Assembly (NCBI RefSeq): GCF_002858765.1 | Contig: NZ_PJRP01000010.1 | Span: 62,001-126,000 of the forward strand | Length of the DNA stretch: 64,000 nucleotides | Reading direction: 5' to 3' | Source: Cupriavidus pauculus | Lineage (GTDB): Bacteria > Pseudomonadota > Gammaproteobacteria > Burkholderiales > Burkholderiaceae | In this document: one piece after another, positions 1 through 64,000 of the stretch | Layout of the letters: the number at the start of each line of letters is the position of its first letter | Position numbering within the stretch: the stretch's first letter is position 1 | The notes under the pieces: generated by a model | What the model was told of the DNA's origin: nothing | The model's database searches: none | What the model saw: the letters and a program-made list of their open reading frames with translations, nothing else | Made by a program: the position numbers and the translations under genes

Positions 1-1629
1 CAGCACGACGTAGGCCTTGCGCGGCGCATCGAACATTGCCTGGGCGTTCGCACCACCCTTCTGCGGCAGTGCGCCGGCGATGTAGCCACCGACGGTGTTG
101 GCCGCTTCGGTCAGGAAGCCCAGCGTGGCGCCCGTTTCCGTGGCGATCCACTGAGCCAGCGCGTGCAGCGCCGAGAATTGCGGGTGACGCACGGCTTCGT
201 TGCCGAGGAACACCGCACGGCGCTCGCCCGACAGCAGCGCATCGGCCACCGCCTTGGCAGCGTCGCCGCCATCGAAACCATCGGTGCCAGCCGGAGCAGC
301 CACGCCCTTGGCAGCAGCCACGGCACGTGCCACGCCTGCCAGTGCAGCAGTCCAGCCCGACGGCACCACGTCGATACGTGCGGCCACCGGCATCAGCAGG
401 TCTTCACCGCCGGTGCCGATCACGGCCACGCGGGCACCCTTCTTGACAGCCTGACGCAGACGCGAGGCCAGCAGCGGCTGATCCTTGCGCAGCGATGCGC
501 CAATCACCAGCGCGCGTTGGAGCGTGGTGACATCGGCAATCGGCATACCCAGCCACGGCGCACCCTTCAGCGCGGCCGAGAAATCAGTCTGGCGCAGACG
601 GAAGTCCACATTGTCGCTGCCCAGGCCGCGCACGAGATTGCCCAGCAGGAACAGTTCTTCCAGCGTGCTGTGCGGGCTGGCGATGGCGGCGATCTGATCG
701 GCGCCATGATCGCGCTTGATGCTCGCCAGGCCGTTGGCCACGTATTCGAGCGCGGTCTGCCAGTCCGTTTCCATCCATTCGCCACCCTGCTTGAGCAGCG
801 GGCGGGTCAGACGGTCGGCGCTGTTCACACCTTCGTACGAGAAGCGGTCCTTGTCCGAGATCCAGCACTCGTTGACGTCTTCGTTTTCCAGCGGCACCAC
901 GCGCATCACACGCTGGTTCTTGGTCTGGACCACGAGGTTGGCGCCGACGCCGTCGTGCGGCGACACCGACTTGCGGCGTCCCAGTTCCCACGTACGGGCC
1001 GAATAGCGGAACGGCTTGCTGGTCAGCGCGCCAACCGGGCACAGGTCGATCATGTTGCCGGACAGTTCCGAATCCACGGTCTGGCCGACGAACGTCGTGA
1101 TTTCCGAGTGCTCGCCGCGGTTCAGCATGCCCAGCTCCATCACGCCGGCCACTTCCTGGCCAAAGCGCACGCAGCGGGTGCAGTGAATGCAACGGGTCAT
1201 CTCCTCCATGGAGATCAGCGGGCCCACGTTCTTGTGGAACACCACGCGCTTTTCTTCCTTGTAGCGCGACTCCGATGCACCGTAGCCCACGGCCAGATCC
1301 TGCAGCTGGCATTCGCCGCCCTGATCGCAGATCGGGCAGTCGAGCGGGTGATTGATCAGCAGGAATTCCATCACGGACTTCTGGGCCTTGACGGCCTTTT
1401 CAGAGTTCGTGAAGACCTTCATGCCGGGCGTCACCGGGGTGGCGCAGGCGGGAAGCGCCTTGGGCGCCTTTTCCACTTCGACCAGGCACATGCGGCAGTT
1501 CGCCGCGATGGACAGTTTGCGGTGGTAGCAGAAATGCGGGATGTAGGTGCCCAGCTTGCGAGCCGCTTCCATCACGAGGCTGCCTTCCGCAACCTCAACC
1601 TTCTTGCCGTCGATCTCGAGTTCAACCAT
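1..1629 (-). CDS. nuoG: NADH-quinone oxidoreductase subunit G (partial, C-terminus beyond window edge)
   Basis: Large iron-sulfur subunit of the peripheral arm of respiratory complex I, passing electrons from NuoF towards quinone. The first 543 codons are visible and the frame is open to the left edge, so the C-terminus is missing. The N-terminal 2Fe-2S domain shows Cys34, Cys45 and Cys48 (the latter two in NCRMC). It is followed by the DQGGECQLQD segment and the C-x2-C pattern CIHCTRC, as expected for the 4Fe-4S ligands. The later part matches the molybdopterin-oxidoreductase-like domain of the family. The ATG at 1629 gives the usual N-terminus and lies 13 nt after the nuoF stop, so it is translated from the nuo operon message. 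Confidence 0.97.
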   Translation of the reverse strand, partial: MVELEIDGKKVEVAEGSLVMEAARKLGTYIPHFCYHRKLSIAANCRMCLVEVEKAPKALPACATPVTPGMKVFTNSEKAVKAQKSVMEFLLINHPLDCPICDQGGECQLQDLAVGYGASESRYKEEKRVVFHKNVGPLISMEEMTRCIHCTRCVRFGQEVAGVMELGMLNRGEHSEITTFVGQTVDSELSGNMIDLCPVGALTSKPFRYSARTWELGRRKSVSPHDGVGANLVVQTKNQRVMRVVPLENEDVNECWISDKDRFSYEGVNSADRLTRPLLKQGGEWMETDWQTALEYVANGLASIKRDHGADQIAAIASPHSTLEELFLLGNLVRGLGSDNVDFRLRQTDFSAALKGAPWLGMPIADVTTLQRALVIGASLRKDQPLLASRLRQAVKKGARVAVIGTGGEDLLMPVAARIDVVPSGWTAALAGVARAVAAAKGVAAPAGTDGFDGGDAAKAVADALLSGERRAVFLGNEAVRHPQFSALHALAQWIATETGATLGFLTEAANTVGGYIAGALPQKGGANAQAMFDAPRKAYVVL

Positions 1630-1642
1630 GTTCTGCCACGCT

Positions 1643-2938
1643 TCAGGAATGGGCCGGGACCATGCACTGCTTGTGTTCGACGTGATACTCGAACTCTTTC
1701 CAGTAGTGCTTGAGCATGCCGCGTACCGGCATCGCCGCGGCATCGCCGAGCGCGCAAATCGTGCGACCCATGATGTTTTCCGCGACGTTATTGAGCAGGT
1801 CCAGATCTTCCTGGCGGCCTTCTCCGTGTTCAATACGATTCACCATGCGATAGAGCCAGCCGGTGCCTTCACGGCACGGCGTGCACTGGCCGCACGATTC
1901 TTCAAAGTAGAAATACGACAGGCGCAGCAGCGACCGCACCATGCAGCGCGTTTCGTCCATGACGATCACGGCGCCCGAGCCCAGCATCGAGCCGGCCTTG
2001 GCGATCGAGTCGTAGTCCATGGTCGACGCCATCATCAGGTCGGCCGGCACCACCGGTGCCGACGATCCGCCAGGGATCACGGCCTTGAGCGCCTTGCCAC
2101 CGCGCATGCCGCCCGCCAGCTCCAGCAGCGTGGAGAACGGCGTGCCCAGCGGGATTTCGTAATTGCCCGGGCGCTCGACGTCACCAGAGATCGAGAAGAT
2201 CTTGGTGCCGCCGTTGTTCGGCTTGCCCATCTTCAGGTATTCGTCCGGGCCCACGGCCAGGAGGAACGGCACCGCGGCGAACGTCTCGGTGTTGTTGATC
2301 GTGGTCGGCTTGCCGTACAGGCCGAAGCTGGCCGGGAAAGGCGGCTTGAAGCGCGGTTGGCCTTTCTTGCCTTCCAGCGATTCCAGCAGCGCGGTTTCCT
2401 CGCCGCAGATGTACGCACCGTAGCCGTGGTGGGCATGCAACTGGAAGTTGAAGCCCGAGCCCAGGATGTTGTCGCCCAGGAAACCGGCGCGGCGCGCTTC
2501 TTCGAGTGCTTCCTCGAAGATCTTGTATTCGTTCCAGATTTCGCCGTGGATGTAGTTGTAACCCACGGTGATACCCATCGCGTACGCCCCGATGGCCATG
2601 CCTTCGATCAGCGCATGCGGGTTGTAGCGGATGATGTCACGGTCCTTGAACGTGCCCGGCTCGCCCTCGTCGGTATTGCAGACGAGGTACTTCTGGCCCG
2701 GGAACGAACGCGGCATGAAGCTCCACTTCAGGCCGGTCGGGAAACCCGCACCGCCACGACCACGCAGGCCCGACGCCTTGACGTCGGCAATCACCTGCTC
2801 GGGCGTTACCTTCTGTTCGAGGATACGGCGCAGCTGGGCATAGCCACCGCGCTTGACGTAGTCCTCGAGGTGCCAGTTCTTGCCGTCCAGGCCGGCCAGG
2901 ATCAGCGGCTTGATGTGACGGTCGTGCAGAGAGGTCAT
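1643..2938 (-). CDS. nuoF: NADH-quinone oxidoreductase subunit F
   Basis: NADH- and FMN-binding subunit of complex I, the electron entry point of the peripheral arm. The glycine-rich segment [13 protein letters not shown] at about residues 60-72 is the FMN/NADH-binding region. The C-terminal cluster motif SCGQCTPC supplies Cys349, Cys352 and Cys355, with Cys395 as fourth ligand to a 4Fe-4S centre. Length (431 aa) is normal for the family. It sits between nuoE, whose stop is one base upstream of its ATG, and nuoG, so the three NADH-dehydrogenase-module genes are closely coupled. Confidence 0.98.
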
Positions 2939-2939
2939 G

Positions 2940-3446
2940 TTACTTGTCCCCCTTGGCGGCGGCTTCGGCCTTGAGCTCGTCGACCAGGGCGTCGAGCTTC
3001 TGGTCGCTCATGAAGCTGCACATGCGGGTGTTGTTGACGATCATCACCGGTGCGTCGCCGCAAGCGCCCATGCACTCGCCTTCCTTCAGCGTGAAGCAGC
3101 CGTCAGCGGTGGTTTCGTTGTAGTCGATCCCGAGCTTGCGCTTCAGGTATTCGCCAGCCCGGTCGCCGCCCGACAGCGCGCACGGCAGGTTGGTGCAGAC
3201 GGTGAGCTTGTACTTGCCCACCGGCTTGGTGTCATACATGTTGTAGAACGTGGCCACCTCTTCCACCCACACGGGCGGCATTTCCAGGTAGCTGGCGACG
3301 AACTGCATGACTTCGGGGGAAACCCAGCCCACCTCGCCCTGTGCCACGGCGAGTGCCGCCATCACGGCCGACTGCTTCTGGTCGGTCGGATACTTCGCGA
3401 TCGCGCGATCGATTTCCTTGAGAGCTTCTGCTGATAGCATGGTCAT
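2940..3446 (-). CDS. nuoE: NADH-quinone oxidoreductase subunit E
   Basis: Thioredoxin-fold 2Fe-2S subunit of complex I that partners NuoF. The four cluster ligands are visible as Cys84-x4-Cys89 (VCTNLPC) and Cys125-x3-Cys129 (ECMGACG). The length of 168 aa is typical. Its stop is one base before the nuoF start, which suggests translational coupling. Unlike the other junctions in the operon, the gap to nuoD upstream is 217 nt. Confidence 0.98.
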
Positions 3447-3663
3447 TGCAGTAATACGGCGAAGACCTGCCCTTTAAGCCGGGCTTCGCTGGTTTGCAGC
3501 CGTCGCTGCCATGTTCTGCCGGCCCGGAACGCTCCAGCGCATTCCTTGCCAGTCCGTCGCAGGCCGGAGCCTGCTGCCACCATTACCGCCGGGGCCGGCC
3601 GAACACGCCCGGATCGTCGTCCGGACAACGGCCTGTAACGGGACACCTTTCTGCCGGTATCCC
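3447..3663. other. 217-nt untranslated spacer inside the nuo operon
   Basis: The gap between nuoD and nuoE is 217 nt, whereas the other nuo junctions here are 1 to 13 nt. I see no convincing coding frame with a ribosome binding site on either strand. There is no terminator-like hairpin with a T-tract. The content is GC-rich and compositionally like the rest of the operon. Confidence 0.6.
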
Positions 3664-4917
3664 TTAGCGGTCGATCTCGCCGAACACGATGTCCTGTGTC
3701 CCGATGATCGTGACCGCATCCGCAATCATGTGTCCCCTGGCCATCTCGTCAAGCGCGGCCAGGTGGGCAAAGCCCGGAGCACGGATCTTCAGGCGGTACG
3801 GCTTGTTCGCACCGTCCGAGATCGCGTAGATACCGAACTCGCCCTTCGGGTGTTCCACTGCCGCGTAGGCTTCGCCCGGCGGTACGTGAATGCCTTCCGT
3901 GAAGAGCTTGAAATGGTGAATCAGCTCTTCCATGTTCGACTTCATGTCCACGCGCGACGGCGGTGCCACCTTGTGGTTGTCGGAAATCACCGGGCCCGGA
4001 TTGCGGCGCAGCCAGTCGATACACTGCTTGATGATGCGATTCGACTGGCGCATTTCTTCCACACGCACCAGGTAACGCGAGTAGCAGTCGCCGGCCGTAC
4101 CCACCGGGATGTCGAAGTCCATCTTGTCGTAGACCTCGTACGGCTGCTTCTTGCGCAGATCCCATTCGATACCCGAGCCACGCAGCATCGGACCGGTGAA
4201 ACCCATCTGCAGCGCGCGCTCGGGGGTGACCACGCCGATATCCACCAAACGTTGCTTCCAGATACGGTTATCGGTCAGCAGCGTCTCATATTCATCCACG
4301 TACGTCGGAAAACGGTTCGTGAAGTCCTCGATGAAGTCCAGCAGCGAGCCCGAACGGTTTTCGTTCATGACCTTGATGGCCTTCTCGTTGTGGATCTTCG
4401 ACGCACGGTACTGCGGCATCGTGTCCGGCAGGTCGCGGTAGACACCGCCCGGACGGTAGTAGGCAGCGTGCATGCGCGCGCCCGACACCGCCTCGTACAT
4501 GTCGAACATGTCCTCGCGCTCGCGGAACGCGTACAGGAACACGGCCATCGCCCCAACGTCCAGCGCGTGGGCGCCGATCCACATCAGGTGGTTCAGCAGG
4601 CGGGTGATCTCGTCGAACATCACGCGGATGTACTGCGCGCGGATCGGCACCTCGATGCCGAGCATCCGCTCGATCGCCATCACGTAGGCGTGTTCGTTGA
4701 CCATCATCGACACGTAGTCGAGACGGTCCATGTAGGGAACGCTCTGGATCCAGCTCTTCTGCTCGGCCAGCTTTTCCGTGGCACGGTGCAGCAGGCCGAT
4801 GTGGGGATCAGCACGCTGGATGACTTCGCCGTCCAGCTCGAGCACCAGGCGCAGCACGCCGTGTGCCGCAGGGTGCTGGGGACCGAAGTTGAGGGTGTAG
4901 TTCTTGATATCTGCCAT
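3664..4917 (-). CDS. nuoD: NADH-quinone oxidoreductase subunit D
   Basis: 49-kDa-type subunit of complex I that, with NuoB, forms the quinone reaction site. It is homologous to the large subunit of NiFe hydrogenases. The protein opens with [19 protein letters not shown], the family signature whose histidines line the quinone pocket, and ends with the conserved DIVFGEIDR tail. At 417 aa it is full length and separate from NuoC, unlike the fused NuoCD of enteric bacteria. It follows nuoC by 10 nt. Confidence 0.98.
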
Positions 4918-4927
4918 GACGCCGTTC

Positions 4928-5527
4928 TCAGTGCTTCGTGCCGCCGTAGTTTTCCTCGCGAATCACGCGCGGCGTGATTTCGCGCGGCTCGATCGTCACC
5001 GGCTGGTAGATGACCCGCTTCTGCTCGGGGTCGTAACGCATTTCCACGTAGCCCGAGACCGGGAAGTCCTTGCGGAACGGATGGCCCACGAAACCGTAGT
5101 CCGTCAGCAGACGGCGCAGGTCGGGGTGGCCTTCAAACACGATGCCGTAGAAGTCGAACGCTTCGCGCTCGAACCAGTTCACCGAGTTCCACACGTCGAT
5201 CAGCGACGGCACCACAGGCATGTCGTCGTCCGGCGCGAACACGCGCAGGCGCAGGCGCCAGTTGTGCTTGACCGACAGCAGGTGCGTGACAGCCGCGAAG
5301 CGCAGGCCGTCCCAGGTGCCTTCGGCATAGTCGGAATAATCGACGCCGCAGAGGTCGACGGCCTGCTCGAAATGCAGCGACGGGTCGTCGCGCAGCAGGC
5401 GTGCAGCGTCGAGGTAGTCGGCAGCCTTGACGATCAACGTCAGTTCGCCCGTGGCCTCGGTCAGGTTCTGCACGCGCTTGCCCAGAACTTTCTCGAGGGC
5501 GGCCTTGAGGGTATCGAGGTTCGCCAT
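4928..5527 (-). CDS. nuoC: NADH-quinone oxidoreductase subunit C
   Basis: 30-kDa-type subunit of complex I, a structural part of the connecting module next to NuoD. The C-terminal signature [20 protein letters not shown] followed by HPFRKDFP is the hallmark of this family. Length 199 aa is normal. The start is one base after the nuoB stop. Confidence 0.97.
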
Positions 5528-5528
5528 G

Positions 5529-6011
5529 TCAGCCCTTGCGCGCGATGGTGTTGGTACGCTTGATCTTGTTCTGGAGCTGGATCACGCCGTAGATCAGCGC
5601 TTCCGCCGTCGGCGGGCAGCCCGGAACATAGATGTCGACCGGCACGATGCGATCGCAGCCACGCACCACCGAATACGAGTAGTGGTAGTAGCCGCCGCCG
5701 TTGGCGCACGAGCCCATCGAGATCACCCAACGCGGTTCTGCCATCTGGTCGTAGACCTTGCGCAGCGCGGGAGCCATCTTGTTGCACAGCGTGCCTGCCA
5801 CGATCATCACGTCGGACTGACGCGGCGACGGGCGGAAAATCACGCCGAAACGGTCCATGTCGTAGCGTGCGGCGCCGGCGTGCATCATTTCCACTGCACA
5901 GCAGGCCAGACCGAACGTCATGGGCCACAGGGAACCCGTACGGGTCCAGTTGATCAGCTTGTCAGCGGTCGTCGTGACAAAGCCTTCGTTGAGAACGCCT
6001 TCGATTGCCAT
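5529..6011 (-). CDS. nuoB: NADH-quinone oxidoreductase subunit B
   Basis: Carries the terminal 4Fe-4S cluster N2, which donates electrons to quinone. The adjacent cysteines Cys37-Cys38 (LACCAVEMM), Cys102 (MGSCANGGG) and the cysteine of [10 protein letters not shown] near residue 131 form the expected ligand set. Length 160 aa is normal for the beta-proteobacterial type. It lies 6 nt downstream of nuoA. Confidence 0.98.
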
Positions 6012-6017
6012 TTCACA

Positions 6018-6377
6018 TCACTCCCAATCGAGCGCGCCCTTTTTCCAGATGTAGACGAAGCCCACGATGAATTCCAGCAGAAACACGCCCATGGCGATGA
6101 ATCCCGGCCAACCGATGTCCTTGAGGGCAACGCCCCACGGAAACAGGAAGGCAGTTTCGAGATCGAACAGGATAAAGAGGATGGCGATGAGGTAGTAGCG
6201 CACGTCGAACTTCATGCGCGCATCCTCAAATGCTTCGAAGCCGCACTCGTACGGCGACAGCTTCGCTGCGTCAGGATTGTTTGGACCGAGAATCCGACCA
6301 ATGGACATCAGCGCTACACCGAGCACGATGCCAAAGAGGATGAAGACGAGGACGGGGAAGTAGGCTTCGAGTGTCAA
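6018..6377 (-). CDS. nuoA: NADH-quinone oxidoreductase subunit A (TTG start preferred)
   Basis: Small membrane subunit of complex I, first gene of the operon, with three predicted membrane helices. I prefer the TTG at 6375-6377. It gives a 119-residue protein beginning (M)TLEAYFPVL, which is the usual NuoA length and N-terminus, and an AAGG sits about 11 nt upstream. An in-frame ATG at 6452 would add 25 residues ([10 protein letters not shown] and so on) unlike the family. The conserved [12 protein letters not shown] loop and the acidic FDLE motif in helix 2 are present. Confidence 0.93.
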
Positions 6378-6547
6378 GGTACGGCCAGCCTTATCTGGAA
6401 TGTTGTCAACAGCACCAGCTAGCGGCGACCTGTTGCCCACCCCAGGCGCCATCCCGTCTTAGCACGGCGCCGCCTTGCGGACTGCCGGAGAATCATGGTG
6501 CGATCCGTGCATGACACAGATGCGACAATGACTTCCGATCAATTGTT

Positions 6548-6632
6548 TGGTGCCGACGGCGAGACTCGAACTCGCACAGCTTTCGCCACTACCCCCTCAA
6601 GATAGCGTGTCTACCAATTTCACCACGTCGGC
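6548..6632 (-). tRNA. tRNA-Leu (anticodon GAG)
   Basis: Reads as a complete class II tRNA on the minus strand. The acceptor stem GCCGACG pairs with CGTCGGC, the D-arm contains GAAATTGGTAGAC, and the anticodon stem CTATC/GGTAG encloses the loop TTGAGGG, so the anticodon is GAG. A long variable arm (TGGCGAAAGCTGT), the T-arm GCGAG-TTCGAGT-CTCGC and an encoded ACCA 3' end follow. It reads CTC/CTT leucine codons. The position between secG and the nuo operon is conserved in many proteobacteria. Confidence 0.98.
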
Positions 6633-6841
6633 TGGGGGAGAAACAATATTGCCTTGCGCCGGGTTTTTACACCCTACGAAGCGTAGTCAGTGAAGTCTGT
6701 CCACTGGCTTTCGCCCCGCGCTGGGGAATCGTTTCAAGCCTTGCATTCTAACTCATGATTCCTGATTTGTTCAATGCACAACTGCAAATTAAATCAGGAA
6801 TCCGCGAACACACTGTTCGATTATTGCGCTGATGCCGAAAC

Positions 6842-7210
6842 TTACTTCGGCACTGCAGGCGCGGCAGGTGCCGAGGCGGCAGCCGCTGCAGGAGCCGAAG
6901 CGGACGGCGCCGAAGCCTGGGTAGCCTGGGGCTGCTGACCCGCGGCCATCACGCCCAGCGAAGCCTGCGGCTTGTAGTTGCCAAGCAACGTCAGGCCGAG
7001 CGTGCAAGCGAAGAACAGCGCCGCCAGGACGGCCGTGGTACGCGACAGGAAGTTTGCCGAGCCCGATGCACCGAACAGACTGCCCGATGCGCCGGAACCG
7101 AACGCCGCGCCAACATCGGCACCCTTGCCGTGCTGCAGCAGCACCAGGCCGATCACGCCCAGCGCGGACAGAACCTGCACGACGACCAACAGAGTCTTGA
7201 AAATTGCCAT
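6842..7210 (-). CDS. secG: Preprotein translocase subunit SecG
   Basis: Small inner-membrane component of the SecYEG protein-export channel. Two hydrophobic helices (about residues 3-25 and 57-78) flank the conserved cytoplasmic loop HGKGADVGAAFGSGASGSLFG. The C-terminus is an Ala/Pro-rich low-complexity tail from about residue 85, common in Burkholderiaceae SecG and probably unstructured. It lies 50 nt downstream of tpiA and upstream of tRNA-Leu. Confidence 0.96.
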   Translation of the reverse strand: MAIFKTLLVVVQVLSALGVIGLVLLQHGKGADVGAAFGSGASGSLFGASGSANFLSRTTAVLAALFFACTLGLTLLGNYKPQASLGVMAAGQQPQATQASAPSASAPAAAAASAPAAPAVPK

Positions 7211-7260
7211 TTGGTTAAATTCGTTTCGTACTTGCCTGATCAGACAGTCGCATCCGGCAT

Positions 7261-7998
7261 TCAGGCGTTGCCGATCGCGAGGAAATCATCCGCCTTCAGC
7301 GAGGCGCCGCCAATCAGCCCCCCGTCGATGTCGGACATGGAAAACAGTTCTGCCGCATTGTCCGGCTTCACGCTGCCGCCGTACAGAATGGCGATGCGTT
7401 GTGCCACGCCCGCATCCTTGCCAGCGACCTGCGCACGCAACACAGCGTGTACGGCCTGCGCCTGTTCGCTGGTTGCGGTCTTGCCGGTACCAATGGCCCA
7501 GACGGGCTCATAGGCCAGGACAATGCAATACAATTGCTCGATAGACAGCGCATCGAGCACGGCTTGCAACTGACGCCCCACTACGGCCTCGGTCTGCCCT
7601 GCCTCGCGCTCTGCCAGCGTTTCGCCGACGCAAACCACAGGGACCAGACCCGACTCCAGTGCACGCAGCGCCTTGGTGGCCACCGTCACATCGGATTCAG
7701 CGTGATAGGTGCGGCGTTCGGAGTGACCCACCAGCACGTAGGCGCAGCCAAATTCGGCCAGCATCGGCGCCGCGACTTCGCCCGTAAAGGCACCGCGCGT
7801 CTCCGCGGACGTGTCCTGGGCACCCCACGACACCTGGGTACCGGTGAGCAGCGACTGGCACTGGGCAAGATAGGGGAACGGTGCGCAAACGGCCAGTTTC
7901 GCCTTGGCCGGCGCTGCCTTGATGCCTTCCAGCAGGGCCGCGTTGGCGGTAAGGCTGCCGTGCATCTTCCAGTTGCCGATGACCAGCTTTTGTCTCAC
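7261..7998 (-). CDS. tpiA: Triosephosphate isomerase
   Basis: Interconverts dihydroxyacetone phosphate and glyceraldehyde 3-phosphate in glycolysis and gluconeogenesis. The active-site elements are all visible: the lysine in GNWKMHG near the N-terminus, the electrophilic histidine in VLVGHSERR, and the catalytic glutamate in [12 protein letters not shown] next to the flexible loop. The phosphate-gripping YGGSVKPDN motif is near the C-terminus. Length 245 aa is standard. Confidence 0.98.
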
Positions 7999-8142
7999 AA
8001 GGGTCCCCTCTCAAATCAAACCCGCTATTGTAGCGTGGTCAAGGGGGTGCCGCCAGCGCGTGGCGGACAATTGCAGACACCCAGTGGTCACCGGCCCACA
8101 ATTGCACCGGCAATGGCGCAATTGCGGATCCACGAACGAAAT

Positions 8143-9147
8143 TTACCAGGTCAGCACGATCTTGCCGGTGTGCTCGCTCGACTCCATCAGTCGATGGGCA
8201 TCGGCAGCCTGCGCGGCAGGGAACACCTTGTAGATGACCGGCTTGATCTTGCCCGATGCCAGCAGCGGCCAGACGCTCTGATGCAGCGCCTGCGCGATCG
8301 CGCCCTTGAACGATGCCGGACGCGGGCGCAGCGTCGAACCGGTGACGGTGATGCGCCGACGCAGGATATCGCCCAGCGGAATCTCCGCCTTGCCACCACC
8401 CAGCAGCGCGATGATGACGATGCGACCATCGTCTGCGATGCACGACAGTTCGCGCGCCAGGTACGAACCGGCCACCATGTCGAGAATCACGTCGACGCCC
8501 TTGCCCTCGGTCAATGCCTTGACCTCGGCGGCGAAGTCCTGCGTCTTGTAGTTGATCGCGCGATCGGCGCCCAGCGCCTCGCAGGCCTTGCACTTGTCGT
8601 CGCTACCCGCCGTGACGAACACCTTGAAGCCCATCGCCTTGGCGATCTGGATCGCCGTGGTGCCGATGCCGCTCGAACCACCCTGGATCAGCAGCGTTTC
8701 CGCCGCGCCGCGCGGGCCCTTGCCCAGCTGGCCGCGGTCAAATACATTGCTCCAGACCGTAAAGAACGTCTCTGGCAAGGCCGCGGCTTCAATATCGCTG
8801 AGGCCCTCGGGCACCGGCAGGCATTGTTCGATCGGCGCCGTGCAAAGCTCGGCATAGCCACCGCCCTGCACGAGCGCACACACCCGGTCGCCCACCTTCA
8901 GCCCGAAGCGGTTCGCCGGATTCGACAGATCGCCACCCACCACCACACCAGCCACTTCCAGACCCGGCAGGTCCGAGGCACCCGGCGGCACCGGATAGTT
9001 GCCCGTACGCTGGAACACATCGGGACGATTGATACCCGCAGCCGCCACGCGGATCAGGATCTCTCCGGCCTTCGGCTCCGGGTCGGGACGCTGCGTTGCC
9101 TGCAGGACTTCAGGGCCGCCGTATTCACGGATCTCGATGGCTTTCAT
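8143..9147 (-). CDS. NAD(P)H:quinone oxidoreductase (zinc-independent MDR, PIG3-like)
   Basis: A 334-aa medium-chain dehydrogenase/reductase. The N-terminal GroES-like fold includes GINRPDVFQRTGNYPVPPG, typical of the TP53I3/PIG3 quinone reductase group. The Rossmann segment with GGSSGIGTTAIQIAK binds NADPH. The structural zinc cysteines of true alcohol dehydrogenases are absent. It probably reduces quinones or enals, but the substrate cannot be told from sequence. It is a single gene 157 nt downstream of pnp with a terminator in between, so it has its own promoter or is read at low level from elsewhere. Confidence 0.88.
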   Translation of the reverse strand: MKAIEIREYGGPEVLQATQRPDPEPKAGEILIRVAAAGINRPDVFQRTGNYPVPPGASDLPGLEVAGVVVGGDLSNPANRFGLKVGDRVCALVQGGGYAELCTAPIEQCLPVPEGLSDIEAAALPETFFTVWSNVFDRGQLGKGPRGAAETLLIQGGSSGIGTTAIQIAKAMGFKVFVTAGSDDKCKACEALGADRAINYKTQDFAAEVKALTEGKGVDVILDMVAGSYLARELSCIADDGRIVIIALLGGGKAEIPLGDILRRRITVTGSTLRPRPASFKGAIAQALHQSVWPLLASGKIKPVIYKVFPAAQAADAHRLMESSEHTGKIVLTW

Positions 9148-9235
9148 GATCGCTCCTCATCAATGTCGTATGTCGCATCGCGCGCCGCAAGAATGCGCGC
9201 GCCAAGCGCAGGTAAAAGACTGACCGGCAGTGTAA

Positions 9236-9268
9236 ACAAAAAAGCGGCTGGACATCGCCAGCCGCTTT
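9236..9268 (-). terminator. Rho-independent terminator of pnp
   Basis: An 11-bp perfect stem (9241-9251 with 9258-9268, AAAGCGGCTGG) and a 6-nt loop are followed on the minus strand by a run of T. It lies 37 nt past the pnp stop codon. Confidence 0.9.
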
Positions 9269-9304
9269 CACGGGTACTGCTATCGATACCGCGTACCGTT
9301 CAGC

Positions 9305-11473
<2,169 letters not shown>

Positions 11474-11595
11474 GAGCGTTCCTTGATTCATGCTTGCCTG
11501 CCGTAAACAGATACGGCGGGCCGACGCCTGCGCTCGCAGCGGCAGGCGGACTGCCGGAATTTGCCCCGGGCCGCAGTCTCAGGGAAGTGCTATGC

Positions 11596-11653
11596 CATTC
11601 CATCGCGCCACCGTCCGGCCCAGCATGAGGACGATGCGATACGCGATGGAATG
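11596..11653 (-). promoter_or_regulatory. Inverted repeat in the pnp leader, candidate RNase III/PNPase autoregulatory stem-loop
   Basis: CATTCCATCGCG at 11596-11607 is perfectly complementary to CGCGATGGAATG at 11642-11653, with 34 nt between that can pair further. It lies 123 to 180 nt upstream of the pnp ATG in the rpsO-pnp intergenic region. In Escherichia coli the pnp leader forms a long stem cut by RNase III, which lets PNPase repress its own mRNA. Equivalence here is inference. Confidence 0.55.
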
Positions 11654-11809
11654 ACACAAAACCCCGTTTCGTTGGCCGGTTCCGGTGTCAGAAAGAGCGA
11701 GGTAACTTACTCCGTCGCACGGCATGGCGCAACGGCGTACGGACAAATCGCCCGATTTTAATGTGAAATAAACATCACACTGAACGCTGCCCAGCCAAAA
11801 ATCGCCGGT

Positions 11810-11853
11810 GCAGAAAAGCAAAATGCCTGCTCCAGCAGTGCTGGCGCAGGCAT
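11810..11853 (-). terminator. Rho-independent terminator of rpsO
   Basis: The outer stem ATGCCTGC (11823-11830) pairs with GCAGGCAT (11846-11853) around an inner CCAGCA/TGCTGG stem. TTTTGCTTTT follows on the minus strand. It lies 65 nt past rpsO. Partial read-through would feed pnp, as in other rpsO-pnp pairs. Confidence 0.85.
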
Positions 11854-11917
11854 CGTGGCCTCACGTGAAATCGTGCTTGAACAACGCTTGCAGGATTCGT
11901 GCTGCCATCCGCAGACC

Positions 11918-12181
11918 TTACTTGCGCAGGCCCAGGGCTTCGATCAGGGCACGGTAACGATCAGCGTCGTTGGCCTTGAGGTAGTCCAGCAGACGACGAC
12001 GACGGCTCACCATGCGCAGCAGACCGCGGCGGCTGTGGTGATCCTTCATGTTGGCCTTGAAGTGCGGGGTCAGTTCGTTGATGCGGGTGGTCAGCAGAGC
12101 GACCTGGACTTCGGGGCTACCCGTGTCGTTGGCGGCGCGGGCGAACTTCTGGATGACTTCGGACTTGTTGGCAATTGCCAT
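11918..12181 (-). CDS. rpsO: 30S ribosomal protein S15
   Basis: Primary 16S rRNA-binding protein of the small subunit platform. The 87-aa protein contains the full S15 signature, with [19 protein letters not shown], the basic [21 protein letters not shown] helix pair and the terminal [12 protein letters not shown]. It is two residues shorter than the common 89 because of a compact N-terminus (MAIANKSEV). The ATG is preceded by GGAAAACATC. It lies upstream of pnp. Confidence 0.97.
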
Positions 12182-12346
12182 GATGTTTTCCTTTCACTTG
12201 CGAACGCTGCAGCGCGGAATGCGCCACTTGCGTCGTGCCTTGCTTTGACTCGGCATCTGCCTTCCACAGCCAGGTGGCGTGCGGACGACAGCCGCGGATT
12301 ATAGCTGAATTCCGCCCAGCGGCGAAGCCCGCCATCGGACAATGGC

Positions 12347-13642
12347 TCAATTCCGCGCCGGGCGCTCCATTCGGCAGGTGGTAGGCAGCGTGGTCTGGGC
12401 CGACTTCAGCTTCTTGACGGTCCGGAATCCGTATCCCGAGCCCTCGTTGTCGAATCGCACCTCGCCGCCCTGCTTCGCCATCATCGAGACATAAAGCGGC
12501 TGCAGCACCTGGTGGTCGTCGGCGCGCACCGTGGCCTCGTGGAACCCGTTCGTGAAGCGCATGTTCTCCAGCGCATAGGCCACCGCCACGGCATCGGTGC
12601 CGCCGGCCTGCTCGATCGCGCGGGCCAGCATTTCCACCATCATCTGCATGCGCAAATGCACGTAGTCGTCGCGCGGATCGGGATAACGGGCGCGGAACGC
12701 CTTGTAGAACGCATCGGACGCCGCGCCGCCCACGTTCGGATGCCATTCGGCTACGGCAAGCACCCTGCCCACGCCTGCATCGCCCATGGCGGCCGGCGCG
12801 CCAAGGCCGTTGCCGTAGAACGTATAGAAGCGCGCCTTGAGCCCGCCCTCGCGCGCGGCCTTGACCATCAGCGTCAGGTCGTTACCCCAGTTGCCGGTAA
12901 TCACCGCATCGGCGCCACTGGCCTTGATCTTGGCGATATACGGCGCGAAGTCCTTTACCTTGCCGATGGGATGAAATTCGTCGCCCACGACCTGGATATC
13001 GGGCCGCTTGGCCGCCAGCATCTCGCGCGCCGAACGCGCCACCTGGTGGCCGAAACTGTAGTCCTGGTCGATCAGGTAGACCTTGCGCACCGCGTGCTCG
13101 CCACGGATGGCCTCGGTCAGTGCCTGCATTCGCATGTCCGCGCTGGCGTCAAAGCGGAAATGCCAGAAACTGCAATTTTCGTTGGTCAGCGTGGGATCGA
13201 CGGCCGAATAGTTCAGAAACAGCACGCGGACATCGGGTTGGCGCTGGTTCTGGCGATTGATCGCCGCCACCAGGGCGCTGGCCACCGCCGAGCTGTTGCC
13301 TTGCAGGACAAACGGGATGCGCTTGTCGACCAGACCACGAAACTGGATCAGGCTCTCATCGACGTTGCCCTTGCTGTCGAACGTCACCAGTTCCAGCGGA
13401 TGGGCACCATCGGGCAGCTTTACGCCGCCCTGGGCATTGATCCGCTCGATCGCCATCCGCAGGTTACGCACCACGGCTTCGCCGGCATTGGCGAAGGGGC
13501 CGGACAGCCCGTCGATCATGCCCAGCCGGATCGGCGCGCCCGACGGCTGCTGCGCCATCGCGGCCGTTGCGGCACAGCACAGGGCCGCAGCCAGCCAGGC
13601 CCGCAGCCGGCTCATGCACCCGCTTGTTCGGATTCCGCCCAT
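12347..13642 (-). CDS. Periplasmic branched-chain amino acid-type ABC transporter substrate-binding protein
   Basis: LivK-like type I periplasmic binding protein, 431 aa with the start at 13642 (AGGGAAG 6 nt upstream). A Sec signal peptide is visible (MSRLRAWLAAALCCAATAAMAQQ, the first M being residue 10). The mature part opens with IRLGMIDGLSGPFANAGE, the usual start of this fold. Later come VYLIDQDYSFGHQVA and GNWGNDLTLMVKAA. No permease or ATPase genes are nearby, so it is an orphan binding protein and the ligand cannot be assigned. It is transcribed away from the lipoprotein gene at 13746 across a 103-nt divergent promoter region. Confidence 0.85.
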   Translation of the reverse strand: MGGIRTSGCMSRLRAWLAAALCCAATAAMAQQPSGAPIRLGMIDGLSGPFANAGEAVVRNLRMAIERINAQGGVKLPDGAHPLELVTFDSKGNVDESLIQFRGLVDKRIPFVLQGNSSAVASALVAAINRQNQRQPDVRVLFLNYSAVDPTLTNENCSFWHFRFDASADMRMQALTEAIRGEHAVRKVYLIDQDYSFGHQVARSAREMLAAKRPDIQVVGDEFHPIGKVKDFAPYIAKIKASGADAVITGNWGNDLTLMVKAAREGGLKARFYTFYGNGLGAPAAMGDAGVGRVLAVAEWHPNVGGAASDAFYKAFRARYPDPRDDYVHLRMQMMVEMLARAIEQAGGTDAVAVAYALENMRFTNGFHEATVRADDHQVLQPLYVSMMAKQGGEVRFDNEGSGYGFRTVKKLKSAQTTLPTTCRMERPARN

Positions 13643-13745
13643 TCGAGACTTCCCTTCTTCTGCGCAAAAGCCGCGATGGTACACACATTGCGCCCGTGCC
13701 CGCTACACTACGCCAAACGCACTTTTTTGCGATGGATCACTGAAC

Positions 13746-14285
13746 ATGACGACATTCCCGAAAGTCGCCCGGCACTGGATTGCCGCCGTGACACTGGCCG
13801 CCGGCGCCCTGGCCGGCTGCAGCGGCCTCGGGCCCGCACTGGCCCCCGTCAGCACGGGCCTCAAGCTGGTTGGCCAGCCACAGAGCGCCGTGGAAGCGAC
13901 GTTCGGCAAGCCCACCGACGTGTACCGGCTCGACGACGGTACCACGCGCTGGTTCTACTCGAAGCAGCCGCTTGGCGAATATTCCTATGCGGCCGATTTC
14001 GATCGGGATGGCAAGCTGACGAATTTCCGCCAGATGCTGACCACGACCGAGCTCTACAAGGCCAAGATCAACGAGTGGACCAAGAAGGACGTGCTGGAGC
14101 ACTTCGGCGCGCCGCGCGAGCCGATCGAGTACTACCCGCGCCTGAAACAGGAAGCCTGGAGCTACCGCTTCCTGCACGAAGACCAGTGGTACTCGATGTT
14201 CAACTTCATGTTCGACGATGCGGGCGTGCTGCGCCGGACGCTGGTCACCCCCGATCCGCTGCGCGACCGCCCCGACCCGCGTTGA
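13746..14285 (+). CDS. Lipoprotein with two tandem BamE/SmpA-like repeats
   Basis: A 179-aa predicted lipoprotein with a signal peptide ending in the lipobox LAGC (acylated Cys25). The mature part has two similar units of about 60 residues, each with the pattern V-x2-x-FG-x-P followed by a W-x-Y or Y-rich beta segment. The first is AVEATFGKPTDVYRL to RWFYSK, the second is DVLEHFGAPREPIEY to AWSYRF. This resembles the BamE (SmpA/OmlA) fold. BamE itself is usually a single-domain protein of about 110 residues, so this is probably a relative and not the BAM subunit. Function is unknown. Confidence 0.75.
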   Translation: MTTFPKVARHWIAAVTLAAGALAGCSGLGPALAPVSTGLKLVGQPQSAVEATFGKPTDVYRLDDGTTRWFYSKQPLGEYSYAADFDRDGKLTNFRQMLTTTELYKAKINEWTKKDVLEHFGAPREPIEYYPRLKQEAWSYRFLHEDQWYSMFNFMFDDAGVLRRTLVTPDPLRDRPDPR

Positions 14286-14323
14286 GCGGCATCAGACCGG
14301 CATTGAGCCGCGCACAAACGACA

Positions 14324-14364
14324 AACCGCCCGGCCCCGCGGGATACGCAGCGGGCCGGGCGGTT
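14324..14364. terminator. Bidirectional terminator between convergent lipoprotein gene and leuA
   Basis: A 13-bp perfect GC-rich stem, AACCGCCCGGCCC at 14324-14336 with its complement at 14352-14364, sits between two converging genes. It is followed by only a broken T-tract on the minus strand. Confidence 0.75.
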
Positions 14365-14425
14365 CATGACAGCCGGGGCCTTGTAAGCCCCGCCATCGCA
14401 TCGCAGGAATCAGGTCAGATAAAGG

Positions 14426-15967
14426 TCAGATCTGCGGATTGATCTTCTGCACGGCCTTGTCGTGCAGCTTGTTCAGTGCGGCCAGGTAAGCCTTGGCCGA
14501 TGCGGCGACGATATCCGGATCGGTACCCACGCCATTGACGATGCGGCCGGCCCTGGACAGGCGCACGGTCACTTCGCCCTGAGCCTGCGTACCGGCCGTG
14601 ATGGCGTTCACCGAATACAGCACCAGTTCGGCACCGCTGTTCACGCAGCCTTCGATGGCGTGCAGCGTGGCATCCACCGGACCATTGCCTTCGGCCTCGC
14701 CAGCGTGCTCGGAGCCATCGATGTTGAACACCACGCGGGCATGCGGACGCTCGCCGGTTTCCGAGCGCTGCGACAGCGACACGAAACGATAGTGCTCGTT
14801 GGCGTTTTCCTGCTCTTCGTCGGAAACGATCGCCATGATGTCTTCGTCGAAGATCTCGGCCTTCTGGTCGGCCAGTTCCTTGAAGCGGGTGAACGCGGCG
14901 TTGACTTCGGCTTCGCTTTCAAGCGCGATGCCCAGTTCCTGCAGGCGCTGCTTGAATGCATTGCGACCCGAAAGCTTGCCAAGCACGATCTTGTTGGCGG
15001 TCCAGCCCACGTCCTCCGCGCGCATGATCTCGTAGGTGTCGCGCGCCTTGAGCACGCCATCCTGGTGGATGCCCGAGGCGTGGGCAAACGCATTGGCGCC
15101 CACCACGGCCTTGTTCGGCTGCACCACGAATCCGGTGACCTGCGACACGAGCTTGGATGCCGGCACGATCTGCGTGGTGTCGATGCCAACGTCCATATTG
15201 AAGTAGTCGCGGCGCGTCTTCACGGCCATCACCACTTCTTCCAGGCTCGTGTTGCCGGCGCGCTCGCCCAGACCGTTGATCGTGCATTCGATCTGCCGCG
15301 CGCCGCCCAGCTTCACCGCAGCTAGCGAGTTCGCCACGGCCATACCCAGGTCGTTATGGCAATGCACCGACCAGACCGCCTTGTCCGAATTCGGAATCCG
15401 CTCACGTACCGAACGGATCAGTTCCGCATAGCCTTCCGGCACGGCATAGCCCACGGTATCGGGCAGGTTGATCGTGGTCGCACCTTCGGCAATCACGCCT
15501 TCGAGCACGCGGCACAGGAAGTCCATGTCCGAGCGGCTGCCGTCTTCGGGCGAGAACTCGATGTCGTCGGTGAACTGGCGCGCGAAGCGCACCGCCAGGC
15601 GGGCCTGTTCGTAGACCTGGTCCGGCGTCATGCGGAGCTTCTTCTCCATATGCAGCGCGGACGTGGCGATGAACGTGTGGATACGGAACGAGTTGGCCGG
15701 CTTCAGCGCCTCGGCCGCACGCGCGATGTCCTTGTCGTTGGCGCGGGCCAGCGAGCAGATCGTCGAATCCTTAACGACCTGGGCAATCGAGCGGATCGCC
15801 TCGAAATCGCCGTTGGAGCTGGCCGCAAAGCCGGCCTCGATCACATCGACCTTCAGGCGTTCCAGCTGACGCGCAATGCGGATCTTCTCCTCGCGGGTCA
15901 TGGACGCACCGGGCGACTGCTCGCCGTCGCGCAAGGTGGTGTCGAAAATGATGAGTTTGTCAGACAT
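14426..15967 (-). CDS. leuA: 2-isopropylmalate synthase
   Basis: Condenses acetyl-CoA with 2-ketoisovalerate, the committed step of leucine synthesis, and is feedback-inhibited by leucine through its C-terminal regulatory domain. The active-site start [16 protein letters not shown], the metal-binding HCHNDLGMA and the GLGERAGN motif are all present, and the C-terminal LeuA allosteric domain follows from about residue 390. Length is 513 aa. The ATG at 15967 is preceded by GGAGCTCCACAAA. A strong terminator 80 nt upstream and a leucine-rich leader peptide before it indicate attenuation control. Confidence 0.97.
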
Positions 15968-16042
15968 TTTGTGGAGCTCCTGGGCTGTACTTATGTGCTG
16001 GTCCGCCGTCCCGCTATCACGACACCGGGCATTCAGATCGGA

Positions 16043-16086
16043 ATGCAAAACGCCCCGGCGTGCATGAATGCAGGCCGGGGCGTTTT
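16043..16086 (-). terminator. leuA attenuator terminator
   Basis: A 13-bp perfect stem, AAAACGCCCCGGC with GCCGGGGCGTTTT (16047-16059 and 16074-16086), ends in TTTT on the minus strand. It lies between the leader peptide stop (16130) and the leuA start (15967). An upstream segment at 16141-16151 can pair with its 5' arm in nine of ten positions, counting one G-U, giving an alternative antiterminator. Confidence 0.85.
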
Positions 16087-16129
16087 CAAAATCCTGGTGA
16101 TTTCCGCGCCAGGGCGGTAACCGATTCCC

Positions 16130-16210
16130 TTAGCGCGCGCGCGTCCCGACCTGATGGCCTAGTAGGCCACCTAGGGTGGTGCGAGCGATTAGGGTCTGGC
16201 GCGAAATCAT
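16130..16210 (-). CDS. Leucine-rich leader peptide of leuA (LeuL-like)
   Basis: A 26-codon frame, ATG at 16210 to TAA at 16130, translating to a peptide that begins MISRQTLIARTTLGG and ends in VGTRAR. It has four leucines, at positions 7, 13, 16 and 17, all encoded by CTA, a codon seldom seen in the neighbouring genes where CTG and CTC dominate. It precedes a terminator and leuA, the layout of enteric leuL attenuators. No Shine-Dalgarno sequence is visible, and the promoter places the mRNA start next to the ATG, so translation is probably leaderless. Codons 16-17 lie inside a TGGCCTA-C-TAGGCCA palindrome that could act as a pause hairpin. Confidence 0.75.
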   Translation of the reverse strand: MISRQTLIARTTLGGLLGHQVGTRAR

Positions 16211-16246
16211 GTGGGCGACTATAGCCGGTTTGCCGTGGGTGCGCAA
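16211..16246 (-). promoter_or_regulatory. Promoter of the leuA leader
   Basis: On the minus strand TTGCGC (16241-16246) and TATAGT (16218-16223) are separated by exactly 17 nt. This predicts transcription starting at about 16211, immediately before the leader ATG. The -35 is weak and the -10 matches five of six bases. Confidence 0.6.
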
Positions 16247-16251
16247 CCGGG

Positions 16252-16755
16252 TTATTTCGGAGGAATACGCAGTTTTTGCCCCGGGTAGATCTTGTCCGGG
16301 TGCGTCAGCATCGGCTTGTTGGCCTCGAATATCTTGTTGTATTCGGCGCCATTGCCGTACGCGGCCTGGGAAATCGCCCACAGCGTGTCCCCCTTCACCA
16401 CGGTATGCCACTGCGACTCGGCCGTCTCCACGTTGACCGACATCTTGTCCTCGACCGAATCCACGCCCTCCACATTGCCGCAGCACAGGATGATCTTCTC
16501 GCGCGTGGCCTGATCGGGCGCCACGCCGAATACGGAGACCTTGCCCTGCGAGCCGTCCACGGTCACGGTCAGGCCGGTGGCCGACAGCCCCATCTGGGCG
16601 ATATAGGCCTCGATGGCATCGCCGGCCGCACGGTTCGCCGCCTCGGCCTTGTCCGCGGCCGACGGGTCCGCGGCGGCAGCTTCCTGTGCCGCCTTCGCCT
16701 CGCCCTTGCCGAACAGTTTCTCTCCCGCTTCCTTGATGAAGTCGAACATGCCCAT
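16252..16755 (-). CDS. kbp: BON and LysM domain protein, Kbp/YgaU family
   Basis: A 167-aa cytoplasmic-type protein, since no signal peptide is visible. It opens MGMFDFIKEAGEKLFG and has an Ala/Glu-rich linker. A BON domain follows (about residues 50-110, with SQGKVSVFGVAPDQATREKI) and then a C-terminal LysM domain (WHTVVKGDTLWAISQAAYGN to LRIPPK). The Escherichia coli homologue is a potassium-binding protein needed under high K+. The ATG has AGGAGA 5 nt upstream. It lies downstream of pssA with a terminator between, and upstream of the leuA leader promoter. Confidence 0.9.
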   Translation of the reverse strand: MGMFDFIKEAGEKLFGKGEAKAAQEAAAADPSAADKAEAANRAAGDAIEAYIAQMGLSATGLTVTVDGSQGKVSVFGVAPDQATREKIILCCGNVEGVDSVEDKMSVNVETAESQWHTVVKGDTLWAISQAAYGNGAEYNKIFEANKPMLTHPDKIYPGQKLRIPPK

Positions 16756-16782
16756 GACATTCTCCTGAGGTTGTGGAACGGA

Positions 16783-16813
16783 AAAACAAAAGGGCGCCCG
16801 ATGAGCGCCCTTT
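16783..16813 (-). terminator. Rho-independent terminator after pssA
   Basis: The stem AAAGGGCGC/GCGCCCTTT (16789-16797 and 16805-16813) is followed on the minus strand by TTTTGTTTTT. It lies 14 nt past the pssA stop. Confidence 0.9.
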
Positions 16814-16826
16814 CTTCAAAACCCGG

Positions 16827-17729
16827 TCAGTTGCCGCTGCCCGCGCCGTTGCCGTTGCCACCGGCACGCGCCTTGGCCACCCCACCCGGATGGCCGTGCA
16901 GCGCACGCCAGGCCCATAGCAGGTAGCCCGAGATCGCGTAGGCCACGAACAGGCCAAACAACGCCACCGGCGGATCCGACGATACGATCACGAACAAGAC
17001 CAGAACCAGCACCATCATGCCGAACGGCACGCGGTAGCGCACATCGAGCGCCTTGCCGCTATAGAACGGCGCGTTCGACACCATCGACAGCCCCGCATAG
17101 AGCGTGATCGCAAAGGCAACCCACGGCATCCACAGCTCCTTCACGGGCAGCTTGTTGTCGATGGCCAGCCAGACGAAGCCGGCTACCAGCGCGGCCGCGG
17201 CCGGGCTCGGCAGGCCCTGGAAGAAGCGCTTGTCGACCACACCGATATTGGCGTTGAAGCGGGCCAGCCGCAGCGCGGCGCAAGTGCAATAGACAAAGGC
17301 AGCAATCCAGCCCCACTTGCCCAGGTCGTGCAGGATCCACTCGTACATCACCAGCGCCGGCGCGACGCCGAACGACGTCATGTCCGACAGCGAATCGTAC
17401 TGCTCGCCAAACGCGCTCTGCGTATTGGTGATGCGCGCCACGCGGCCATCCATGCCGTCGAGCACCATGGCCGCGAAAATGGCGATGGCCGCCACGTCGA
17501 AGCGCATGTTCATGGCCTGCACGATCGCGAAAAAGCCCGCGAACAGCGCCGCCGTGGTAAACGCATTGGGCAGCAGGTAAATGCCGCGCCGGCGCGGCCG
17601 GACGTACTCGATGTCGTGCTCGTCGCCCTCGTAGGCGGCGTCGTTGCGCAGCTGGTTATGACGGAACGGACGCAGGTGCGTCACGTTGCCATTGCTCACA
17701 CGCTTGTTGCGTCGGTTGAAGGCACCCAT
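16827..17729 (-). CDS. pssA: CDP-diacylglycerol--serine O-phosphatidyltransferase
   Basis: Integral membrane enzyme making phosphatidylserine from CDP-diacylglycerol and serine, the step before Psd. The CDP-alcohol phosphatidyltransferase motif DG-x2-AR-x8-G-x3-D-x3-D is complete, running from DGRVAR to DSLSD at about residues 93-116. About eight hydrophobic helices follow. The N-terminus is long, basic and soluble (about 45 residues). The C-terminus ends in a Gly/Asn tail. Its start is 31 nt downstream of the psd stop, consistent with co-transcription of the two phosphatidylethanolamine genes. Confidence 0.96.
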   Translation of the reverse strand: MGAFNRRNKRVSNGNVTHLRPFRHNQLRNDAAYEGDEHDIEYVRPRRRGIYLLPNAFTTAALFAGFFAIVQAMNMRFDVAAIAIFAAMVLDGMDGRVARITNTQSAFGEQYDSLSDMTSFGVAPALVMYEWILHDLGKWGWIAAFVYCTCAALRLARFNANIGVVDKRFFQGLPSPAAAALVAGFVWLAIDNKLPVKELWMPWVAFAITLYAGLSMVSNAPFYSGKALDVRYRVPFGMMVLVLVLFVIVSSDPPVALFGLFVAYAISGYLLWAWRALHGHPGGVAKARAGGNGNGAGSGN

Positions 17730-17760
17730 GCCAGGTCTCCTGTCGCGGACCGGTCCGGCC

Positions 17761-18414
17761 TCAGGCCTGGACGTCCAGCTCGGCGAGCACGGTCGACGAG
17801 GCCGACACCTTCTCGCCGATCGTCACGCGCGGGCGGGCATCGACGGGCAGGTACACGTCAACGCGCGAGCCAAAGCGGATGAAGCCATAGCGCTGGCCGC
17901 GCGACAGCGTGTCACCCACCCGGGTGTAGCACAGGATACGGCGTGCCACCAGGCCAGCCACCTGCACCAGCGTGACGAGCTGGCCATCGGCCGCACGGCG
18001 GATCACCACCGCGTTGCGCTCGTTTTCCAGCGATGCCTTGTCCAGGTCCGCGTTGACGAACTTGCCCGGGAAGTATTCGAGCTTCTCCACCTTGCCGTCC
18101 AGCGAAGCACGGTTCGAGTGGACGTTGAACACGTTCATGAACACGCTGATCTTCAGTGCCTCGCGGCCAGCATACGGGTCCTGCGTCTTCTCGACCACCA
18201 CGATGCGGCCATCGGCCGGCGCCAGGATCGCGTTCGGTGCCGACGGAATCGGCCGCGGCGGGTCGCGGAAGAACTGCAGCACGAAAATCGTGATGATCCA
18301 CAACGGCAACGCCCACCAGAAGCCCGCGCTGACATGCACCAGCAGCGAGATGATGAAAGCGCCGGCCAGGAACGGCCAGCCTTCACGGGCGATAAGCGGA
18401 TGAGGATAGTTCAT
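17761..18414 (-). CDS. psd: Phosphatidylserine decarboxylase proenzyme
   Basis: Converts phosphatidylserine to phosphatidylethanolamine at the inner membrane. This is the short PSD type (217 aa) with an N-terminal hydrophobic hairpin (about residues 14-50). It has the FxNxxNVHSNR-like segment ([16 protein letters not shown]) and the self-cleavage site in [11 protein letters not shown]. The serine of that GS pair should become the pyruvoyl cofactor of the small chain. The ATG at 18414 begins [15 protein letters not shown]. It lies between ilvC and pssA, an arrangement common in Burkholderiaceae. Confidence 0.95.
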
Positions 18415-18641
18415 GCAAGCGTTGTTCTGTTGTTCGCACAGCGTGTGCAAATCCTGTCGCAAAGCCAGCCCGCAGCGTACCGCGTGCCATGCATTCAGGA
18501 TATGTCGGCGCGAGAGATAAGAAAAAATCAGGCCTGTGCCTGAAAAAGTCCGACAAGGATAACAAAAAGCCGCCCAGTCACCGCCGAAATGTCTTGTGCA
18601 ATCACAAAAGACCGGCGGCCGACTGGACGGCTGCGGCACTG

Positions 18642-18676
18642 GCGGGGCACCTGGCCGCATCGGCCGGGTGCCCCGC
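18642..18676 (-). other. Strong hairpin just downstream of ilvC, no T-tract
   Basis: GCGGGGCACC (18642-18651) pairs with GGTGCCCCGC (18667-18676), and an inner GGCC/GGCC stem extends it. It starts 16 nt after the ilvC stop. No T-run follows on the minus strand, so it may stabilise or process the ilv message and need not terminate it. Distal read-through into psd-pssA remains possible. Confidence 0.5.
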
Positions 18677-18691
18677 TTCTGCCCGTACTGC

Positions 18692-19726
<1,035 letters not shown>

Positions 19727-19840
19727 TCAAATCTTCGTATTGGGGTGGCGGCGCAACGCCTGACTGTTGTTGGGGTCGTCGCGCCGCTTCGGGATACTGC
19801 GTGTCGGCTTGTGGCCGTGCTCTGTTGCCGGGGGCGCCGG

Positions 19841-20332
19841 TCAGACCTTCAGGATGCGCTCGCCACGGCCGATGCCGGAGCCGCCCGTACGGACGGTTTC
19901 CAGGATCGCGGTGCGGTCGATGGCATCGAGGAACGCATCCAGCTTGCCGCCGTTGCCGGTCAGCTCGATGGTGTACGTCTTTTCGGTCACATCGATGATG
20001 CGGCCACGGAAGATGTCGGCGGTGCGCTTCATTTCCTCGCGCTCCTTGCCCACGGCACGGACCTTGACCAGCATCAGCTCGCGTTCGATATGCGCGCCTT
20101 CGGTCAGATCCACCACCTTGACCACTTCCACCAGGCGGTTCAGGTGCTTCGTGATCTGTTCGATCACGTCGTCCGAACCGGTGGTGACGATGGTCATCCG
20201 CGACAGCGACGCATCTTCGGTGGGAGCCACCGTCAGCGTCTCGATGTTGTATCCACGGGCCGAGAACAGGCCCACCACGCGCGACAGCGCGCCGGGTTCG
20301 TTTTCCAGCAGGACCGAAATGATGTGACGCAT
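19841..20332 (-). CDS. ilvH: Acetolactate synthase small (regulatory) subunit
   Basis: Regulatory partner of IlvB that confers valine feedback inhibition. The 163-aa protein has an N-terminal ACT domain (MRHIISVLLENEPGALSRV, valine-binding) and the ALS small-subunit C-terminal domain. Its ATG overlaps the ilvB stop by one base (TAATG), indicating translational coupling and balanced stoichiometry. Confidence 0.97.
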   Translation of the reverse strand: MRHIISVLLENEPGALSRVVGLFSARGYNIETLTVAPTEDASLSRMTIVTTGSDDVIEQITKHLNRLVEVVKVVDLTEGAHIERELMLVKVRAVGKEREEMKRTADIFRGRIIDVTEKTYTIELTGNGGKLDAFLDAIDRTAILETVRTGGSGIGRGERILKV

Positions 20333-22095
20333 TACAGGTCCTCCACGCCGAGCAGCATCTCGGAGATGCCCTTGCCGGCCTGGACCATCGGCCACACGTT
20401 TTCGGTGGGGTCGGTCTGGAAGTCCAGGAACACGGTGCGATCCTTCAGGCGGAACGCCTCGCGCAGCGCCGGTTCGACGTCTGACGTCTTCTCGATGCGC
20501 ATGCCCACGTGGCCATACGACTCCGCCAGCTTCACGAAGTCGGGCAGTGCCTGCATGTAGGAATGCGAGTAGCGGTTGTCGTACTCGATTTCCTGCCACT
20601 GGCGCACCATGCCCAGGTAGCCGTTGTTCAGCGAGCAGATCTTCACCGGGGTGTCGTACTGCAGGCAGGTCGACAGTTCCTGGATGCACATCTGGATCGA
20701 GCCTTCACCGGTGATGGTGACGACTTCCTTGTCCGGGAACGCCTTCTTGATGCCCATTGCGTACGGCAGGCCCACGCCCATCGTGCCCAGGCCGCCGGAA
20801 TTGATCCAGCGGCGCGGCTCGTTGAACTTGTAGAACTGCGCGGCCCACATCTGGTGCTGGCCCACGTCGGAGCAGATGAACGCGTCGCCCTTGGTCAGTT
20901 CCCAGATCTTTTCCACCACGTACTGCGGCTTGATGATCTCGGAATTGCGGTCGTACTTGAGGCAGTCCACCGAACGCCATTGCTCGATCTGGTCCCACCA
21001 CTTCGCCAGCGCCTCGCGCTTGGGCTTGACGTCGCTGGTCTTGATCTGGGCGATCAGTTCCTGCAGCACGTCCTTGACGTTGCCGACGATGGGGATGTCC
21101 ACCTTGACCCGCTTCGAGATCGACGACGGGTCGATGTCGATGTGGATGATCTTGCGTGCCTGCGAGGTGAAGTGCGACGGATTGCCGATCACGCGGTCGT
21201 CGAACCGGGCGCCGATGGCGATCAGCACGTCGCAGTTCTGCATGGCCATGTTGGCTTCATACGTGCCGTGCATGCCGAGCATGCCGACGAACTGCTTGTG
21301 CGTGCCCGGGAACGCGCCCAGACCCATCAGCGTGTTGGTCACCGGATGACCGGTCAGTGCGGCCAGCTCGCGCAGCTCGTCGCTGGCGTTGGCCAGCACC
21401 ACGCCGCCACCCGAATAGATGTACGGACGCTCCGCGGCCTGCAGCAGTGCCACAGCCTTGCGGATCTGGCCCGAGTGACCCTTGTTCACGGGGTTGTACG
21501 ACCGCATGTCGACGGCCTTCGGGTACTCGTACTTGCAGGCGTTGCGCGACACGTCCTTCGGGATGTCCACCACCACGGGGCCGGGACGGCCGGTGGCGGC
21601 GATGAAGAACGCCTTCTTGATCGTCGCAGCCAGGTCGCGCACGTCCTTCACGAGGAAGTTGTGCTTGACGATCGGGCGCGTGATGCCGACGGTGTCGCAT
21701 TCCTGGAACGCATCCTGGCCAATGGCGTGGGTCGGCACGTTGCCGGTGATCACCACCATCGGAATCGAATCCAGGTAGGCGGTGGCGATGCCGGTCACGG
21801 CGTTGGTCACGCCCGGGCCCGAAGTCACCAGTGCCACGCCCACCTTGCCGGTCGCGCGGGCATAGCCGTCAGCGGCATGCACGGCGGCCTGCTCGTGGCG
21901 CACCAGGATGTGTTCGAATTTTGTTTGCTTGTGGAGCTCGTCGTAGATATAGAGCACTGCGCCGCCGGGGTAACCCCAGACGTATTCGACGCCTTCTTCG
22001 GCAAGTGCGTTGACGAGGATTTCCGCTCCGATCATTTCCCGACCGGAGGATGAATTGCTGTCTGCGTGGGAGAATTCCGCGCTGGGCATGTTCAT
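20332..22095 (-). CDS. ilvB: Acetolactate synthase large (catalytic) subunit
   Basis: Thiamine-diphosphate enzyme making acetolactate and acetohydroxybutyrate, the first common step of branched-chain amino acid synthesis. The catalytic glutamate region (EEGVEYVWGYPGGAV), the FAD-binding middle domain and the ThDP motif (TGEGSIQM to LNNGYLGMV) are present. The ATG at 22095 (MNMPSAEFS) is chosen because AAAGGACAG lies just upstream. This gives 587 aa. It is also named ilvI in related genomes. The roughly 140-nt leader carries a short valine-containing frame and a hairpin. Confidence 0.97.
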   Translation of the reverse strand: MNMPSAEFSHADSNSSSGREMIGAEILVNALAEEGVEYVWGYPGGAVLYIYDELHKQTKFEHILVRHEQAAVHAADGYARATGKVGVALVTSGPGVTNAVTGIATAYLDSIPMVVITGNVPTHAIGQDAFQECDTVGITRPIVKHNFLVKDVRDLAATIKKAFFIAATGRPGPVVVDIPKDVSRNACKYEYPKAVDMRSYNPVNKGHSGQIRKAVALLQAAERPYIYSGGGVVLANASDELRELAALTGHPVTNTLMGLGAFPGTHKQFVGMLGMHGTYEANMAMQNCDVLIAIGARFDDRVIGNPSHFTSQARKIIHIDIDPSSISKRVKVDIPIVGNVKDVLQELIAQIKTSDVKPKREALAKWWDQIEQWRSVDCLKYDRNSEIIKPQYVVEKIWELTKGDAFICSDVGQHQMWAAQFYKFNEPRRWINSGGLGTMGVGLPYAMGIKKAFPDKEVVTITGEGSIQMCIQELSTCLQYDTPVKICSLNNGYLGMVRQWQEIEYDNRYSHSYMQALPDFVKLAESYGHVGMRIEKTSDVEPALREAFRLKDRTVFLDFQTDPTENVWPMVQAGKGISEMLLGVEDL

Positions 22096-22186
22096 TTCTG
22101 TCCTTTGCAATTTTCGGCAAAAAATTGTTTGGATGCTCTCTGCCGGGCTTGTGGCTCGGGTTCAAGCGGTGCGCGTCTGCATGAAG

Positions 22187-22221
22187 AGACCGCCTTATAA
22201 GCGGTCTGATGAGACAACCAC
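22187..22221 (-). promoter_or_regulatory. Candidate cis-regulatory element in the ilvB leader (mini-frame plus hairpin)
   Basis: A nine-codon frame GTG GTT GTC TCA TCA GAC CGC TTA TAA runs from 22221 to 22195. Its stop lies in the loop of the stem AGACCGC/GCGGTCT (22187-22193 and 22201-22207). It encodes consecutive valines and a rare TTA leucine, but I see no GC-rich terminator downstream, so a classical attenuator is not shown. It may correspond to a conserved RNA motif upstream of acetolactate synthase genes. Confidence 0.4.
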
Positions 22222-22234
22222 TGATGTCGTGTGA

Positions 22235-22270
22235 ACCGTCGATGATACTGCAATGCACCAGCGCGGTAAA
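22235..22270 (-). promoter_or_regulatory. Promoter of ilvBHC
   Basis: Minus-strand TTTACC (22265-22270) and TATCAT (22242-22247) with a 17-nt spacer match sigma-70 consensus in four and five of six positions. The predicted start near 22235 gives a leader of about 140 nt. The rest of the 388-nt interval to the sigma-factor gene on the other strand holds that gene's own upstream region and nothing else I can assign. Confidence 0.55.
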
Positions 22271-22483
22271 TGAATCGGCGGAACTTTTTGCAAGACCGCA
22301 CCGGCACGGGGCAAACTCGCGACAATCGCGTATGGCGTCACGAAGCCAGCATGTCTGCACTTGAATACAGGAGTGGCAGAAGGCAGCTGTTTTTTGCTAG
22401 GATCGCAGACATTTCCGGGGTGCCACAGGACGAGTCCGGCACATTCGGCTTGGCCTGACCGCCCAACTGCTGTTTTCGCCTGC

Positions 22484-23050
22484 ATGGCCACCGACAAGGA
22501 ACTCTCAGACTTTCTCGCCAGCGTCGAACGTCGCGCCTTCAAACAGGCCGTGTTCGCCGTGCGTGACGATGAAGCTGCGCTGGACATCGTGCAGGACGCC
22601 ATGATCAAACTGGCGGAAAAATACGGCGACAAGGGGGCCAACGAACTGCCGCCCCTGTTCCAGCGCATCCTGCAGAACACCATCCACGACTGGTTCCGGC
22701 GACAAAAGGTCCGGAACACCTGGGTCACCCTGTTCTCGAACCTCCGTGACGACCGCGACGGCGACGACAGCGACCTGCTGGACACGCTGGAAGCCCAAAG
22801 CGGCACAGAGATGGCTGAAAGCAGCGCCGACAAGGTCGAGCGGGCCCAGGTCATGCATATCATCGAGCAGGAAATCCAGCGATTGCCCACGCGTCAACGC
22901 GAGGCTTTCCTGATGCGTTACTGGGAGGATATGGACGTCGCCGAAACCGCAGCCGTGATGGGCTGTTCGGAAGGCAGCGTCAAGACGCACTGTTCCCGCG
23001 CCACGCATACGCTGGCGCAAGCGTTGCGTACGCGGGGAATCCGACTATGA
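22484..23050 (+). CDS. ECF-type RNA polymerase sigma factor
   Basis: A 188-aa sigma-70 family protein. Region 2 is visible in FKQAVFAVRDDEAALDIVQDAM to LFQRILQNTIHDWFRRQK. Region 4 follows (LPTRQREAFLMRYWEDMDVAETAAVMGCSEGSVKTHCSRA). An acidic loop (RDDRDGDDSDLLD) separates them. The ATG at 22484 gives MATDKELSDF. The stop overlaps the next gene by 4 nt (ATGA), so it is co-translated with a membrane protein that could be its anti-sigma factor. The stress or signal is unknown. Confidence 0.9.
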   Translation: MATDKELSDFLASVERRAFKQAVFAVRDDEAALDIVQDAMIKLAEKYGDKGANELPPLFQRILQNTIHDWFRRQKVRNTWVTLFSNLRDDRDGDDSDLLDTLEAQSGTEMAESSADKVERAQVMHIIEQEIQRLPTRQREAFLMRYWEDMDVAETAAVMGCSEGSVKTHCSRATHTLAQALRTRGIRL

Positions 23051-23490
23051 GCAGAAACGAACGAGATATCCAGGAACGGCGCTTCGCCCATGAGATCCGG
23101 GTGGCACTCGATGCCTCCGCGGAGGCGCTGCCGCGGGACATTTCCGAACGGCTTGCCGCCGCGCGGCGCATGGCGCTGGCCGCCAAGAAGGCAGAAGTAC
23201 GCGCTCACGTGCCGCAACTCGCGCTGCCGGGCGCACCGCATGGCTACGCCTTCGATGACGAGGACGACACCCCGCTGCACCGCGCTGGTGCGTGGCTGCG
23301 CAAGCTGGCGCTGGTGTGGACGCTGATCGCGCTGGGTGCCGGCCTGATGGGTATCTATCACTGGCAGCAGCAGAAGCGCGTCGAGGAACTCGCCGATGTC
23401 GACGCCGCGATGCTGCTCGACGACCTGCCTCCGACGGCATACGCCGACCAGGGCTTCCACGTGTTCCTGAAGCGGGACCGCGACCAATAA
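23047..23490 (+). CDS. DUF3619 family membrane protein, possible anti-sigma factor
   Basis: 147 aa with an N-terminal soluble part of about 85 residues (ERRFAHEIRVALDASAEALP), a single membrane helix at about residues 88-107 (LALVWTLIALGAGLMGIYHW) and a periplasmic C-terminus. This topology, the ATGA overlap with the ECF sigma gene and the position immediately downstream are those of single-pass anti-sigma factors, but the family (DUF3619) is uncharacterised to my knowledge and no anti-sigma domain signature is obvious. The role is inference. Confidence 0.8.
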   Translation: MSRNERDIQERRFAHEIRVALDASAEALPRDISERLAAARRMALAAKKAEVRAHVPQLALPGAPHGYAFDDEDDTPLHRAGAWLRKLALVWTLIALGAGLMGIYHWQQQKRVEELADVDAAMLLDDLPPTAYADQGFHVFLKRDRDQ

Positions 23491-23491
23491 G

Positions 23492-24292
23492 ATGGCCTGC
23501 GCACCTTCCCGTACCGACGCATTCCGTCGCCGGCTCGCCGCTCTTTGCGCTGCCGGCGCAACCCTTGCTGCACTTTCCATCCATTCCGTGATGGATGAGG
23601 CCCACGCACAGGGGCCGCAGGCCCAGTCGGCCAGCCAGCCGGCGGCGCGCCCGGTCATCAACGCCCACCCGACCTGGCAGGAACTGTCCGCATCGCATCG
23701 TCAGATCCTGGCGCCGCTGCAACCGCTCTGGGACACCATCCCGGAACTGAACCGCCGCAAGTGGCAGCGCATCGCCGATCTTTACCCCACGCTCAAGCCC
23801 GAAGAGCAGCAGCGGCTGCAGGAACGGATGACCGAGTGGGTCCGGATGACGCCGCAGCAGCGCCGCCTGGCACGCGAAAACTACCAGATCACGCGCCAGC
23901 TGCCGGCGGAAAAGAAAGCGGAAGCGTGGGATCGCTATCAGCAACTGCCTGAAGAGCAGAAGAAGAAACTGGCCGCCGCCGAAAAGGTGCCGCGCCGCCC
24001 GGGCGCCGTGAGCGCGTTGCCATCGGGCAAGCGCCCGCCGGCCGATACGACCCGGCAGCTCCATCATCAGGGCCGCCCGGCCAGTGCACCGGAAGCCACG
24101 CCGGCCTCCGCGCCTGCGGCACCGGCATTGGCGGGAGCATCGGCGGCAACCGCGCCGGTGGCTCCAGCCCCCGCGCCAGCCGCGCCGGTTGCCGCGATGC
24201 CGGCCTCGCCCGCCCAGGCACCGACGCTTTCGCCGCCCGTGACGGGCGAAGCGGCCACTGACTTCAACCAACCCGAATCGCAGCGCCCGTAA
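23492..24292 (+). CDS. DUF3106 family secreted protein
   Basis: 266 aa with a signal-peptide-like N-terminus (LAALCAAGATLAALSIHSV, probable cleavage around AHA-QG). A Trp/Gln/Glu-rich helical region follows, with repeated LAPLQPLW, W-x-R-I-A and EEQQRLQERMTEWVRMTPQQR units. After about residue 200 there is a long Ala/Pro-rich tail, probably disordered. The helical repeats resemble the periplasmic LTxxQR-type stress proteins only loosely. It starts one base after the DUF3619 stop, so it belongs to the sigma-factor operon. Function unknown. Confidence 0.82.
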   Translation: MACAPSRTDAFRRRLAALCAAGATLAALSIHSVMDEAHAQGPQAQSASQPAARPVINAHPTWQELSASHRQILAPLQPLWDTIPELNRRKWQRIADLYPTLKPEEQQRLQERMTEWVRMTPQQRRLARENYQITRQLPAEKKAEAWDRYQQLPEEQKKKLAAAEKVPRRPGAVSALPSGKRPPADTTRQLHHQGRPASAPEATPASAPAAPALAGASAATAPVAPAPAPAAPVAAMPASPAQAPTLSPPVTGEAATDFNQPESQRP

Positions 24293-24422
24293 TACCCCCG
24301 CCGGGCACCTGGCCCACCCTTGTCAGGTTCCGCGCCCCCTGGCCTTCCCCGCCAAGACATCCCGCAATGGCCAGCGATGCGCCGTTTGGCATAATGGCCG
24401 CTTCCCCGATCCGTCACGCGCC

Positions 24423-24962
24423 ATGCCTGCCGCCACGCCAGCCGCTTCCGCCCAGACTCCAGCCACGCCACCACGCACGCCCCCGCTGGGCCGCCGCCTG
24501 CTTTGCATGCTCTATGAAGGCGTGCTGCTGTTCGGCGTGCTGATGCTCGCCAGCGCCGTCTCGGTCCTGGCCCGCCCGCTGCTGGTGCAGCTTGGGCTGA
24601 ATCACGTGTACGTCGACCAGGTCTGGATGTTCGTCGTCCTCGGGGTCTACTTTTCGTGGTTCTGGCAGCGCAACGGCCAGACACTGGCGATGCAGACCTG
24701 GCGCATCCGCCTGGAGACGGGCGCCGGCCAGACGCCGGGCTGGCCCAAGGCGATGCTGCGCTACGTGCTGGCCTGGCTGTGGCTGCCGCCTGCGGCAGCC
24801 GTGGGACACGCGATGGGCCTCACCCTTTGGCCATTCATCGGCGTACTGACCGCCGGGCTGTTCATTTGGATGTCTCTGGCCTGGCTCGATCCGAGCCGCC
24901 AGTTCCTGCACGATCGCCTGGCCGGCACCCGCCTGACCGACCTGCGCCCGCTGCAGCCATGA
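24423..24962 (+). CDS. RDD family membrane protein
   Basis: 179 aa. After an Ala/Pro/Thr-rich cytosolic start, the RDD signature begins with RRLLCMLYEGVLLFGVLML (helix 1). Two or three further hydrophobic helices include VWMFVVLGVYFSWFW. The QTLAMQTWRIRLE motif and the C-terminal DPSRQFLHDRLAGTRL, typical of the family, are present. RDD proteins are putative transporters or membrane accessory proteins of unclear role. Its stop overlaps the start of the next gene (ATGA). Confidence 0.85.
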   Translation: MPAATPAASAQTPATPPRTPPLGRRLLCMLYEGVLLFGVLMLASAVSVLARPLLVQLGLNHVYVDQVWMFVVLGVYFSWFWQRNGQTLAMQTWRIRLETGAGQTPGWPKAMLRYVLAWLWLPPAAAVGHAMGLTLWPFIGVLTAGLFIWMSLAWLDPSRQFLHDRLAGTRLTDLRPLQP

Positions 24963-25960
24963 GCCTGACGGCCGCCGCCCTGCGTCGCGTCGCCGTGCTG
25001 GTACAGACGACGGCGGCGTGCGGATTGGCGGCCTGGCTGGCACTGGGCCACGGCTGGGCATGGGCGCCGGCACTGGCCGCAGGTCTGGCCGCCGTCCTGC
25101 TGGCCTTCGGCGCCAGCGTTGCGATGGCATTCGGCACCACGCTTGGCGGCCTCGGCATCCCACGCAGAGACCGGCTACCGCTACCGGACCAGGCGCCCGC
25201 GCGTCACCGCCTTGGCACAGGCGCCGCGCTGCGCTGCTATCTGGCCGAATGCCGGGCTGTCTTCCGCATGTTCAACTGGCTGCAGCCATTCCGCTCGCGG
25301 CTGACCCTTGCGCAGCCGCCTCGGCCCCTGCCCGATACGCCTCACGTATTGCTGGTACACGGCTACGGCTGCAACCACGCTGTCTGGCTCGACATGGCGC
25401 CGGCGCTAGCCGCCGCAGGCTACTGCTGCGAAGCCATCGATCTGACGCCGGTGCTTGGCGACATCGACGACTACGCCCCGCCGCTGCTGGCGCGCATGCG
25501 CGAGATGCAGGCGCGCACGGGCCAGGCCCCACTGCTGGTGTGCCACAGCATGGGCGGACTGGCCGCACGCGCCGCGCTGGTGCTGGCGGAACAGGCCGGC
25601 GGCGGCGCGCCCTGCGCGGGCATCGTCACGCTGGGCAGTCCGCACCAGGGCTGCGCGCTGGCGCGCTTCGGCAGCGGCGTCAATGCGCGGCAGATGCGAT
25701 GGCAGAGCCCATGGCTGACCACTCTGGCCGCCGCCGAGACCCCGGCGATGCACGCGCGCATCGTTTCGGTTTTCAGCTGGCACGATTCCATCGCCGGCCC
25801 GCCGGGCACGTCGTGGCTGGACGGCGCGCAGCACCTGGCGCTCGACGGCATCGGCCATGTGTCGCTGCTGCGCGACCCGCGCGCCACGCAGGCCACGCTT
25901 GCGGCGCTGGCCATGCTCCAGCGGCAACCCGCCGCCACAGCCATCGGCGCGACCCACTAG
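24959..25960 (+). CDS. Lipase-like alpha/beta hydrolase with N-terminal membrane segments
   Basis: 333 aa. The first about 60 residues contain two hydrophobic stretches (QTTAACGLAAWLALGHGWAW and ALAAGLAAVLLAFGASVAMA), anchoring it in the membrane. The alpha/beta-hydrolase core starts at VLLVHGYGCNHAVWLD (oxyanion region), with the nucleophile elbow CHSMGG (the first Gly of the usual GxSxG replaced by Cys). LGSPHQG is present, and a likely catalytic histidine lies in GHVSLLRDP near the C-terminus. It resembles triacylglycerol lipase-type enzymes. It overlaps the RDD gene by 4 nt and is just upstream of the phospholipid-remodelling-like genes. Confidence 0.82.
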   Translation: MSLTAAALRRVAVLVQTTAACGLAAWLALGHGWAWAPALAAGLAAVLLAFGASVAMAFGTTLGGLGIPRRDRLPLPDQAPARHRLGTGAALRCYLAECRAVFRMFNWLQPFRSRLTLAQPPRPLPDTPHVLLVHGYGCNHAVWLDMAPALAAAGYCCEAIDLTPVLGDIDDYAPPLLARMREMQARTGQAPLLVCHSMGGLAARAALVLAEQAGGGAPCAGIVTLGSPHQGCALARFGSGVNARQMRWQSPWLTTLAAAETPAMHARIVSVFSWHDSIAGPPGTSWLDGAQHLALDGIGHVSLLRDPRATQATLAALAMLQRQPAATAIGATH

Positions 25961-25986
25961 CCGTCGCGGCGCGCCACGGCCCGCAA

Positions 25987-26026
25987 GCTTCATGTGACAT
26001 TCATGTTTCCGTCACGGCTCCGTCAT
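25987..26026 (+). promoter_or_regulatory. Tandem Pho-box-like half-sites
   Basis: Four 7-bp units start at 25987, 25998, 26009 and 26020, exactly 11 bp apart: GCTTCAT, CATTCAT, CCGTCAC and CCGTCAT. All share TCAT or TCAC at their 3' end. The PhoB consensus is CTGTCAT-N4-CTGTCAC. The last two units differ from it at one base each, counting either permitted end base (T or C), and the outer two are weaker. The array sits directly before the metallophosphoesterase gene and overlaps its upstream ATG candidate at 26025. Confidence 0.65.
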
Positions 26027-26069
26027 GCGGCGCTGGCTCAATGCAGCCATCGCCGACACCGGGGCCACC

Positions 26070-27065
26070 ATGGTTCAAGCCATCCGATCTGCACGCGGGA
26101 GTTTGTCGAGGGTTGCGCAGCGTTTGCGCGGCAAGCCTGACACGACGCTCTCGATGTCTGCCGCCTTTGCGGCGTTCATGCCGCCGCAAGCCGATCTGCC
26201 CCCTGCCCGCGCCACCCCCCTGCAAGACACCGCCGACGCCGGCACCCGCCCCGTGGCCGCCGGAGAACCTTCCGCGCACCGCTACCGCGCCATCTGGCTG
26301 TCCGATATCCACCTGGGCACGCCGGGCTGCCAGGCCACCTATCTGCTCGACTTCCTCAAGCACAACGACTCGGACGTGCTCTACCTGGTGGGCGACATCA
26401 TCGACGGCTGGCAACTGCGCCGTGGCTGGTACTGGCCGCAGAGCCACAACGACGTGGTGCAGAAGCTGCTGCGCAAGGCGCGCAAGGGCACCGAGGTGAT
26501 CTACATCCCCGGCAATCACGACGAAGGCGCCCGCCAGTTCGACGGCCTGGCCTTCGGCGACGTCAGCGTGCGCGAAGACGCCGTGCATGTGACGGCCACC
26601 GGCAAGCGGCTGTGGGTGGTGCATGGCGACCTGTTCGACGGCGTGGTCCAGCATGCCAAATGGCTGGCCTACCTGGGCGATTCGCTCTACACGATGATCC
26701 TGGCGCTGAACCGACACTTCAACCGCGTGCGCGCCCGGCTGGGATTCGACTACTGGTCGCTGTCCCAATACCTGAAGCACCAGGTCAAGAACGCAGTGAG
26801 CTACATCAACTCGTTCGAGCACGCGATGGTGGACGAGGCGCGCCGCCGGGGCTGCGATGGCGTGGTCTGCGGCCACATCCACAAGGCCGAGATCCGCGAG
26901 GTGGACGGCCAACTCTACTGCAACGACGGCGACTGGGTGGAAAGCCTTTCGGCGCTGGTGGAGACCATGGAAGGCGAACTGAAGATCGTCTACTGGACCA
27001 CGCTGATCGATCCCCCGGAGCCGGCCACCCGCCGGCGTCGCCGGACTGCCGAGATTGCGGCCTGA
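26070..27065 (+). CDS. Metallophosphoesterase, PlcP-like phospholipase C (often annotated UDP-2,3-diacylglucosamine diphosphatase)
   Basis: A calcineurin-type phosphoesterase with all metal motifs: SDIHLG (D79, H81), GDIIDGW, GNHDE, VHGD and GHIHKAE. The C-terminal CNDGDWVESLSALVE segment is, from memory, characteristic of alphaproteobacterial PlcP, which cleaves phospholipids to diacylglycerol when phosphate is short. The family is related to LpxH, hence the common annotation. Its pairing with a glycosyltransferase and DgkA, and the Pho-box array in front, favour the PlcP role. I chose ATG 26070 because the ATG at 26025 overlaps the Pho box; that longer start would add 15 residues. About 70 N-terminal residues before the domain are poorly conserved in appearance. 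Confidence 0.75.
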   Translation: MVQAIRSARGSLSRVAQRLRGKPDTTLSMSAAFAAFMPPQADLPPARATPLQDTADAGTRPVAAGEPSAHRYRAIWLSDIHLGTPGCQATYLLDFLKHNDSDVLYLVGDIIDGWQLRRGWYWPQSHNDVVQKLLRKARKGTEVIYIPGNHDEGARQFDGLAFGDVSVREDAVHVTATGKRLWVVHGDLFDGVVQHAKWLAYLGDSLYTMILALNRHFNRVRARLGFDYWSLSQYLKHQVKNAVSYINSFEHAMVDEARRRGCDGVVCGHIHKAEIREVDGQLYCNDGDWVESLSALVETMEGELKIVYWTTLIDPPEPATRRRRRTAEIAA

Positions 27066-27230
27066 TCGCGGTCTGATCGCCGCCCGATCGATGCCTGATG
27101 AAGCCTGACGGTGCCGGGTGCACGGTCCCGTCAGGTACGCGAGCCACCGCCAGTCCGCAGCGCCCCGCGGCCTGCCTGGCGTGGGCCGCCACCCCACAAC
27201 ACCACGGCGCAGCCGCCCCAAGGAGCCTCA

Positions 27231-28349
27231 ATGAGAGTCATGATTGTCACCGACGCGTGGGAACCGCAGGTCAACGGCGTGGTTCGCACGCTGAAGTCGA
27301 CCCGCCGCGAACTCGAAGCCATGGGTCACACGGTGGATCTGCTCACCCCGCTGGAATTCCGCACGGTGCCCTGCCCGACCTATCCGGAGATCCGCCTGTC
27401 GATCCTGCCGGCCACCAAGGTCCGCCGCCGCATCGACACCTTCCAGCCGGATGCCCTGCACATCGCCACCGAAGGCCCGCTGGGGCTGGCCGCGCGCGCC
27501 TACGCCCTGAAGCATCGGCTGCCGTTCACCACCGCCTATCACACGCGGTTTCCGGAATACGTGCAGGCGCGCTTCGGCATGCCGCTGGCATGGACCTATC
27601 GCTTCCTGCGCTGGTTCCATGGCCCGGCGCGTGCCGTCATGGCCCCGACCCCGGTGGTGCTGAAGGATCTGCACGACTACGGCATCACGCACGGCGTACT
27701 GTGGACGCGCGGCGTGGACCTGGACGTCTTTACCGCGCAGCGAGCAAACGTTTTAAACACCGCACATCCGATCTTCCTTTACGTGGGCCGCGTTGCCGTC
27801 GAAAAGAACGTCGAAGCCTTCCTGCAGCTCGACCTGCCCGGCTCCAAGTGGGTGGTGGGCGATGGCCCTGCGCTGGCCACGCTGAAGGCGCGCTATCCCA
27901 CGGCCAACTACCTCGGGGTGCTCAAGCAGCCTGAACTGGCGAAGGTGTATGCTTCGGCAGACGTCTTCGTGTTTCCCAGCAGGACCGATACCTTCGGGCT
28001 GGTTCTGCTGGAAGCACTGGCCAGTGGGCTGCCTGTGGCGGCGTACCCGGTGACGGGTCCGATCGACGTACTGGGTGACAGCCCCGCCGGCGTGATGCAC
28101 GAAGACCTGCGGGAGGCCTGCCTGGAAGCGTTGCGCATCGACCGCGCAACCGCACGTGCCCATGCGGAGAAGTTCTCGTGGCGCGCGGCATCCGAGCAGT
28201 TCCTTGCGCATCTGCGTCCGTTGCCCAGCGCGGCGGACGAATCCGACCACCCGGAATCTTCCGTCGCACCCGCTCATGGCCAAACCCCAACCCACGCTAC
28301 CGCCCGATCCGTCGCTGCATCGGCCGACCGCCACCCGGGTGGCGGCTGA
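27231..28349 (+). CDS. GT4-type glycosyltransferase, Agt-like (glycolipid synthesis candidate)
   Basis: 372-aa GT-B fold glycosyltransferase. The N-terminal acceptor domain begins MRVMIVTDAWEPQVNGVVRT. The donor domain includes FLYVGRVAVEKNVEAFLQ and the E-x7-E-type motif SRTDTFGLVLLEALASG. It resembles SQD2/Agt enzymes that add sugar to diacylglycerol. The ATG at 27231 has AAGGAGCC upstream. It follows the PlcP-like gene by 165 nt. The last roughly 25 residues are read through the start of dgkA in another frame (74-nt overlap) and do not look like part of the enzyme fold. The acceptor is inferred from context only. Confidence 0.8.
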   Translation: MRVMIVTDAWEPQVNGVVRTLKSTRRELEAMGHTVDLLTPLEFRTVPCPTYPEIRLSILPATKVRRRIDTFQPDALHIATEGPLGLAARAYALKHRLPFTTAYHTRFPEYVQARFGMPLAWTYRFLRWFHGPARAVMAPTPVVLKDLHDYGITHGVLWTRGVDLDVFTAQRANVLNTAHPIFLYVGRVAVEKNVEAFLQLDLPGSKWVVGDGPALATLKARYPTANYLGVLKQPELAKVYASADVFVFPSRTDTFGLVLLEALASGLPVAAYPVTGPIDVLGDSPAGVMHEDLREACLEALRIDRATARAHAEKFSWRAASEQFLAHLRPLPSAADESDHPESSVAPAHGQTPTHATARSVAASADRHPGGG

Positions 28350-28773
28350 AGTGGAAACCGAATATTCGATCGCCAACAATCCGCACAAGGGCAACCGCGG
28401 CCTGACGCGCGCCTGGCATGCCGCGATCAACTCGCTGTCGGGCCTGCGCTACGCGGTGCTCGAAGAAAGCGCGTTTCGCCAGGAACTGACGCTGGTGGTC
28501 ATCCTGACGCCATGCGCGTTCATCCTGCCGGTGTCCGTGGTCGAACGCGTGATGCTGCTGGGCACGCTGTTGCTGGTGCTGATCGTGGAACTGCTCAATT
28601 CGAGCGTGGAAGCGGCCATCGACCGGATCTCGCTGGAACGCCACAGCCTGTCCAAGCGCGCCAAGGACTTTGGCAGCGCCGCGGTGATGCTGGCACTGAT
28701 CCTGTGCGGCGGCACGTGGATAGCGATCGGCGGCCCGCACGTGGTGCGCTGGATCGGGATGCTGCTGAACTAG
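28276..28773 (+). CDS. dgkA: Diacylglycerol kinase (prokaryotic DgkA)
   Basis: 165-aa integral membrane kinase phosphorylating diacylglycerol to phosphatidic acid. After a soluble N-terminus of about 40 residues come AWHAAINSLSGLRYAVLEESAFRQE, three membrane helices, and the catalytic signature LLVLIVELLNSSVEAAIDRIS. KRAKDFGSAAVML follows. Start uncertain: ATG 28276 overlaps the glycosyltransferase gene by 74 nt and has no clear ribosome binding site; GTG codons at 28339 and 28351 would avoid most or all of the overlap. In this context it could recycle diacylglycerol released by the PlcP-like enzyme. Confidence 0.93.
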   Translation: MAKPQPTLPPDPSLHRPTATRVAAEVETEYSIANNPHKGNRGLTRAWHAAINSLSGLRYAVLEESAFRQELTLVVILTPCAFILPVSVVERVMLLGTLLLVLIVELLNSSVEAAIDRISLERHSLSKRAKDFGSAAVMLALILCGGTWIAIGGPHVVRWIGMLLN

Positions 28774-28820
28774 CGCGCCTGAACCGGCCCGTCTCAACTC
28801 GCTGTTTCGCCAGAAAGCAG

Positions 28821-28849
28821 AACGCCGCCATCGCTGGCGGCGTTTTCTT
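28821..28849 (+). terminator. Rho-independent terminator after dgkA
   Basis: The stem AACGCCGCC/GGCGGCGTT (28821-28829 and 28836-28844) with a 6-nt loop is followed by TTCTTAT. It lies between convergent dgkA and the LOG gene, so it may serve both. Confidence 0.9.
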
Positions 28850-28869
28850 ATCCGGATGGGCTGTCAGGC

Positions 28870-29454
28870 TTACGTCTTCTCGCGTCCTGCCTGCCACTTG
28901 TCCACGCGCACGCGCGGCGCGGCGGCCAGCTGGCCGAGCAGATCCTGCGACGATGCCGATACGTGCAGCATGTCGGCGTGTACCTGCTTCAGGAATCCCT
29001 CGCCCACGGCGTGATTCAGGAAGGCCAGCATGCCGTCGTAGAACCCGGCCACGTTGAGCAGGCCCACCGGCTTGTCGTGATAGCCAAGCTGGGCCCACGT
29101 GAAGGTCTCGAACAGCTCCTCGAACGTGCCCACGCCGCCGGGCATGGCGATGAAGGCGTCAGAGCGGTCAGCCATCATCTGCTTGCGTTCGTGCATGTTG
29201 CGCACCACGTGCAGCTCGGTCAGGCCGCGATGGCCCACTTCCTTCTGCATCAGCGCGTCGGGAATCACGCCGATGGCCGTGCCGCCGTGCGCCATCACGC
29301 TATCGGCCACGATGCCCATCAGCCCCACCTTGCCACCGCCGTAGACCAGCGCCAGGCCCTGCTCGGCCATGGTCTGCCCCAGTGCCTTGGCCGCTTCGGC
29401 ATATTCCGGCCGGAAGCCGGGGCTGGAACCGCAATACACGCAAACGGATTTCAC
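28870..29454 (-). CDS. LOG family protein (TIGR00730, cytokinin riboside 5'-monophosphate phosphoribohydrolase-like)
   Basis: 194-aa Rossmann-fold protein with SVCVYCGSSPGFRPEY at the N-terminus and the family motif PGGVGTFEELFE at about residues 105-116. LVYGGGKVGLMG forms the nucleotide-binding loop. LOG proteins hydrolyse nucleoside monophosphates to free base and ribose 5-phosphate. The physiological substrate in bacteria is often unclear. Its ATG overlaps the stop of the TetR gene upstream by 4 nt. Confidence 0.92.
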   Translation of the reverse strand: MKSVCVYCGSSPGFRPEYAEAAKALGQTMAEQGLALVYGGGKVGLMGIVADSVMAHGGTAIGVIPDALMQKEVGHRGLTELHVVRNMHERKQMMADRSDAFIAMPGGVGTFEELFETFTWAQLGYHDKPVGLLNVAGFYDGMLAFLNHAVGEGFLKQVHADMLHVSASSQDLLGQLAAAPRVRVDKWQAGREKT

Positions 29455-30161
29455 TTTTTGTCCTTTTCGGCCTTGGCCGCCTCGGCCGCCGCCTTTTCCG
29501 CGGCGTATTCACGCGCCAGCTGGTCGAACGCTTCGCGCGCCTTGCCGCGCAGGTACGGCGCCAGGATCGAGAAGATGTGATAGCTCGACCCGTGCAGGTA
29601 GCCACGAATCTGCTCCGGATCGTTGTACTGCCGCGGATGCTGCACGAACTGGAACGACAGCCAGTACGTGGCAATTACAACAATATTGGTACACACCGCG
29701 TCGACCTGCTCGGGCGTTGCTTCCATGTCGCCGTCCTCCTGGAACTGGCGGCAGATCTCCAGCGCGAAGCGCTTTTTCTGGTCGACGATGCGCTTGAAGT
29801 TGGTCTCCAGCATCCGGTTGCGCGCCAGCAGGTCGTTGATGTCGCGATACAGGAAGCGGTAATTCCACAGGAACTCGGACATGTACTGCAGGTAGCCCCA
29901 GCTCTCGCCCAGCGTGGCCTTGTGGTCTTCCGGCATCTTCAGGCGGCGCTCCATCTCCTGCTCGAAGCGCACGAAGATCGAGTTGATGATGTCGTCCTTG
30001 TTGCGGAAGTGGTAGTACAGGTTGCCAGGGCTGATATCCATGGCTTCCGCAATCGTCGTGGTAGTGACGTTGGGCTCGCCAAGTTCATTGAACAGGCGCA
30101 GCGACACGTCGAGGATGCGGTCTCGGGTACGGCGCGGACCGGCTTGCGGTTTGGCTTCCAT
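29451..30161 (-). CDS. TetR/AcrR family transcriptional regulator
   Basis: 236 aa with an N-terminal TetR helix-turn-helix (RTRDRILDVSLRLFNELGEPNVTTTTIAEAMDISPGNLYYHFRNKDDI, about residues 10-57). A helical ligand-binding domain with many aromatics follows. The C-terminal 25 residues are a highly charged Ala/Lys/Glu helix (EYAAEKAAAEAAKAEKDKK). It is co-transcribed with the LOG gene (ATGA overlap). Targets are not evident. Confidence 0.9.
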   Translation of the reverse strand: MEAKPQAGPRRTRDRILDVSLRLFNELGEPNVTTTTIAEAMDISPGNLYYHFRNKDDIINSIFVRFEQEMERRLKMPEDHKATLGESWGYLQYMSEFLWNYRFLYRDINDLLARNRMLETNFKRIVDQKKRFALEICRQFQEDGDMEATPEQVDAVCTNIVVIATYWLSFQFVQHPRQYNDPEQIRGYLHGSSYHIFSILAPYLRGKAREAFDQLAREYAAEKAAAEAAKAEKDKK

Positions 30162-30255
30162 GAGTATCGGAAAGACTGTGGATCGGCAGGATTGGGATTA
30201 TAAGCACACCGGGCCAGGCACCCCCCAAAGGCGGCGCCCAAGGCACTCCATGCGC

Positions 30256-30858
30256 CTAGAAGCGCGATCCGGGCTGCTTCAGGAATGCCAGTTCTTCGGC
30301 GCTGCTCTCGCGCCCCAACATCGCGTTCCGGTGCGGGAAGCGGCCAAAGCGCGCGATGATCTCGTGGTGCTTGACCGCCCACTCCACGACATCGACCCGG
30401 CCTGCCGTGTCCACGCGCAGCGCGGTGGTTTCGCGCACGGAGATATTCTGGTCCGCCAGCGACTCGGCATGCTCGAACGGCAGATAGCAGAACTCGCGAT
30501 GCCAGCCCGTGGGCAACTGCCGGTCCCAGCCTTCGGCCAGCATGCGCCGCGCCACGGCCAGCGCCTGCGCATCGGTGGCAAAGCTGCGCGCTTCGCCACG
30601 GAACATGTTGCGCGGGAACTGGTCCAGCAGCACGATGCGCGCGCAGGCGCCCTCGGGCGTCACCGACCAGTCATCGTCGGCCCCGTCATGCGCGGCCTGC
30701 CAGGCCGGCAGGAATTGCGCGCGGATCCTGGCATCGAAGTCGTCCGACTTGGCGAACCACTCGCGCCGCGACACATCCCATTCGGGCGACCCGGGCAAGC
30801 CGAACCAGAACGCGAGCACGGCCTGCGCCGTCGCCGGCAGCGCCTTAGCGCTGGACAT
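30256..30858 (-). CDS. DUF924 family protein
   Basis: 200 aa. The family signature is clear: VLAFWFGLPGSPEWDVSRREWFAKSDDFDARIR at the N-terminus, then VLLDQFPRNMFRG in the middle and LPFEHAESLADQ with FGRFPHRNAMLGRES near the C-terminus. DUF924 proteins are TPR-like helical proteins of unknown function. Its ATG overlaps the end of the truncated haemoglobin gene by 14 nt, so it is likely co-transcribed with it. Confidence 0.9.
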   Translation of the reverse strand: MSSAKALPATAQAVLAFWFGLPGSPEWDVSRREWFAKSDDFDARIRAQFLPAWQAAHDGADDDWSVTPEGACARIVLLDQFPRNMFRGEARSFATDAQALAVARRMLAEGWDRQLPTGWHREFCYLPFEHAESLADQNISVRETTALRVDTAGRVDVVEWAVKHHEIIARFGRFPHRNAMLGRESSAEELAFLKQPGSRF

Positions 30859-31264
30859 TGCGCATCCAGTCGGCGGTCTGGAACAGCGCCTGCATCAGGC
30901 GCATCTGCAGCGACTCGGGCAGTCCCACGTCCTGCATGGCCAGCGCCATGCAGCGCATCCACTGGTCGCGCTCGCTGGTGCCGATCTCAAACGGCATGTG
31001 GCGCGCCCGCAGGCGCGGGTGGCCGAAGCGCTCGATAAAGTAGTTCGGGCCGCCCAGCCAGCCGCACAGGAACCAGAACAGCTTGTCGCGCGAGCCGTCC
31101 AGTGTCGGCGGGTGCAGCGCGCGCAGCCCGGCGAATTCGGTTTCCAGGTCCATCAGGTCATAGAAACGGTCCACCAGTTCGCGCACGCGCCCTTCGCCGC
31201 CAATCAGTTCGTAGGCGGTGATGTCTTCGCGGTTCTCTTCGGGTTCTGCAGGTTCGGTAATCAT
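30845..31264 (-). CDS. Group II truncated haemoglobin
   Basis: 139 aa 2-on-2 globin. An acidic N-terminal extension (MITEPAEPEENREDIT) precedes the globin fold YELIGGEGRVRELVDRFYDLMD. The RFGHPRLRARHMPFEIG segment provides the proximal F-helix histidine, and a conserved tryptophan sits near W119. These proteins bind O2 or NO and are often linked to oxidative or nitrosative stress. I chose ATG 31264; an in-frame TTG at 31270 is the only alternative. It begins 7 nt after the permease stop and overlaps DUF924. Confidence 0.93.
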   Translation of the reverse strand: MITEPAEPEENREDITAYELIGGEGRVRELVDRFYDLMDLETEFAGLRALHPPTLDGSRDKLFWFLCGWLGGPNYFIERFGHPRLRARHMPFEIGTSERDQWMRCMALAMQDVGLPESLQMRLMQALFQTADWMRNVQR

Positions 31265-31270
31265 GGCCAA

Positions 31271-33826
31271 TCAGTTCACATCGCGCAGCGTGGCCAGCGC
31301 CGGCTGCCGCAGCACCTCGCGCAAGCCGAGCCAGCCGCCGGCAAAAGCGCACAGCATGCCAGAAACCACGCCGACCGGCACAATCCACGCGTTGAAGCGA
31401 TACGGGAAGTCGAACACGAACTGCGACAACCCCCAGCCTATGGCAATCGCGCCCAGGCTGGCCAGGAAGCCCGCCAGGCCGCCCACCACCAGGAATTCGG
31501 CATACTGGGTCTGCCTCACCAGCGACGCCGGCGCGCCAAGCGCCTTGAGCAGGCCGGCGTCTCGCTTGCGCTCGTCGCGCGCACCGGACAGTGCGGCATA
31601 GAGCACTGTCACGCCGGCCAGCAGCGTGAAGACGAACAGGAACTCCACGGCCGCGATCACCTGATCCAGCACATTCTGGATCTGGCGCAGGATCAGGTCG
31701 GTGTTGACCACGGTGATGTTCGGAAACGCGGCGGTCAGCTGGTTGCCCAGCGCCGCCTTGGCCGGCGGCAGGTAGAACGATGTGATGTACGTCTCGGGCA
31801 GCCCCTGCATCTTCGCCACCGGCAGGATCACAAAGAAATTGACGCGCATCGAGCCCCATTCGAGCTTGCGCAGCGATGTCACCGGCGCCTCGACGATCTG
31901 GCCCGCCACGTCGAAGCGCAGCGTATCGCCCAGCCGGATATGCAGCGTCTTGGCGATGCCCTCCTCCACCGACGCCCCGCCTTCCCACCGGCCGGCCACC
32001 ACTTCGTTGCCGTCAGGCATCTTGTCCATGTACGACAGGTTGAACTCGCGCTCCACCAGATTGCGCGCACGGCCGTCGGGGTAGCTGCTGGCCTGCACCG
32101 GCCGGCCACCGATCTGGATCAGGCGCCCGCGCACCATCGGAAACAGCAGGTCATCGACGTCGCTCTTCGCCAGCATCGCGCGCAGTGGCTCGCGCTGGTC
32201 AGGCTGGATATTGATGATGAAGCGGTTCGGCGCGTCAGCCGGCGTGGCGTTGCGCCAGGAATCGATCAGGTCGTTGCGCGTCATGCCCAGCAGCAGCAAG
32301 GCCATCAGCCCCACCGCCAGCGCCACGGTCTGCAGCACGGTCACGCCACGGCGCCGCTCCAGCACCGCCAGCGCAAAGCGCCAGCCCACGCTGCCACGGG
32401 CGCGCCCGCGCATCGTGCGCGACAGCGCCATCAGCAGCCCCAGCGCCAGCAGCGCAAACACCACTCCGGCCCCGGCGAATCCGCCCGCCGTGGTCAGCCC
32501 CAGCTTGAGATCGCGCGCCGCCACCATCAGCAGCGCCACAAAGGCGCCCAGGCCCAGCGCATAAGCCACCCAGGTGGAAATGGGCGGCACGCCCACGTCG
32601 CGCCGCAACACGCGCAGCGGCGCGATGCGTGTCAGCGCCAGCAGCGGCGGCAACGCAAACCCCGTCAGCAGCACCAGCCCGGCCGCCACGCCCACCAGCG
32701 CCGGCACCCACGACGGATGCGGCAGCGACACCTGCAGCAGGCCGCCCAGCGACATCAGCAACCCGTAGTGCGCCGCGTAGCCCAGCGCCACGCCCACCAG
32801 CGCGCCACCCAGTCCCAACAACAGGAATTCGATGCTGAACGCCGCCAGGATCTGGCCGCGCGACAGGCCCATGCACTTGTACACCGCGCAGGCATCGGTG
32901 TGGCGCTGCATGTAGCGGCGCGCGGACATCGCAATGGCCACCGCGGCAATCATCGACGACAGCACCGCCACGAGCGACAGGAACCGCTCGGCGCGATCCA
33001 GCGTCGCGCGCATTTGCGGCTGCCCCGACTCCAGCGATTCCACGCGCGTATTGCGCAGGTGGCGCTGTTCGATCTCGGCGATGGCCCATTTGCGGTAGGC
33101 GTCGCCTGCGGCGTCGGGGCCCGCCACCAGCAGGCGATAGGTCACGCGGCTGCCCCAGCCGATCAGCTTCGTGGCATCCAGGTCCGACATCGGCAGCAGC
33201 ACGCGCGGCGCGAAGTTCATGAAGCCGGCGCCCCGATCCAGTTCCTGCGTGATGATCCGGTCGATGCGGAACGTCTTGGTGCCAAGCTGCAGCCCGTCGC
33301 CAACCCGCAGGTTCAGGGCGATCAGCAGCGCCTCGTCCACCCACACCGTACCGGGTGCCGGCACACCTTCCGCGTTCGATTCCGGCCCGCCCGGCGTCTG
33401 CGTGACCTTGAGCCGGCCGCGCAGCGGATAGCCGTCGGTCACGGCCTTCAGCGCGCCCAGCTGGCTTGGGGCTTCGCCCTGCGCCGGCGCGCCGCTGGCG
33501 CGTGCCGTGGCCATGCTTGGGAAGGTGACGGTCTGCGCCACCTGCAGGCCGTCGCGCCGGGCACGGTCACTGAAAGCGGCGTCGAATGGCTGGTCGGAGA
33601 TCAGCAGCACGTCGGCGGCGATCATCTGCCGCGCATCGCGCTCCAGGCCCAGGCGCATACGGTCTGCCAGGAAGCCGACGCTGGTCAGCGCGGCCACGGC
33701 CAGCACCAGCGCGAACAGCAGCAGCGTCAGTTCGCCGGCCAGCCAGTCGCGGCGTGCCATGCGCAGGGCCTGGCGCCACGCGGAAAACCTTGCTTGAGGA
33801 ACAACGGAATCGGAGGCAGTCGACAT
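31271..33826 (-). CDS. FtsX/MacB-type ABC transporter permease, YbbP-like
   Basis: 851-aa membrane protein with the layout of the large YbbP class: one N-terminal helix (LTLLLFALVLAVAALTSVGFL) and a big periplasmic domain. A first FtsX core is near residues 265-420 (VAVLSSMIAAVAIAMSARRYMQRHTDACAVYKCMGLSRGQIL) with further helices. A second periplasmic domain and a second FtsX core (LLAGVTVLYAALSGARDERKRDAGLLKALGA) follow. Such permeases normally work with a YbbA/LolD-like ATPase; none is encoded next to it here. The substrate is unknown, possibly lipids or lipoproteins. Confidence 0.9.
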   Translation of the reverse strand: MSTASDSVVPQARFSAWRQALRMARRDWLAGELTLLLFALVLAVAALTSVGFLADRMRLGLERDARQMIAADVLLISDQPFDAAFSDRARRDGLQVAQTVTFPSMATARASGAPAQGEAPSQLGALKAVTDGYPLRGRLKVTQTPGGPESNAEGVPAPGTVWVDEALLIALNLRVGDGLQLGTKTFRIDRIITQELDRGAGFMNFAPRVLLPMSDLDATKLIGWGSRVTYRLLVAGPDAAGDAYRKWAIAEIEQRHLRNTRVESLESGQPQMRATLDRAERFLSLVAVLSSMIAAVAIAMSARRYMQRHTDACAVYKCMGLSRGQILAAFSIEFLLLGLGGALVGVALGYAAHYGLLMSLGGLLQVSLPHPSWVPALVGVAAGLVLLTGFALPPLLALTRIAPLRVLRRDVGVPPISTWVAYALGLGAFVALLMVAARDLKLGLTTAGGFAGAGVVFALLALGLLMALSRTMRGRARGSVGWRFALAVLERRRGVTVLQTVALAVGLMALLLLGMTRNDLIDSWRNATPADAPNRFIINIQPDQREPLRAMLAKSDVDDLLFPMVRGRLIQIGGRPVQASSYPDGRARNLVEREFNLSYMDKMPDGNEVVAGRWEGGASVEEGIAKTLHIRLGDTLRFDVAGQIVEAPVTSLRKLEWGSMRVNFFVILPVAKMQGLPETYITSFYLPPAKAALGNQLTAAFPNITVVNTDLILRQIQNVLDQVIAAVEFLFVFTLLAGVTVLYAALSGARDERKRDAGLLKALGAPASLVRQTQYAEFLVVGGLAGFLASLGAIAIGWGLSQFVFDFPYRFNAWIVPVGVVSGMLCAFAGGWLGLREVLRQPALATLRDVN

Positions 33827-33853
33827 GTTCGGCTGACAGTTGGAAAAAAGGGC

Positions 33854-34465
33854 TCAGGGACGATGCGGCGGCCGGGGCTCCGGTTGCGCCTTGTCGCGCA
33901 GGCTGGCATGCAGGCGCCGTGCGCCGCGCCACAGCTTGGGCACCAGCCATGCGGCAAGCACCAGGAACAGCACCAGCAGGATCAGGAAGACCACCGGCAG
34001 GAAGAACGCCAGCAACAGCCCGCCCACCGTGCCGACATCCTCGGTGAATGAGGCCACCCAGTTGGAAAAAGGTTCGGGCGACACATTGATCAGCGCCCGC
34101 GTGCCGGCCTTGGCGGCGTGGGCGGTGCCCGCCAGCGTGCCGCCGATCAGGCCAGCGGCGACCGTCCACTGCGGGTCCATGTGGCCAAACGCGGCGGCTG
34201 CCAGGATCGCCCCTGCCGGAATGCGGATAAAGGTCTGGATGCCGTCCCAGACGGTGTCGAAGCCGGGCACCTTGTCGGCCACGAACTCGGCCACCGTCAT
34301 CGCCGCGGCAACCCCGATCACCCACCAGGACGACAGCACGTGCAGGCCCGATGGCAGGTCAAGCCAGCCCAGGCGGGCCAGCACGCCCGCCGTCAGCACG
34401 GCCAGGTACAGGCGCAGGCCACTGGCCCAGGACAAGCCCGCAGCCAGCGCAGCGGTTTCCAGCAT
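33854..34465 (-). CDS. DUF4126 family membrane protein
   Basis: 203 aa, five or six predicted membrane helices. The start MLETAALAAGLSWASGLRLYLAVLTAG and the middle segment VADKVPGFDTVWDGIQTFIRIPAGA are the DUF4126 signature. The C-terminal helix (LAFFLPVVFLILLVLFLVLAAWL) is followed by a basic Pro/Arg tail. Function unknown. Its stop is 27 nt upstream of the YbbP-like permease, so the two are probably co-transcribed. Confidence 0.87.
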   Translation of the reverse strand: MLETAALAAGLSWASGLRLYLAVLTAGVLARLGWLDLPSGLHVLSSWWVIGVAAAMTVAEFVADKVPGFDTVWDGIQTFIRIPAGAILAAAAFGHMDPQWTVAAGLIGGTLAGTAHAAKAGTRALINVSPEPFSNWVASFTEDVGTVGGLLLAFFLPVVFLILLVLFLVLAAWLVPKLWRGARRLHASLRDKAQPEPRPPHRP

Positions 34466-34524
34466 GGAAGCTCCTCGCGATCGCGCGCGCGTTCAACTTC
34501 CGGTGAGTGTAACGCCAGCTGCGG

Positions 34525-35622
34525 TCAGGGGCCTTCCTTGCCGTCCGGGCCGTACCACGGCAGCGCCTCCTGCGGCGTCAGGACGCCCGTCGGCTCGGCC
34601 GCACGATAGCCGGGCAGCTGTTCCAGCCGCCGCGCAAAGGCCGGGTCGGACAGCAGCGACAGCAGCCCCTGCATCCACGGCGCGGTCTGGTCGTTCTTGC
34701 GGATGGCCAGGTAGTAGGCCTCGTGCGTGAGCGGCACGAACGTCAGCCCGCGTGCCTCGGCATTCATGCGCAGGCCAAAGCCCACCTGCGCACGCCCGGC
34801 ATGTACGGTTTCGGCCACCTTCTCGTTGCTGAACTCGGTTTCGTCGTACCCGTTGATCTGGTCGGGATACAGGCCTTGCGTCGCCAGCAGCTGGTCGAAC
34901 AGCATGCGCGTGCCCGAACTGCGCTGGCGGTTCACAAAGCGCGCGCCGGTACGCGGCAGGTCGCGCAGTTCCCGCAGCTCGCGGGCCAGGTCCGGCGCCA
35001 CGATCAGGCCCTGCTCGCGCCAGGCCAGGCGCACCAGCCGCACGGTTGCCGGGCGCAGCCACTTGCGCAGCGTCACGTGTGCCACCGAGCCCGCCGTCTG
35101 GATTGGCGATACATAGAAGCCGGCCAGTTCGGACTGGCGCTCCTGCAGGCAGACCAGTGCTTCGACGCTGCCGCAGAACACGGTGTCCAGTTGCAGCGGC
35201 ATGGGCTTTTCGCGCAGCGCAGCGGCCAGGGTCTCAACGGCCGGGTCGTGGCTGCCCGAAAAATGCAGCACGGTCTGCGGCGCCGCCGCGTCGTCGAGTT
35301 CGCTCAGGAATTCCACCATGGCCCGCTGCATGGCCGGATCGATCGTTTCGCGCAGGCGCAGTTCGGCTCGCAGCAGGCGCTCGCCGAAGCGCGTCAGCGA
35401 TGCGCCCCGGCCGCGCTCCATGTCGAGCATGGGCCGGCCCAGCATGTCTTCCCATGTGCGCATCACGCCCCACGCGTGACGATAGGACAACCCGATTTCC
35501 TGAGCCGCGCGGTGCAACGACCCCGTTTCACGCACCGCCTTGAGCAGCTGGAACACCTTGCCATTGGCGCGCGGATTGTCGTCAGCGGCGATCACCGGAA
35601 ACAGGTCGAAACGGAATGTCAT
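34525..35622 (-). CDS. ModE-like HTH regulator with periplasmic-binding-protein-like domain
   Basis: 365 aa. The N-terminal winged HTH (NGKVFQLLKAVRETGSLHRAAQEIGLSYRHAWGVMRTWEDMLGRPML, about residues 20-66) matches the DNA-binding domain of ModE/LysR-type activators. From about residue 115 comes a type 2 periplasmic-binding-protein-like domain (VLHFSGSHDPAVETLAAAL to LPGYRAAEP) that would sense a small ligand, in other members possibly molybdate, tungstate or a related oxyanion. Such regulators often accompany molybdoenzymes, and xdhABC lies 1.4 kb away. The ligand and targets are inference. Only part of the HTH resembles ModE. Confidence 0.8.
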   Translation of the reverse strand: MTFRFDLFPVIAADDNPRANGKVFQLLKAVRETGSLHRAAQEIGLSYRHAWGVMRTWEDMLGRPMLDMERGRGASLTRFGERLLRAELRLRETIDPAMQRAMVEFLSELDDAAAPQTVLHFSGSHDPAVETLAAALREKPMPLQLDTVFCGSVEALVCLQERQSELAGFYVSPIQTAGSVAHVTLRKWLRPATVRLVRLAWREQGLIVAPDLARELRELRDLPRTGARFVNRQRSSGTRMLFDQLLATQGLYPDQINGYDETEFSNEKVAETVHAGRAQVGFGLRMNAEARGLTFVPLTHEAYYLAIRKNDQTAPWMQGLLSLLSDPAFARRLEQLPGYRAAEPTGVLTPQEALPWYGPDGKEGP

Positions 35623-35801
35623 ATGTTCTGCCTTGCATAACTACGCGACTATGTGGCTCGATGACAAGCGTTTGCCCCGGTTTCCACGACGATTTTGGCC
35701 ATTCTCCATGGCAATCGCCGCGATGGCAATTATGATACTTTCAGCATAAGTACAGACGCACCGGCCCCGCGCAAGTACAGCGCAAGGCACATCGGCCAGG
35801 C

Positions 35802-36752
35802 TTAGCTGGCCGGTGCGGATTCCAGGCGGGGAAGCTGGGGCAGGTCGGAGGCCACCTCGGCGATCATGCGGCGCAGCCACATCACGTCCGGGGCGGCATG
35901 GCAGCGCTCGTGCCAGAGCTGGTAGAAGCGCATGCGCGGGAACGGCACCGGCGTCGGCACCATGCGGATGGGCAGGTATTGCGCGTAATGGGCGGCAAAC
36001 TGGCGGCCCGTGGTGAACACCATGTCGGTCTTCATCAAAACGTAGGGCACCAGGCCGAAATACGGCAGCGTGACCTGGATGTTGCGCTTGTAGCCCTGCT
36101 CGGCCAGCGCCTGGTCGATCATGCTGCGTTGCATCGACGCATACGGCGCGGGCGCCAGGTGCGGCATTTCCAGGTAATGGCGCAGCGTCAGCCCGTGGCG
36201 GGCCAGCGGGTGCTGGGCGCCCAGCATGCAGACCACCTCGTCGTCGAACAGCGGCGAGATGTGCAGGTGCTCGGGCGGCGACAGCCAGTTGCCGACCACG
36301 ATGTCCAGATGGCCCTGCTCCAGCGCATCCAGGAAATCCGTGGACTGCGTCATCGGATGCACGAACAGCTTGGCGCCAGGCGCCAGCCGGCGCACGCGCT
36401 CGACGATATTGGGCAGGAAGAACGCGTCCAGGTAGTCGGGCGCGCCCAGGTGGAACGTGCGCGTGGTGGTAGCGGGATCGAACTGCTGCGGCGGACGGGC
36501 GATGCGATCCATCGCCGCCAGGCTCTGCTCGGCCAGCAACAGCAGTTCGCGGCCGCGCTCGGTTGGCACCATGCCGCTCTTGCCGCGCACCAGGATGGCG
36601 TCGCCGGTGATTTCGCGCAGCCGCTTGAGCGTGTTGCTGATGGCCGGCTGCGACTGGCCCAGGCGGACGGCGGTGCGGGTCACGCTCTGCTCGGTCAGCA
36701 GGGTGTGCAGTACCCGCAGCAAATAAGTATCGAGATGGTCGCGTCCGTGCAT
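35802..36752 (-). CDS. LysR family transcriptional regulator, divergent from xdhABC
   Basis: 316 aa. The LysR HTH is at the N-terminus (LLRVLHTLLTEQSVTRTAVRLGQSQPAISNTLKRLREITGDAILVRG), followed by the LysR substrate-binding domain. Start is ATG 36752; a GTG at 36764 four codons earlier is also possible. It is transcribed away from xdhA across a 278-nt region that contains a 7-bp inverted repeat, so it is the likely regulator of the xanthine dehydrogenase operon. The inducer is not known. Confidence 0.9.
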   Translation of the reverse strand: MHGRDHLDTYLLRVLHTLLTEQSVTRTAVRLGQSQPAISNTLKRLREITGDAILVRGKSGMVPTERGRELLLLAEQSLAAMDRIARPPQQFDPATTTRTFHLGAPDYLDAFFLPNIVERVRRLAPGAKLFVHPMTQSTDFLDALEQGHLDIVVGNWLSPPEHLHISPLFDDEVVCMLGAQHPLARHGLTLRHYLEMPHLAPAPYASMQRSMIDQALAEQGYKRNIQVTLPYFGLVPYVLMKTDMVFTTGRQFAAHYAQYLPIRMVPTPVPFPRMRFYQLWHERCHAAPDVMWLRRMIAEVASDLPQLPRLESAPAS

Positions 36753-36868
36753 GGCAGATGCCACCGTGCTCTTTTGGCTGGGCGCGGGTGGCGTGGGGGA
36801 AGGGAACGGCGCATAGTGTAAGACAGCCACCCCCGCTGCGGTCAAATCCGGGCCCTCGTCCCAATGCA

Positions 36869-36886
36869 CTACGGGTAGACCCGTAG
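36869..36886. promoter_or_regulatory. Inverted repeat in the LysR-xdhA divergent promoter
   Basis: CTACGGG and CCCGTAG (36869-36875 and 36880-36886) with a 4-nt centre. The dyad size fits a LysR-type site and it lies 117 nt upstream of the LysR gene start and 145 nt upstream of xdhA. Confidence 0.4.
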
Positions 36887-37030
36887 ATCGCCGCCAGGCC
36901 GCCCCGGGGCTGCGATTGCGGGGACGCGACGCCGATGGGCACGCGCCTTGATGGGGCATATCACATGGGCCAAATATTGCAGGAAATGGCCCGGTGCTAT
37001 GTTTCCGCCATCCCCGAAAGAGAGAAGACC

Positions 37031-38545
<1,515 letters not shown>

Positions 38546-38556
38546 GGAGAGCCAGC

Positions 38557-40935
38557 ATGAACAAGCAAACCGAACCCTTCCTGCTCGACGCCAGCGTGGC
38601 CGCCGAATCCACCCCGGTGGTCGGCATCTCGCGCCCGCACGAATCGGCCCACCTGCACGTGGCCGGCACCGCCACCTACACCGACGACATCCCGGAACTG
38701 GCGGGCACGCTGCACGCCGCGCTGGGCATGAGCACCAAGGCCCACGCCCGGCTGAAGACCGTCAACCTGGACCGCGTGCGCCGCGCGCCCGGCGTGGTGA
38801 CCGTGCTGACCGTGGACGACATTCCCGGCGTCAACGACTGCGGCCCGATCATCCATGACGACCCGATCCTGGCCAAGGATCTGGTGCAGTTCATCGGCCA
38901 GCCGATCTTTGTCGTGGTGGCGACGTCGCACGACGCCGCGCGCCGCGCTGCCCGCCTGGCCGACATCGACTACGAAGACCTGCCGCCGGTGCTGACGCCC
39001 GAGGCCGCGCATGCGGCGGGCAGCTACGTGCTGCCGCCGATGCACCTGACACGCGGCGAGCCGGTCAGCCACCTGGACGCCGCCAAGCACCGCAACAGCG
39101 CGAAGGTCCAGCTCGGCGGCCAGGAACAGTTCTATCTGGAAGGCCAGATCGCCTACGCCGCGCCGCGCGAGAACGACGGCATGCACGTCTGGTGCTCGAC
39201 GCAGCACCCGACCGAGATGCAGCACGCCGTGGCCCACATGCTGGGCTGGCACGCGCACCAGGTGCTGGTGGAATGCCGCCGCATGGGTGGCGGCTTCGGC
39301 GGCAAGGAATCGCAGTCGGCCATGTTCGCGTGCTGCGCGTCGCTGGCCGCCTGGAAGCTGCTGTGCCCGGTCAAGCTGCGCCCGGACCGCGACGACGACA
39401 TGATGATTACCGGCAAGCGCCACGACTTCACGTTCGACTTCGACGTGGGCCATGACGATGACGGCCGCATCGAGGGCGTGCGCGTGGAAATGGTGTCGCG
39501 CGCCGGCTTCTCGGCCGACCTGTCCGGCCCGGTGATGACGCGCGCCATCTGCCACTTCGACAACGCCTACTGGCTGCCGAACGTACAGATCGACGGCTAC
39601 TGCGGCAAGACCAACACCCAGAGCAACACCGCGTTCCGCGGCTTCGGCGGCCCGCAGGGTGCGTTCGCGATCGAGTACATCCTCGACAACGTGGCGCGCA
39701 ACGTGGGCAAGGATTCGCTGGCGGTGCGCCGCGCCAACTTCTATGGCAAGGGCGAGCGCAACGTCACGCCGTACGGCCAGCTCGTGGAAGACAACGTCAT
39801 CCACGAGCTGATCGACGAACTGGTGGCCACGTCCGACTACCAGGCACGCCGCGCCGCCACGCGTGAATTCAACGCGAAGAGCCCGGTCCTGAAGAAGGGC
39901 ATCGCCATCACGCCGGTCAAGTTCGGCATCTCGTTCAACGTGGCGCACTACAACCAGGCGGGCGCGCTGGTGCACGTCTACAACGACGGCTCGGTGCTGG
40001 TGAACCACGGCGGCACCGAAATGGGCCAGGGCCTGAACACCAAGGTGGCGATGGTGGTGGCACACGAACTGGGCATCCGCATGGAGCGCGTGCGCGTGAC
40101 CGCCACCGACACCAGCAAGGTGGCGAACACATCGGCCACGGCAGCATCCACGGGTGCCGACCTGAACGGCAAGGCCGCGCAGGACGCCGCGCGCCAGATC
40201 CGCGAGCGCCTGGCGGGTTTCGCCGCCCGCAAGGCTGGCGTGGACCCCGATGCGGTGCGCTTCAACGACGACCTGGTGATCGCCGGCGAACTGCGCCTGT
40301 CGTTTGGCGACCTGGCTCGCGAGGCCTACGTGGCGCGCGTGCAGCTGTGGTCGGACGGCTTCTACACCACGCCCAAGCTCCACTGGGACCAGAAGGCGCT
40401 GCACGGCCGGCCGTTCTACTACTACGCCTATGGCGCCGCGTGCTCCGAGGTGATCGTCGACACGCTGACCGGCGAATGGAAGCTGCTGCGCGCCGACGCG
40501 CTGCACGACGCCGGCAAGTCGCTGAACCCGGCCATCGACATCGGCCAGGTGGAAGGCGCGTTCATCCAGGGCATGGGCTGGCTTACCACCGAGGAACTGT
40601 GGTGGAACCAGAGCGGCAAGCTGATGACGCACGCCCCGTCGACGTACAAGATCCCGACGATCAACGACTGCCCGGAAGACTTCCACGTGCGGCTGTTCCA
40701 GAACAGCAACGTCGAGGACAGCATCCATCGGTCGAAGGCCGTGGGCGAGCCGCCGCTGCTGCTGCCGTTTTCGGTGTTTTTCGCGATCCGCGACGCGATT
40801 GCAGCCGTGGGTGACTACCAGGTCAACCCGCCGCTGCGCGCCCCCGCCACCAGCGAAGCCATCCTCGATGCAGTGGAAGCCGTGCAGGCCGTAATGGCCA
40901 CGCAGGCCACCACCACCGAAGCCGTACCCGCCTGA
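38557..40935 (+). CDS. xdhB: Xanthine dehydrogenase large subunit (molybdopterin-binding)
   Basis: Catalytic subunit carrying the molybdenum cofactor. 792 aa. Characteristic segments are GGGFGGKESQ, FRGFGGPQGAFAIEYILD (with the substrate arginine), and the C-terminal KAVGEPPLLLPFSVFFAIRDA containing the catalytic glutamate. The N-terminal domain starts with the usual SAHLHVAGTATYTDDIPEL. A clear AGGAGA ribosome binding site precedes the ATG. It is operonic with xdhA and xdhC. Confidence 0.97.
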   Translation: MNKQTEPFLLDASVAAESTPVVGISRPHESAHLHVAGTATYTDDIPELAGTLHAALGMSTKAHARLKTVNLDRVRRAPGVVTVLTVDDIPGVNDCGPIIHDDPILAKDLVQFIGQPIFVVVATSHDAARRAARLADIDYEDLPPVLTPEAAHAAGSYVLPPMHLTRGEPVSHLDAAKHRNSAKVQLGGQEQFYLEGQIAYAAPRENDGMHVWCSTQHPTEMQHAVAHMLGWHAHQVLVECRRMGGGFGGKESQSAMFACCASLAAWKLLCPVKLRPDRDDDMMITGKRHDFTFDFDVGHDDDGRIEGVRVEMVSRAGFSADLSGPVMTRAICHFDNAYWLPNVQIDGYCGKTNTQSNTAFRGFGGPQGAFAIEYILDNVARNVGKDSLAVRRANFYGKGERNVTPYGQLVEDNVIHELIDELVATSDYQARRAATREFNAKSPVLKKGIAITPVKFGISFNVAHYNQAGALVHVYNDGSVLVNHGGTEMGQGLNTKVAMVVAHELGIRMERVRVTATDTSKVANTSATAASTGADLNGKAAQDAARQIRERLAGFAARKAGVDPDAVRFNDDLVIAGELRLSFGDLAREAYVARVQLWSDGFYTTPKLHWDQKALHGRPFYYYAYGAACSEVIVDTLTGEWKLLRADALHDAGKSLNPAIDIGQVEGAFIQGMGWLTTEELWWNQSGKLMTHAPSTYKIPTINDCPEDFHVRLFQNSNVEDSIHRSKAVGEPPLLLPFSVFFAIRDAIAAVGDYQVNPPLRAPATSEAILDAVEAVQAVMATQATTTEAVPA

Positions 40936-40976
40936 CGCCAGGCACGCCAGACAGCCAGAGAGCAAGAGAGATCACC

Positions 40977-41981
40977 ATGCAGGACGCCCCGCTCAAACCG
41001 TTCCGCTTCGCCGATGCCGCCCGCTGGGTGCGCGCCGGCGTGCCCGTGGCGATGGTCACCATCGTCGAGGTCAAGGGGTCCGCGCCGCGCGAGCCCGGCA
41101 TCCGCATGCTGGTCACGGCCAGCGATCTGGTAGGCACCATTGGCGGCGGCCATCTGGAATGGCGCGGCATGGATATCTCGCGGGCGATGCTGGCGAACCG
41201 CCATGTGCGCGGCAATCCGCATCGCCGCATCGAACGCATTCCGCTGGGCCCGGCCCTGGGCCAGTGCTGCGGTGGCGTGGTGAAGCTGGCATTCGAGGTA
41301 CTGGGCGAAGCCGACCTGGCGTGGCTCGATGCCGTCGAGACCGCTTTCAGGACAGGCCGCGCGCTGCAACGCACGGTGCCGCCGGCCGGCGCGATCACGG
41401 TCGAAGCCAGCCGCGCGCTGTTGCCCACCGCCGTGCTGCGGGCCGACGATACATGGACCGACACGCTCGTACCCGACGACATGCACGTGGTGCTGTTCGG
41501 CGCCGGTCACGTGGGCCATGCGTTGGTCAAGGTGCTGTCGACGCTGCCGTGCCGCGTGCACTGGGTGGACGAACGCGACACGCTGTTCCCTGGCGGGCTG
41601 CCCGACAACGTGGAAGCCGAAGCCACCGACACGCCCGAGGCCGTGGTCGACCAGGCACCGGCCGGGTCGTACTTCATCGTCATGACGCACAGCCACGCGT
41701 TGGACCAGCAGCTCTGCGAGCGGATCTTCCGCCGCACCGATTTTGCCTATTTCGGCCTGATCGGCTCGAAGACCAAGCGCGCCAGGTTCGAGCACCGCAT
41801 GGTGGAGCATGGCGTTGACCCGGCGCGCCTGCCGGAAATGACGTGTCCGATGGGTGTCGCGGGCATCACCGACAAGGCACCGGCTATGATTGCGGTTGCC
41901 ATCGTCGCCCAGCTGTTGCAGGTTCGCGAGCAGCGCATCGCCGCGCTGCGTGCCAACCGGCTGGAGGCGGTGCTTCCGTAA
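40977..41981 (+). CDS. xdhC: Xanthine dehydrogenase accessory protein XdhC
   Basis: Binds molybdenum cofactor, promotes its sulfuration and inserts it into XdhB. 334 aa with the XdhC/CoxI N-terminal domain (VTIVEVKGSAPREPGIRMLV, TIGGGHLEW, QCCGGVVKLAFE). A C-terminal Rossmann domain follows (HVVLFGAGHVGHALVKVLSTL, FIVMTHSHALDQQLCE, YFGLIGSKTKRARF). It lies 41 nt downstream of xdhB with GAGAG upstream of its ATG. Confidence 0.96.
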   Translation: MQDAPLKPFRFADAARWVRAGVPVAMVTIVEVKGSAPREPGIRMLVTASDLVGTIGGGHLEWRGMDISRAMLANRHVRGNPHRRIERIPLGPALGQCCGGVVKLAFEVLGEADLAWLDAVETAFRTGRALQRTVPPAGAITVEASRALLPTAVLRADDTWTDTLVPDDMHVVLFGAGHVGHALVKVLSTLPCRVHWVDERDTLFPGGLPDNVEAEATDTPEAVVDQAPAGSYFIVMTHSHALDQQLCERIFRRTDFAYFGLIGSKTKRARFEHRMVEHGVDPARLPEMTCPMGVAGITDKAPAMIAVAIVAQLLQVREQRIAALRANRLEAVLP

Positions 41982-42024
41982 CAGCACAGCCGTGATCCGG
42001 CTGTCAGCATAGAAAAGAGGCCCC

Positions 42025-43089
42025 ATGACCATCGATGCCGCGCTGGCGGACAAGATCCGCCGTACCCCCAAGGCCGAACTGCACGTGCATATCGAAGGCA
42101 CGCTCGAACCCGAGCTGATCTTCCGGCTGGCCCAGCGCAACAACGTCAAGCTGGCCTACCCCGACGTGGAGGCGCTGCGCACGGCCTACGCATTCACCGA
42201 TTTGCAATCGTTCCTGGACATCTACTACGCCGGCGCCAGCGTGCTGCTGACCGAGGAAGATTTCTTCGACATGACGATGGAATACGTCAAGCGCGCCGTT
42301 GCCGACAACGTGCGCCATGCCGAGATCTTCTTCGATCCGCAGACCCATACCGAGCGCGGCGTGCCGATCGGCACCGTGATCGACGGCATTGCCGACGCAC
42401 TGGCGCAGGCGCGCACCGAATACGATTTCTCCAGCAGCCTGATCCTGTGCTTCCTGCGCCATCTGTCCGAGGAAGACGCGTTCGCCACGCTGGAAGCCGC
42501 GCTGCCCTTCCGCGACCGCTTTGTCGGCGTGGGCCTGGATTCGTCCGAACGCGGCAACCCGCCGGAGAAGTTCGCGCGCGTGTTCGCCAAGGCAAAGACG
42601 CTGGGCCTGCACCTGGTGGCGCATGCCGGCGAGGAAGGCCCGGCCCAGTACGTGACCGACGCGCTGGACATCCTCAAGGTCGAGCGCATCGACCATGGCG
42701 TGCGTGCCATCGACGACGAAGCGCTGGTGCAGCGGCTGGCGCGCGAACGCATCGCGCTGACCGTGTGCCCGCTGTCGAACCAGAAGCTGAAGGTGTATCC
42801 GGACCTGCGCGACCACTCGCTCAAGCAGCTGCTCGATGCCGGCGTGGCCGTGACGCTGCACTCGGACGACCCGGCGTACTTTGGCGGCTACATGAACGCC
42901 AACTGGGAAGCCACGTTCGACGCGCTGCCGCTGGATGCCGCCGATGCCCACAAGCTGGCCCGCAACAGTTTTGAAGCGGCCTTCCTGCCTGCCGTGCAGA
43001 AGGCCGAATTCCTGGCGGAGGTCGACCATTTCTGGTCGACCACGCCCATGTCCCCGCCCGCGACGGCCCACGTGAGTTCCACGAGCTAA
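42025..43089 (+). CDS. add: Adenine deaminase (adenosine deaminase superfamily, ADE type)
   Basis: 354-aa amidohydrolase. Zinc-binding HVHIEG is at H20/H22. The histidine and glutamate of HAGEEGP, the RIDHGVRAIDD segment and the C-terminal HSDDPAYFGGY supply the remaining ligands and catalytic residues. The HIEGTLEPEL and SDDPAYFGGY forms are those of the fungal Aah1 and Pseudomonas adenine deaminases, not of classical adenosine deaminase, so adenine to hypoxanthine is the likelier reaction. The symbol add is the usual annotation. It follows xdhC by 43 nt and feeds hypoxanthine to XdhAB. Confidence 0.9.
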   Translation: MTIDAALADKIRRTPKAELHVHIEGTLEPELIFRLAQRNNVKLAYPDVEALRTAYAFTDLQSFLDIYYAGASVLLTEEDFFDMTMEYVKRAVADNVRHAEIFFDPQTHTERGVPIGTVIDGIADALAQARTEYDFSSSLILCFLRHLSEEDAFATLEAALPFRDRFVGVGLDSSERGNPPEKFARVFAKAKTLGLHLVAHAGEEGPAQYVTDALDILKVERIDHGVRAIDDEALVQRLARERIALTVCPLSNQKLKVYPDLRDHSLKQLLDAGVAVTLHSDDPAYFGGYMNANWEATFDALPLDAADAHKLARNSFEAAFLPAVQKAEFLAEVDHFWSTTPMSPPATAHVSSTS

Positions 43090-43172
43090 GCGGGCGCATA
43101 CCCAGAACGCCGGATGCCGCGCCCGCTGCCAGACAGGCACGGGCGGGGCGCCGGCCGCCCCGAGACAAGACG

Positions 43173-44516
43173 ATGACGACGACTTCCCCTGCTTCCCGCA
43201 CCAATGGTGCCGTCACCCGCGCCATCCGCGGCCGCATCCTTCATTTCCTGCGCGACCCGCAGTTTCATGACGATGCCTATCAGTATTGGGAAGACGGCCT
43301 GCTGATCGTGACGGCAGGCCGCGTTGCCGCCGTCGGATCGTACGACAGCCTGGCGGGCGAGATTCCCGCCGGTGCCGACGTAATCGACCATCGTGGCAAG
43401 CTGATCGTGCCGGGCTTCATCGACACGCACATCCACTATCCGCAGACCGACATCATCGCGTCGCCGTCGCCGGGCCTGCTGCACTGGCTTGACACGTACA
43501 CGTTCCCCGAGGAGCGCCGCTTCAGCGACGCCGCCTACGCGCGCGGCGTGGCCGACTTCTTCACCGACGAACTGCTGCGCAACGGCACCACCACGGCGAT
43601 GGTCTGGAGCACCGTGCATGCCGCGTCGGCCGACGGCCTGTTCGCCGCCAGCCAGGCGCGCAACATGCGCATGATCACCGGCAAGGTGCTGATGGATCGC
43701 AACTGCCCCGACTTCCTGCGCGACACCGCCGAGTCCGGCGCGCGCGAATCGGCCGACCTGATCTCGAAGTGGCACGGCAAGGATCGCCTGGCCTATGCCA
43801 TCACCCCGCGCTTTGCCCCGACATCGACCGAGGCGCAGCTGGCCGCCTGCGGCGAGCTGGCCCGCGCCCACGACGACGTCTTTATCCAGACGCACGTGGC
43901 CGAGAACCGCGACGAGGTGAAGTGGGTGGCCGAGCTGTTCCCTGACGCGCGCAGCTACCTGGACGTCTACGACCGCTACAGCCTGCTGCGTCCGGGCGCG
44001 TTCTACGGCCACGCGATCTACCTGGACCCCGAGGACCGGCGCCGCCTGGCCGACAGTGGCGCGGCCGTGGCGCACTGCCCCACGTCGAACCTGTTCCTGG
44101 GCAGCGGCTTCTACGACTTCCACCAGTCCGACGCCAACCGCCTGAACGTGACGCTGGCCACCGACGTGGGCGGCGGCACCTCGTTCTCGATGTTCCGCAC
44201 GATGAACGCGGCCCACAAGGTGGCCCGCATGGGCGGCTATCACCTGACCGCGCTGCGCATGTTCTACCTGGCCACGCGTGCCGCCGCCGAGGCGCTGGGC
44301 TGGCAGGACCGTATCGGCAGCTTCGAGCCGGGCTGCGAAGCCGATTTCCTGGTACTGGACCCCGAGGCCACGCCGCTGATCGCCCGCCGCAGCCACCGCT
44401 CCGAATCGCTGGAAGCGCAACTGTTCGCGTTTGCGATGCTGGGCGACGACCGCGTGATCGACAGCGTCTACATCATGGGCGAGCAGGCCACGGCCGGCGC
44501 GCCGGTGGCAGCCTGA
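43173..44516 (+). CDS. guaD: Guanine deaminase
   Basis: Zinc amidohydrolase converting guanine to xanthine. 447 aa with metal motif PGFIDTHIHYPQTD, the TVHAAS segment, HVAENRDEVKWV, GHAIYLDPEDRRRL and the catalytic aspartate in LATDVGGGTSFS. The C-terminal GCEADFLVLDP is the usual composite domain end. It completes the set adenine/guanine deaminase plus xanthine dehydrogenase. A terminator follows the gene. Confidence 0.97.
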   Translation: MTTTSPASRTNGAVTRAIRGRILHFLRDPQFHDDAYQYWEDGLLIVTAGRVAAVGSYDSLAGEIPAGADVIDHRGKLIVPGFIDTHIHYPQTDIIASPSPGLLHWLDTYTFPEERRFSDAAYARGVADFFTDELLRNGTTTAMVWSTVHAASADGLFAASQARNMRMITGKVLMDRNCPDFLRDTAESGARESADLISKWHGKDRLAYAITPRFAPTSTEAQLAACGELARAHDDVFIQTHVAENRDEVKWVAELFPDARSYLDVYDRYSLLRPGAFYGHAIYLDPEDRRRLADSGAAVAHCPTSNLFLGSGFYDFHQSDANRLNVTLATDVGGGTSFSMFRTMNAAHKVARMGGYHLTALRMFYLATRAAAEALGWQDRIGSFEPGCEADFLVLDPEATPLIARRSHRSESLEAQLFAFAMLGDDRVIDSVYIMGEQATAGAPVAA

Positions 44517-44536
44517 GAACGGCTGTCCACTTCGAC

Positions 44537-44576
44537 AAGGGGCTTTCCGGGCGCATGCGAACGAAAAGCCCCTTTT
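44537..44576 (+). terminator. Rho-independent terminator after guaD
   Basis: The stem AAGGGGCTTT/AAAGCCCCTT (44537-44546 and 44565-44574) is followed by TT, 20 nt past the guaD stop. It closes the xdhABC-add-guaD unit. Confidence 0.8.
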
Positions 44577-44583
44577 AGAGGTC

Positions 44584-44607
44584 TTGTATTGACCGGAATC
44601 AACACAA
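44584..44607 (+). promoter_or_regulatory. Inverted repeat upstream of the desaturase gene
   Basis: TTGTATTGA (44584-44592) and TCAACACAA (44599-44607) form an 8-of-9 inverted repeat with a 6-nt centre, 84 nt before the desaturase ATG. It is a possible operator; no regulator gene is adjacent. Confidence 0.4.
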
Positions 44608-44690
44608 TCGTCATCAAACCCTTCTAGCCTGTCGCATCCGTGCGCCCTCGAAGACTGGGCGCCACCGCACTCCGACTCGCTGGACCATCG

Positions 44691-45890
44691 ATGACTGCCC
44701 GATCCGACACTCTTTCCGCTGCCGATGCCGACGCTATCGGCGCGGCGGCCGCCCCCGGCCAAGCCCGCCAGACCCACCAGGCGCGCCAGACGCGCCCTTC
44801 CGGCAACGTTCCGCTGCCCGAACCCATCGCCTTCGAGGCCCCGTTCCCCAATCGCAAAACCATCCGCAGCTGGCTGATCCCGCTGGGCCGCCGTAGCACG
44901 TCGCGCGCGCTGTTCCTGTTTGCGTTCGACTACGCGCTGTTCGCGGCCGTGCTGGCCGGCGTGGTGCTGCTCTCGGCGTGGTGGGCCAAGGTTGGCCTGG
45001 GCGTACTGGCTGGCCTGATCATCGCGCGGCTGTTCATCATCGGCCACGATGCCTGCCACCAGAGCCTGACCGACAATCGCGGCCTGAACAAATGGCTGGG
45101 CCGGCTGACCTTCCTGCCGTCGCTGACGCCGTACAGCCTGTGGGAAGTGGGCCATAACGTCGTGCATCACGGCTACACGAACCTGAAGGGCTTCGACTTC
45201 GTCTGGGCGCCCTACTCGCTCGAGGAATTCCGCGCGCTGCCGCGCCGTCGCCGCGTGATGGAGCGCATCTATCGCAACGGCTTTGGCGCCGGGCTGTACT
45301 ACCTGATCGAGATCTGGTGGTTCAAGCTGTTCTTCCCGAGCAAGCGCCAGATGGCCACGCGTCGCGCGATCTTCATGTGGGACTGCGCGCTGGTGGCGGC
45401 CTTCGGTGCGCTGTGGATCGGCGCGATGGCGTGGCTGGCCATGGCCACGGACCAATCCGTACTGCTGATGATCGGCACCGGTTTCGTGCTGCCTTTCCTG
45501 GTCTGGAACACCACGGTCGGTTTTGTGCTCTATGTGCACCACACGCATACGAGCGTGGCCTGGTACGACACCAAGCCGGTGTGGGCCAAGGCCCAGCCGT
45601 TCGTGTCGACGACCGTGCATCTGCGCTTCGGCATGGGCATCGGCGCGGCACTGCATCACATCATGGAGCACACGGCACACCACGTGGACATGAGCGTGCC
45701 GCTGTACCAGCTCAAGCGCGCCCAGGCGCTGCTCGAACACGCGCTGCCGGGGCGCATCATCATCGAGAACTTCTCGTGGCGCTGGTACTTCCAGACGGCG
45801 CGCCGCTGCAAGCTCTACGACTTCAAGGCGCTCTGCTGGACGGATTTCCGCGGTCGCCAGACCAGCGAAAACAGCCCCGTGCCGGCCTGA
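44691..45890 (+). CDS. Membrane fatty acid desaturase
   Basis: 399-aa di-iron membrane desaturase. The three histidine boxes are HDACH (119-123), HNVVHH (155-160) and a late HHIMEHTAHH, spaced as in acyl-lipid/acyl-CoA delta desaturases. Four to six hydrophobic segments surround them. I use ATG 44691 (MTARSDTLS); the first about 45 residues are Ala/Gln-rich and precede the conserved domain. It would introduce a double bond into membrane acyl chains. Regiospecificity cannot be told. It is a single gene. Confidence 0.88.
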   Translation: MTARSDTLSAADADAIGAAAAPGQARQTHQARQTRPSGNVPLPEPIAFEAPFPNRKTIRSWLIPLGRRSTSRALFLFAFDYALFAAVLAGVVLLSAWWAKVGLGVLAGLIIARLFIIGHDACHQSLTDNRGLNKWLGRLTFLPSLTPYSLWEVGHNVVHHGYTNLKGFDFVWAPYSLEEFRALPRRRRVMERIYRNGFGAGLYYLIEIWWFKLFFPSKRQMATRRAIFMWDCALVAAFGALWIGAMAWLAMATDQSVLLMIGTGFVLPFLVWNTTVGFVLYVHHTHTSVAWYDTKPVWAKAQPFVSTTVHLRFGMGIGAALHHIMEHTAHHVDMSVPLYQLKRAQALLEHALPGRIIIENFSWRWYFQTARRCKLYDFKALCWTDFRGRQTSENSPVPA

Positions 45891-45928
45891 GAATCATTCT
45901 CGAAAGCATCGTAAAAAAGCCAGATTTG

Positions 45929-45957
45929 TGGACATTGCCCACCGGTCTGGCTACAAT
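45929..45957 (+). promoter_or_regulatory. Promoter of the riboswitch-controlled GDT1 gene
   Basis: TGGACA (45929-45934) and TACAAT (45952-45957) with 17 nt between, each matching consensus in five of six positions. The predicted start is near 45964, just before the riboswitch loop GGGGAGTAG. Confidence 0.7.
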
Positions 45958-45967
45958 GCGGGCTTCC

Positions 45968-46160
45968 ATTGGGGAGTAGCCGCCCTGATCTCACCGCGCC
46001 GCGCAATGCGGCATCCGGAAGACAGGGGCGCACGTCAACAGACTTGACCAAATGCCAACGTGGCAGGCGGTTATGGCGTGCGCAGCCAAGGACCTTGTGT
46101 CCGACGCCTGGCGAGACCGATGACCATACCTTTCTGGCCGGGCCGGGAAAGGTGTGCGTC
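45968..46160 (+). promoter_or_regulatory. yybP-ykoY (manganese) riboswitch
   Basis: The two diagnostic metal-binding loops of the class are present in order: GGGGAGTAGC at 45971-45980 and GCGAGACCGATGACC at 46111-46125, followed by ATACCTTT. It lies between a good promoter and a TMEM165/GDT1-family gene, the commonest proteobacterial target of this Mn2+ sensor. The 3' border is approximate. An exact 16-bp palindrome (GCATCTCGCGAGATGC, 46165-46180) follows and may belong to the expression platform. Confidence 0.85.
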
Positions 46161-46210
46161 ATTGGCATCTCGCGAGATGCGTTTGCGGCCCGGTTATTGC
46201 ACCTATAAAA

Positions 46211-46786
46211 ATGGAATCGTTCCTCGTCTCCACAGGTATCGTCGCGCTCGCCGAAATGGGCGACAAGACGCAGTTGCTGTCGCTCGTCCTGGCCGCACGG
46301 TATCGCAAGCCCCTCCCCATCATCCTCGGCATTCTGATCGCCACGCTGGTCAACCACGGCTTTGCCGGTGCGCTTGGCGGCTGGATCACCGGCGTGCTGG
46401 GTGCCAACCTGCTGCGCTGGATTCTTGGCCTTGGCTTTATTGCGATGGCGGGCTGGATGCTGATTCCCGACAAGCTCGACGACGCCGAGGAAGCCAAGCC
46501 GGTCAAGGGCGCACTGGGCATCCTGGGCACCACGATCGTGGCGTTCTTCTTTGCCGAGATGGGCGACAAGACGCAGATCGCCACGGTAGCGCTGGCGGCG
46601 CGTTTCCACGGTGAAGTGCTGGCCGTGGTGGCCGGCACGACATTCGGCATGATGCTGGCCAATGCACCGGCCGTGCTGCTGGGCGACCGCTTCGCGAACA
46701 AGATGCCGATCGCGCTGGTTCACAAGATTGCCGCGGCGATCTTCCTGGTGCTGGGCCTGCTGGCGTTGTTCAACGTTGGCGGCTGA
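46211..46786 (+). CDS. TMEM165/GDT1 (UPF0016) family Mn2+/Ca2+ exporter
   Basis: 191-aa membrane protein with two homologous halves, each bearing the signature EMGDKTQ (about residues 15-21 and again near 117), and six hydrophobic helices. Members export Mn2+ or Ca2+ in exchange for protons. Control by a manganese riboswitch supports a manganese-detoxifying role. ATG 46211 (MESFLVSTGIVALAEMGDK) matches the family start. No Shine-Dalgarno sequence is visible just upstream (ACCTATAAAA). Confidence 0.92.
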   Translation: MESFLVSTGIVALAEMGDKTQLLSLVLAARYRKPLPIILGILIATLVNHGFAGALGGWITGVLGANLLRWILGLGFIAMAGWMLIPDKLDDAEEAKPVKGALGILGTTIVAFFFAEMGDKTQIATVALAARFHGEVLAVVAGTTFGMMLANAPAVLLGDRFANKMPIALVHKIAAAIFLVLGLLALFNVGG

Positions 46787-46804
46787 CCCATATCGGCAGC
46801 AGAC

Positions 46805-46830
46805 ATAAAAAAACGGGGCCGAAGCCCCGT
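46805..46830 (-). terminator. Rho-independent terminator of the puuD transcript
   Basis: ACGGGGC/GCCCCGT stem (46813-46819 and 46824-46830) with a TTCG tetraloop on the minus strand, followed by eight T. It lies 79 nt past the puuD stop and faces the convergent GDT1 gene. Confidence 0.9.
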
Positions 46831-46908
46831 ACAAACCCTCGCCGGTCCGGTACAGCCGGCTGCTGACTGCGCAGCCTCCGGACCGTCGATCACCGATGCC
46901 CGGTCAAA

Positions 46909-48144
46909 TTAGTTGGTCGTCTTGGCGCCGCCCTCGAACCACTGGCCCAGCAGCGCGCGTTCGTCGTCCGTGATCTGGGTGGCGTTACCCAGCGGCATGG
47001 TCTTCTGCTGCACGGCCTGCTGATAGATCAGCTGGGCGTGCGACTTGATGCTATCCGCGCTATCGAGCTTGATGCCCTTGGCGGCCGTCGGCATCATCTT
47101 CGGCTGCTCGGCATGGCACTGCACGCAGCGCGTGTTCATGATCTCCTGCACCTTCACGAAGCTCACGGCCGTTGCGGCGGCGTCGCCATCGGCGCCCTTC
47201 GCTACTTGCGGACGCGGCTGCGGCTGCGGCTGCGGCTGCGGCTGCGGCGCGATCATGAAAGCCACCAGTCCCAGGCACGCCACGCCGGCGGTCGGCCATG
47301 CGAAGTTGATCTTGCCCTTGTGCTTCAGGATGAAGAACTGACGGATCAGCACGCCGGCCAGCATGACCATGATCAGCACCAGCCAGTTGTTCTTGGCGGC
47401 GTAGGTCATGCTGTAGTGGTTCGACAGCATCGCGAACAGCACCGGCAACGTGAAGTAGGTGTTGTGCACGCTGCGCTGCTTGGCGTGCTTGCCGTGGATC
47501 GGGTCCACCGGCTGGCCGGCCTTCAGTGCCGCCACCACCTTGCGCTGGCCCGGGATGATCCAGAACAGCACGTTCGCGCTCATGATCGTGGCGATCATCG
47601 CGCCGGTCAGCAGGAATGCCGCGCGGCCCGAGAAGATATGGCAGGCCGCGAAGGCTGCCACGGCCACGTACACCGCCACCAGCATGCCCACGGTCTTGTC
47701 GCTCTTGCCGAAGATGCGGCAGATCGCGTCATAGACCACCCAGCCAACGATCAGGTACGTCACGGCAAAGCCCACGGCTGCGCCGGGCGACATGTCGTAG
47801 ACGTTCTTGTCGATCAGGAACGTGCTGGCGTTGAACAGGTACAGCACCACCAGCAGCGCAAAGCCGCTCATCCAGGTGGAATACGACTCCCAGTAGAACC
47901 AGTGCAGGTTCTCGGGCAGCGACTTCGGCGCGGTCAGGTATTTCTGCGGATTGTAGAAGCCGCCACCGTGCACGGCCCACAACTCGCCATCCACGCCCTT
48001 GTCCTTCAGGCCGGTATCGATGGGGCGCGTCAGGCTGTTGTCCAGCCAGACGAAGTAGAACGACGAACCGATCCAGGCGATCGCCGTGATGACGTGCAGC
48101 CAACGCAACAGCAGATTGGCCCAGTCGAGAATGTAGCCTTCCAT
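46909..48144 (-). CDS. puuD: Urate hydroxylase PuuD (membrane urate oxidase with cytochrome c domain)
   Basis: Oxidises urate to 5-hydroxyisourate. This is the membrane-bound type with about eight helices, which passes electrons to its own cytochrome c domain and avoids H2O2 production. 411 aa. The N-terminal urate oxidase domain starts YILDWANLLLRWLHVITAIAWIGSSFYF. After the last helix comes a Pro-Gln dipeptide repeat linker, encoded by GGCTGC repeats at 47215-47250. The C-terminal haem c site is CVQCH, with a later Met in TMPLGN as likely axial ligand. ATG 48144 gives MEGYILDW. It is downstream of uraH. Confidence 0.95.
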   Translation of the reverse strand: MEGYILDWANLLLRWLHVITAIAWIGSSFYFVWLDNSLTRPIDTGLKDKGVDGELWAVHGGGFYNPQKYLTAPKSLPENLHWFYWESYSTWMSGFALLVVLYLFNASTFLIDKNVYDMSPGAAVGFAVTYLIVGWVVYDAICRIFGKSDKTVGMLVAVYVAVAAFAACHIFSGRAAFLLTGAMIATIMSANVLFWIIPGQRKVVAALKAGQPVDPIHGKHAKQRSVHNTYFTLPVLFAMLSNHYSMTYAAKNNWLVLIMVMLAGVLIRQFFILKHKGKINFAWPTAGVACLGLVAFMIAPQPQPQPQPQPRPQVAKGADGDAAATAVSFVKVQEIMNTRCVQCHAEQPKMMPTAAKGIKLDSADSIKSHAQLIYQQAVQQKTMPLGNATQITDDERALLGQWFEGGAKTTN

Positions 48145-48175
48145 GACTTGTCTCCTTGTTCCCGTCCGCCTTGAC

Positions 48176-48529
48176 TCAGCTGCCGCGGTAGGTCGAATAC
48201 GACCACGGCGACACCAGCAGGGGCACGTGGTAGTGCGCGTTCGTGTCGGCAATGCCGAAACGCAGCGTCACCACATCAAGGAATGCCGGCTCGGGCAGCT
48301 TCAGGCCCTGGGCGCGGAAGTAGGCGCCTGCACCGAAATCGAGTTCGTAGACGCCGGGCTGCAGGTCGGCCCCCTCCAGCAGGGGCTGGTCGGCGCGGCC
48401 GTCATGGTTGGTCTGGATCGACTTCAGGGTCTCGCGCCGATTGTCGACAATTTTATGCAGGGTAACCGACATGCCGGCACCGGGCGTACCCGCGGCAGTG
48501 TCGAGAACGTGAGTGGTCAAGCGTCCCAT
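48176..48529 (-). CDS. uraH: 5-Hydroxyisourate hydrolase
   Basis: Transthyretin-like enzyme hydrolysing 5-hydroxyisourate to OHCU. 117 aa with LTTHVLDTAAGTPGAGM at the N-terminus (catalytic His), the middle RADQPLL segment and the diagnostic C-terminal YRGS. It lies 31 nt upstream of puuD, so the two consecutive steps are co-transcribed. A perfect palindrome ATTGTCGACAAT (48440-48451) sits inside its coding region. Confidence 0.97.
   Translation of the reverse strand: MGRLTTHVLDTAAGTPGAGMSVTLHKIVDNRRETLKSIQTNHDGRADQPLLEGADLQPGVYELDFGAGAYFRAQGLKLPEPAFLDVVTLRFGIADTNAHYHVPLLVSPWSYSTYRGS
48440..48451. promoter_or_regulatory. Palindromic operator candidate inside uraH
   Basis: Exact 12-bp palindrome ATTGTCGACAAT, about 80 bp into the uraH coding region. 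It matches the TTGT-N2-ACAA dyads found in the uraH-GntR intergenic region. Confidence 0.5.
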
Positions 48530-48700
48530 CCTGTTCTTCCTTTGGAATGTGGGTTGTGAGGGGCGCCGCTGCCTTCACTAGCACCATTTGTGGGAAATGG
48601 TGCCCGCTCGGTACGTGTTTCAACGCATCCCGGCGCTGGATTGGTGCGAGGCGACAATGCGCCTGCCCTATCCTGATGACAACTCGGTAAATACCCGTAG

Positions 48701-48764
48701 TTGTCGAAAACCTGGGTCGGTTTTGTTGACAATGGTGCTTGCATATCCAAATAATTGTCAACAA
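48701..48764. promoter_or_regulatory. Operator cluster in the uraH-GntR divergent promoter
   Basis: TTGTTGACAA (48723-48732) and its reverse complement TTGTCAACAA (48755-48764) are identical sites in opposite orientation, centres 32 bp apart (three helical turns). A weaker TTGTCGAAAA lies at 48701-48710. The 346-nt interval between uraH and the GntR gene holds these sites and no gene. The dyad form TTGT-N2-ACAA suits a FadR-subfamily GntR protein, presumably the neighbouring one. Confidence 0.6.
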
Positions 48765-48875
48765 TTTTTAGATCGGCGCAGCCAAATGATCGACATCAAG
48801 ACCCTTGATGTTGCTGCATGAACGGCTCGCTACGATCGCTGACCATTGCCTCTTCCGCTTTTACGAGTGCCCAGG

Positions 48876-49619
48876 ATGTCAAAGAATCTCAAGCTGATTG
48901 CCGCCGCCGACGCGCTGCCCGCGTCCACCGATAACAAGCCCGCCCGCAAGGGGTCGGTGGAAGAGCGCATGTATCACGAGATCTACGACGCGATCATGGA
49001 GCACCGCCTGCCGCCGCGCACCAAGCTGACCGAGCATTCGCTTTGCGAAATCTATGCCACCGCACGTCACACGGTGCGCAAGGTGCTGTCGCGCCTGGCC
49101 GCCGACGGCATGGTCGACCTGGAGCCGAATCGCGGCGCGTTCATCGCCAGCCCGTCCACCGACGAGGCCCACGACATGTTCGAGCTGCGCCAGATGCTGG
49201 AACGCGCGGTGCTGGAAAAGCTGGCCGCCATGTCCAACGTGCGCAGCGTGATCGCCCCGCTGCGCAAGATGGTCAACGATGAGCGCCAGGCCTTCCTGAC
49301 CCACGAGCGTCCGACCTGGATCCGCCTGTCCGCCGAATTCCACACCGCGCTGGCCGAACTTTCCGGCAACGAGCTGCTGGTGACGATGATGCGCCGGCTG
49401 GTGTCGCGCACCACGCTGATGATTGCCAGCGTCGAAGCGCCCGGCCACAACGCCTGCTCGTTCGACGAGCACGACGACATTCTCGACGCACTGGAACAGG
49501 GCGATGCCGCACTGGCCCAGTCACGCATGGCGCACCACCTTGGCGCCTGCGCGGACCGCGTGCAGCCGGACGAGCCCGGCAACTTCGATCTTCGCACCGT
49601 GCTGGGCCGCTCCACCTAG
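48876..49619 (+). CDS. GntR (FadR subfamily) transcriptional regulator of purine catabolism
   Basis: 247 aa. The winged HTH is at about residues 30-95 (VEERMYHEIYDAIMEHRLPPRTKLTEHSLCEIYATARHTVRKVLSRLAADGMVDLEPNRGAFIA). It is followed by the helical FCD ligand domain (MFELRQMLERAVLEKLA to MAHHLGACADRV). FCD domains bind small acids via a metal site. The position between uraH-puuD (divergent) and uacT-puuE-uraD makes it the likely regulator of the urate genes, with urate or a degradation product as plausible ligand. ATG 48876 is used; an earlier in-frame start at 48846 has no better support. Confidence 0.9.
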   Translation: MSKNLKLIAAADALPASTDNKPARKGSVEERMYHEIYDAIMEHRLPPRTKLTEHSLCEIYATARHTVRKVLSRLAADGMVDLEPNRGAFIASPSTDEAHDMFELRQMLERAVLEKLAAMSNVRSVIAPLRKMVNDERQAFLTHERPTWIRLSAEFHTALAELSGNELLVTMMRRLVSRTTLMIASVEAPGHNACSFDEHDDILDALEQGDAALAQSRMAHHLGACADRVQPDEPGNFDLRTVLGRST

Positions 49620-49827
49620 CACGATGTTCCCGCCGCCGGGCAACAGAGATTCCCTGTTGCCGATGCAGGCCCACCGGTTTTCCGTCGCTGATCAAGCCCG
49701 CCAGAGGCGCGACTGAAACCGGACAAGAACCGTCAACAAACGCCCACGACAAGAGGCAACGACAAGGCGGTCAAGGGTGGAACCCGGCGCGCGTTCCCAT
49801 CGAAACCAAAGGAGAGGAGACACACCC

Positions 49828-51234
49828 ATGAATTCCGCAAGCACCACGGTCCCCACGGATCTGACAAACGAGCGGCTGCCCTCCGGGCGGTTGCTGGCGC
49901 TGGGCCTGCAGCACGTGCTGGTGATGTACGCCGGCACCGTTGCCGTCCCGCTGATCGTCGGCGGTGCACTCAAGCTCCCCAAGGACCAGCTCGCCTTCCT
50001 GATCAACGCCGACCTCTTCGCGGCCGGCCTGGCCACGCTGATCCAGGCCATCGGTTTCTGGAAATTCGGTATCCGCATGCCGGTGATGATGGGCGTCACG
50101 TTCGCGTCGGTGGCGCCGATGATCGCCATCGGCAACGACCCCAACGTGGGCCTGCTGGGCATCTATGGCGCGGTGATCGCGTCCGGGGTGTTCGGCATAC
50201 TGATTGCGCCGATGATGGGCCGCATGCTCGGGCTCTTTCCGCCCGTGGTCACAGGCACGGTGATCACACTCATCGGCGTGTCGCTGATGCGCGTGGGCAT
50301 CAACTGGGCCGGCGGTGGCCAGCCTACCACCCGCGCCGTAATCGACGGCGTGGTCAAGGACGTGCCGAACCTGGCCTATGGCGACCTGGGCAACCTGGCC
50401 ATCGCAGGCCTGACGCTGCTGGTCATCCTGGCGCTCACCCGGTATGGCCGTGGCCTGGTGGCCAACTGCGCGGTGCTGCTCGGCATCATCGTCGGCACGT
50501 TCGTGGCCATGGCATTCGGCAAGGTTTCGTTCGAGGGGCTCCATGACGCCAGCTTCGTGGCCGTCATCACACCGCTGCACTTCGGCATGCCGACGTTCCA
50601 GCTGACCGCCATCCTGTCGATGTGCATCGTCATGCTGATCACGCTTGTGGAATCGACCGGCATGTTCCTGGCCCTGTCCGACATCACGGGCCGCAAGCTG
50701 AGCACGAAGGACTTGACGGCCGGGCTGCGCGCCGACGGCCTGGGCACCGTGATCGGCGGCATGTTCAACACGTTCCCGTACACGTCGTTCTCGCAGAACG
50801 TGGGCCTGGTCACGGTGACCGGCGTGCGCTCGCGCTACGTGGCGGCGGCCGGCGGCCTGATCCTGATCGCCTTCGGCCTGTTCCCGAAGATGGCCCACGT
50901 GGTGGCCTCGGTGCCGCAGTTCGTGCTGGGCGGCGCGGGCATCGTCATGTTCGGCATGGTGGCGGCAACGGGCATCCGTATCCTGGGCGCGTGCGACTTC
51001 AACCGCAACCGCCACAACCTGTTCATCGTGGCGATCTCGGTCGGCTTCGGCATGATCCCGACCCTGTCGCCCACGCTGTTCCAGTACCTGCCCAAGTGGA
51101 CCGATCCGTTCACGCACAGCGGCATCGTGCTGGGCACGATCGTGGCCGTGGCGCTGAACCTGTTCTTCAACGGCATCCAGTCGGCCGAAGAAGCCATGCG
51201 CAACGCCGCCGCGAACACCCACGGCACGGAGTAA
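49828..51234 (+). CDS. uacT: Urate/xanthine permease, NCS2 family (UacT-like)
   Basis: 468-aa nucleobase:cation symporter-2 with about 12-14 membrane helices. The N-terminus GLQHVLVMYAGTVAVPLIVG and the central LVESTGMFLALSDITGRKLS are diagnostic, the Glu of the latter lying in the substrate site. FNTFPYTSFSQNVGLVTVTGVRSR follows. Location in the urate cluster favours urate over xanthine or uracil. GGAGAGGAGA precedes the ATG. It begins 208 nt after the GntR gene; that gap has one TTGT-N2-ACAA-like sequence (49730-49739) and a short hairpin without a T-tract. Confidence 0.93.
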   Translation: MNSASTTVPTDLTNERLPSGRLLALGLQHVLVMYAGTVAVPLIVGGALKLPKDQLAFLINADLFAAGLATLIQAIGFWKFGIRMPVMMGVTFASVAPMIAIGNDPNVGLLGIYGAVIASGVFGILIAPMMGRMLGLFPPVVTGTVITLIGVSLMRVGINWAGGGQPTTRAVIDGVVKDVPNLAYGDLGNLAIAGLTLLVILALTRYGRGLVANCAVLLGIIVGTFVAMAFGKVSFEGLHDASFVAVITPLHFGMPTFQLTAILSMCIVMLITLVESTGMFLALSDITGRKLSTKDLTAGLRADGLGTVIGGMFNTFPYTSFSQNVGLVTVTGVRSRYVAAAGGLILIAFGLFPKMAHVVASVPQFVLGGAGIVMFGMVAATGIRILGACDFNRNRHNLFIVAISVGFGMIPTLSPTLFQYLPKWTDPFTHSGIVLGTIVAVALNLFFNGIQSAEEAMRNAAANTHGTE

Positions 51235-51261
51235 CGCCACACGCCAACGAAGAACAATCGG

Positions 51262-51330
51262 CCCTCGACAATCGGACTCGACAATTGCGCACAGACAATC
51301 CCACAACACGGTGCGCACGGTTGTCAAGTC
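51262..51330 (+). promoter_or_regulatory. Degenerate operator-like repeats upstream of puuE
   Basis: Half-site-like copies of the GntR dyad: CTCGACAA at 51264-51271 and 51277-51284, 13 bp apart, and TTGTCAAG at 51321-51328. They lie in the 219-nt gap before puuE. Weaker than the uraH-GntR sites. Confidence 0.35.
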
Positions 51331-51453
51331 CTTTGCCGGAACTCTGGCACGCGCTTTGCGTAAGCCATTGCGCTCCAGGTTCCGGCCAGGCCCTCGCCCG
51401 ATAACGGTCGGGGGCAGCAGTTTGGATTTCTCTCCTGAAGCAAACACAACGAG

Positions 51454-52398
51454 ATGACACACGATAACTATCCACGCGATCTTATTGGCTATGGCGCCCA
51501 GCCACCGCACGCCCGCTGGCCGGGCGGCGCGCGTATCGCGCTGCAGTTCGTGCTCAATTACGAAGAAGGCGGCGAGAACTGCGTGCTGCACGGCGACGCC
51601 GCGTCCGAGCAGTTCCTGTCCGAGATCGTCGGTGCCGCGGCCTATCCCGCCCGGCACATGAGCATGGAGGGCATCTATGAATACGGCTCGCGTGCGGGCG
51701 TCTGGCGCATCCTGCGCGAGTTCGAGCAACGCAAGCTGCCGCTGACGGTCTTTGGCGTGTCGATGGCCCTTCAGCGGCATCCGGAGTTGACGCGCGCCTT
51801 CGTCGAACTGGGTCACGAGATCGCCTGCCACGGCTGGCGCTGGATTCACTACCAGAACCTGGACGAAGCCACCGAGCGCGAGCACATGCGCATCGGCATG
51901 GACATCATCAAGGAACTGACCGGCGAGATGCCGCTGGGCTGGTACACGGGCCGTGACAGCCCCAACACGCGCAAGCTGGTGGTGGAACATGGCGGCCTGC
52001 TGTACGACGCCGACTACTACGGCGACGACCTGCCCTTCTGGACCGAGGTGGAAGTCACCGGCGGCGAGAAGAAGCCGCACCTGGTGGTGCCCTACACGCT
52101 CGACTCCAACGACATGCGCTTTGCCACGCCGCAGGGCTTCAACACGGGCGAGCAGTTCTTCCAGTACCTGAAGGACGCGTTCGACGTGCTGTACGCCGAA
52201 GGCGATCCGCGCGGGCTCGACCAGCCGAAGATGCTGTCGGTAGGCATGCACTGCCGCCTGCTGGGCCGCCCGGGACGCTTCCGCGCGCTGCAGCGGTTCC
52301 TGGACTACGTGCAATCGCACGACAAGGTATGGATCTGCCGGCGCGTCGACATCGCGCGCCACTGGATCGACACCCACCCGTACCGGAGCCAGGCATGA
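51454..52398 (+). CDS. puuE: Allantoinase PuuE (polysaccharide deacetylase family)
   Basis: Metal-independent-type allantoinase hydrolysing allantoin to allantoate, unrelated to amidohydrolase AllB. 314 aa with the family start YPRDLIGYGAQPPHARWPGG. Further segments are RIALQFVLNYEEGGENCVLHGD, GHEIACHGWRWIHYQ in the deacetylase-like core, and GWYTGRDSPNTRKLVVEHGG. The stop overlaps uraD by 4 nt (ATGA). Confidence 0.96.
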   Translation: MTHDNYPRDLIGYGAQPPHARWPGGARIALQFVLNYEEGGENCVLHGDAASEQFLSEIVGAAAYPARHMSMEGIYEYGSRAGVWRILREFEQRKLPLTVFGVSMALQRHPELTRAFVELGHEIACHGWRWIHYQNLDEATEREHMRIGMDIIKELTGEMPLGWYTGRDSPNTRKLVVEHGGLLYDADYYGDDLPFWTEVEVTGGEKKPHLVVPYTLDSNDMRFATPQGFNTGEQFFQYLKDAFDVLYAEGDPRGLDQPKMLSVGMHCRLLGRPGRFRALQRFLDYVQSHDKVWICRRVDIARHWIDTHPYRSQA

Positions 52399-52916
52399 GC
52401 CAGAACACCTACACCATCACCCAGCTGAATGCGATGCCCGAAGCCGAGTTCATCAAGGTACTCGGTGGCATCTACGAACACTCGCCGTGGTTTGCAGAAG
52501 CCGCCGCGAAGCAGCGCCCCTTTGCCAACACCGCCGACCTGGCTGCCGCGCTGCGCGAGGCCGTCGACGCCGCTGGCCAGGAAGCCCAGATCAAGCTGGT
52601 GCGCGCCCACCCGGAGCTTGCCGGCAAGGCCGCCGTCCGTGGCGAACTGACCGCCGAATCCACGCGCGAACAGGCCGGAGCCGGCCTGGACCAGTGTACG
52701 GCGGAGGAATTCCAGCGGCTGCAGGACCTGAACACGGCCTACAACCGCAAGTTCGGCTTCCCGTTCATCCTGGCCGTGCGCGGCTATGACCGGCACGGGA
52801 TCATCGACGCTTTTGCAAGGCGTATCGAGAACGAGCCGGCGGTGGAGTTGCAAACATGCATCAACCAGATTCATCGCATTGCGCAGTTCCGCCTGAACGA
52901 CTTAGTATCCGCCTGA
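52395..52916 (+). CDS. uraD: 2-Oxo-4-hydroxy-4-carboxy-5-ureidoimidazoline (OHCU) decarboxylase
   Basis: Decarboxylates OHCU to S-allantoin, the step between UraH and PuuE. 173 aa. The active-site motif is RAHPELAGKAA, with STREQAGAGLDQCT and the conserved YNRKFGFPFILAVRG. Its ATG overlaps the puuE stop. It is the last gene of the uacT-puuE-uraD run; no allantoicase or ureidoglycolate lyase gene follows. Confidence 0.97.
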   Translation: MSQNTYTITQLNAMPEAEFIKVLGGIYEHSPWFAEAAAKQRPFANTADLAAALREAVDAAGQEAQIKLVRAHPELAGKAAVRGELTAESTREQAGAGLDQCTAEEFQRLQDLNTAYNRKFGFPFILAVRGYDRHGIIDAFARRIENEPAVELQTCINQIHRIAQFRLNDLVSA

Positions 52917-53122
52917 AAAAATCCACGGCAGTAAAGAGAGAGAGAAATTCAGGAACGTTCAGCGACCCAGCATCGCTGTAAAACAAGTACCCGGCCGCGC
53001 CGGTCCCCACTGCACTGACAGACTTCCGTGCGCGGCCGAGGGACAAAGCAGAAGAAGACCCCGCCAGGGTCCCGGCACACAAGAAAACGTTCTGAGCAGC
53101 ATCACAACCACGGAGGTCTTAC

Positions 53123-54199
53123 ATGACGAAGCAGTACAAGCCGGCTCTCAAGCTGGCGGCAATCGCGGCCACCCTTTTCTCCGGCGCAGCCATGGCCCAG
53201 TCCAGCGTCACGCTGTACGGCATGGCTGACGCTTTTGTCGGAGGTGTCAAGGCACCGGGCTCGGGTGACCGTGCCTACGTTGTCAATTCGGGTGGCATGC
53301 AAACCTCGTACTGGGGCATCAAGGGTACCGAGGACCTGGGCATGGGCACGAAGGCCATCTTCGACCTGAACGGCTTCTTCCGCCCTGACACCGGCAGCAC
53401 GGGCCGCTTCACCGGCGACTCGATGTTCAGCCGCAACGCGTTCGTCGGCCTGACGAACGACAACTACGGCACGCTGAAGCTGGGCCGCAACACGACGCCG
53501 TACTTCGTGTCGACGATCCTGTTCAACCCGCTGGTGGACTCGTACACCTTCAGCCCGATGATCTTCCATACGTACTTCGGTACGCCGGGCACGGGCCTGT
53601 ACGATCCGGGCATCATCGGTGACTCGGGCTGGAACAACTCGCTGGTCTACTCGACGCCGAACTTCGGCGGCCTGACCGCCAACGTGATCTACGGCATGGG
53701 CGAGTCGGCCGGCAGCAACAGCAAGAACAAGTGGGGCGGCAACCTGACCTACTTCTCTGGCAACTTCGCCGCCACGGTGGCGTTCCAGCAGGTCAAGTTC
53801 GACGTTGCCCCGTTCGATCCGCAGAACCCGGCGCTGGCCAACCTCGACAAGCAGTCGGCCGTCCAGGCTGGCGTGACGTATGACTTCAAGTTCGTGAAGG
53901 CATACCTGCAGGGCCAGTACATCAAGACGAACTTCACGACCAGCACCACCGGCGACATCAAGCACATCGATGGCCAGGCCGGTGTGTCGGTGCCCGTCGG
54001 CGCGGGTAACGTGCTGGCGTCGTACACGTTCGGCCGCGTGCTGAACGAAGTGACCAGCATCAAGCGCAACACGTTTGGCGTGGCTTACGACTACAACCTG
54101 TCGAAGCGCACCGACGTGTACGCCGCGTACTACTACGACAAGGTCACGGGCGTCGAGCACGGCGATACCTTCGGCGTGGGCGTTCGCCACCGCTTCTGA
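53123..54199 (+). CDS. Outer membrane porin (Gram-negative general porin)
   Basis: 358 aa with a signal peptide cleaved after AMA (about residue 24). The mature start QSSVTLYGMADAF is typical of trimeric beta-proteobacterial porins, and a terminal Phe (GVRHRF) serves as BAM recognition signal. Sixteen alternating beta-strands are plausible from the sequence. CACGGAGGTCTTAC gives a strong ribosome binding site. It sits right after the urate genes, so it might assist purine uptake, but no sequence feature proves specificity. The 206-nt leader has no other gene. Confidence 0.93.
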   Translation: MTKQYKPALKLAAIAATLFSGAAMAQSSVTLYGMADAFVGGVKAPGSGDRAYVVNSGGMQTSYWGIKGTEDLGMGTKAIFDLNGFFRPDTGSTGRFTGDSMFSRNAFVGLTNDNYGTLKLGRNTTPYFVSTILFNPLVDSYTFSPMIFHTYFGTPGTGLYDPGIIGDSGWNNSLVYSTPNFGGLTANVIYGMGESAGSNSKNKWGGNLTYFSGNFAATVAFQQVKFDVAPFDPQNPALANLDKQSAVQAGVTYDFKFVKAYLQGQYIKTNFTTSTTGDIKHIDGQAGVSVPVGAGNVLASYTFGRVLNEVTSIKRNTFGVAYDYNLSKRTDVYAAYYYDKVTGVEHGDTFGVGVRHRF

Positions 54200-54230
54200 T
54201 CGCCGCAGTCGGTCACACCCGCGGAACTGA

Positions 54231-54257
54231 AGCCTGCCCTTGCGGCAGGCTTTTTTC
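54231..54257 (+). terminator. Rho-independent terminator of the porin gene
   Basis: GCCTGCC/GGCAGGC stem (54232-54238 and 54244-54250) followed directly by TTTTTTCTT. Confidence 0.93.
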
Positions 54258-54440
54258 TTGCGCGCGACAGTCACCCTTGCGCCACAATGCTGCGCCGCAG
54301 CGCGACCTTGCGCAGATGCAGCAGGATCGGAAGCCATTGCTCCATAGGCCGATTCAATTGGCGACTCCCCCCTGTTCTACCTAGATTGGTCTTCCGGACT
54401 GTGTGCCGGACCACGTAAACCAGGACGAGTGAGGTGACGC

Positions 54441-54686
54441 ATGCGGCGCTATGTGAAATCCCGATCGGAACTGATGGCCATCCTGAGCCAGTGCCTGGAT
54501 AACAACCCGGAATGCGGCGAGGTGGAATTGCATGCGATGCGCGTGCATTCGCCGGACCACACAGGTTGCAACTGGAGCGCTGAGGTTGATTTTCGCCAGG
54601 ACACCTTCGACGATCTGGCACAGCAGATGGCCGCGGCCCGTTCGATCATCGTGGTGATGCGGGAGCAGTACAACGTGCTGCAATAG
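54441..54686 (+). CDS. Small hypothetical protein
   Basis: 81 aa, no family recognised. It starts MRRYVKSRSELMAILSQCLDNNPECGEVELHAMRV and ends in an amphipathic stretch (LAQQMAAARSIIVVMREQYNVLQ); no signal peptide or membrane helix. GAGGTGACGC immediately upstream is a good ribosome binding site and codon use matches the neighbours, so it is probably real. It stands alone between the porin and maeB. Confidence 0.7.
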   Translation: MRRYVKSRSELMAILSQCLDNNPECGEVELHAMRVHSPDHTGCNWSAEVDFRQDTFDDLAQQMAAARSIIVVMREQYNVLQ

Positions 54687-54774
54687 CCAGGAGAGTATTG
54701 GCAGGCGCGCACGAACCTGTGCGTACTGACCCGCCGACGCGCTGACACCCCGGCAGACGTGCCAGCGCACCGAC

Positions 54775-54819
54775 AAAAAAACCGGGCCGCGAGAGTCTCT
54801 CGCGGCCCGGTTTCTTTTT
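54775..54819. terminator. Bidirectional terminator between the small hypothetical gene and maeB
   Basis: 14-bp perfect stem ACCGGGCCGCGAGA/TCTCGCGGCCCGGT (54781-54794 and 54798-54811) with a 3-nt loop, an A6 run before it and TTCTTTTTC after it, so it should work on both strands. Confidence 0.93.
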
Positions 54820-54862
54820 CCGACCATCAGATCTGCAAAACGCTCAGATCTGGATGCAGTGC

Positions 54863-57184
54863 TTAGCGAATCGCACCAGCCTCCGCCACAGCCACGGCCG
54901 TCATGTTGACGATGCGGCGGGTGGTGGCCTGCGGGTTCAGGATGTGCACCGGCTTGGCGGCGCCCAGCAGGATCGGGCCCACCGTCACACCCTGACCGCC
55001 CGTCATCTTGAGCAGGTTAAATGCGATATTGGCCGAGTCCAGCGTCGGCATGACCAGCAGGTTGGCGCTGCCGGCCAGCTTGGTGGTCGGCAGGAAGTGA
55101 CGGCGCACGTCTTCGTCCAGCGCGGCGTCGCCCTGCATTTCGCCTTCCACTTCCAGTTCCGGGGCCACGCGGGCCAGGATCGCCGCGGCTTCGCGCATCT
55201 TGCGGGCCGACGGACGATTCGACGAACCGAACATCGAGTGCGACATCATGGCCACCTTCGGATGCAGGCCGAAGCGTGCGATTTCCTTGGCGGCCAGCTG
55301 CGTGATCGCAGCCAGTTCCTCTGCGCTCGGGTCATCGTTCACGAACGTGTCGGTGATGAACAGCGTGTGCTTTTCCAGCATCAGCGCGTTCATGGCGGCG
55401 AACACCTTGGCGTCCCGGGCCAGGCCGATCACGTCGCGCACGTGTTCGAGGTGAGCCTCGAAGCGGCCGACGGTGCCGCACAGCAACGCATCGGCGTCGC
55501 CCATGTGCATCAGCATCGTACCGATCAGCGTGTTCGAGCGGCGCAGCGCCACCTTGGCCATGTCCGGCGTCACGCCGTCACGGCCACGCAGCGCGTGGTA
55601 TTCCTCGTGATAGGCGCGGTAGCGCGGATCGTCTTCCGGGTTGATCAGCTCGAAGTCGACACCGGGGCGCAGGCGCAGGCCAGCCTTCTCGATGCGCATC
55701 TGGATCACGTGCGGACGGCCGATCAGGATCGGACGGGCCAGGCCTTCGTCCACCACACCCTGCACGGCGCGCAGCACGCGCTCTTCCTCGCCCTCGGCGT
55801 AGGCCACGCGCTTCGGCGCGGCCTTGGCGGCCGAGAACACCGGCTTCATGATCAGCCCGGTGTGGTAGACGTAGCTGGTCAGCTGCTGGCGGTAGGCTTC
55901 CAGGTCCTTGATCGGACGCGTTGCCACGCCCGACTCTTCCGCAGCCTTGGCCACGGCCGGCGCAATCTTCTCGATCAGGCGCTGGTCGAACGGCGTCGGG
56001 ATGATGTAGTCGGGGCCGAACTTCAGTTCGCGGCCGCCATAGGCAGCAGCAACGGCATCGTTCAGCTCGGCTTCGGCCAGCTCGGCGATGGCCTTGACGC
56101 AGGCCAGCTTCATTTCTTCCGTGATCTTCGTGGCGCCGCAATCGAGCGCGCCGCGGAAGATGTACGGGAAGCACAGCACGTTGTTCACCTGGTTCGGATA
56201 GTCCGAACGGCCGGTGGCGATGATGCAGTCTGGACGCGCGGCCTTGGCCACTTCCGGGCGGATTTCCGGTTCCGGGTTGGCCAGCGCCAGGATGATCGGA
56301 CGGTCTGCCATGGTCTTGACCATGTCGCCGGTCACCACGCCCGCGGTGGAGCAGCCCAGGAAGACGTCGGCGTTCTTGATGATGTCGGCCAGCGTGCGGT
56401 CCGTCGTGTCTTGCGCGTAACGGGCCTTGTTGGCTTCCATGTTCGCGTCGCGGCCCTGGAAGATCACGCCCTTCGAGTCGACCACGTAGACGTTCTCGCG
56501 CTTCACGCCCAGGCTCACCATCGTGTCCAGGCAGGCGATGGCAGCGGCGCCGGCGCCCGAGACCGCCAGCTTGACCTTGCCGATCTCCTTGCCTACGACC
56601 TTCAGGCCGTTCAGCAGTGCCGCGGCCGAGATGATGGCGGTGCCGTGCTGGTCGTCATGGAAGACGGGAATGTTCATGCGCTCGCGCAGCTTCTTCTCGA
56701 TGTAGAAGCACTCGGGCGCCTTGATATCTTCCAGGTTCACGCCGCCCAGCGTGGGTTCCAGCGCGGCGACGATTTCAACGATCTTGTCCGGGTCGCGCGC
56801 ATCGAGTTCGATGTCGAACACGTCGATGCCGGCGAACTTCTTGAACAGGCAGCCCTTGCCTTCCATCACCGGCTTGCCGGCCAGCGGACCGATGTCGCCC
56901 AGGCCCAGCACGGCAGTACCGTTGGTGATCACCGCCACCAGGTTGGCACGCGAGGTGTACTCGGCGGCCATGGCGGGATCCTTGTGGATCTCCTCGCAGG
57001 CGTAGGCCACGCCCGGCGAATAGGCCAGCGACAGGTCGCGCTGGTTGGACAGCGCCTTGGTGGCCGTTACCTGGATCTTGCCCTTGGTCGGGCTGCGATG
57101 GTATTCCAGCGCTGCCAGACGCAGTTGCGCTTCGGGGCTGTTCGGGGCATGTTGCGGTGCATCACCGCTGGTCTTGCTGCTCAT
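54863..57184 (-). CDS. maeB: NADP-dependent malic enzyme (MaeB, with phosphotransacetylase-like domain)
   Basis: Oxidatively decarboxylates malate to pyruvate, making NADPH. The N-terminal malic enzyme part (about residues 1-430) has [36 protein letters not shown] and the NAD(P)-binding [15 protein letters not shown]. The C-terminal part (about residues 440-773) is homologous to phosphate acetyltransferase and typically regulatory. ATG 57184 ([10 protein letters not shown]) gives 773 aa, normal for MaeB. A longer in-frame extension upstream is unlikely to be translated. Confidence 0.96.
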
Positions 57185-57392
57185 TCTGCTTGTCCGGAAA
57201 GAGAAGGCGAAAAAATCGAGCAGCCATTCTATGCCCAGCCATCCCCTGCCGGAAGACCTTTGCAACGGTCCAGACAGTGTTTTTACGGCGCGGACTCGGA
57301 AAACCTGCCTTACCTCGCGGTAGCCCGTGCGATTCGTCCCCCGGCGCCCCCTGCCGGTGGACGAATGTCGACGAATGCATGCCGGTTTCTCG

Positions 57393-58064
57393 CTACTTTT
57401 GGTCCTTCTGGACTTCAAGCGTGATGCGCTGCGGGCGTCCGCTTTCGCCCGGGAAATTGGCAAACGCGCTGCGGATCATGTAGGGCATCACCGCCGTCAG
57501 GTCGCCGCCCTCGGTCGTGTTGCGGGCTGTCACCTGATACACCCGCTTGCCGCTTGCGGCATCCTTGAAGAAGACACGCAGGTTCGAGAACGTCACCGGC
57601 ACGTCGCGCACCACGGTCTGCGGCGGCCAGTAGCCCGGGCCCCAGCCATACGGCCCCCACGGGCGATACCCGCCGTACGGCCCCCAGTACGGGCCCCACG
57701 GGCCATACCAGGGGTCGGGGTAGACGGTTTCCGCCACCCGTACGAAACCGGGGGCGGCGTCATAGTCCATCGTCACCAGGTAGCGCGCCTGCTTGGCAGG
57801 CGCCTGATCAAAGCCGATGCCGGACAGGACCTGGGACAGCCACAGCTCATAGGTCTGGCGATCGAGCTGCGCGTCCTGCTGCGGTGCGTGGTCGAATGCG
57901 TAGGTACGCGGCGCGTCGTTGGTCCAGCCTGCGTCGCGGAACGCGGTGACCTCGGTGGTGACGGTGCTGGCGCATCCCGCCAGCCATAGCGCGCCGAGCG
58001 CCATCAGCACACCCAGCCGATCCCGGCCACGCCGCTTTCCCCATGAAACCGCTGCTTGCCACAT
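57393..58064 (-). CDS. DUF4136 domain lipoprotein
   Basis: 223-aa predicted lipoprotein with lipobox LAGC (Cys31) after a basic N-region. The DUF4136 fold is suggested by TYAFDHAPQQDAQLDRQTYELWL and VTMDYDAAPG. A central stretch is extremely rich in Trp, Tyr, Gly and Pro (DPWYGPWGPYWGPYGGYRPW and onward), and the domain resumes at VFFKDAASGKRVYQVTARN. GAGGTATCGCG precedes the ATG. Function unknown, envelope-located. Confidence 0.85.
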   Translation of the reverse strand: MWQAAVSWGKRRGRDRLGVLMALGALWLAGCASTVTTEVTAFRDAGWTNDAPRTYAFDHAPQQDAQLDRQTYELWLSQVLSGIGFDQAPAKQARYLVTMDYDAAPGFVRVAETVYPDPWYGPWGPYWGPYGGYRPWGPYGWGPGYWPPQTVVRDVPVTFSNLRVFFKDAASGKRVYQVTARNTTEGGDLTAVMPYMIRSAFANFPGESGRPQRITLEVQKDQK

Positions 58065-58246
58065 CGCGATACCTCGTTATTTTTGATTCGGTCACGTTTC
58101 CTCAGACACGATCGGGGCAGCCGGATTCCCTTGCCAGCCCTGGCGCAACGCAGGCCTGAAACCGCTTGGCTACAATGGGGGCTTCAGGGCCGGTTGTCAC
58201 CGTTCACGGCCCGCCGCCCCCGGTCACCCGAAGACAGGATCTCCCC

Positions 58247-60940
58247 ATGCTGCGTACCGACACGCCCGTTACCGTCTATCGCAAGGACTATACTCCGCCC
58301 GCGTTTGCCATCGACCACGTCGACCTTGTGCTCGACCTGGACCCGCAGCGCACCATCGTCACCAGCACGCTGAAGCTGCAGCGCACCGGCGCCGCCGATG
58401 CCCCGCTGGTGCTCAGCGGCGAAGCGCTGGAACTGGTCGGCATCAAGCTGGACGGCCAGCCGTTCACTGCCTATCGCGCCGAAGACGACACGCTCACGCT
58501 GACCGGCCTGCCCTCGCAGGGCACGCTGGAAATCACGGTGGCCTGCAACCCGGCCGCCAACACCACGCTGTCGGGGCTCTACGTCTCCAATGGCAATTTC
58601 TTTACGCAGTGCGAGGCCGAAGGCTTCCGCCGCATCACGTATTTCCTGGATCGGCCGGACGTGATGACCACGTACCGCGTCACGCTGCGCGCCGACCGCG
58701 CCGCCTGCCCGGTGCTGCTGTCCAACGGCAACCTGCTGTCGCAAGGCGACCTGCCGGACGGCCGCCACGAAGCCGTCTGGGAAGACCCGTTCCGCAAGCC
58801 TTCCTATCTGTTTGCACTGGTGGCGGGCAAGCTGGAACGCATCGAAGAGAAGATCCTGTCGGCGTCGGGCAAGGAAAAGCTGCTGCAGGTCTGGGTGGAG
58901 CCGCAGGACCTGGAAAAGACGCGCCATGCCATGGATTCGCTGATCCATTCGATCCGCTGGGACGAGCGGCGCTTCGGCCTGGAACTGGATCTCGACCGCT
59001 TCATGATCGTTGCCGTCGGCGACTTCAACATGGGCGCGATGGAAAACAAGGGCCTGAACATCTTCAACACGAAGTACGTGCTGGCCAATGCGCAGACCGC
59101 CACCGACGTGGACTTTGCCAATATCGAATCGGTGGTGGCGCACGAGTACTTCCACAACTGGACCGGCAACCGCGTGACCTGCCGCGACTGGTTCCAGCTG
59201 TCGCTCAAGGAAGGCCTGACGGTGTTCCGCGACCAGGAATTCTCGGCCGACATGATGGGCTCCGAATCGGGCCGCGCGGTCAAGCGCATCGAGGACGTGC
59301 GCGTGCTGCGCCAGGTGCAGTTCCCCGAGGATGCCGGCCCGATGGCCCATCCGGTGCGCCCCGACAGCTACGAGGAAATCAACAACTTCTACACGGTCAC
59401 GGTCTACGAGAAAGGCGCCGAGGTCGTGCGCATGTATCAGACCCTGCTGGGCCGCGACGGCTTCCGGCGCGGGATGGACCTGTATTTCAAGCGCCATGAC
59501 GGCCAGGCCGTGACCTGCGACGACTTCCGCGCCGCCATGGCCGACGCCAACGGCCGCGACCTCAAGCAGTTCGGCCTCTGGTACAGCCAGGCCGGCACCC
59601 CGGTGGTGTCCGCCCGGACGCAGTGGGATGGCGCCGCCGGCGCCCTCACGCTGACGCTGACGCAGCGCTGCCCGAAGGTGGGTATCGAAACTAAGGCCGG
59701 CACGCCGGACAAGCAGCCGTTCCACATCCCGTTCGCGCTGGGCCTGATCGATGCCGCCGGCAACGACCTGCCGCTGCAACTCGACAGCGAAAGCCAGGCT
59801 GCGGGCACCACGCGCGTGCTCGATTTCACGCAGGCAGAACAGACGTTCCGCTTCGTCGGCCTGCCCAAGGGCGCCCGCGCACCGCTGCCGTCGCTGCTGC
59901 GCAATTTCTCGGCGCCGGTGATCGTCGACTATGAATACACCGATGCCGAGCTGACCTTCCTGCTGGCGCACGACACCGATGCGTTCAACCGCTGGGAAGC
60001 CGGCCAGCGCCTGGCCACGCGTGCGCTGCTGCAACTGGTAACCGATGCGCAGGCGCAGCGCGAACTGAAGCTCGATCCGGCCCTGGTGGCGGCCTTCCGC
60101 ACCGTGCTGACGGACGGGTCGCTGAACCCCGCGTTCCGCGAGCAGGCCCTGATGCTGCCCGCCGAGGGCTATCTGGCCGAGCGCATGGGCGTGGCCGATC
60201 CGGCCGCCATCCATCGCGCCCGCCTGTTCATGCGCGAAGGCCTGGCCCGCGCGCTCAAGGCCGAATGGCTGGCCGCCTACCAGGCCAACGCCACGCCGGG
60301 CGACTACAGCCCCGATGCCGATGCCATGGCCAAACGGGCACTGCGCAACCTGTCGCTGGGCTACCTGGCCGACAGCGGCGACGCCGACATGCAGGCGCTG
60401 GCGGACCAGCATTACCAGCAGAGCGACAACATGACCGACCGCTTTGCCGCGCTGTCGGCGCTGGTCAACAGCTTCGCGCCGGGCCGCGAGCATGCGCTGG
60501 CCGATTTCTACGAGCGCTTCGAGGACGACGCCCTGGTCATCGACAAATGGTTCTCGCTGCAGGGCATGCAGCGTGGCGAGGTGGGTCCGCACGCCGGCAA
60601 GCGCACGATCGACACGGTGCGCGCGCTGATGGAGCATCCGGCCTTCAACCTGCGCAACCCGAACCGGGCGCGGTCGCTGATCTTCAGCTTCTGCTCGGGC
60701 AATCCGGCCCAGTTCCATGCCGCCGATGGCTCGGGCTACGCGTTCTGGGCCGATCAGGTGCTGGCCCTCGACGCGATCAACCCCCAGGTGGCGGCCCGCC
60801 TGGCACGGGTCATGGACCGCTGGCAAAAGTACGAGATCCCGCTGCGCGACCGCATGCGTGCGGCGCTGGAACGCGTTGCGGCGGCCCCCACGCTGTCGCG
60901 CGACGTGCGCGAGATCGTCGGCAAGGCACTGGCAAGCTGA
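58247..60940 (+). CDS. pepN: Aminopeptidase N
   Basis: M1-family zinc metallopeptidase, cytoplasmic, removing N-terminal residues from peptides. 897 aa. The substrate-anchoring GAMENKG motif precedes the zinc site [19 protein letters not shown] (HExxH) and the third ligand in [13 protein letters not shown]. The Ig-like and C-terminal alpha-helical domains of the E. coli-type enzyme are present. ATG 58247 ([15 protein letters not shown]) with AGGAT upstream. It is 88 nt upstream of fbp. Confidence 0.97.
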
Positions 60941-61028
60941 TGTGTACATGAAGGCGCCCGGCGGGCCGAAAACGGCCTGTCCGCAGCGCCAGCCCTGTAG
61001 AATGGCGGCCATCCAAGGAGAACCCACC

Positions 61029-62045
<1,017 letters not shown>

Positions 62046-62073
62046 TCCGCGGCATCACTGCGGACTTCCACGC

Positions 62074-62106
62074 AAACAGGGCGCCTCGGCGCCCTGTTTT
62101 CTTTTC
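62074..62106 (+). terminator. Rho-independent terminator of fbp
   Basis: AAACAGGGCGCC (62074-62085) pairs with GGCGCCCTGTTT (62088-62099), followed by TCTTTT, 28 nt after the stop. Confidence 0.93.
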
Positions 62107-62162
62107 CCCCTCCCCTGCCATCCCCCCATCCCCTTCCATGCCCTGCCCGGCTTCCGCAGCCG

Positions 62163-63086
62163 TCAGAGGGATACCTGCCACTGCATGCGCCAGGTCGCCG
62201 TGTCGCCCGGAATCAGGCGGCGTAGTCCGGTGCCTTCCCAGCCGCGCACGGACAGGTTGACCGCATCGGCCACATGCGACACTGGCTCCAGGCACACGAA
62301 ATCACAGCCGCCCGGCGCGTGGAGCACCAGATGGTCGAGCCCATCCCCGGCGCGCAGCGTCAGCGCGGCACCATCGGGCCGCTTCAGCGTGGCTGCTCGC
62401 TTCCAGCCACTGTAGTAGACGCTCAGATCGGCATCGGGCAGGTGGCGCTCGCGCAGGAAGCGCTCACGATCCCCCACCACCGTGCGCCCCGTGGCCACGC
62501 CACCGGCGTCCGCCGGCCACATGTGCAGGGCATCGAACCGCAGCCGCATACCCGGCACGCGCGCGAAAAAGGGATGAAAGCCGCCCCCCACCGGCATGGC
62601 CGTTTCGCCATCATTGTGGATCGTCAGTTCGGCTTCGAGGCCCGCTTCGGTCAGACGGAGCGTCTGCCGCGCGTGCATCGCCCAGGGCCAGTCACCGCCG
62701 GCCGGCTCGTGCGCCAGCCCCATGACAATGCGGTCGCTGCCCTGCTCCACGACTGTCCAGGCGCGCGCATGCCCGAATCCGTGCATCGCATGGGCCTGGC
62801 CCGGATGCGCGGGCAGATCGACGTCGCGTCCGTCCCAGCGGAAGCGGCCCTCACGGATGCGGTTGGAGAACGGCAGCAAGGGATAGCTGCCGGCCTTGGG
62901 CCACTGGAACGCGTCGAAACCTTGCTCCAGCGCCGGCCAGGGCAGCGGCGCCAGCCAGTCGATCACCTGGCCATCGGCGCGCGTGGTACTGAACGTCGCC
63001 ATGCGTCCGCCGGCGGCAGGTGCCACCCTGAGCGTATGCGTGCCCGCATGCAGCGTGTGAAGGGGGCCGGCTGGAAGCCAGGGCAT
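62163..63086 (-). CDS. Aldose 1-epimerase-family protein
   Basis: 307 aa galactose-mutarotase fold. SYPLLPFSNRIREGRFRWDG, HAMHGFGHARAW (catalytic-type His region), and the C-terminal FVCLEPVSHVADAVNL with its glutamate are as in aldose 1-epimerase. It probably interconverts anomers of a sugar, but which sugar is unknown. ATG 63086 (MPWLPAGPLH) has GAGGACAATC upstream. It is downstream of a TRAP transporter gene and could act on the transported substrate, which is inference. Confidence 0.87.
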   Translation of the reverse strand: MPWLPAGPLHTLHAGTHTLRVAPAAGGRMATFSTTRADGQVIDWLAPLPWPALEQGFDAFQWPKAGSYPLLPFSNRIREGRFRWDGRDVDLPAHPGQAHAMHGFGHARAWTVVEQGSDRIVMGLAHEPAGGDWPWAMHARQTLRLTEAGLEAELTIHNDGETAMPVGGGFHPFFARVPGMRLRFDALHMWPADAGGVATGRTVVGDRERFLRERHLPDADLSVYYSGWKRAATLKRPDGAALTLRAGDGLDHLVLHAPGGCDFVCLEPVSHVADAVNLSVRGWEGTGLRRLIPGDTATWRMQWQVSL

Positions 63087-63109
63087 GATTGTCCTCGACG
63101 AGTCGACTC

Positions 63110-63133
63110 CCCTCTCCCGCGTGCGGGAGAGGG
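63110..63133. repeat. Palindromic intergenic repeat (CCCTCTCCC family)
   Basis: CCCTCTCCCGC and GCGGGAGAGGG (63110-63120 and 63123-63133) form a perfect 11-bp hairpin with a 2-nt centre between dctM and the epimerase gene. This sequence type recurs in intergenic regions of many proteobacterial genomes as a REP-like element. No second copy was noticed in this window. Confidence 0.7.
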
Positions 63134-63158
63134 CAGAAACCGACGGTGCTCGCACCGC

Positions 63159-64000
63159 CTACTTCAGCAGCACGTCCGGCAGCCACAGCGAGAACGCCGG
63201 CACATACGTCACCAGCAGCAGCGCGGCCAGCAACGCACCGTAAAACGGCCAGATGGTGCGCATGACCTGCCCCACCGACACGCCGCCAATCGCGCAACCC
63301 ACGAACTGCGTGGTGCCTACGGGCGGTGTATTGAGACCCAGCGCGCAGTTGATCAGCATCAGCATGCCAAACTGCACCGGGCTCATGCCGTAGTGCATGC
63401 AGATCGGCAGGAAGATCGGCGTGCAGATCAGGATGGTGGCGGCCATGTCCAGGAAGGTGCCCAGGATGAACAGCATCACGTTCACCAGCAGGAAGATCAC
63501 CCACGGGCTGGTGGACACCGAGCTCAGGAACTGGCCCGTCAGCTCCGCCACGCCATAGAGGCTGATCATGTAGCCGAACGTGGCCGAAATGCCAATCAGC
63601 AGCAGCACCACGCCGGTGGTCTTCACCGCCTTGGCCGCGGCCTTGATGAACTGTTCCTTTGTCAGCGAGCGGTACAGGAACACGGTCAGCGTCAGCGCAT
63701 ACAGCACCGCCACGGCGGCCGATTCCGTCGCCGTGAACACGCCGGACAGAATGCCGGCCAGGATCAGTACCACCACGAACAGACCCGGCAGCGCGGCGGC
63801 CAGCGAATGGCCCACGATATGCCAGCCCGGGAACGTGCCGGACGGATAGCCGCGGCTGCGCGCCACGAAGTAGGCGGCGGCCAGATTGCAGATCGTCAGG
63901 ATCAGCGCCGGCAGCACGCCCGCCAGGATCAGCGCGGCAATCGACACCTTGCCGCCCGCGGCCAGCGTGTAGATGATCATGTTGTGGCTGGTCGGCATCA
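63159..64000 (-). CDS. dctM: TRAP transporter large permease DctM (partial, N-terminus beyond window edge)
   Basis: C-terminal 280 or so residues of the large membrane subunit of a tripartite ATP-independent periplasmic transporter. The family motif GVFTATESAAVAVLYALTL and the C-terminal LGLNTPPVGTTQFVGCAIG are present among several membrane helices. Full DctM proteins are about 425 residues, so roughly a third is outside the window. The open frame continues past the right edge; the ATG at 63998 is internal. Substrate is unknown; the binding protein and small permease should lie upstream outside the window. Confidence 0.94.
   Translation of the reverse strand, partial: MPTSHNMIIYTLAAGGKVSIAALILAGVLPALILTICNLAAAYFVARSRGYPSGTFPGWHIVGHSLAAALPGLFVVVLILAGILSGVFTATESAAVAVLYALTLTVFLYRSLTKEQFIKAAAKAVKTTGVVLLLIGISATFGYMISLYGVAELTGQFLSSVSTSPWVIFLLVNVMLFILGTFLDMAATILICTPIFLPICMHYGMSPVQFGMLMLINCALGLNTPPVGTTQFVGCAIGGVSVGQVMRTIWPFYGALLAALLLVTYVPAFSLWLPDVLLK

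Follow-up and report, generated by a model that had tools for sequence, protein, structure and literature searches.

We report that a 64,000-nucleotide stretch of the Cupriavidus pauculus genome (hereafter the window) very probably carries a PhoB-controlled plcP-agt-dgkA operon for membrane lipid remodelling, which is best read as the Burkholderiales version of an established pathway. A phosphate-controlled remodelling module had been proposed in an earlier, sequence-only reading of this DNA, and it is supported by the Pho box array, by the grouping of the phosphoesterase with PlcP proteins and by the likeness of the locus to plcP-agt1 of Pseudomonas aeruginosa. Indeed, the gene content claimed to follow the array, namely a phosphoesterase, a GT-B glycosyltransferase and a diacylglycerol kinase, is present, and the locus is organized as follows:

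25987..26026, + strand: Pho box array of four 7-bp units with TCAT/TCAC ends, in 11-bp steps
26033..26045, + strand: conserved block GCTGGCTCAATGC, candidate promoter/leader region, from the comparison of upstream regions in the genus
26070..27065, + strand: plcP, a metallophosphoesterase predicted to be an intracellular phospholipase C; its longest frame begins at 26025
27231..28349, + strand: agt, glycosyltransferase of the GT4 family, predicted to act on diacylglycerol
28276..28773, + strand: dgkA, prokaryotic diacylglycerol kinase, with its ATG at 28276, 74 bp within agt
28821..28844, no strand assigned: terminator-like hairpin (stem of 10 bp) separating dgkA from the gene convergent to it

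The four units of the array, GCTTCAT (25987), CATTCAT (25998), CCGTCAC (26009) and CCGTCAT (26020), are spaced by exactly 11 bp, as had been claimed. The window contains two matches to TCAY-N7-TCAY-N7-TCAY, each within this array, for a mean of 0.04 in shuffled sequences (n=100). Genome-wide, the three-unit pattern gives 14 matches (12 places) versus 2 with the reversed control, while the four-unit pattern is found at exactly two places (reversed control, 0): before plcP and before an olsB-like gene located on the phoR-phoB-pst contig. The genome encodes PhoB (346.4 bits, cut-off 296.2) and PhoR (445.7 bits, cut-off 334.2), together with PhoU, PstB and PstS, and pstS is preceded by a 13/14 Pho box. 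The longest plcP frame opens at an ATG at position 26025, within the fourth unit of the array; the ATG at 26070, which lies in a block conserved in the genus, is the likelier start. A consensus scan of the plcP operon region returned no sigma-70-like promoter.

Direct repeats of the 7-bp unit in 11-bp steps are retained upstream of plcP in relatives. Within the genus, an array was found in all 56 upstream regions examined out of 60 places (G048, G049, G052 and a second G041 place, being incomplete matches or close to contig starts, were set aside), with four units in 49 of them; these loci, like the other related loci counted here, are non-independent observations. Across the genus loci, information content climbs sharply at the array edge, the T, C and A positions reaching ~1.9 of 2 bits versus 0.28 for the upstream flank. 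Pho-box-like sites recur upstream of plcP-like genes across many Burkholderiaceae: when scored with CTGTCAY-N4-CTGTCAY, 14 of 21 representative loci had a value that no more than 1 of 200 shuffles attained, and, among 79 named loci (one of the 80 was dropped for having fewer than 150 bases upstream), the value was attained by at most 1 of 100 shuffles in 59 and at most 5 of 100 in 72. The consensus score gave no significant box in the seven other representative loci, two of which come from g12, a genus with small genomes of Polynucleobacter size; one of the seven, from g4, still has a four-unit array. The four-unit pattern is also matched by simple tandem repeats, and its reversed control was nonzero in 20 of 60 genus genomes.

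The closest known system is the plcP-agt1 pair of P. aeruginosa (PA3219-PA3218), in which plcP is likewise followed by a GT4 gene and preceded by a Pho box. According to the available parts of the report on this pair, it is responsible for making glycolipids under phosphate stress, plcP and agt1 mutants contain no monoglucosyl-diacylglycerol (MGDG) under this condition, and mutants devoid of these glycolipids survive polymyxin B less well (PMC8528852). The Cupriavidus proteins share 53.6% (PlcP) and 52.5% (Agt, 325 residues searched) identity with the P. aeruginosa pair, or 51% each in full-length alignments, the P. aeruginosa sequences compared being from records labelled plasmids; the Pho box of these loci (L167 and L168) scores 12/14 with CTGTCAY-N4-CTGTCAY. 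In contrast with the Cupriavidus unit, the P. aeruginosa one has no dgkA, the convergent adenylate cyclase gene CyaB coming next; this is the layout of PA3219-PA3218-PA3217, PA3217 being cyaB. P. aeruginosa also possesses a second glycosyltransferase, Agt2 (PMC8528852). The Cupriavidus genome yielded neither a close counterpart of Agt2 nor a close paralog of agt.

Likenesses are found in further bacteria as well. The PlcP of Sinorhizobium meliloti, whose gene we take from the locus numbers to be SMc00171, is 51% identical to the Cupriavidus protein and falls on the same side of the tree described below, but has no glycosyltransferase listed alongside, its neighbours being a LuxR-type regulator, an AHL synthase and an MFS transporter. 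SMc00171 is named as a phospholipase C among Pho-regulon genes (PMC3596328, in part). The plcP-agt pair of Methylosinus trichosporium and the PlcP of SAR11 and roseobacter, alphaproteobacterial unlike the system of Cupriavidus, combine GT4 enzymes, Pho boxes and low-phosphate glycolipids, and the available parts of these papers contain no link to dgkA (PMC9239053, PMC4796936). In our literature searches, no description of PlcP-Agt glycolipid remodelling in Burkholderiaceae came up. Within the genus, Cupriavidus necator strain A5-1 has a relative with 91% identity (L224).

Regarding the glycosyltransferase, its gene adjoins plcP here, and plcP is followed by a glycosyltransferase gene in 77 of 80 named loci and in 42 of the 44 loci of the family set (43 hand-chosen loci from other genomes and genera plus the window's own, over 15 genera, without genus g23, whose match is interrupted by stops). 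GT4 enzymes vary in their acceptor, and a search of solved structures with the Agt sequence retrieved sucrose-phosphate-synthase-like and tetrahydrobiopterin-glucosyltransferase chains, which do not indicate it. Phosphate-controlled genes whose glycosyltransferase acts on another lipid (phosphatidylglycerol, ceramide or a lipid-linked sugar), with no glycosyl-diacylglycerol formed, are an alternative, which we regard as unlikely. It draws on the top curated model, N-acetylglucosaminyl phosphatidylglycerol synthase, although Agt remains under every curated cut-off (here 81.8 bits, cut-off 480), and on Caulobacter, in which two PhoB-regulon GT4 enzymes are described as glycosylating ceramide (PMC6445935, in part). 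Against it stand the identity of Agt to the P. aeruginosa enzyme whose mutant lacks MGDG and the fact that, in those 77 named loci, the glycosyltransferase is paired with an enzyme predicted to release diacylglycerol. In the gap between plcP and agt, a hairpin (~27103-27136) was not counted as part of the operon: the stretch folds barely better than shuffled sequence (z -1.36, equalled by 18 of 200 shuffles), and, by eye, none of the 55 other genus loci has the hairpin in its gap.

The position of dgkA raises a second question. Since it is the only match in the genome to the prokaryotic diacylglycerol kinase family, its placement may be accidental and its role may be housekeeping; it is absent downstream in 10 of the 74 named loci having room there. 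One could consider that the operon serves mostly a housekeeping function around DgkA, with the array as a slight modulator, and that ornithine lipids alone replace phospholipids under phosphate stress. This possibility, which we hold to be very unlikely, finds some ground in the single copy of dgkA, in the comparable array before the olsB-like gene and in Paraburkholderia xenovorans, for which the available parts of PMC7814305 state, as data not shown, that ornithine lipids take the place of phosphatidylethanolamine (PE) when phosphate is low. However, the array adjoins plcP and is retained where locus spacing and flanks drift, PlcP-glycosyltransferase pairs exist without dgkA, and it is a glycolipid that the P. 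aeruginosa pair yields under phosphate stress. Downstream of dgkA, the hairpin at 28821..28844 is likely the end of the operon, two terminator-like sites having been found in the region for 1.2 expected from shuffles. The alpha/beta-hydrolase (lipase-like) gene that had been put forward as a partner of the module is real (24956-25960), but it lies upstream of the array and is near plcP in just 13 of 80 named loci; it was consequently rejected as a member.

The phosphoesterase carries the motifs D-x-H, GD, GNHD, H and GHxH, which are the ligand motifs of metallophosphoesterases, and scores far under the curated cut-offs of two LpxH models (35.6 bits, cut-off 134; 29.6 bits, cut-off 190.35). The sequence-only reading had called for a search for a second, canonical LpxH and for a tree of PlcP and LpxH. 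Such an LpxH is encoded on another contig (295.9 and 243.7 bits with the same models), and in a quick tree without bootstrap, 51 hand-chosen PlcP-like rows (24 of them taken from 30 loci, out of 102 matching genomes), among them the window protein and the P. aeruginosa and S. meliloti PlcP loci, are split from 15 LpxH loci with an SH-aLRT of 100. On the sequence side, the refutation set out in that earlier reading did not come about: the protein does not cluster with LpxH, nor is it the sole LpxH candidate of the genome. The split is mirrored in the motifs: GNHD is present in 50 of the 51 PlcP-like rows, including the window protein, instead of the GNRD found in 15 of 15 LpxH rows, and the one PlcP-like row with GNRD, L122, belongs to a locus without box, glycosyltransferase or dgkA. 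A search with a structural model (mean pLDDT 76.9, with residues 122-140 and 164-176 modelled at low confidence, and informative on the fold only) placed LpxH nearest at ranks 1-19, with 16-20% identity and a TM of ~0.5. The sequence search of solved structures gave a Vps29 chain as sole match (E 0.0043). That the protein would be a second LpxH-like lipid A enzyme, with the array controlling lipid A or envelope synthesis, is most improbable despite the weak similarity to the LpxH models, the modelled fold, the divergent L122 and the name UDP-2,3-diacylglucosamine diphosphatase that its relatives bear in public records (e.g. in P. aeruginosa), given the sub-cut-off scores, the canonical LpxH elsewhere, the tree split, GNHD in place of GNRD and a P. 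aeruginosa counterpart that works as PlcP (PMC8528852, in part); judged from its sequence, the phosphoesterase is not LpxH.

For the plcP-agt-dgkA operon as a phosphate-controlled remodelling module, the following mechanism can be proposed. At low phosphate, phosphorylated PhoB would bind the four-unit array and turn the operon on. By kinship, PlcP would be a metal-dependent phospholipase C built on the LpxH fold, releasing diacylglycerol from phospholipids along with a phospho-headgroup, from which phosphate would then be obtained. Agt would transfer a sugar, most likely glucose as with P. aeruginosa Agt1, to diacylglycerol to form a phosphorus-free glycolipid, and DgkA might, more speculatively, convert surplus diacylglycerol into phosphatidic acid and act as a valve on this intermediate. 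An ornithine-lipid arm, with the olsB-like gene under the same type of array, may operate in parallel. Among the 30 olsB-like loci examined, out of 61 places, all have an array (four units in 27, two in 3), and the presence of such a twin-type array implies that ornithine lipids would rise too. The olsB gene of Burkholderia sensu lato, also preceded by a Pho box, shares this regulatory logic and leads to a phosphorus-free membrane lipid; unlike with plcP-agt, its product is an ornithine lipid, whose synthesis involves neither PlcP nor diacylglycerol, and the available parts of the olsB paper contain no mention of a plcP-agt operon (PMC7814305). Tentatively, and at slightly less than even chances, PlcP, Agt and the sole DgkA on one transcript might form a PhoB-driven, three-enzyme diacylglycerol hub of Burkholderiales complemented by an olsB arm. 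With similar reserve, these two parallel phosphorus-free lipid arms could extend over the family, including freshwater Polynucleobacter, and be masked by the LpxH name.

As PlcP-like proteins are named UDP-2,3-diacylglucosamine diphosphatase, surveys based on names may miss them. With dgkA linked to plcP and agt, the balance of diacylglycerol between glycolipid and phospholipid becomes testable. If the proposed function is true, the replacement of phospholipids by glycolipids at low phosphate reaches many Burkholderiaceae, which are frequent in soil, in fresh water and on plants, and their natural populations would have membranes unlike those of phosphate-rich cultures.

Regarding the proposed control region, the four TCAT/TCAC units that the sequence-only reading had placed at 25987, 25998, 26009 and 26020 were borne out by a sequence check. 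The locus is organized as follows:

24956-25960, alpha/beta-hydrolase gene preceding the array
25987-26026, array of four 7-bp TCAT/TCAC units at 11-bp steps
26070-27065, + strand, plcP, phosphoesterase
27231-28349, + strand, agt, GT4-type glycosyltransferase
28276-28773, + strand, dgkA, diacylglycerol kinase
28821-28844, terminator-like hairpin
28870-29454, LOG-type gene, convergent

A three-unit TCAY pattern has two matches in the 64-kb window, both within this array (shuffle mean 0.04), and 14 matches at 12 places genome-wide (7.40 Mb, 38 contigs; reversed control 2), while the four-unit pattern occurs at exactly two places in the whole genome (reversed control 0), namely the plcP array and a site before an olsB-like gene. 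Using for scoring CTGTCAY-N4-CTGTCAY, a consensus which we take to be of the E. coli type, a scan for PhoB sites returned the plcP array as the sole window site reaching at least 12 out of 14, in line with the Pho box initially suspected; pstS of the same genome is preceded by a 13/14 box. The Pho-box consensus given in PMC8528852 is CTGTCATNNNNCTGTCAT, and Pho boxes are reported there in P. aeruginosa. The genome encodes both PhoB and PhoR, and PhoB would be expected to bind the array and to make expression phosphate-dependent.

The second four-unit array precedes an acyltransferase at C38:49864-50801 (loci L014, L072 and L185), whose best models, the OlsB ornithine-lipid enzymes, give 165.6 bits (E 1.6e-48) and thereby fall short of their cut-off of 320. 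Its contig also bears, close to this gene, ppx, ppk, phoR, phoB, phoU, pstB and pstS, and an array was found in 30/30 genus loci examined, with four units in 27. On another contig (C11:42998-43023, locus L012), a three-unit TCAY array begins 169 bases upstream of a lipoprotein-like frame bearing what we take to be a PHP-like motif, possibly another phosphate-controlled phosphatase. Pho boxes before olsB have already been published for Burkholderia sensu lato (PMC7814305).

Among the named matches listed, the nearest proteins come from Cupriavidus sp. D384 (99%) and from Cupriavidus pauculus (98%), which places the window in Cupriavidus. Within the genus, the PlcP protein is present in 59 of 60 genomes and a TCAY array lies upstream of plcP in all 56 loci examined, with four units in 49, three in one, where the fourth was lost, and two in six, where a degenerate third unit is followed by a fourth in register. 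The T, C and A positions hold ~1.9 of 2 bits and the 55 bases before the array average 0.28; the sequence 3' of it is also conserved (1.37 bits), which is not creditable to PhoB alone since this stretch includes the leader and the start at ATG 26070. Across the 60 genomes, simple tandem repeats fit the four-unit pattern as well, and the reversed control is nonzero in 20.

An alternative for the phosphoesterase was LpxH, to which its predicted fold is closest in a structure search; such a resemblance would be expected if the two are sister families of lipid-acting enzymes. With the LpxH models, whose cut-offs are 134 and 190.35, the phosphoesterase reaches 35.6 and 29.6 bits, and a search for a second, canonical LpxH found one on contig C34 with 295.9 and 243.7 bits. 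In a tree built by a quick method, with SH-aLRT in place of bootstrap and long branches noted, 51 PlcP-like and 15 LpxH rows split into two separate groups (SH-aLRT 100), and the deepest branch among the PlcP-like rows is a Thioclava row, 36% identical. GNHD occurs in 50/51 PlcP-like rows and GNRD in 15/15 LpxH rows; the exception, L122 from another genome of the family (G139), is divergent (64% identical), has GNRD and stands without nearby box, glycosyltransferase or dgkA, making a change of function possible. The window phosphoesterase is not LpxH. PlcP-like proteins of P. aeruginosa, Mitsuaria and Sphingomonas records (L167, L168, L170, L216) are publicly named UDP-2,3-diacylglucosamine diphosphatase (e.g., WP_003091510.1), a misnaming as LpxH that is apparently widespread.

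The two best curated models of the glycosyltransferase are glycolipid enzymes: it scores 81.8 bits with N-acetylglucosaminyl phosphatidylglycerol synthase and 66.2 bits with alpha-monoglucosyldiacylglycerol synthase, in both cases short of the cut-off. A genome search revealed no close paralog, the next match having 36 bits, and a counterpart of Agt2 is therefore not evident. DgkA is the sole genome match to the prokaryotic diacylglycerol kinase family, members of which occur in 128/150 family genomes, mostly one each and two in about two dozen. The dgkA ATG lies 74 bp within agt and the hairpin follows dgkA, which makes agt-dgkA co-transcription plausible; a single plcP-agt-dgkA transcript may be formed, in which dgkA may contribute to the pathway or may simply be carried along. 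Scored terminator-like on both strands, the hairpin separates dgkA from the LOG-type gene and could terminate both sides.

Beyond the genus, the PlcP protein occurs in 123/150 family genomes (16/25 genera) and in 102/299 genomes drawn over the phylum. Among 44 hand-picked family loci covering 15 genera, two or more TCAY units stand in the 900 bases upstream in 39, although in one of them (L106) their position looks fortuitous; the glycosyltransferase is present in 42 and a downstream dgkA in 36. The observed consensus score was reached by at most 1/200 shuffles in 14 of 21 representative loci; the seven failing are the g4 locus, which nonetheless bears a four-unit array, one of two from g16, the g15 locus, both from g12, and the divergent L122 and L124. 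In the best 80 of 587 confirmed stretches, which include Cupriavidus, Ralstonia, Burkholderia, Paraburkholderia, Caballeronia, Trinickia, Pandoraea, Polynucleobacter and Thiobacillus and are not independent because of common ancestry, at most 1/100 shuffles reached the observed score in 59/79 loci and at most 5/100 in 72/79, the glycosyltransferase follows plcP in 77/80, and dgkA is downstream in 64, absent in 10 and not visible at contig ends in 6. Within this set, the Cupriavidus, Ralstonia, Pandoraea and Pigmentiphaga loci have a relative of the alpha/beta-hydrolase near plcP, whereas all those of Burkholderia and Paraburkholderia lack one.

Both window enzymes resemble the characterised P. 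aeruginosa pair. In a collection of plasmid records, a P. aeruginosa protein is 53.6% identical to the window PlcP and the glycosyltransferase encoded directly after it is 52.5% identical to that of the window. The next gene there encodes an adenylate cyclase, named CyaB in one record, an order that matches PA3219, PA3218 and PA3217, the last presumably cyaB; dgkA is absent from this unit. A Sphingomonas locus likewise has plcP and glycosyltransferase without dgkA. On the Mitsuaria sp. 7 plasmid NZ_CP011515.1 (L170), plcP has a 12/14 Pho box upstream, and ppk1 and a Ppx/GppA gene take the place of the glycosyltransferase behind it. In S. meliloti, a protein 51% identical to the window PlcP, encoded downstream of an AHL synthase gene and a LuxR-type gene, is presumably SMc00171, judging by sinI/sinR locus numbers. 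SMc00171 is termed phospholipase C among Pho-regulon genes (PMC3596328), and deletion of plcP, agt1 or agt2 in P. aeruginosa abolished or lowered the glycolipids MGDG and GADG under phosphate stress (PMC8528852). Published accounts of PlcP, either alone or together with Agt, cover S. meliloti, Agrobacterium, roseobacters, SAR11, P. aeruginosa and Methylosinus (PMC3972451, PMC4796936, PMC8528852, PMC9239053); in the open-licence PubMed Central literature we found no report of PlcP-Agt in Burkholderiaceae, and the main text of PMC4796936 has zero mentions of Betaproteobacteria, Burkholderia, Ralstonia or Cupriavidus. In C. pauculus, PlcP would act on phospholipid and the glycosyltransferase would add a sugar, probably glucose, to diacylglycerol, with monoglucosyl-diacylglycerol as the product predicted from its relation to P. 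aeruginosa Agt1, while DgkA may serve as a valve.
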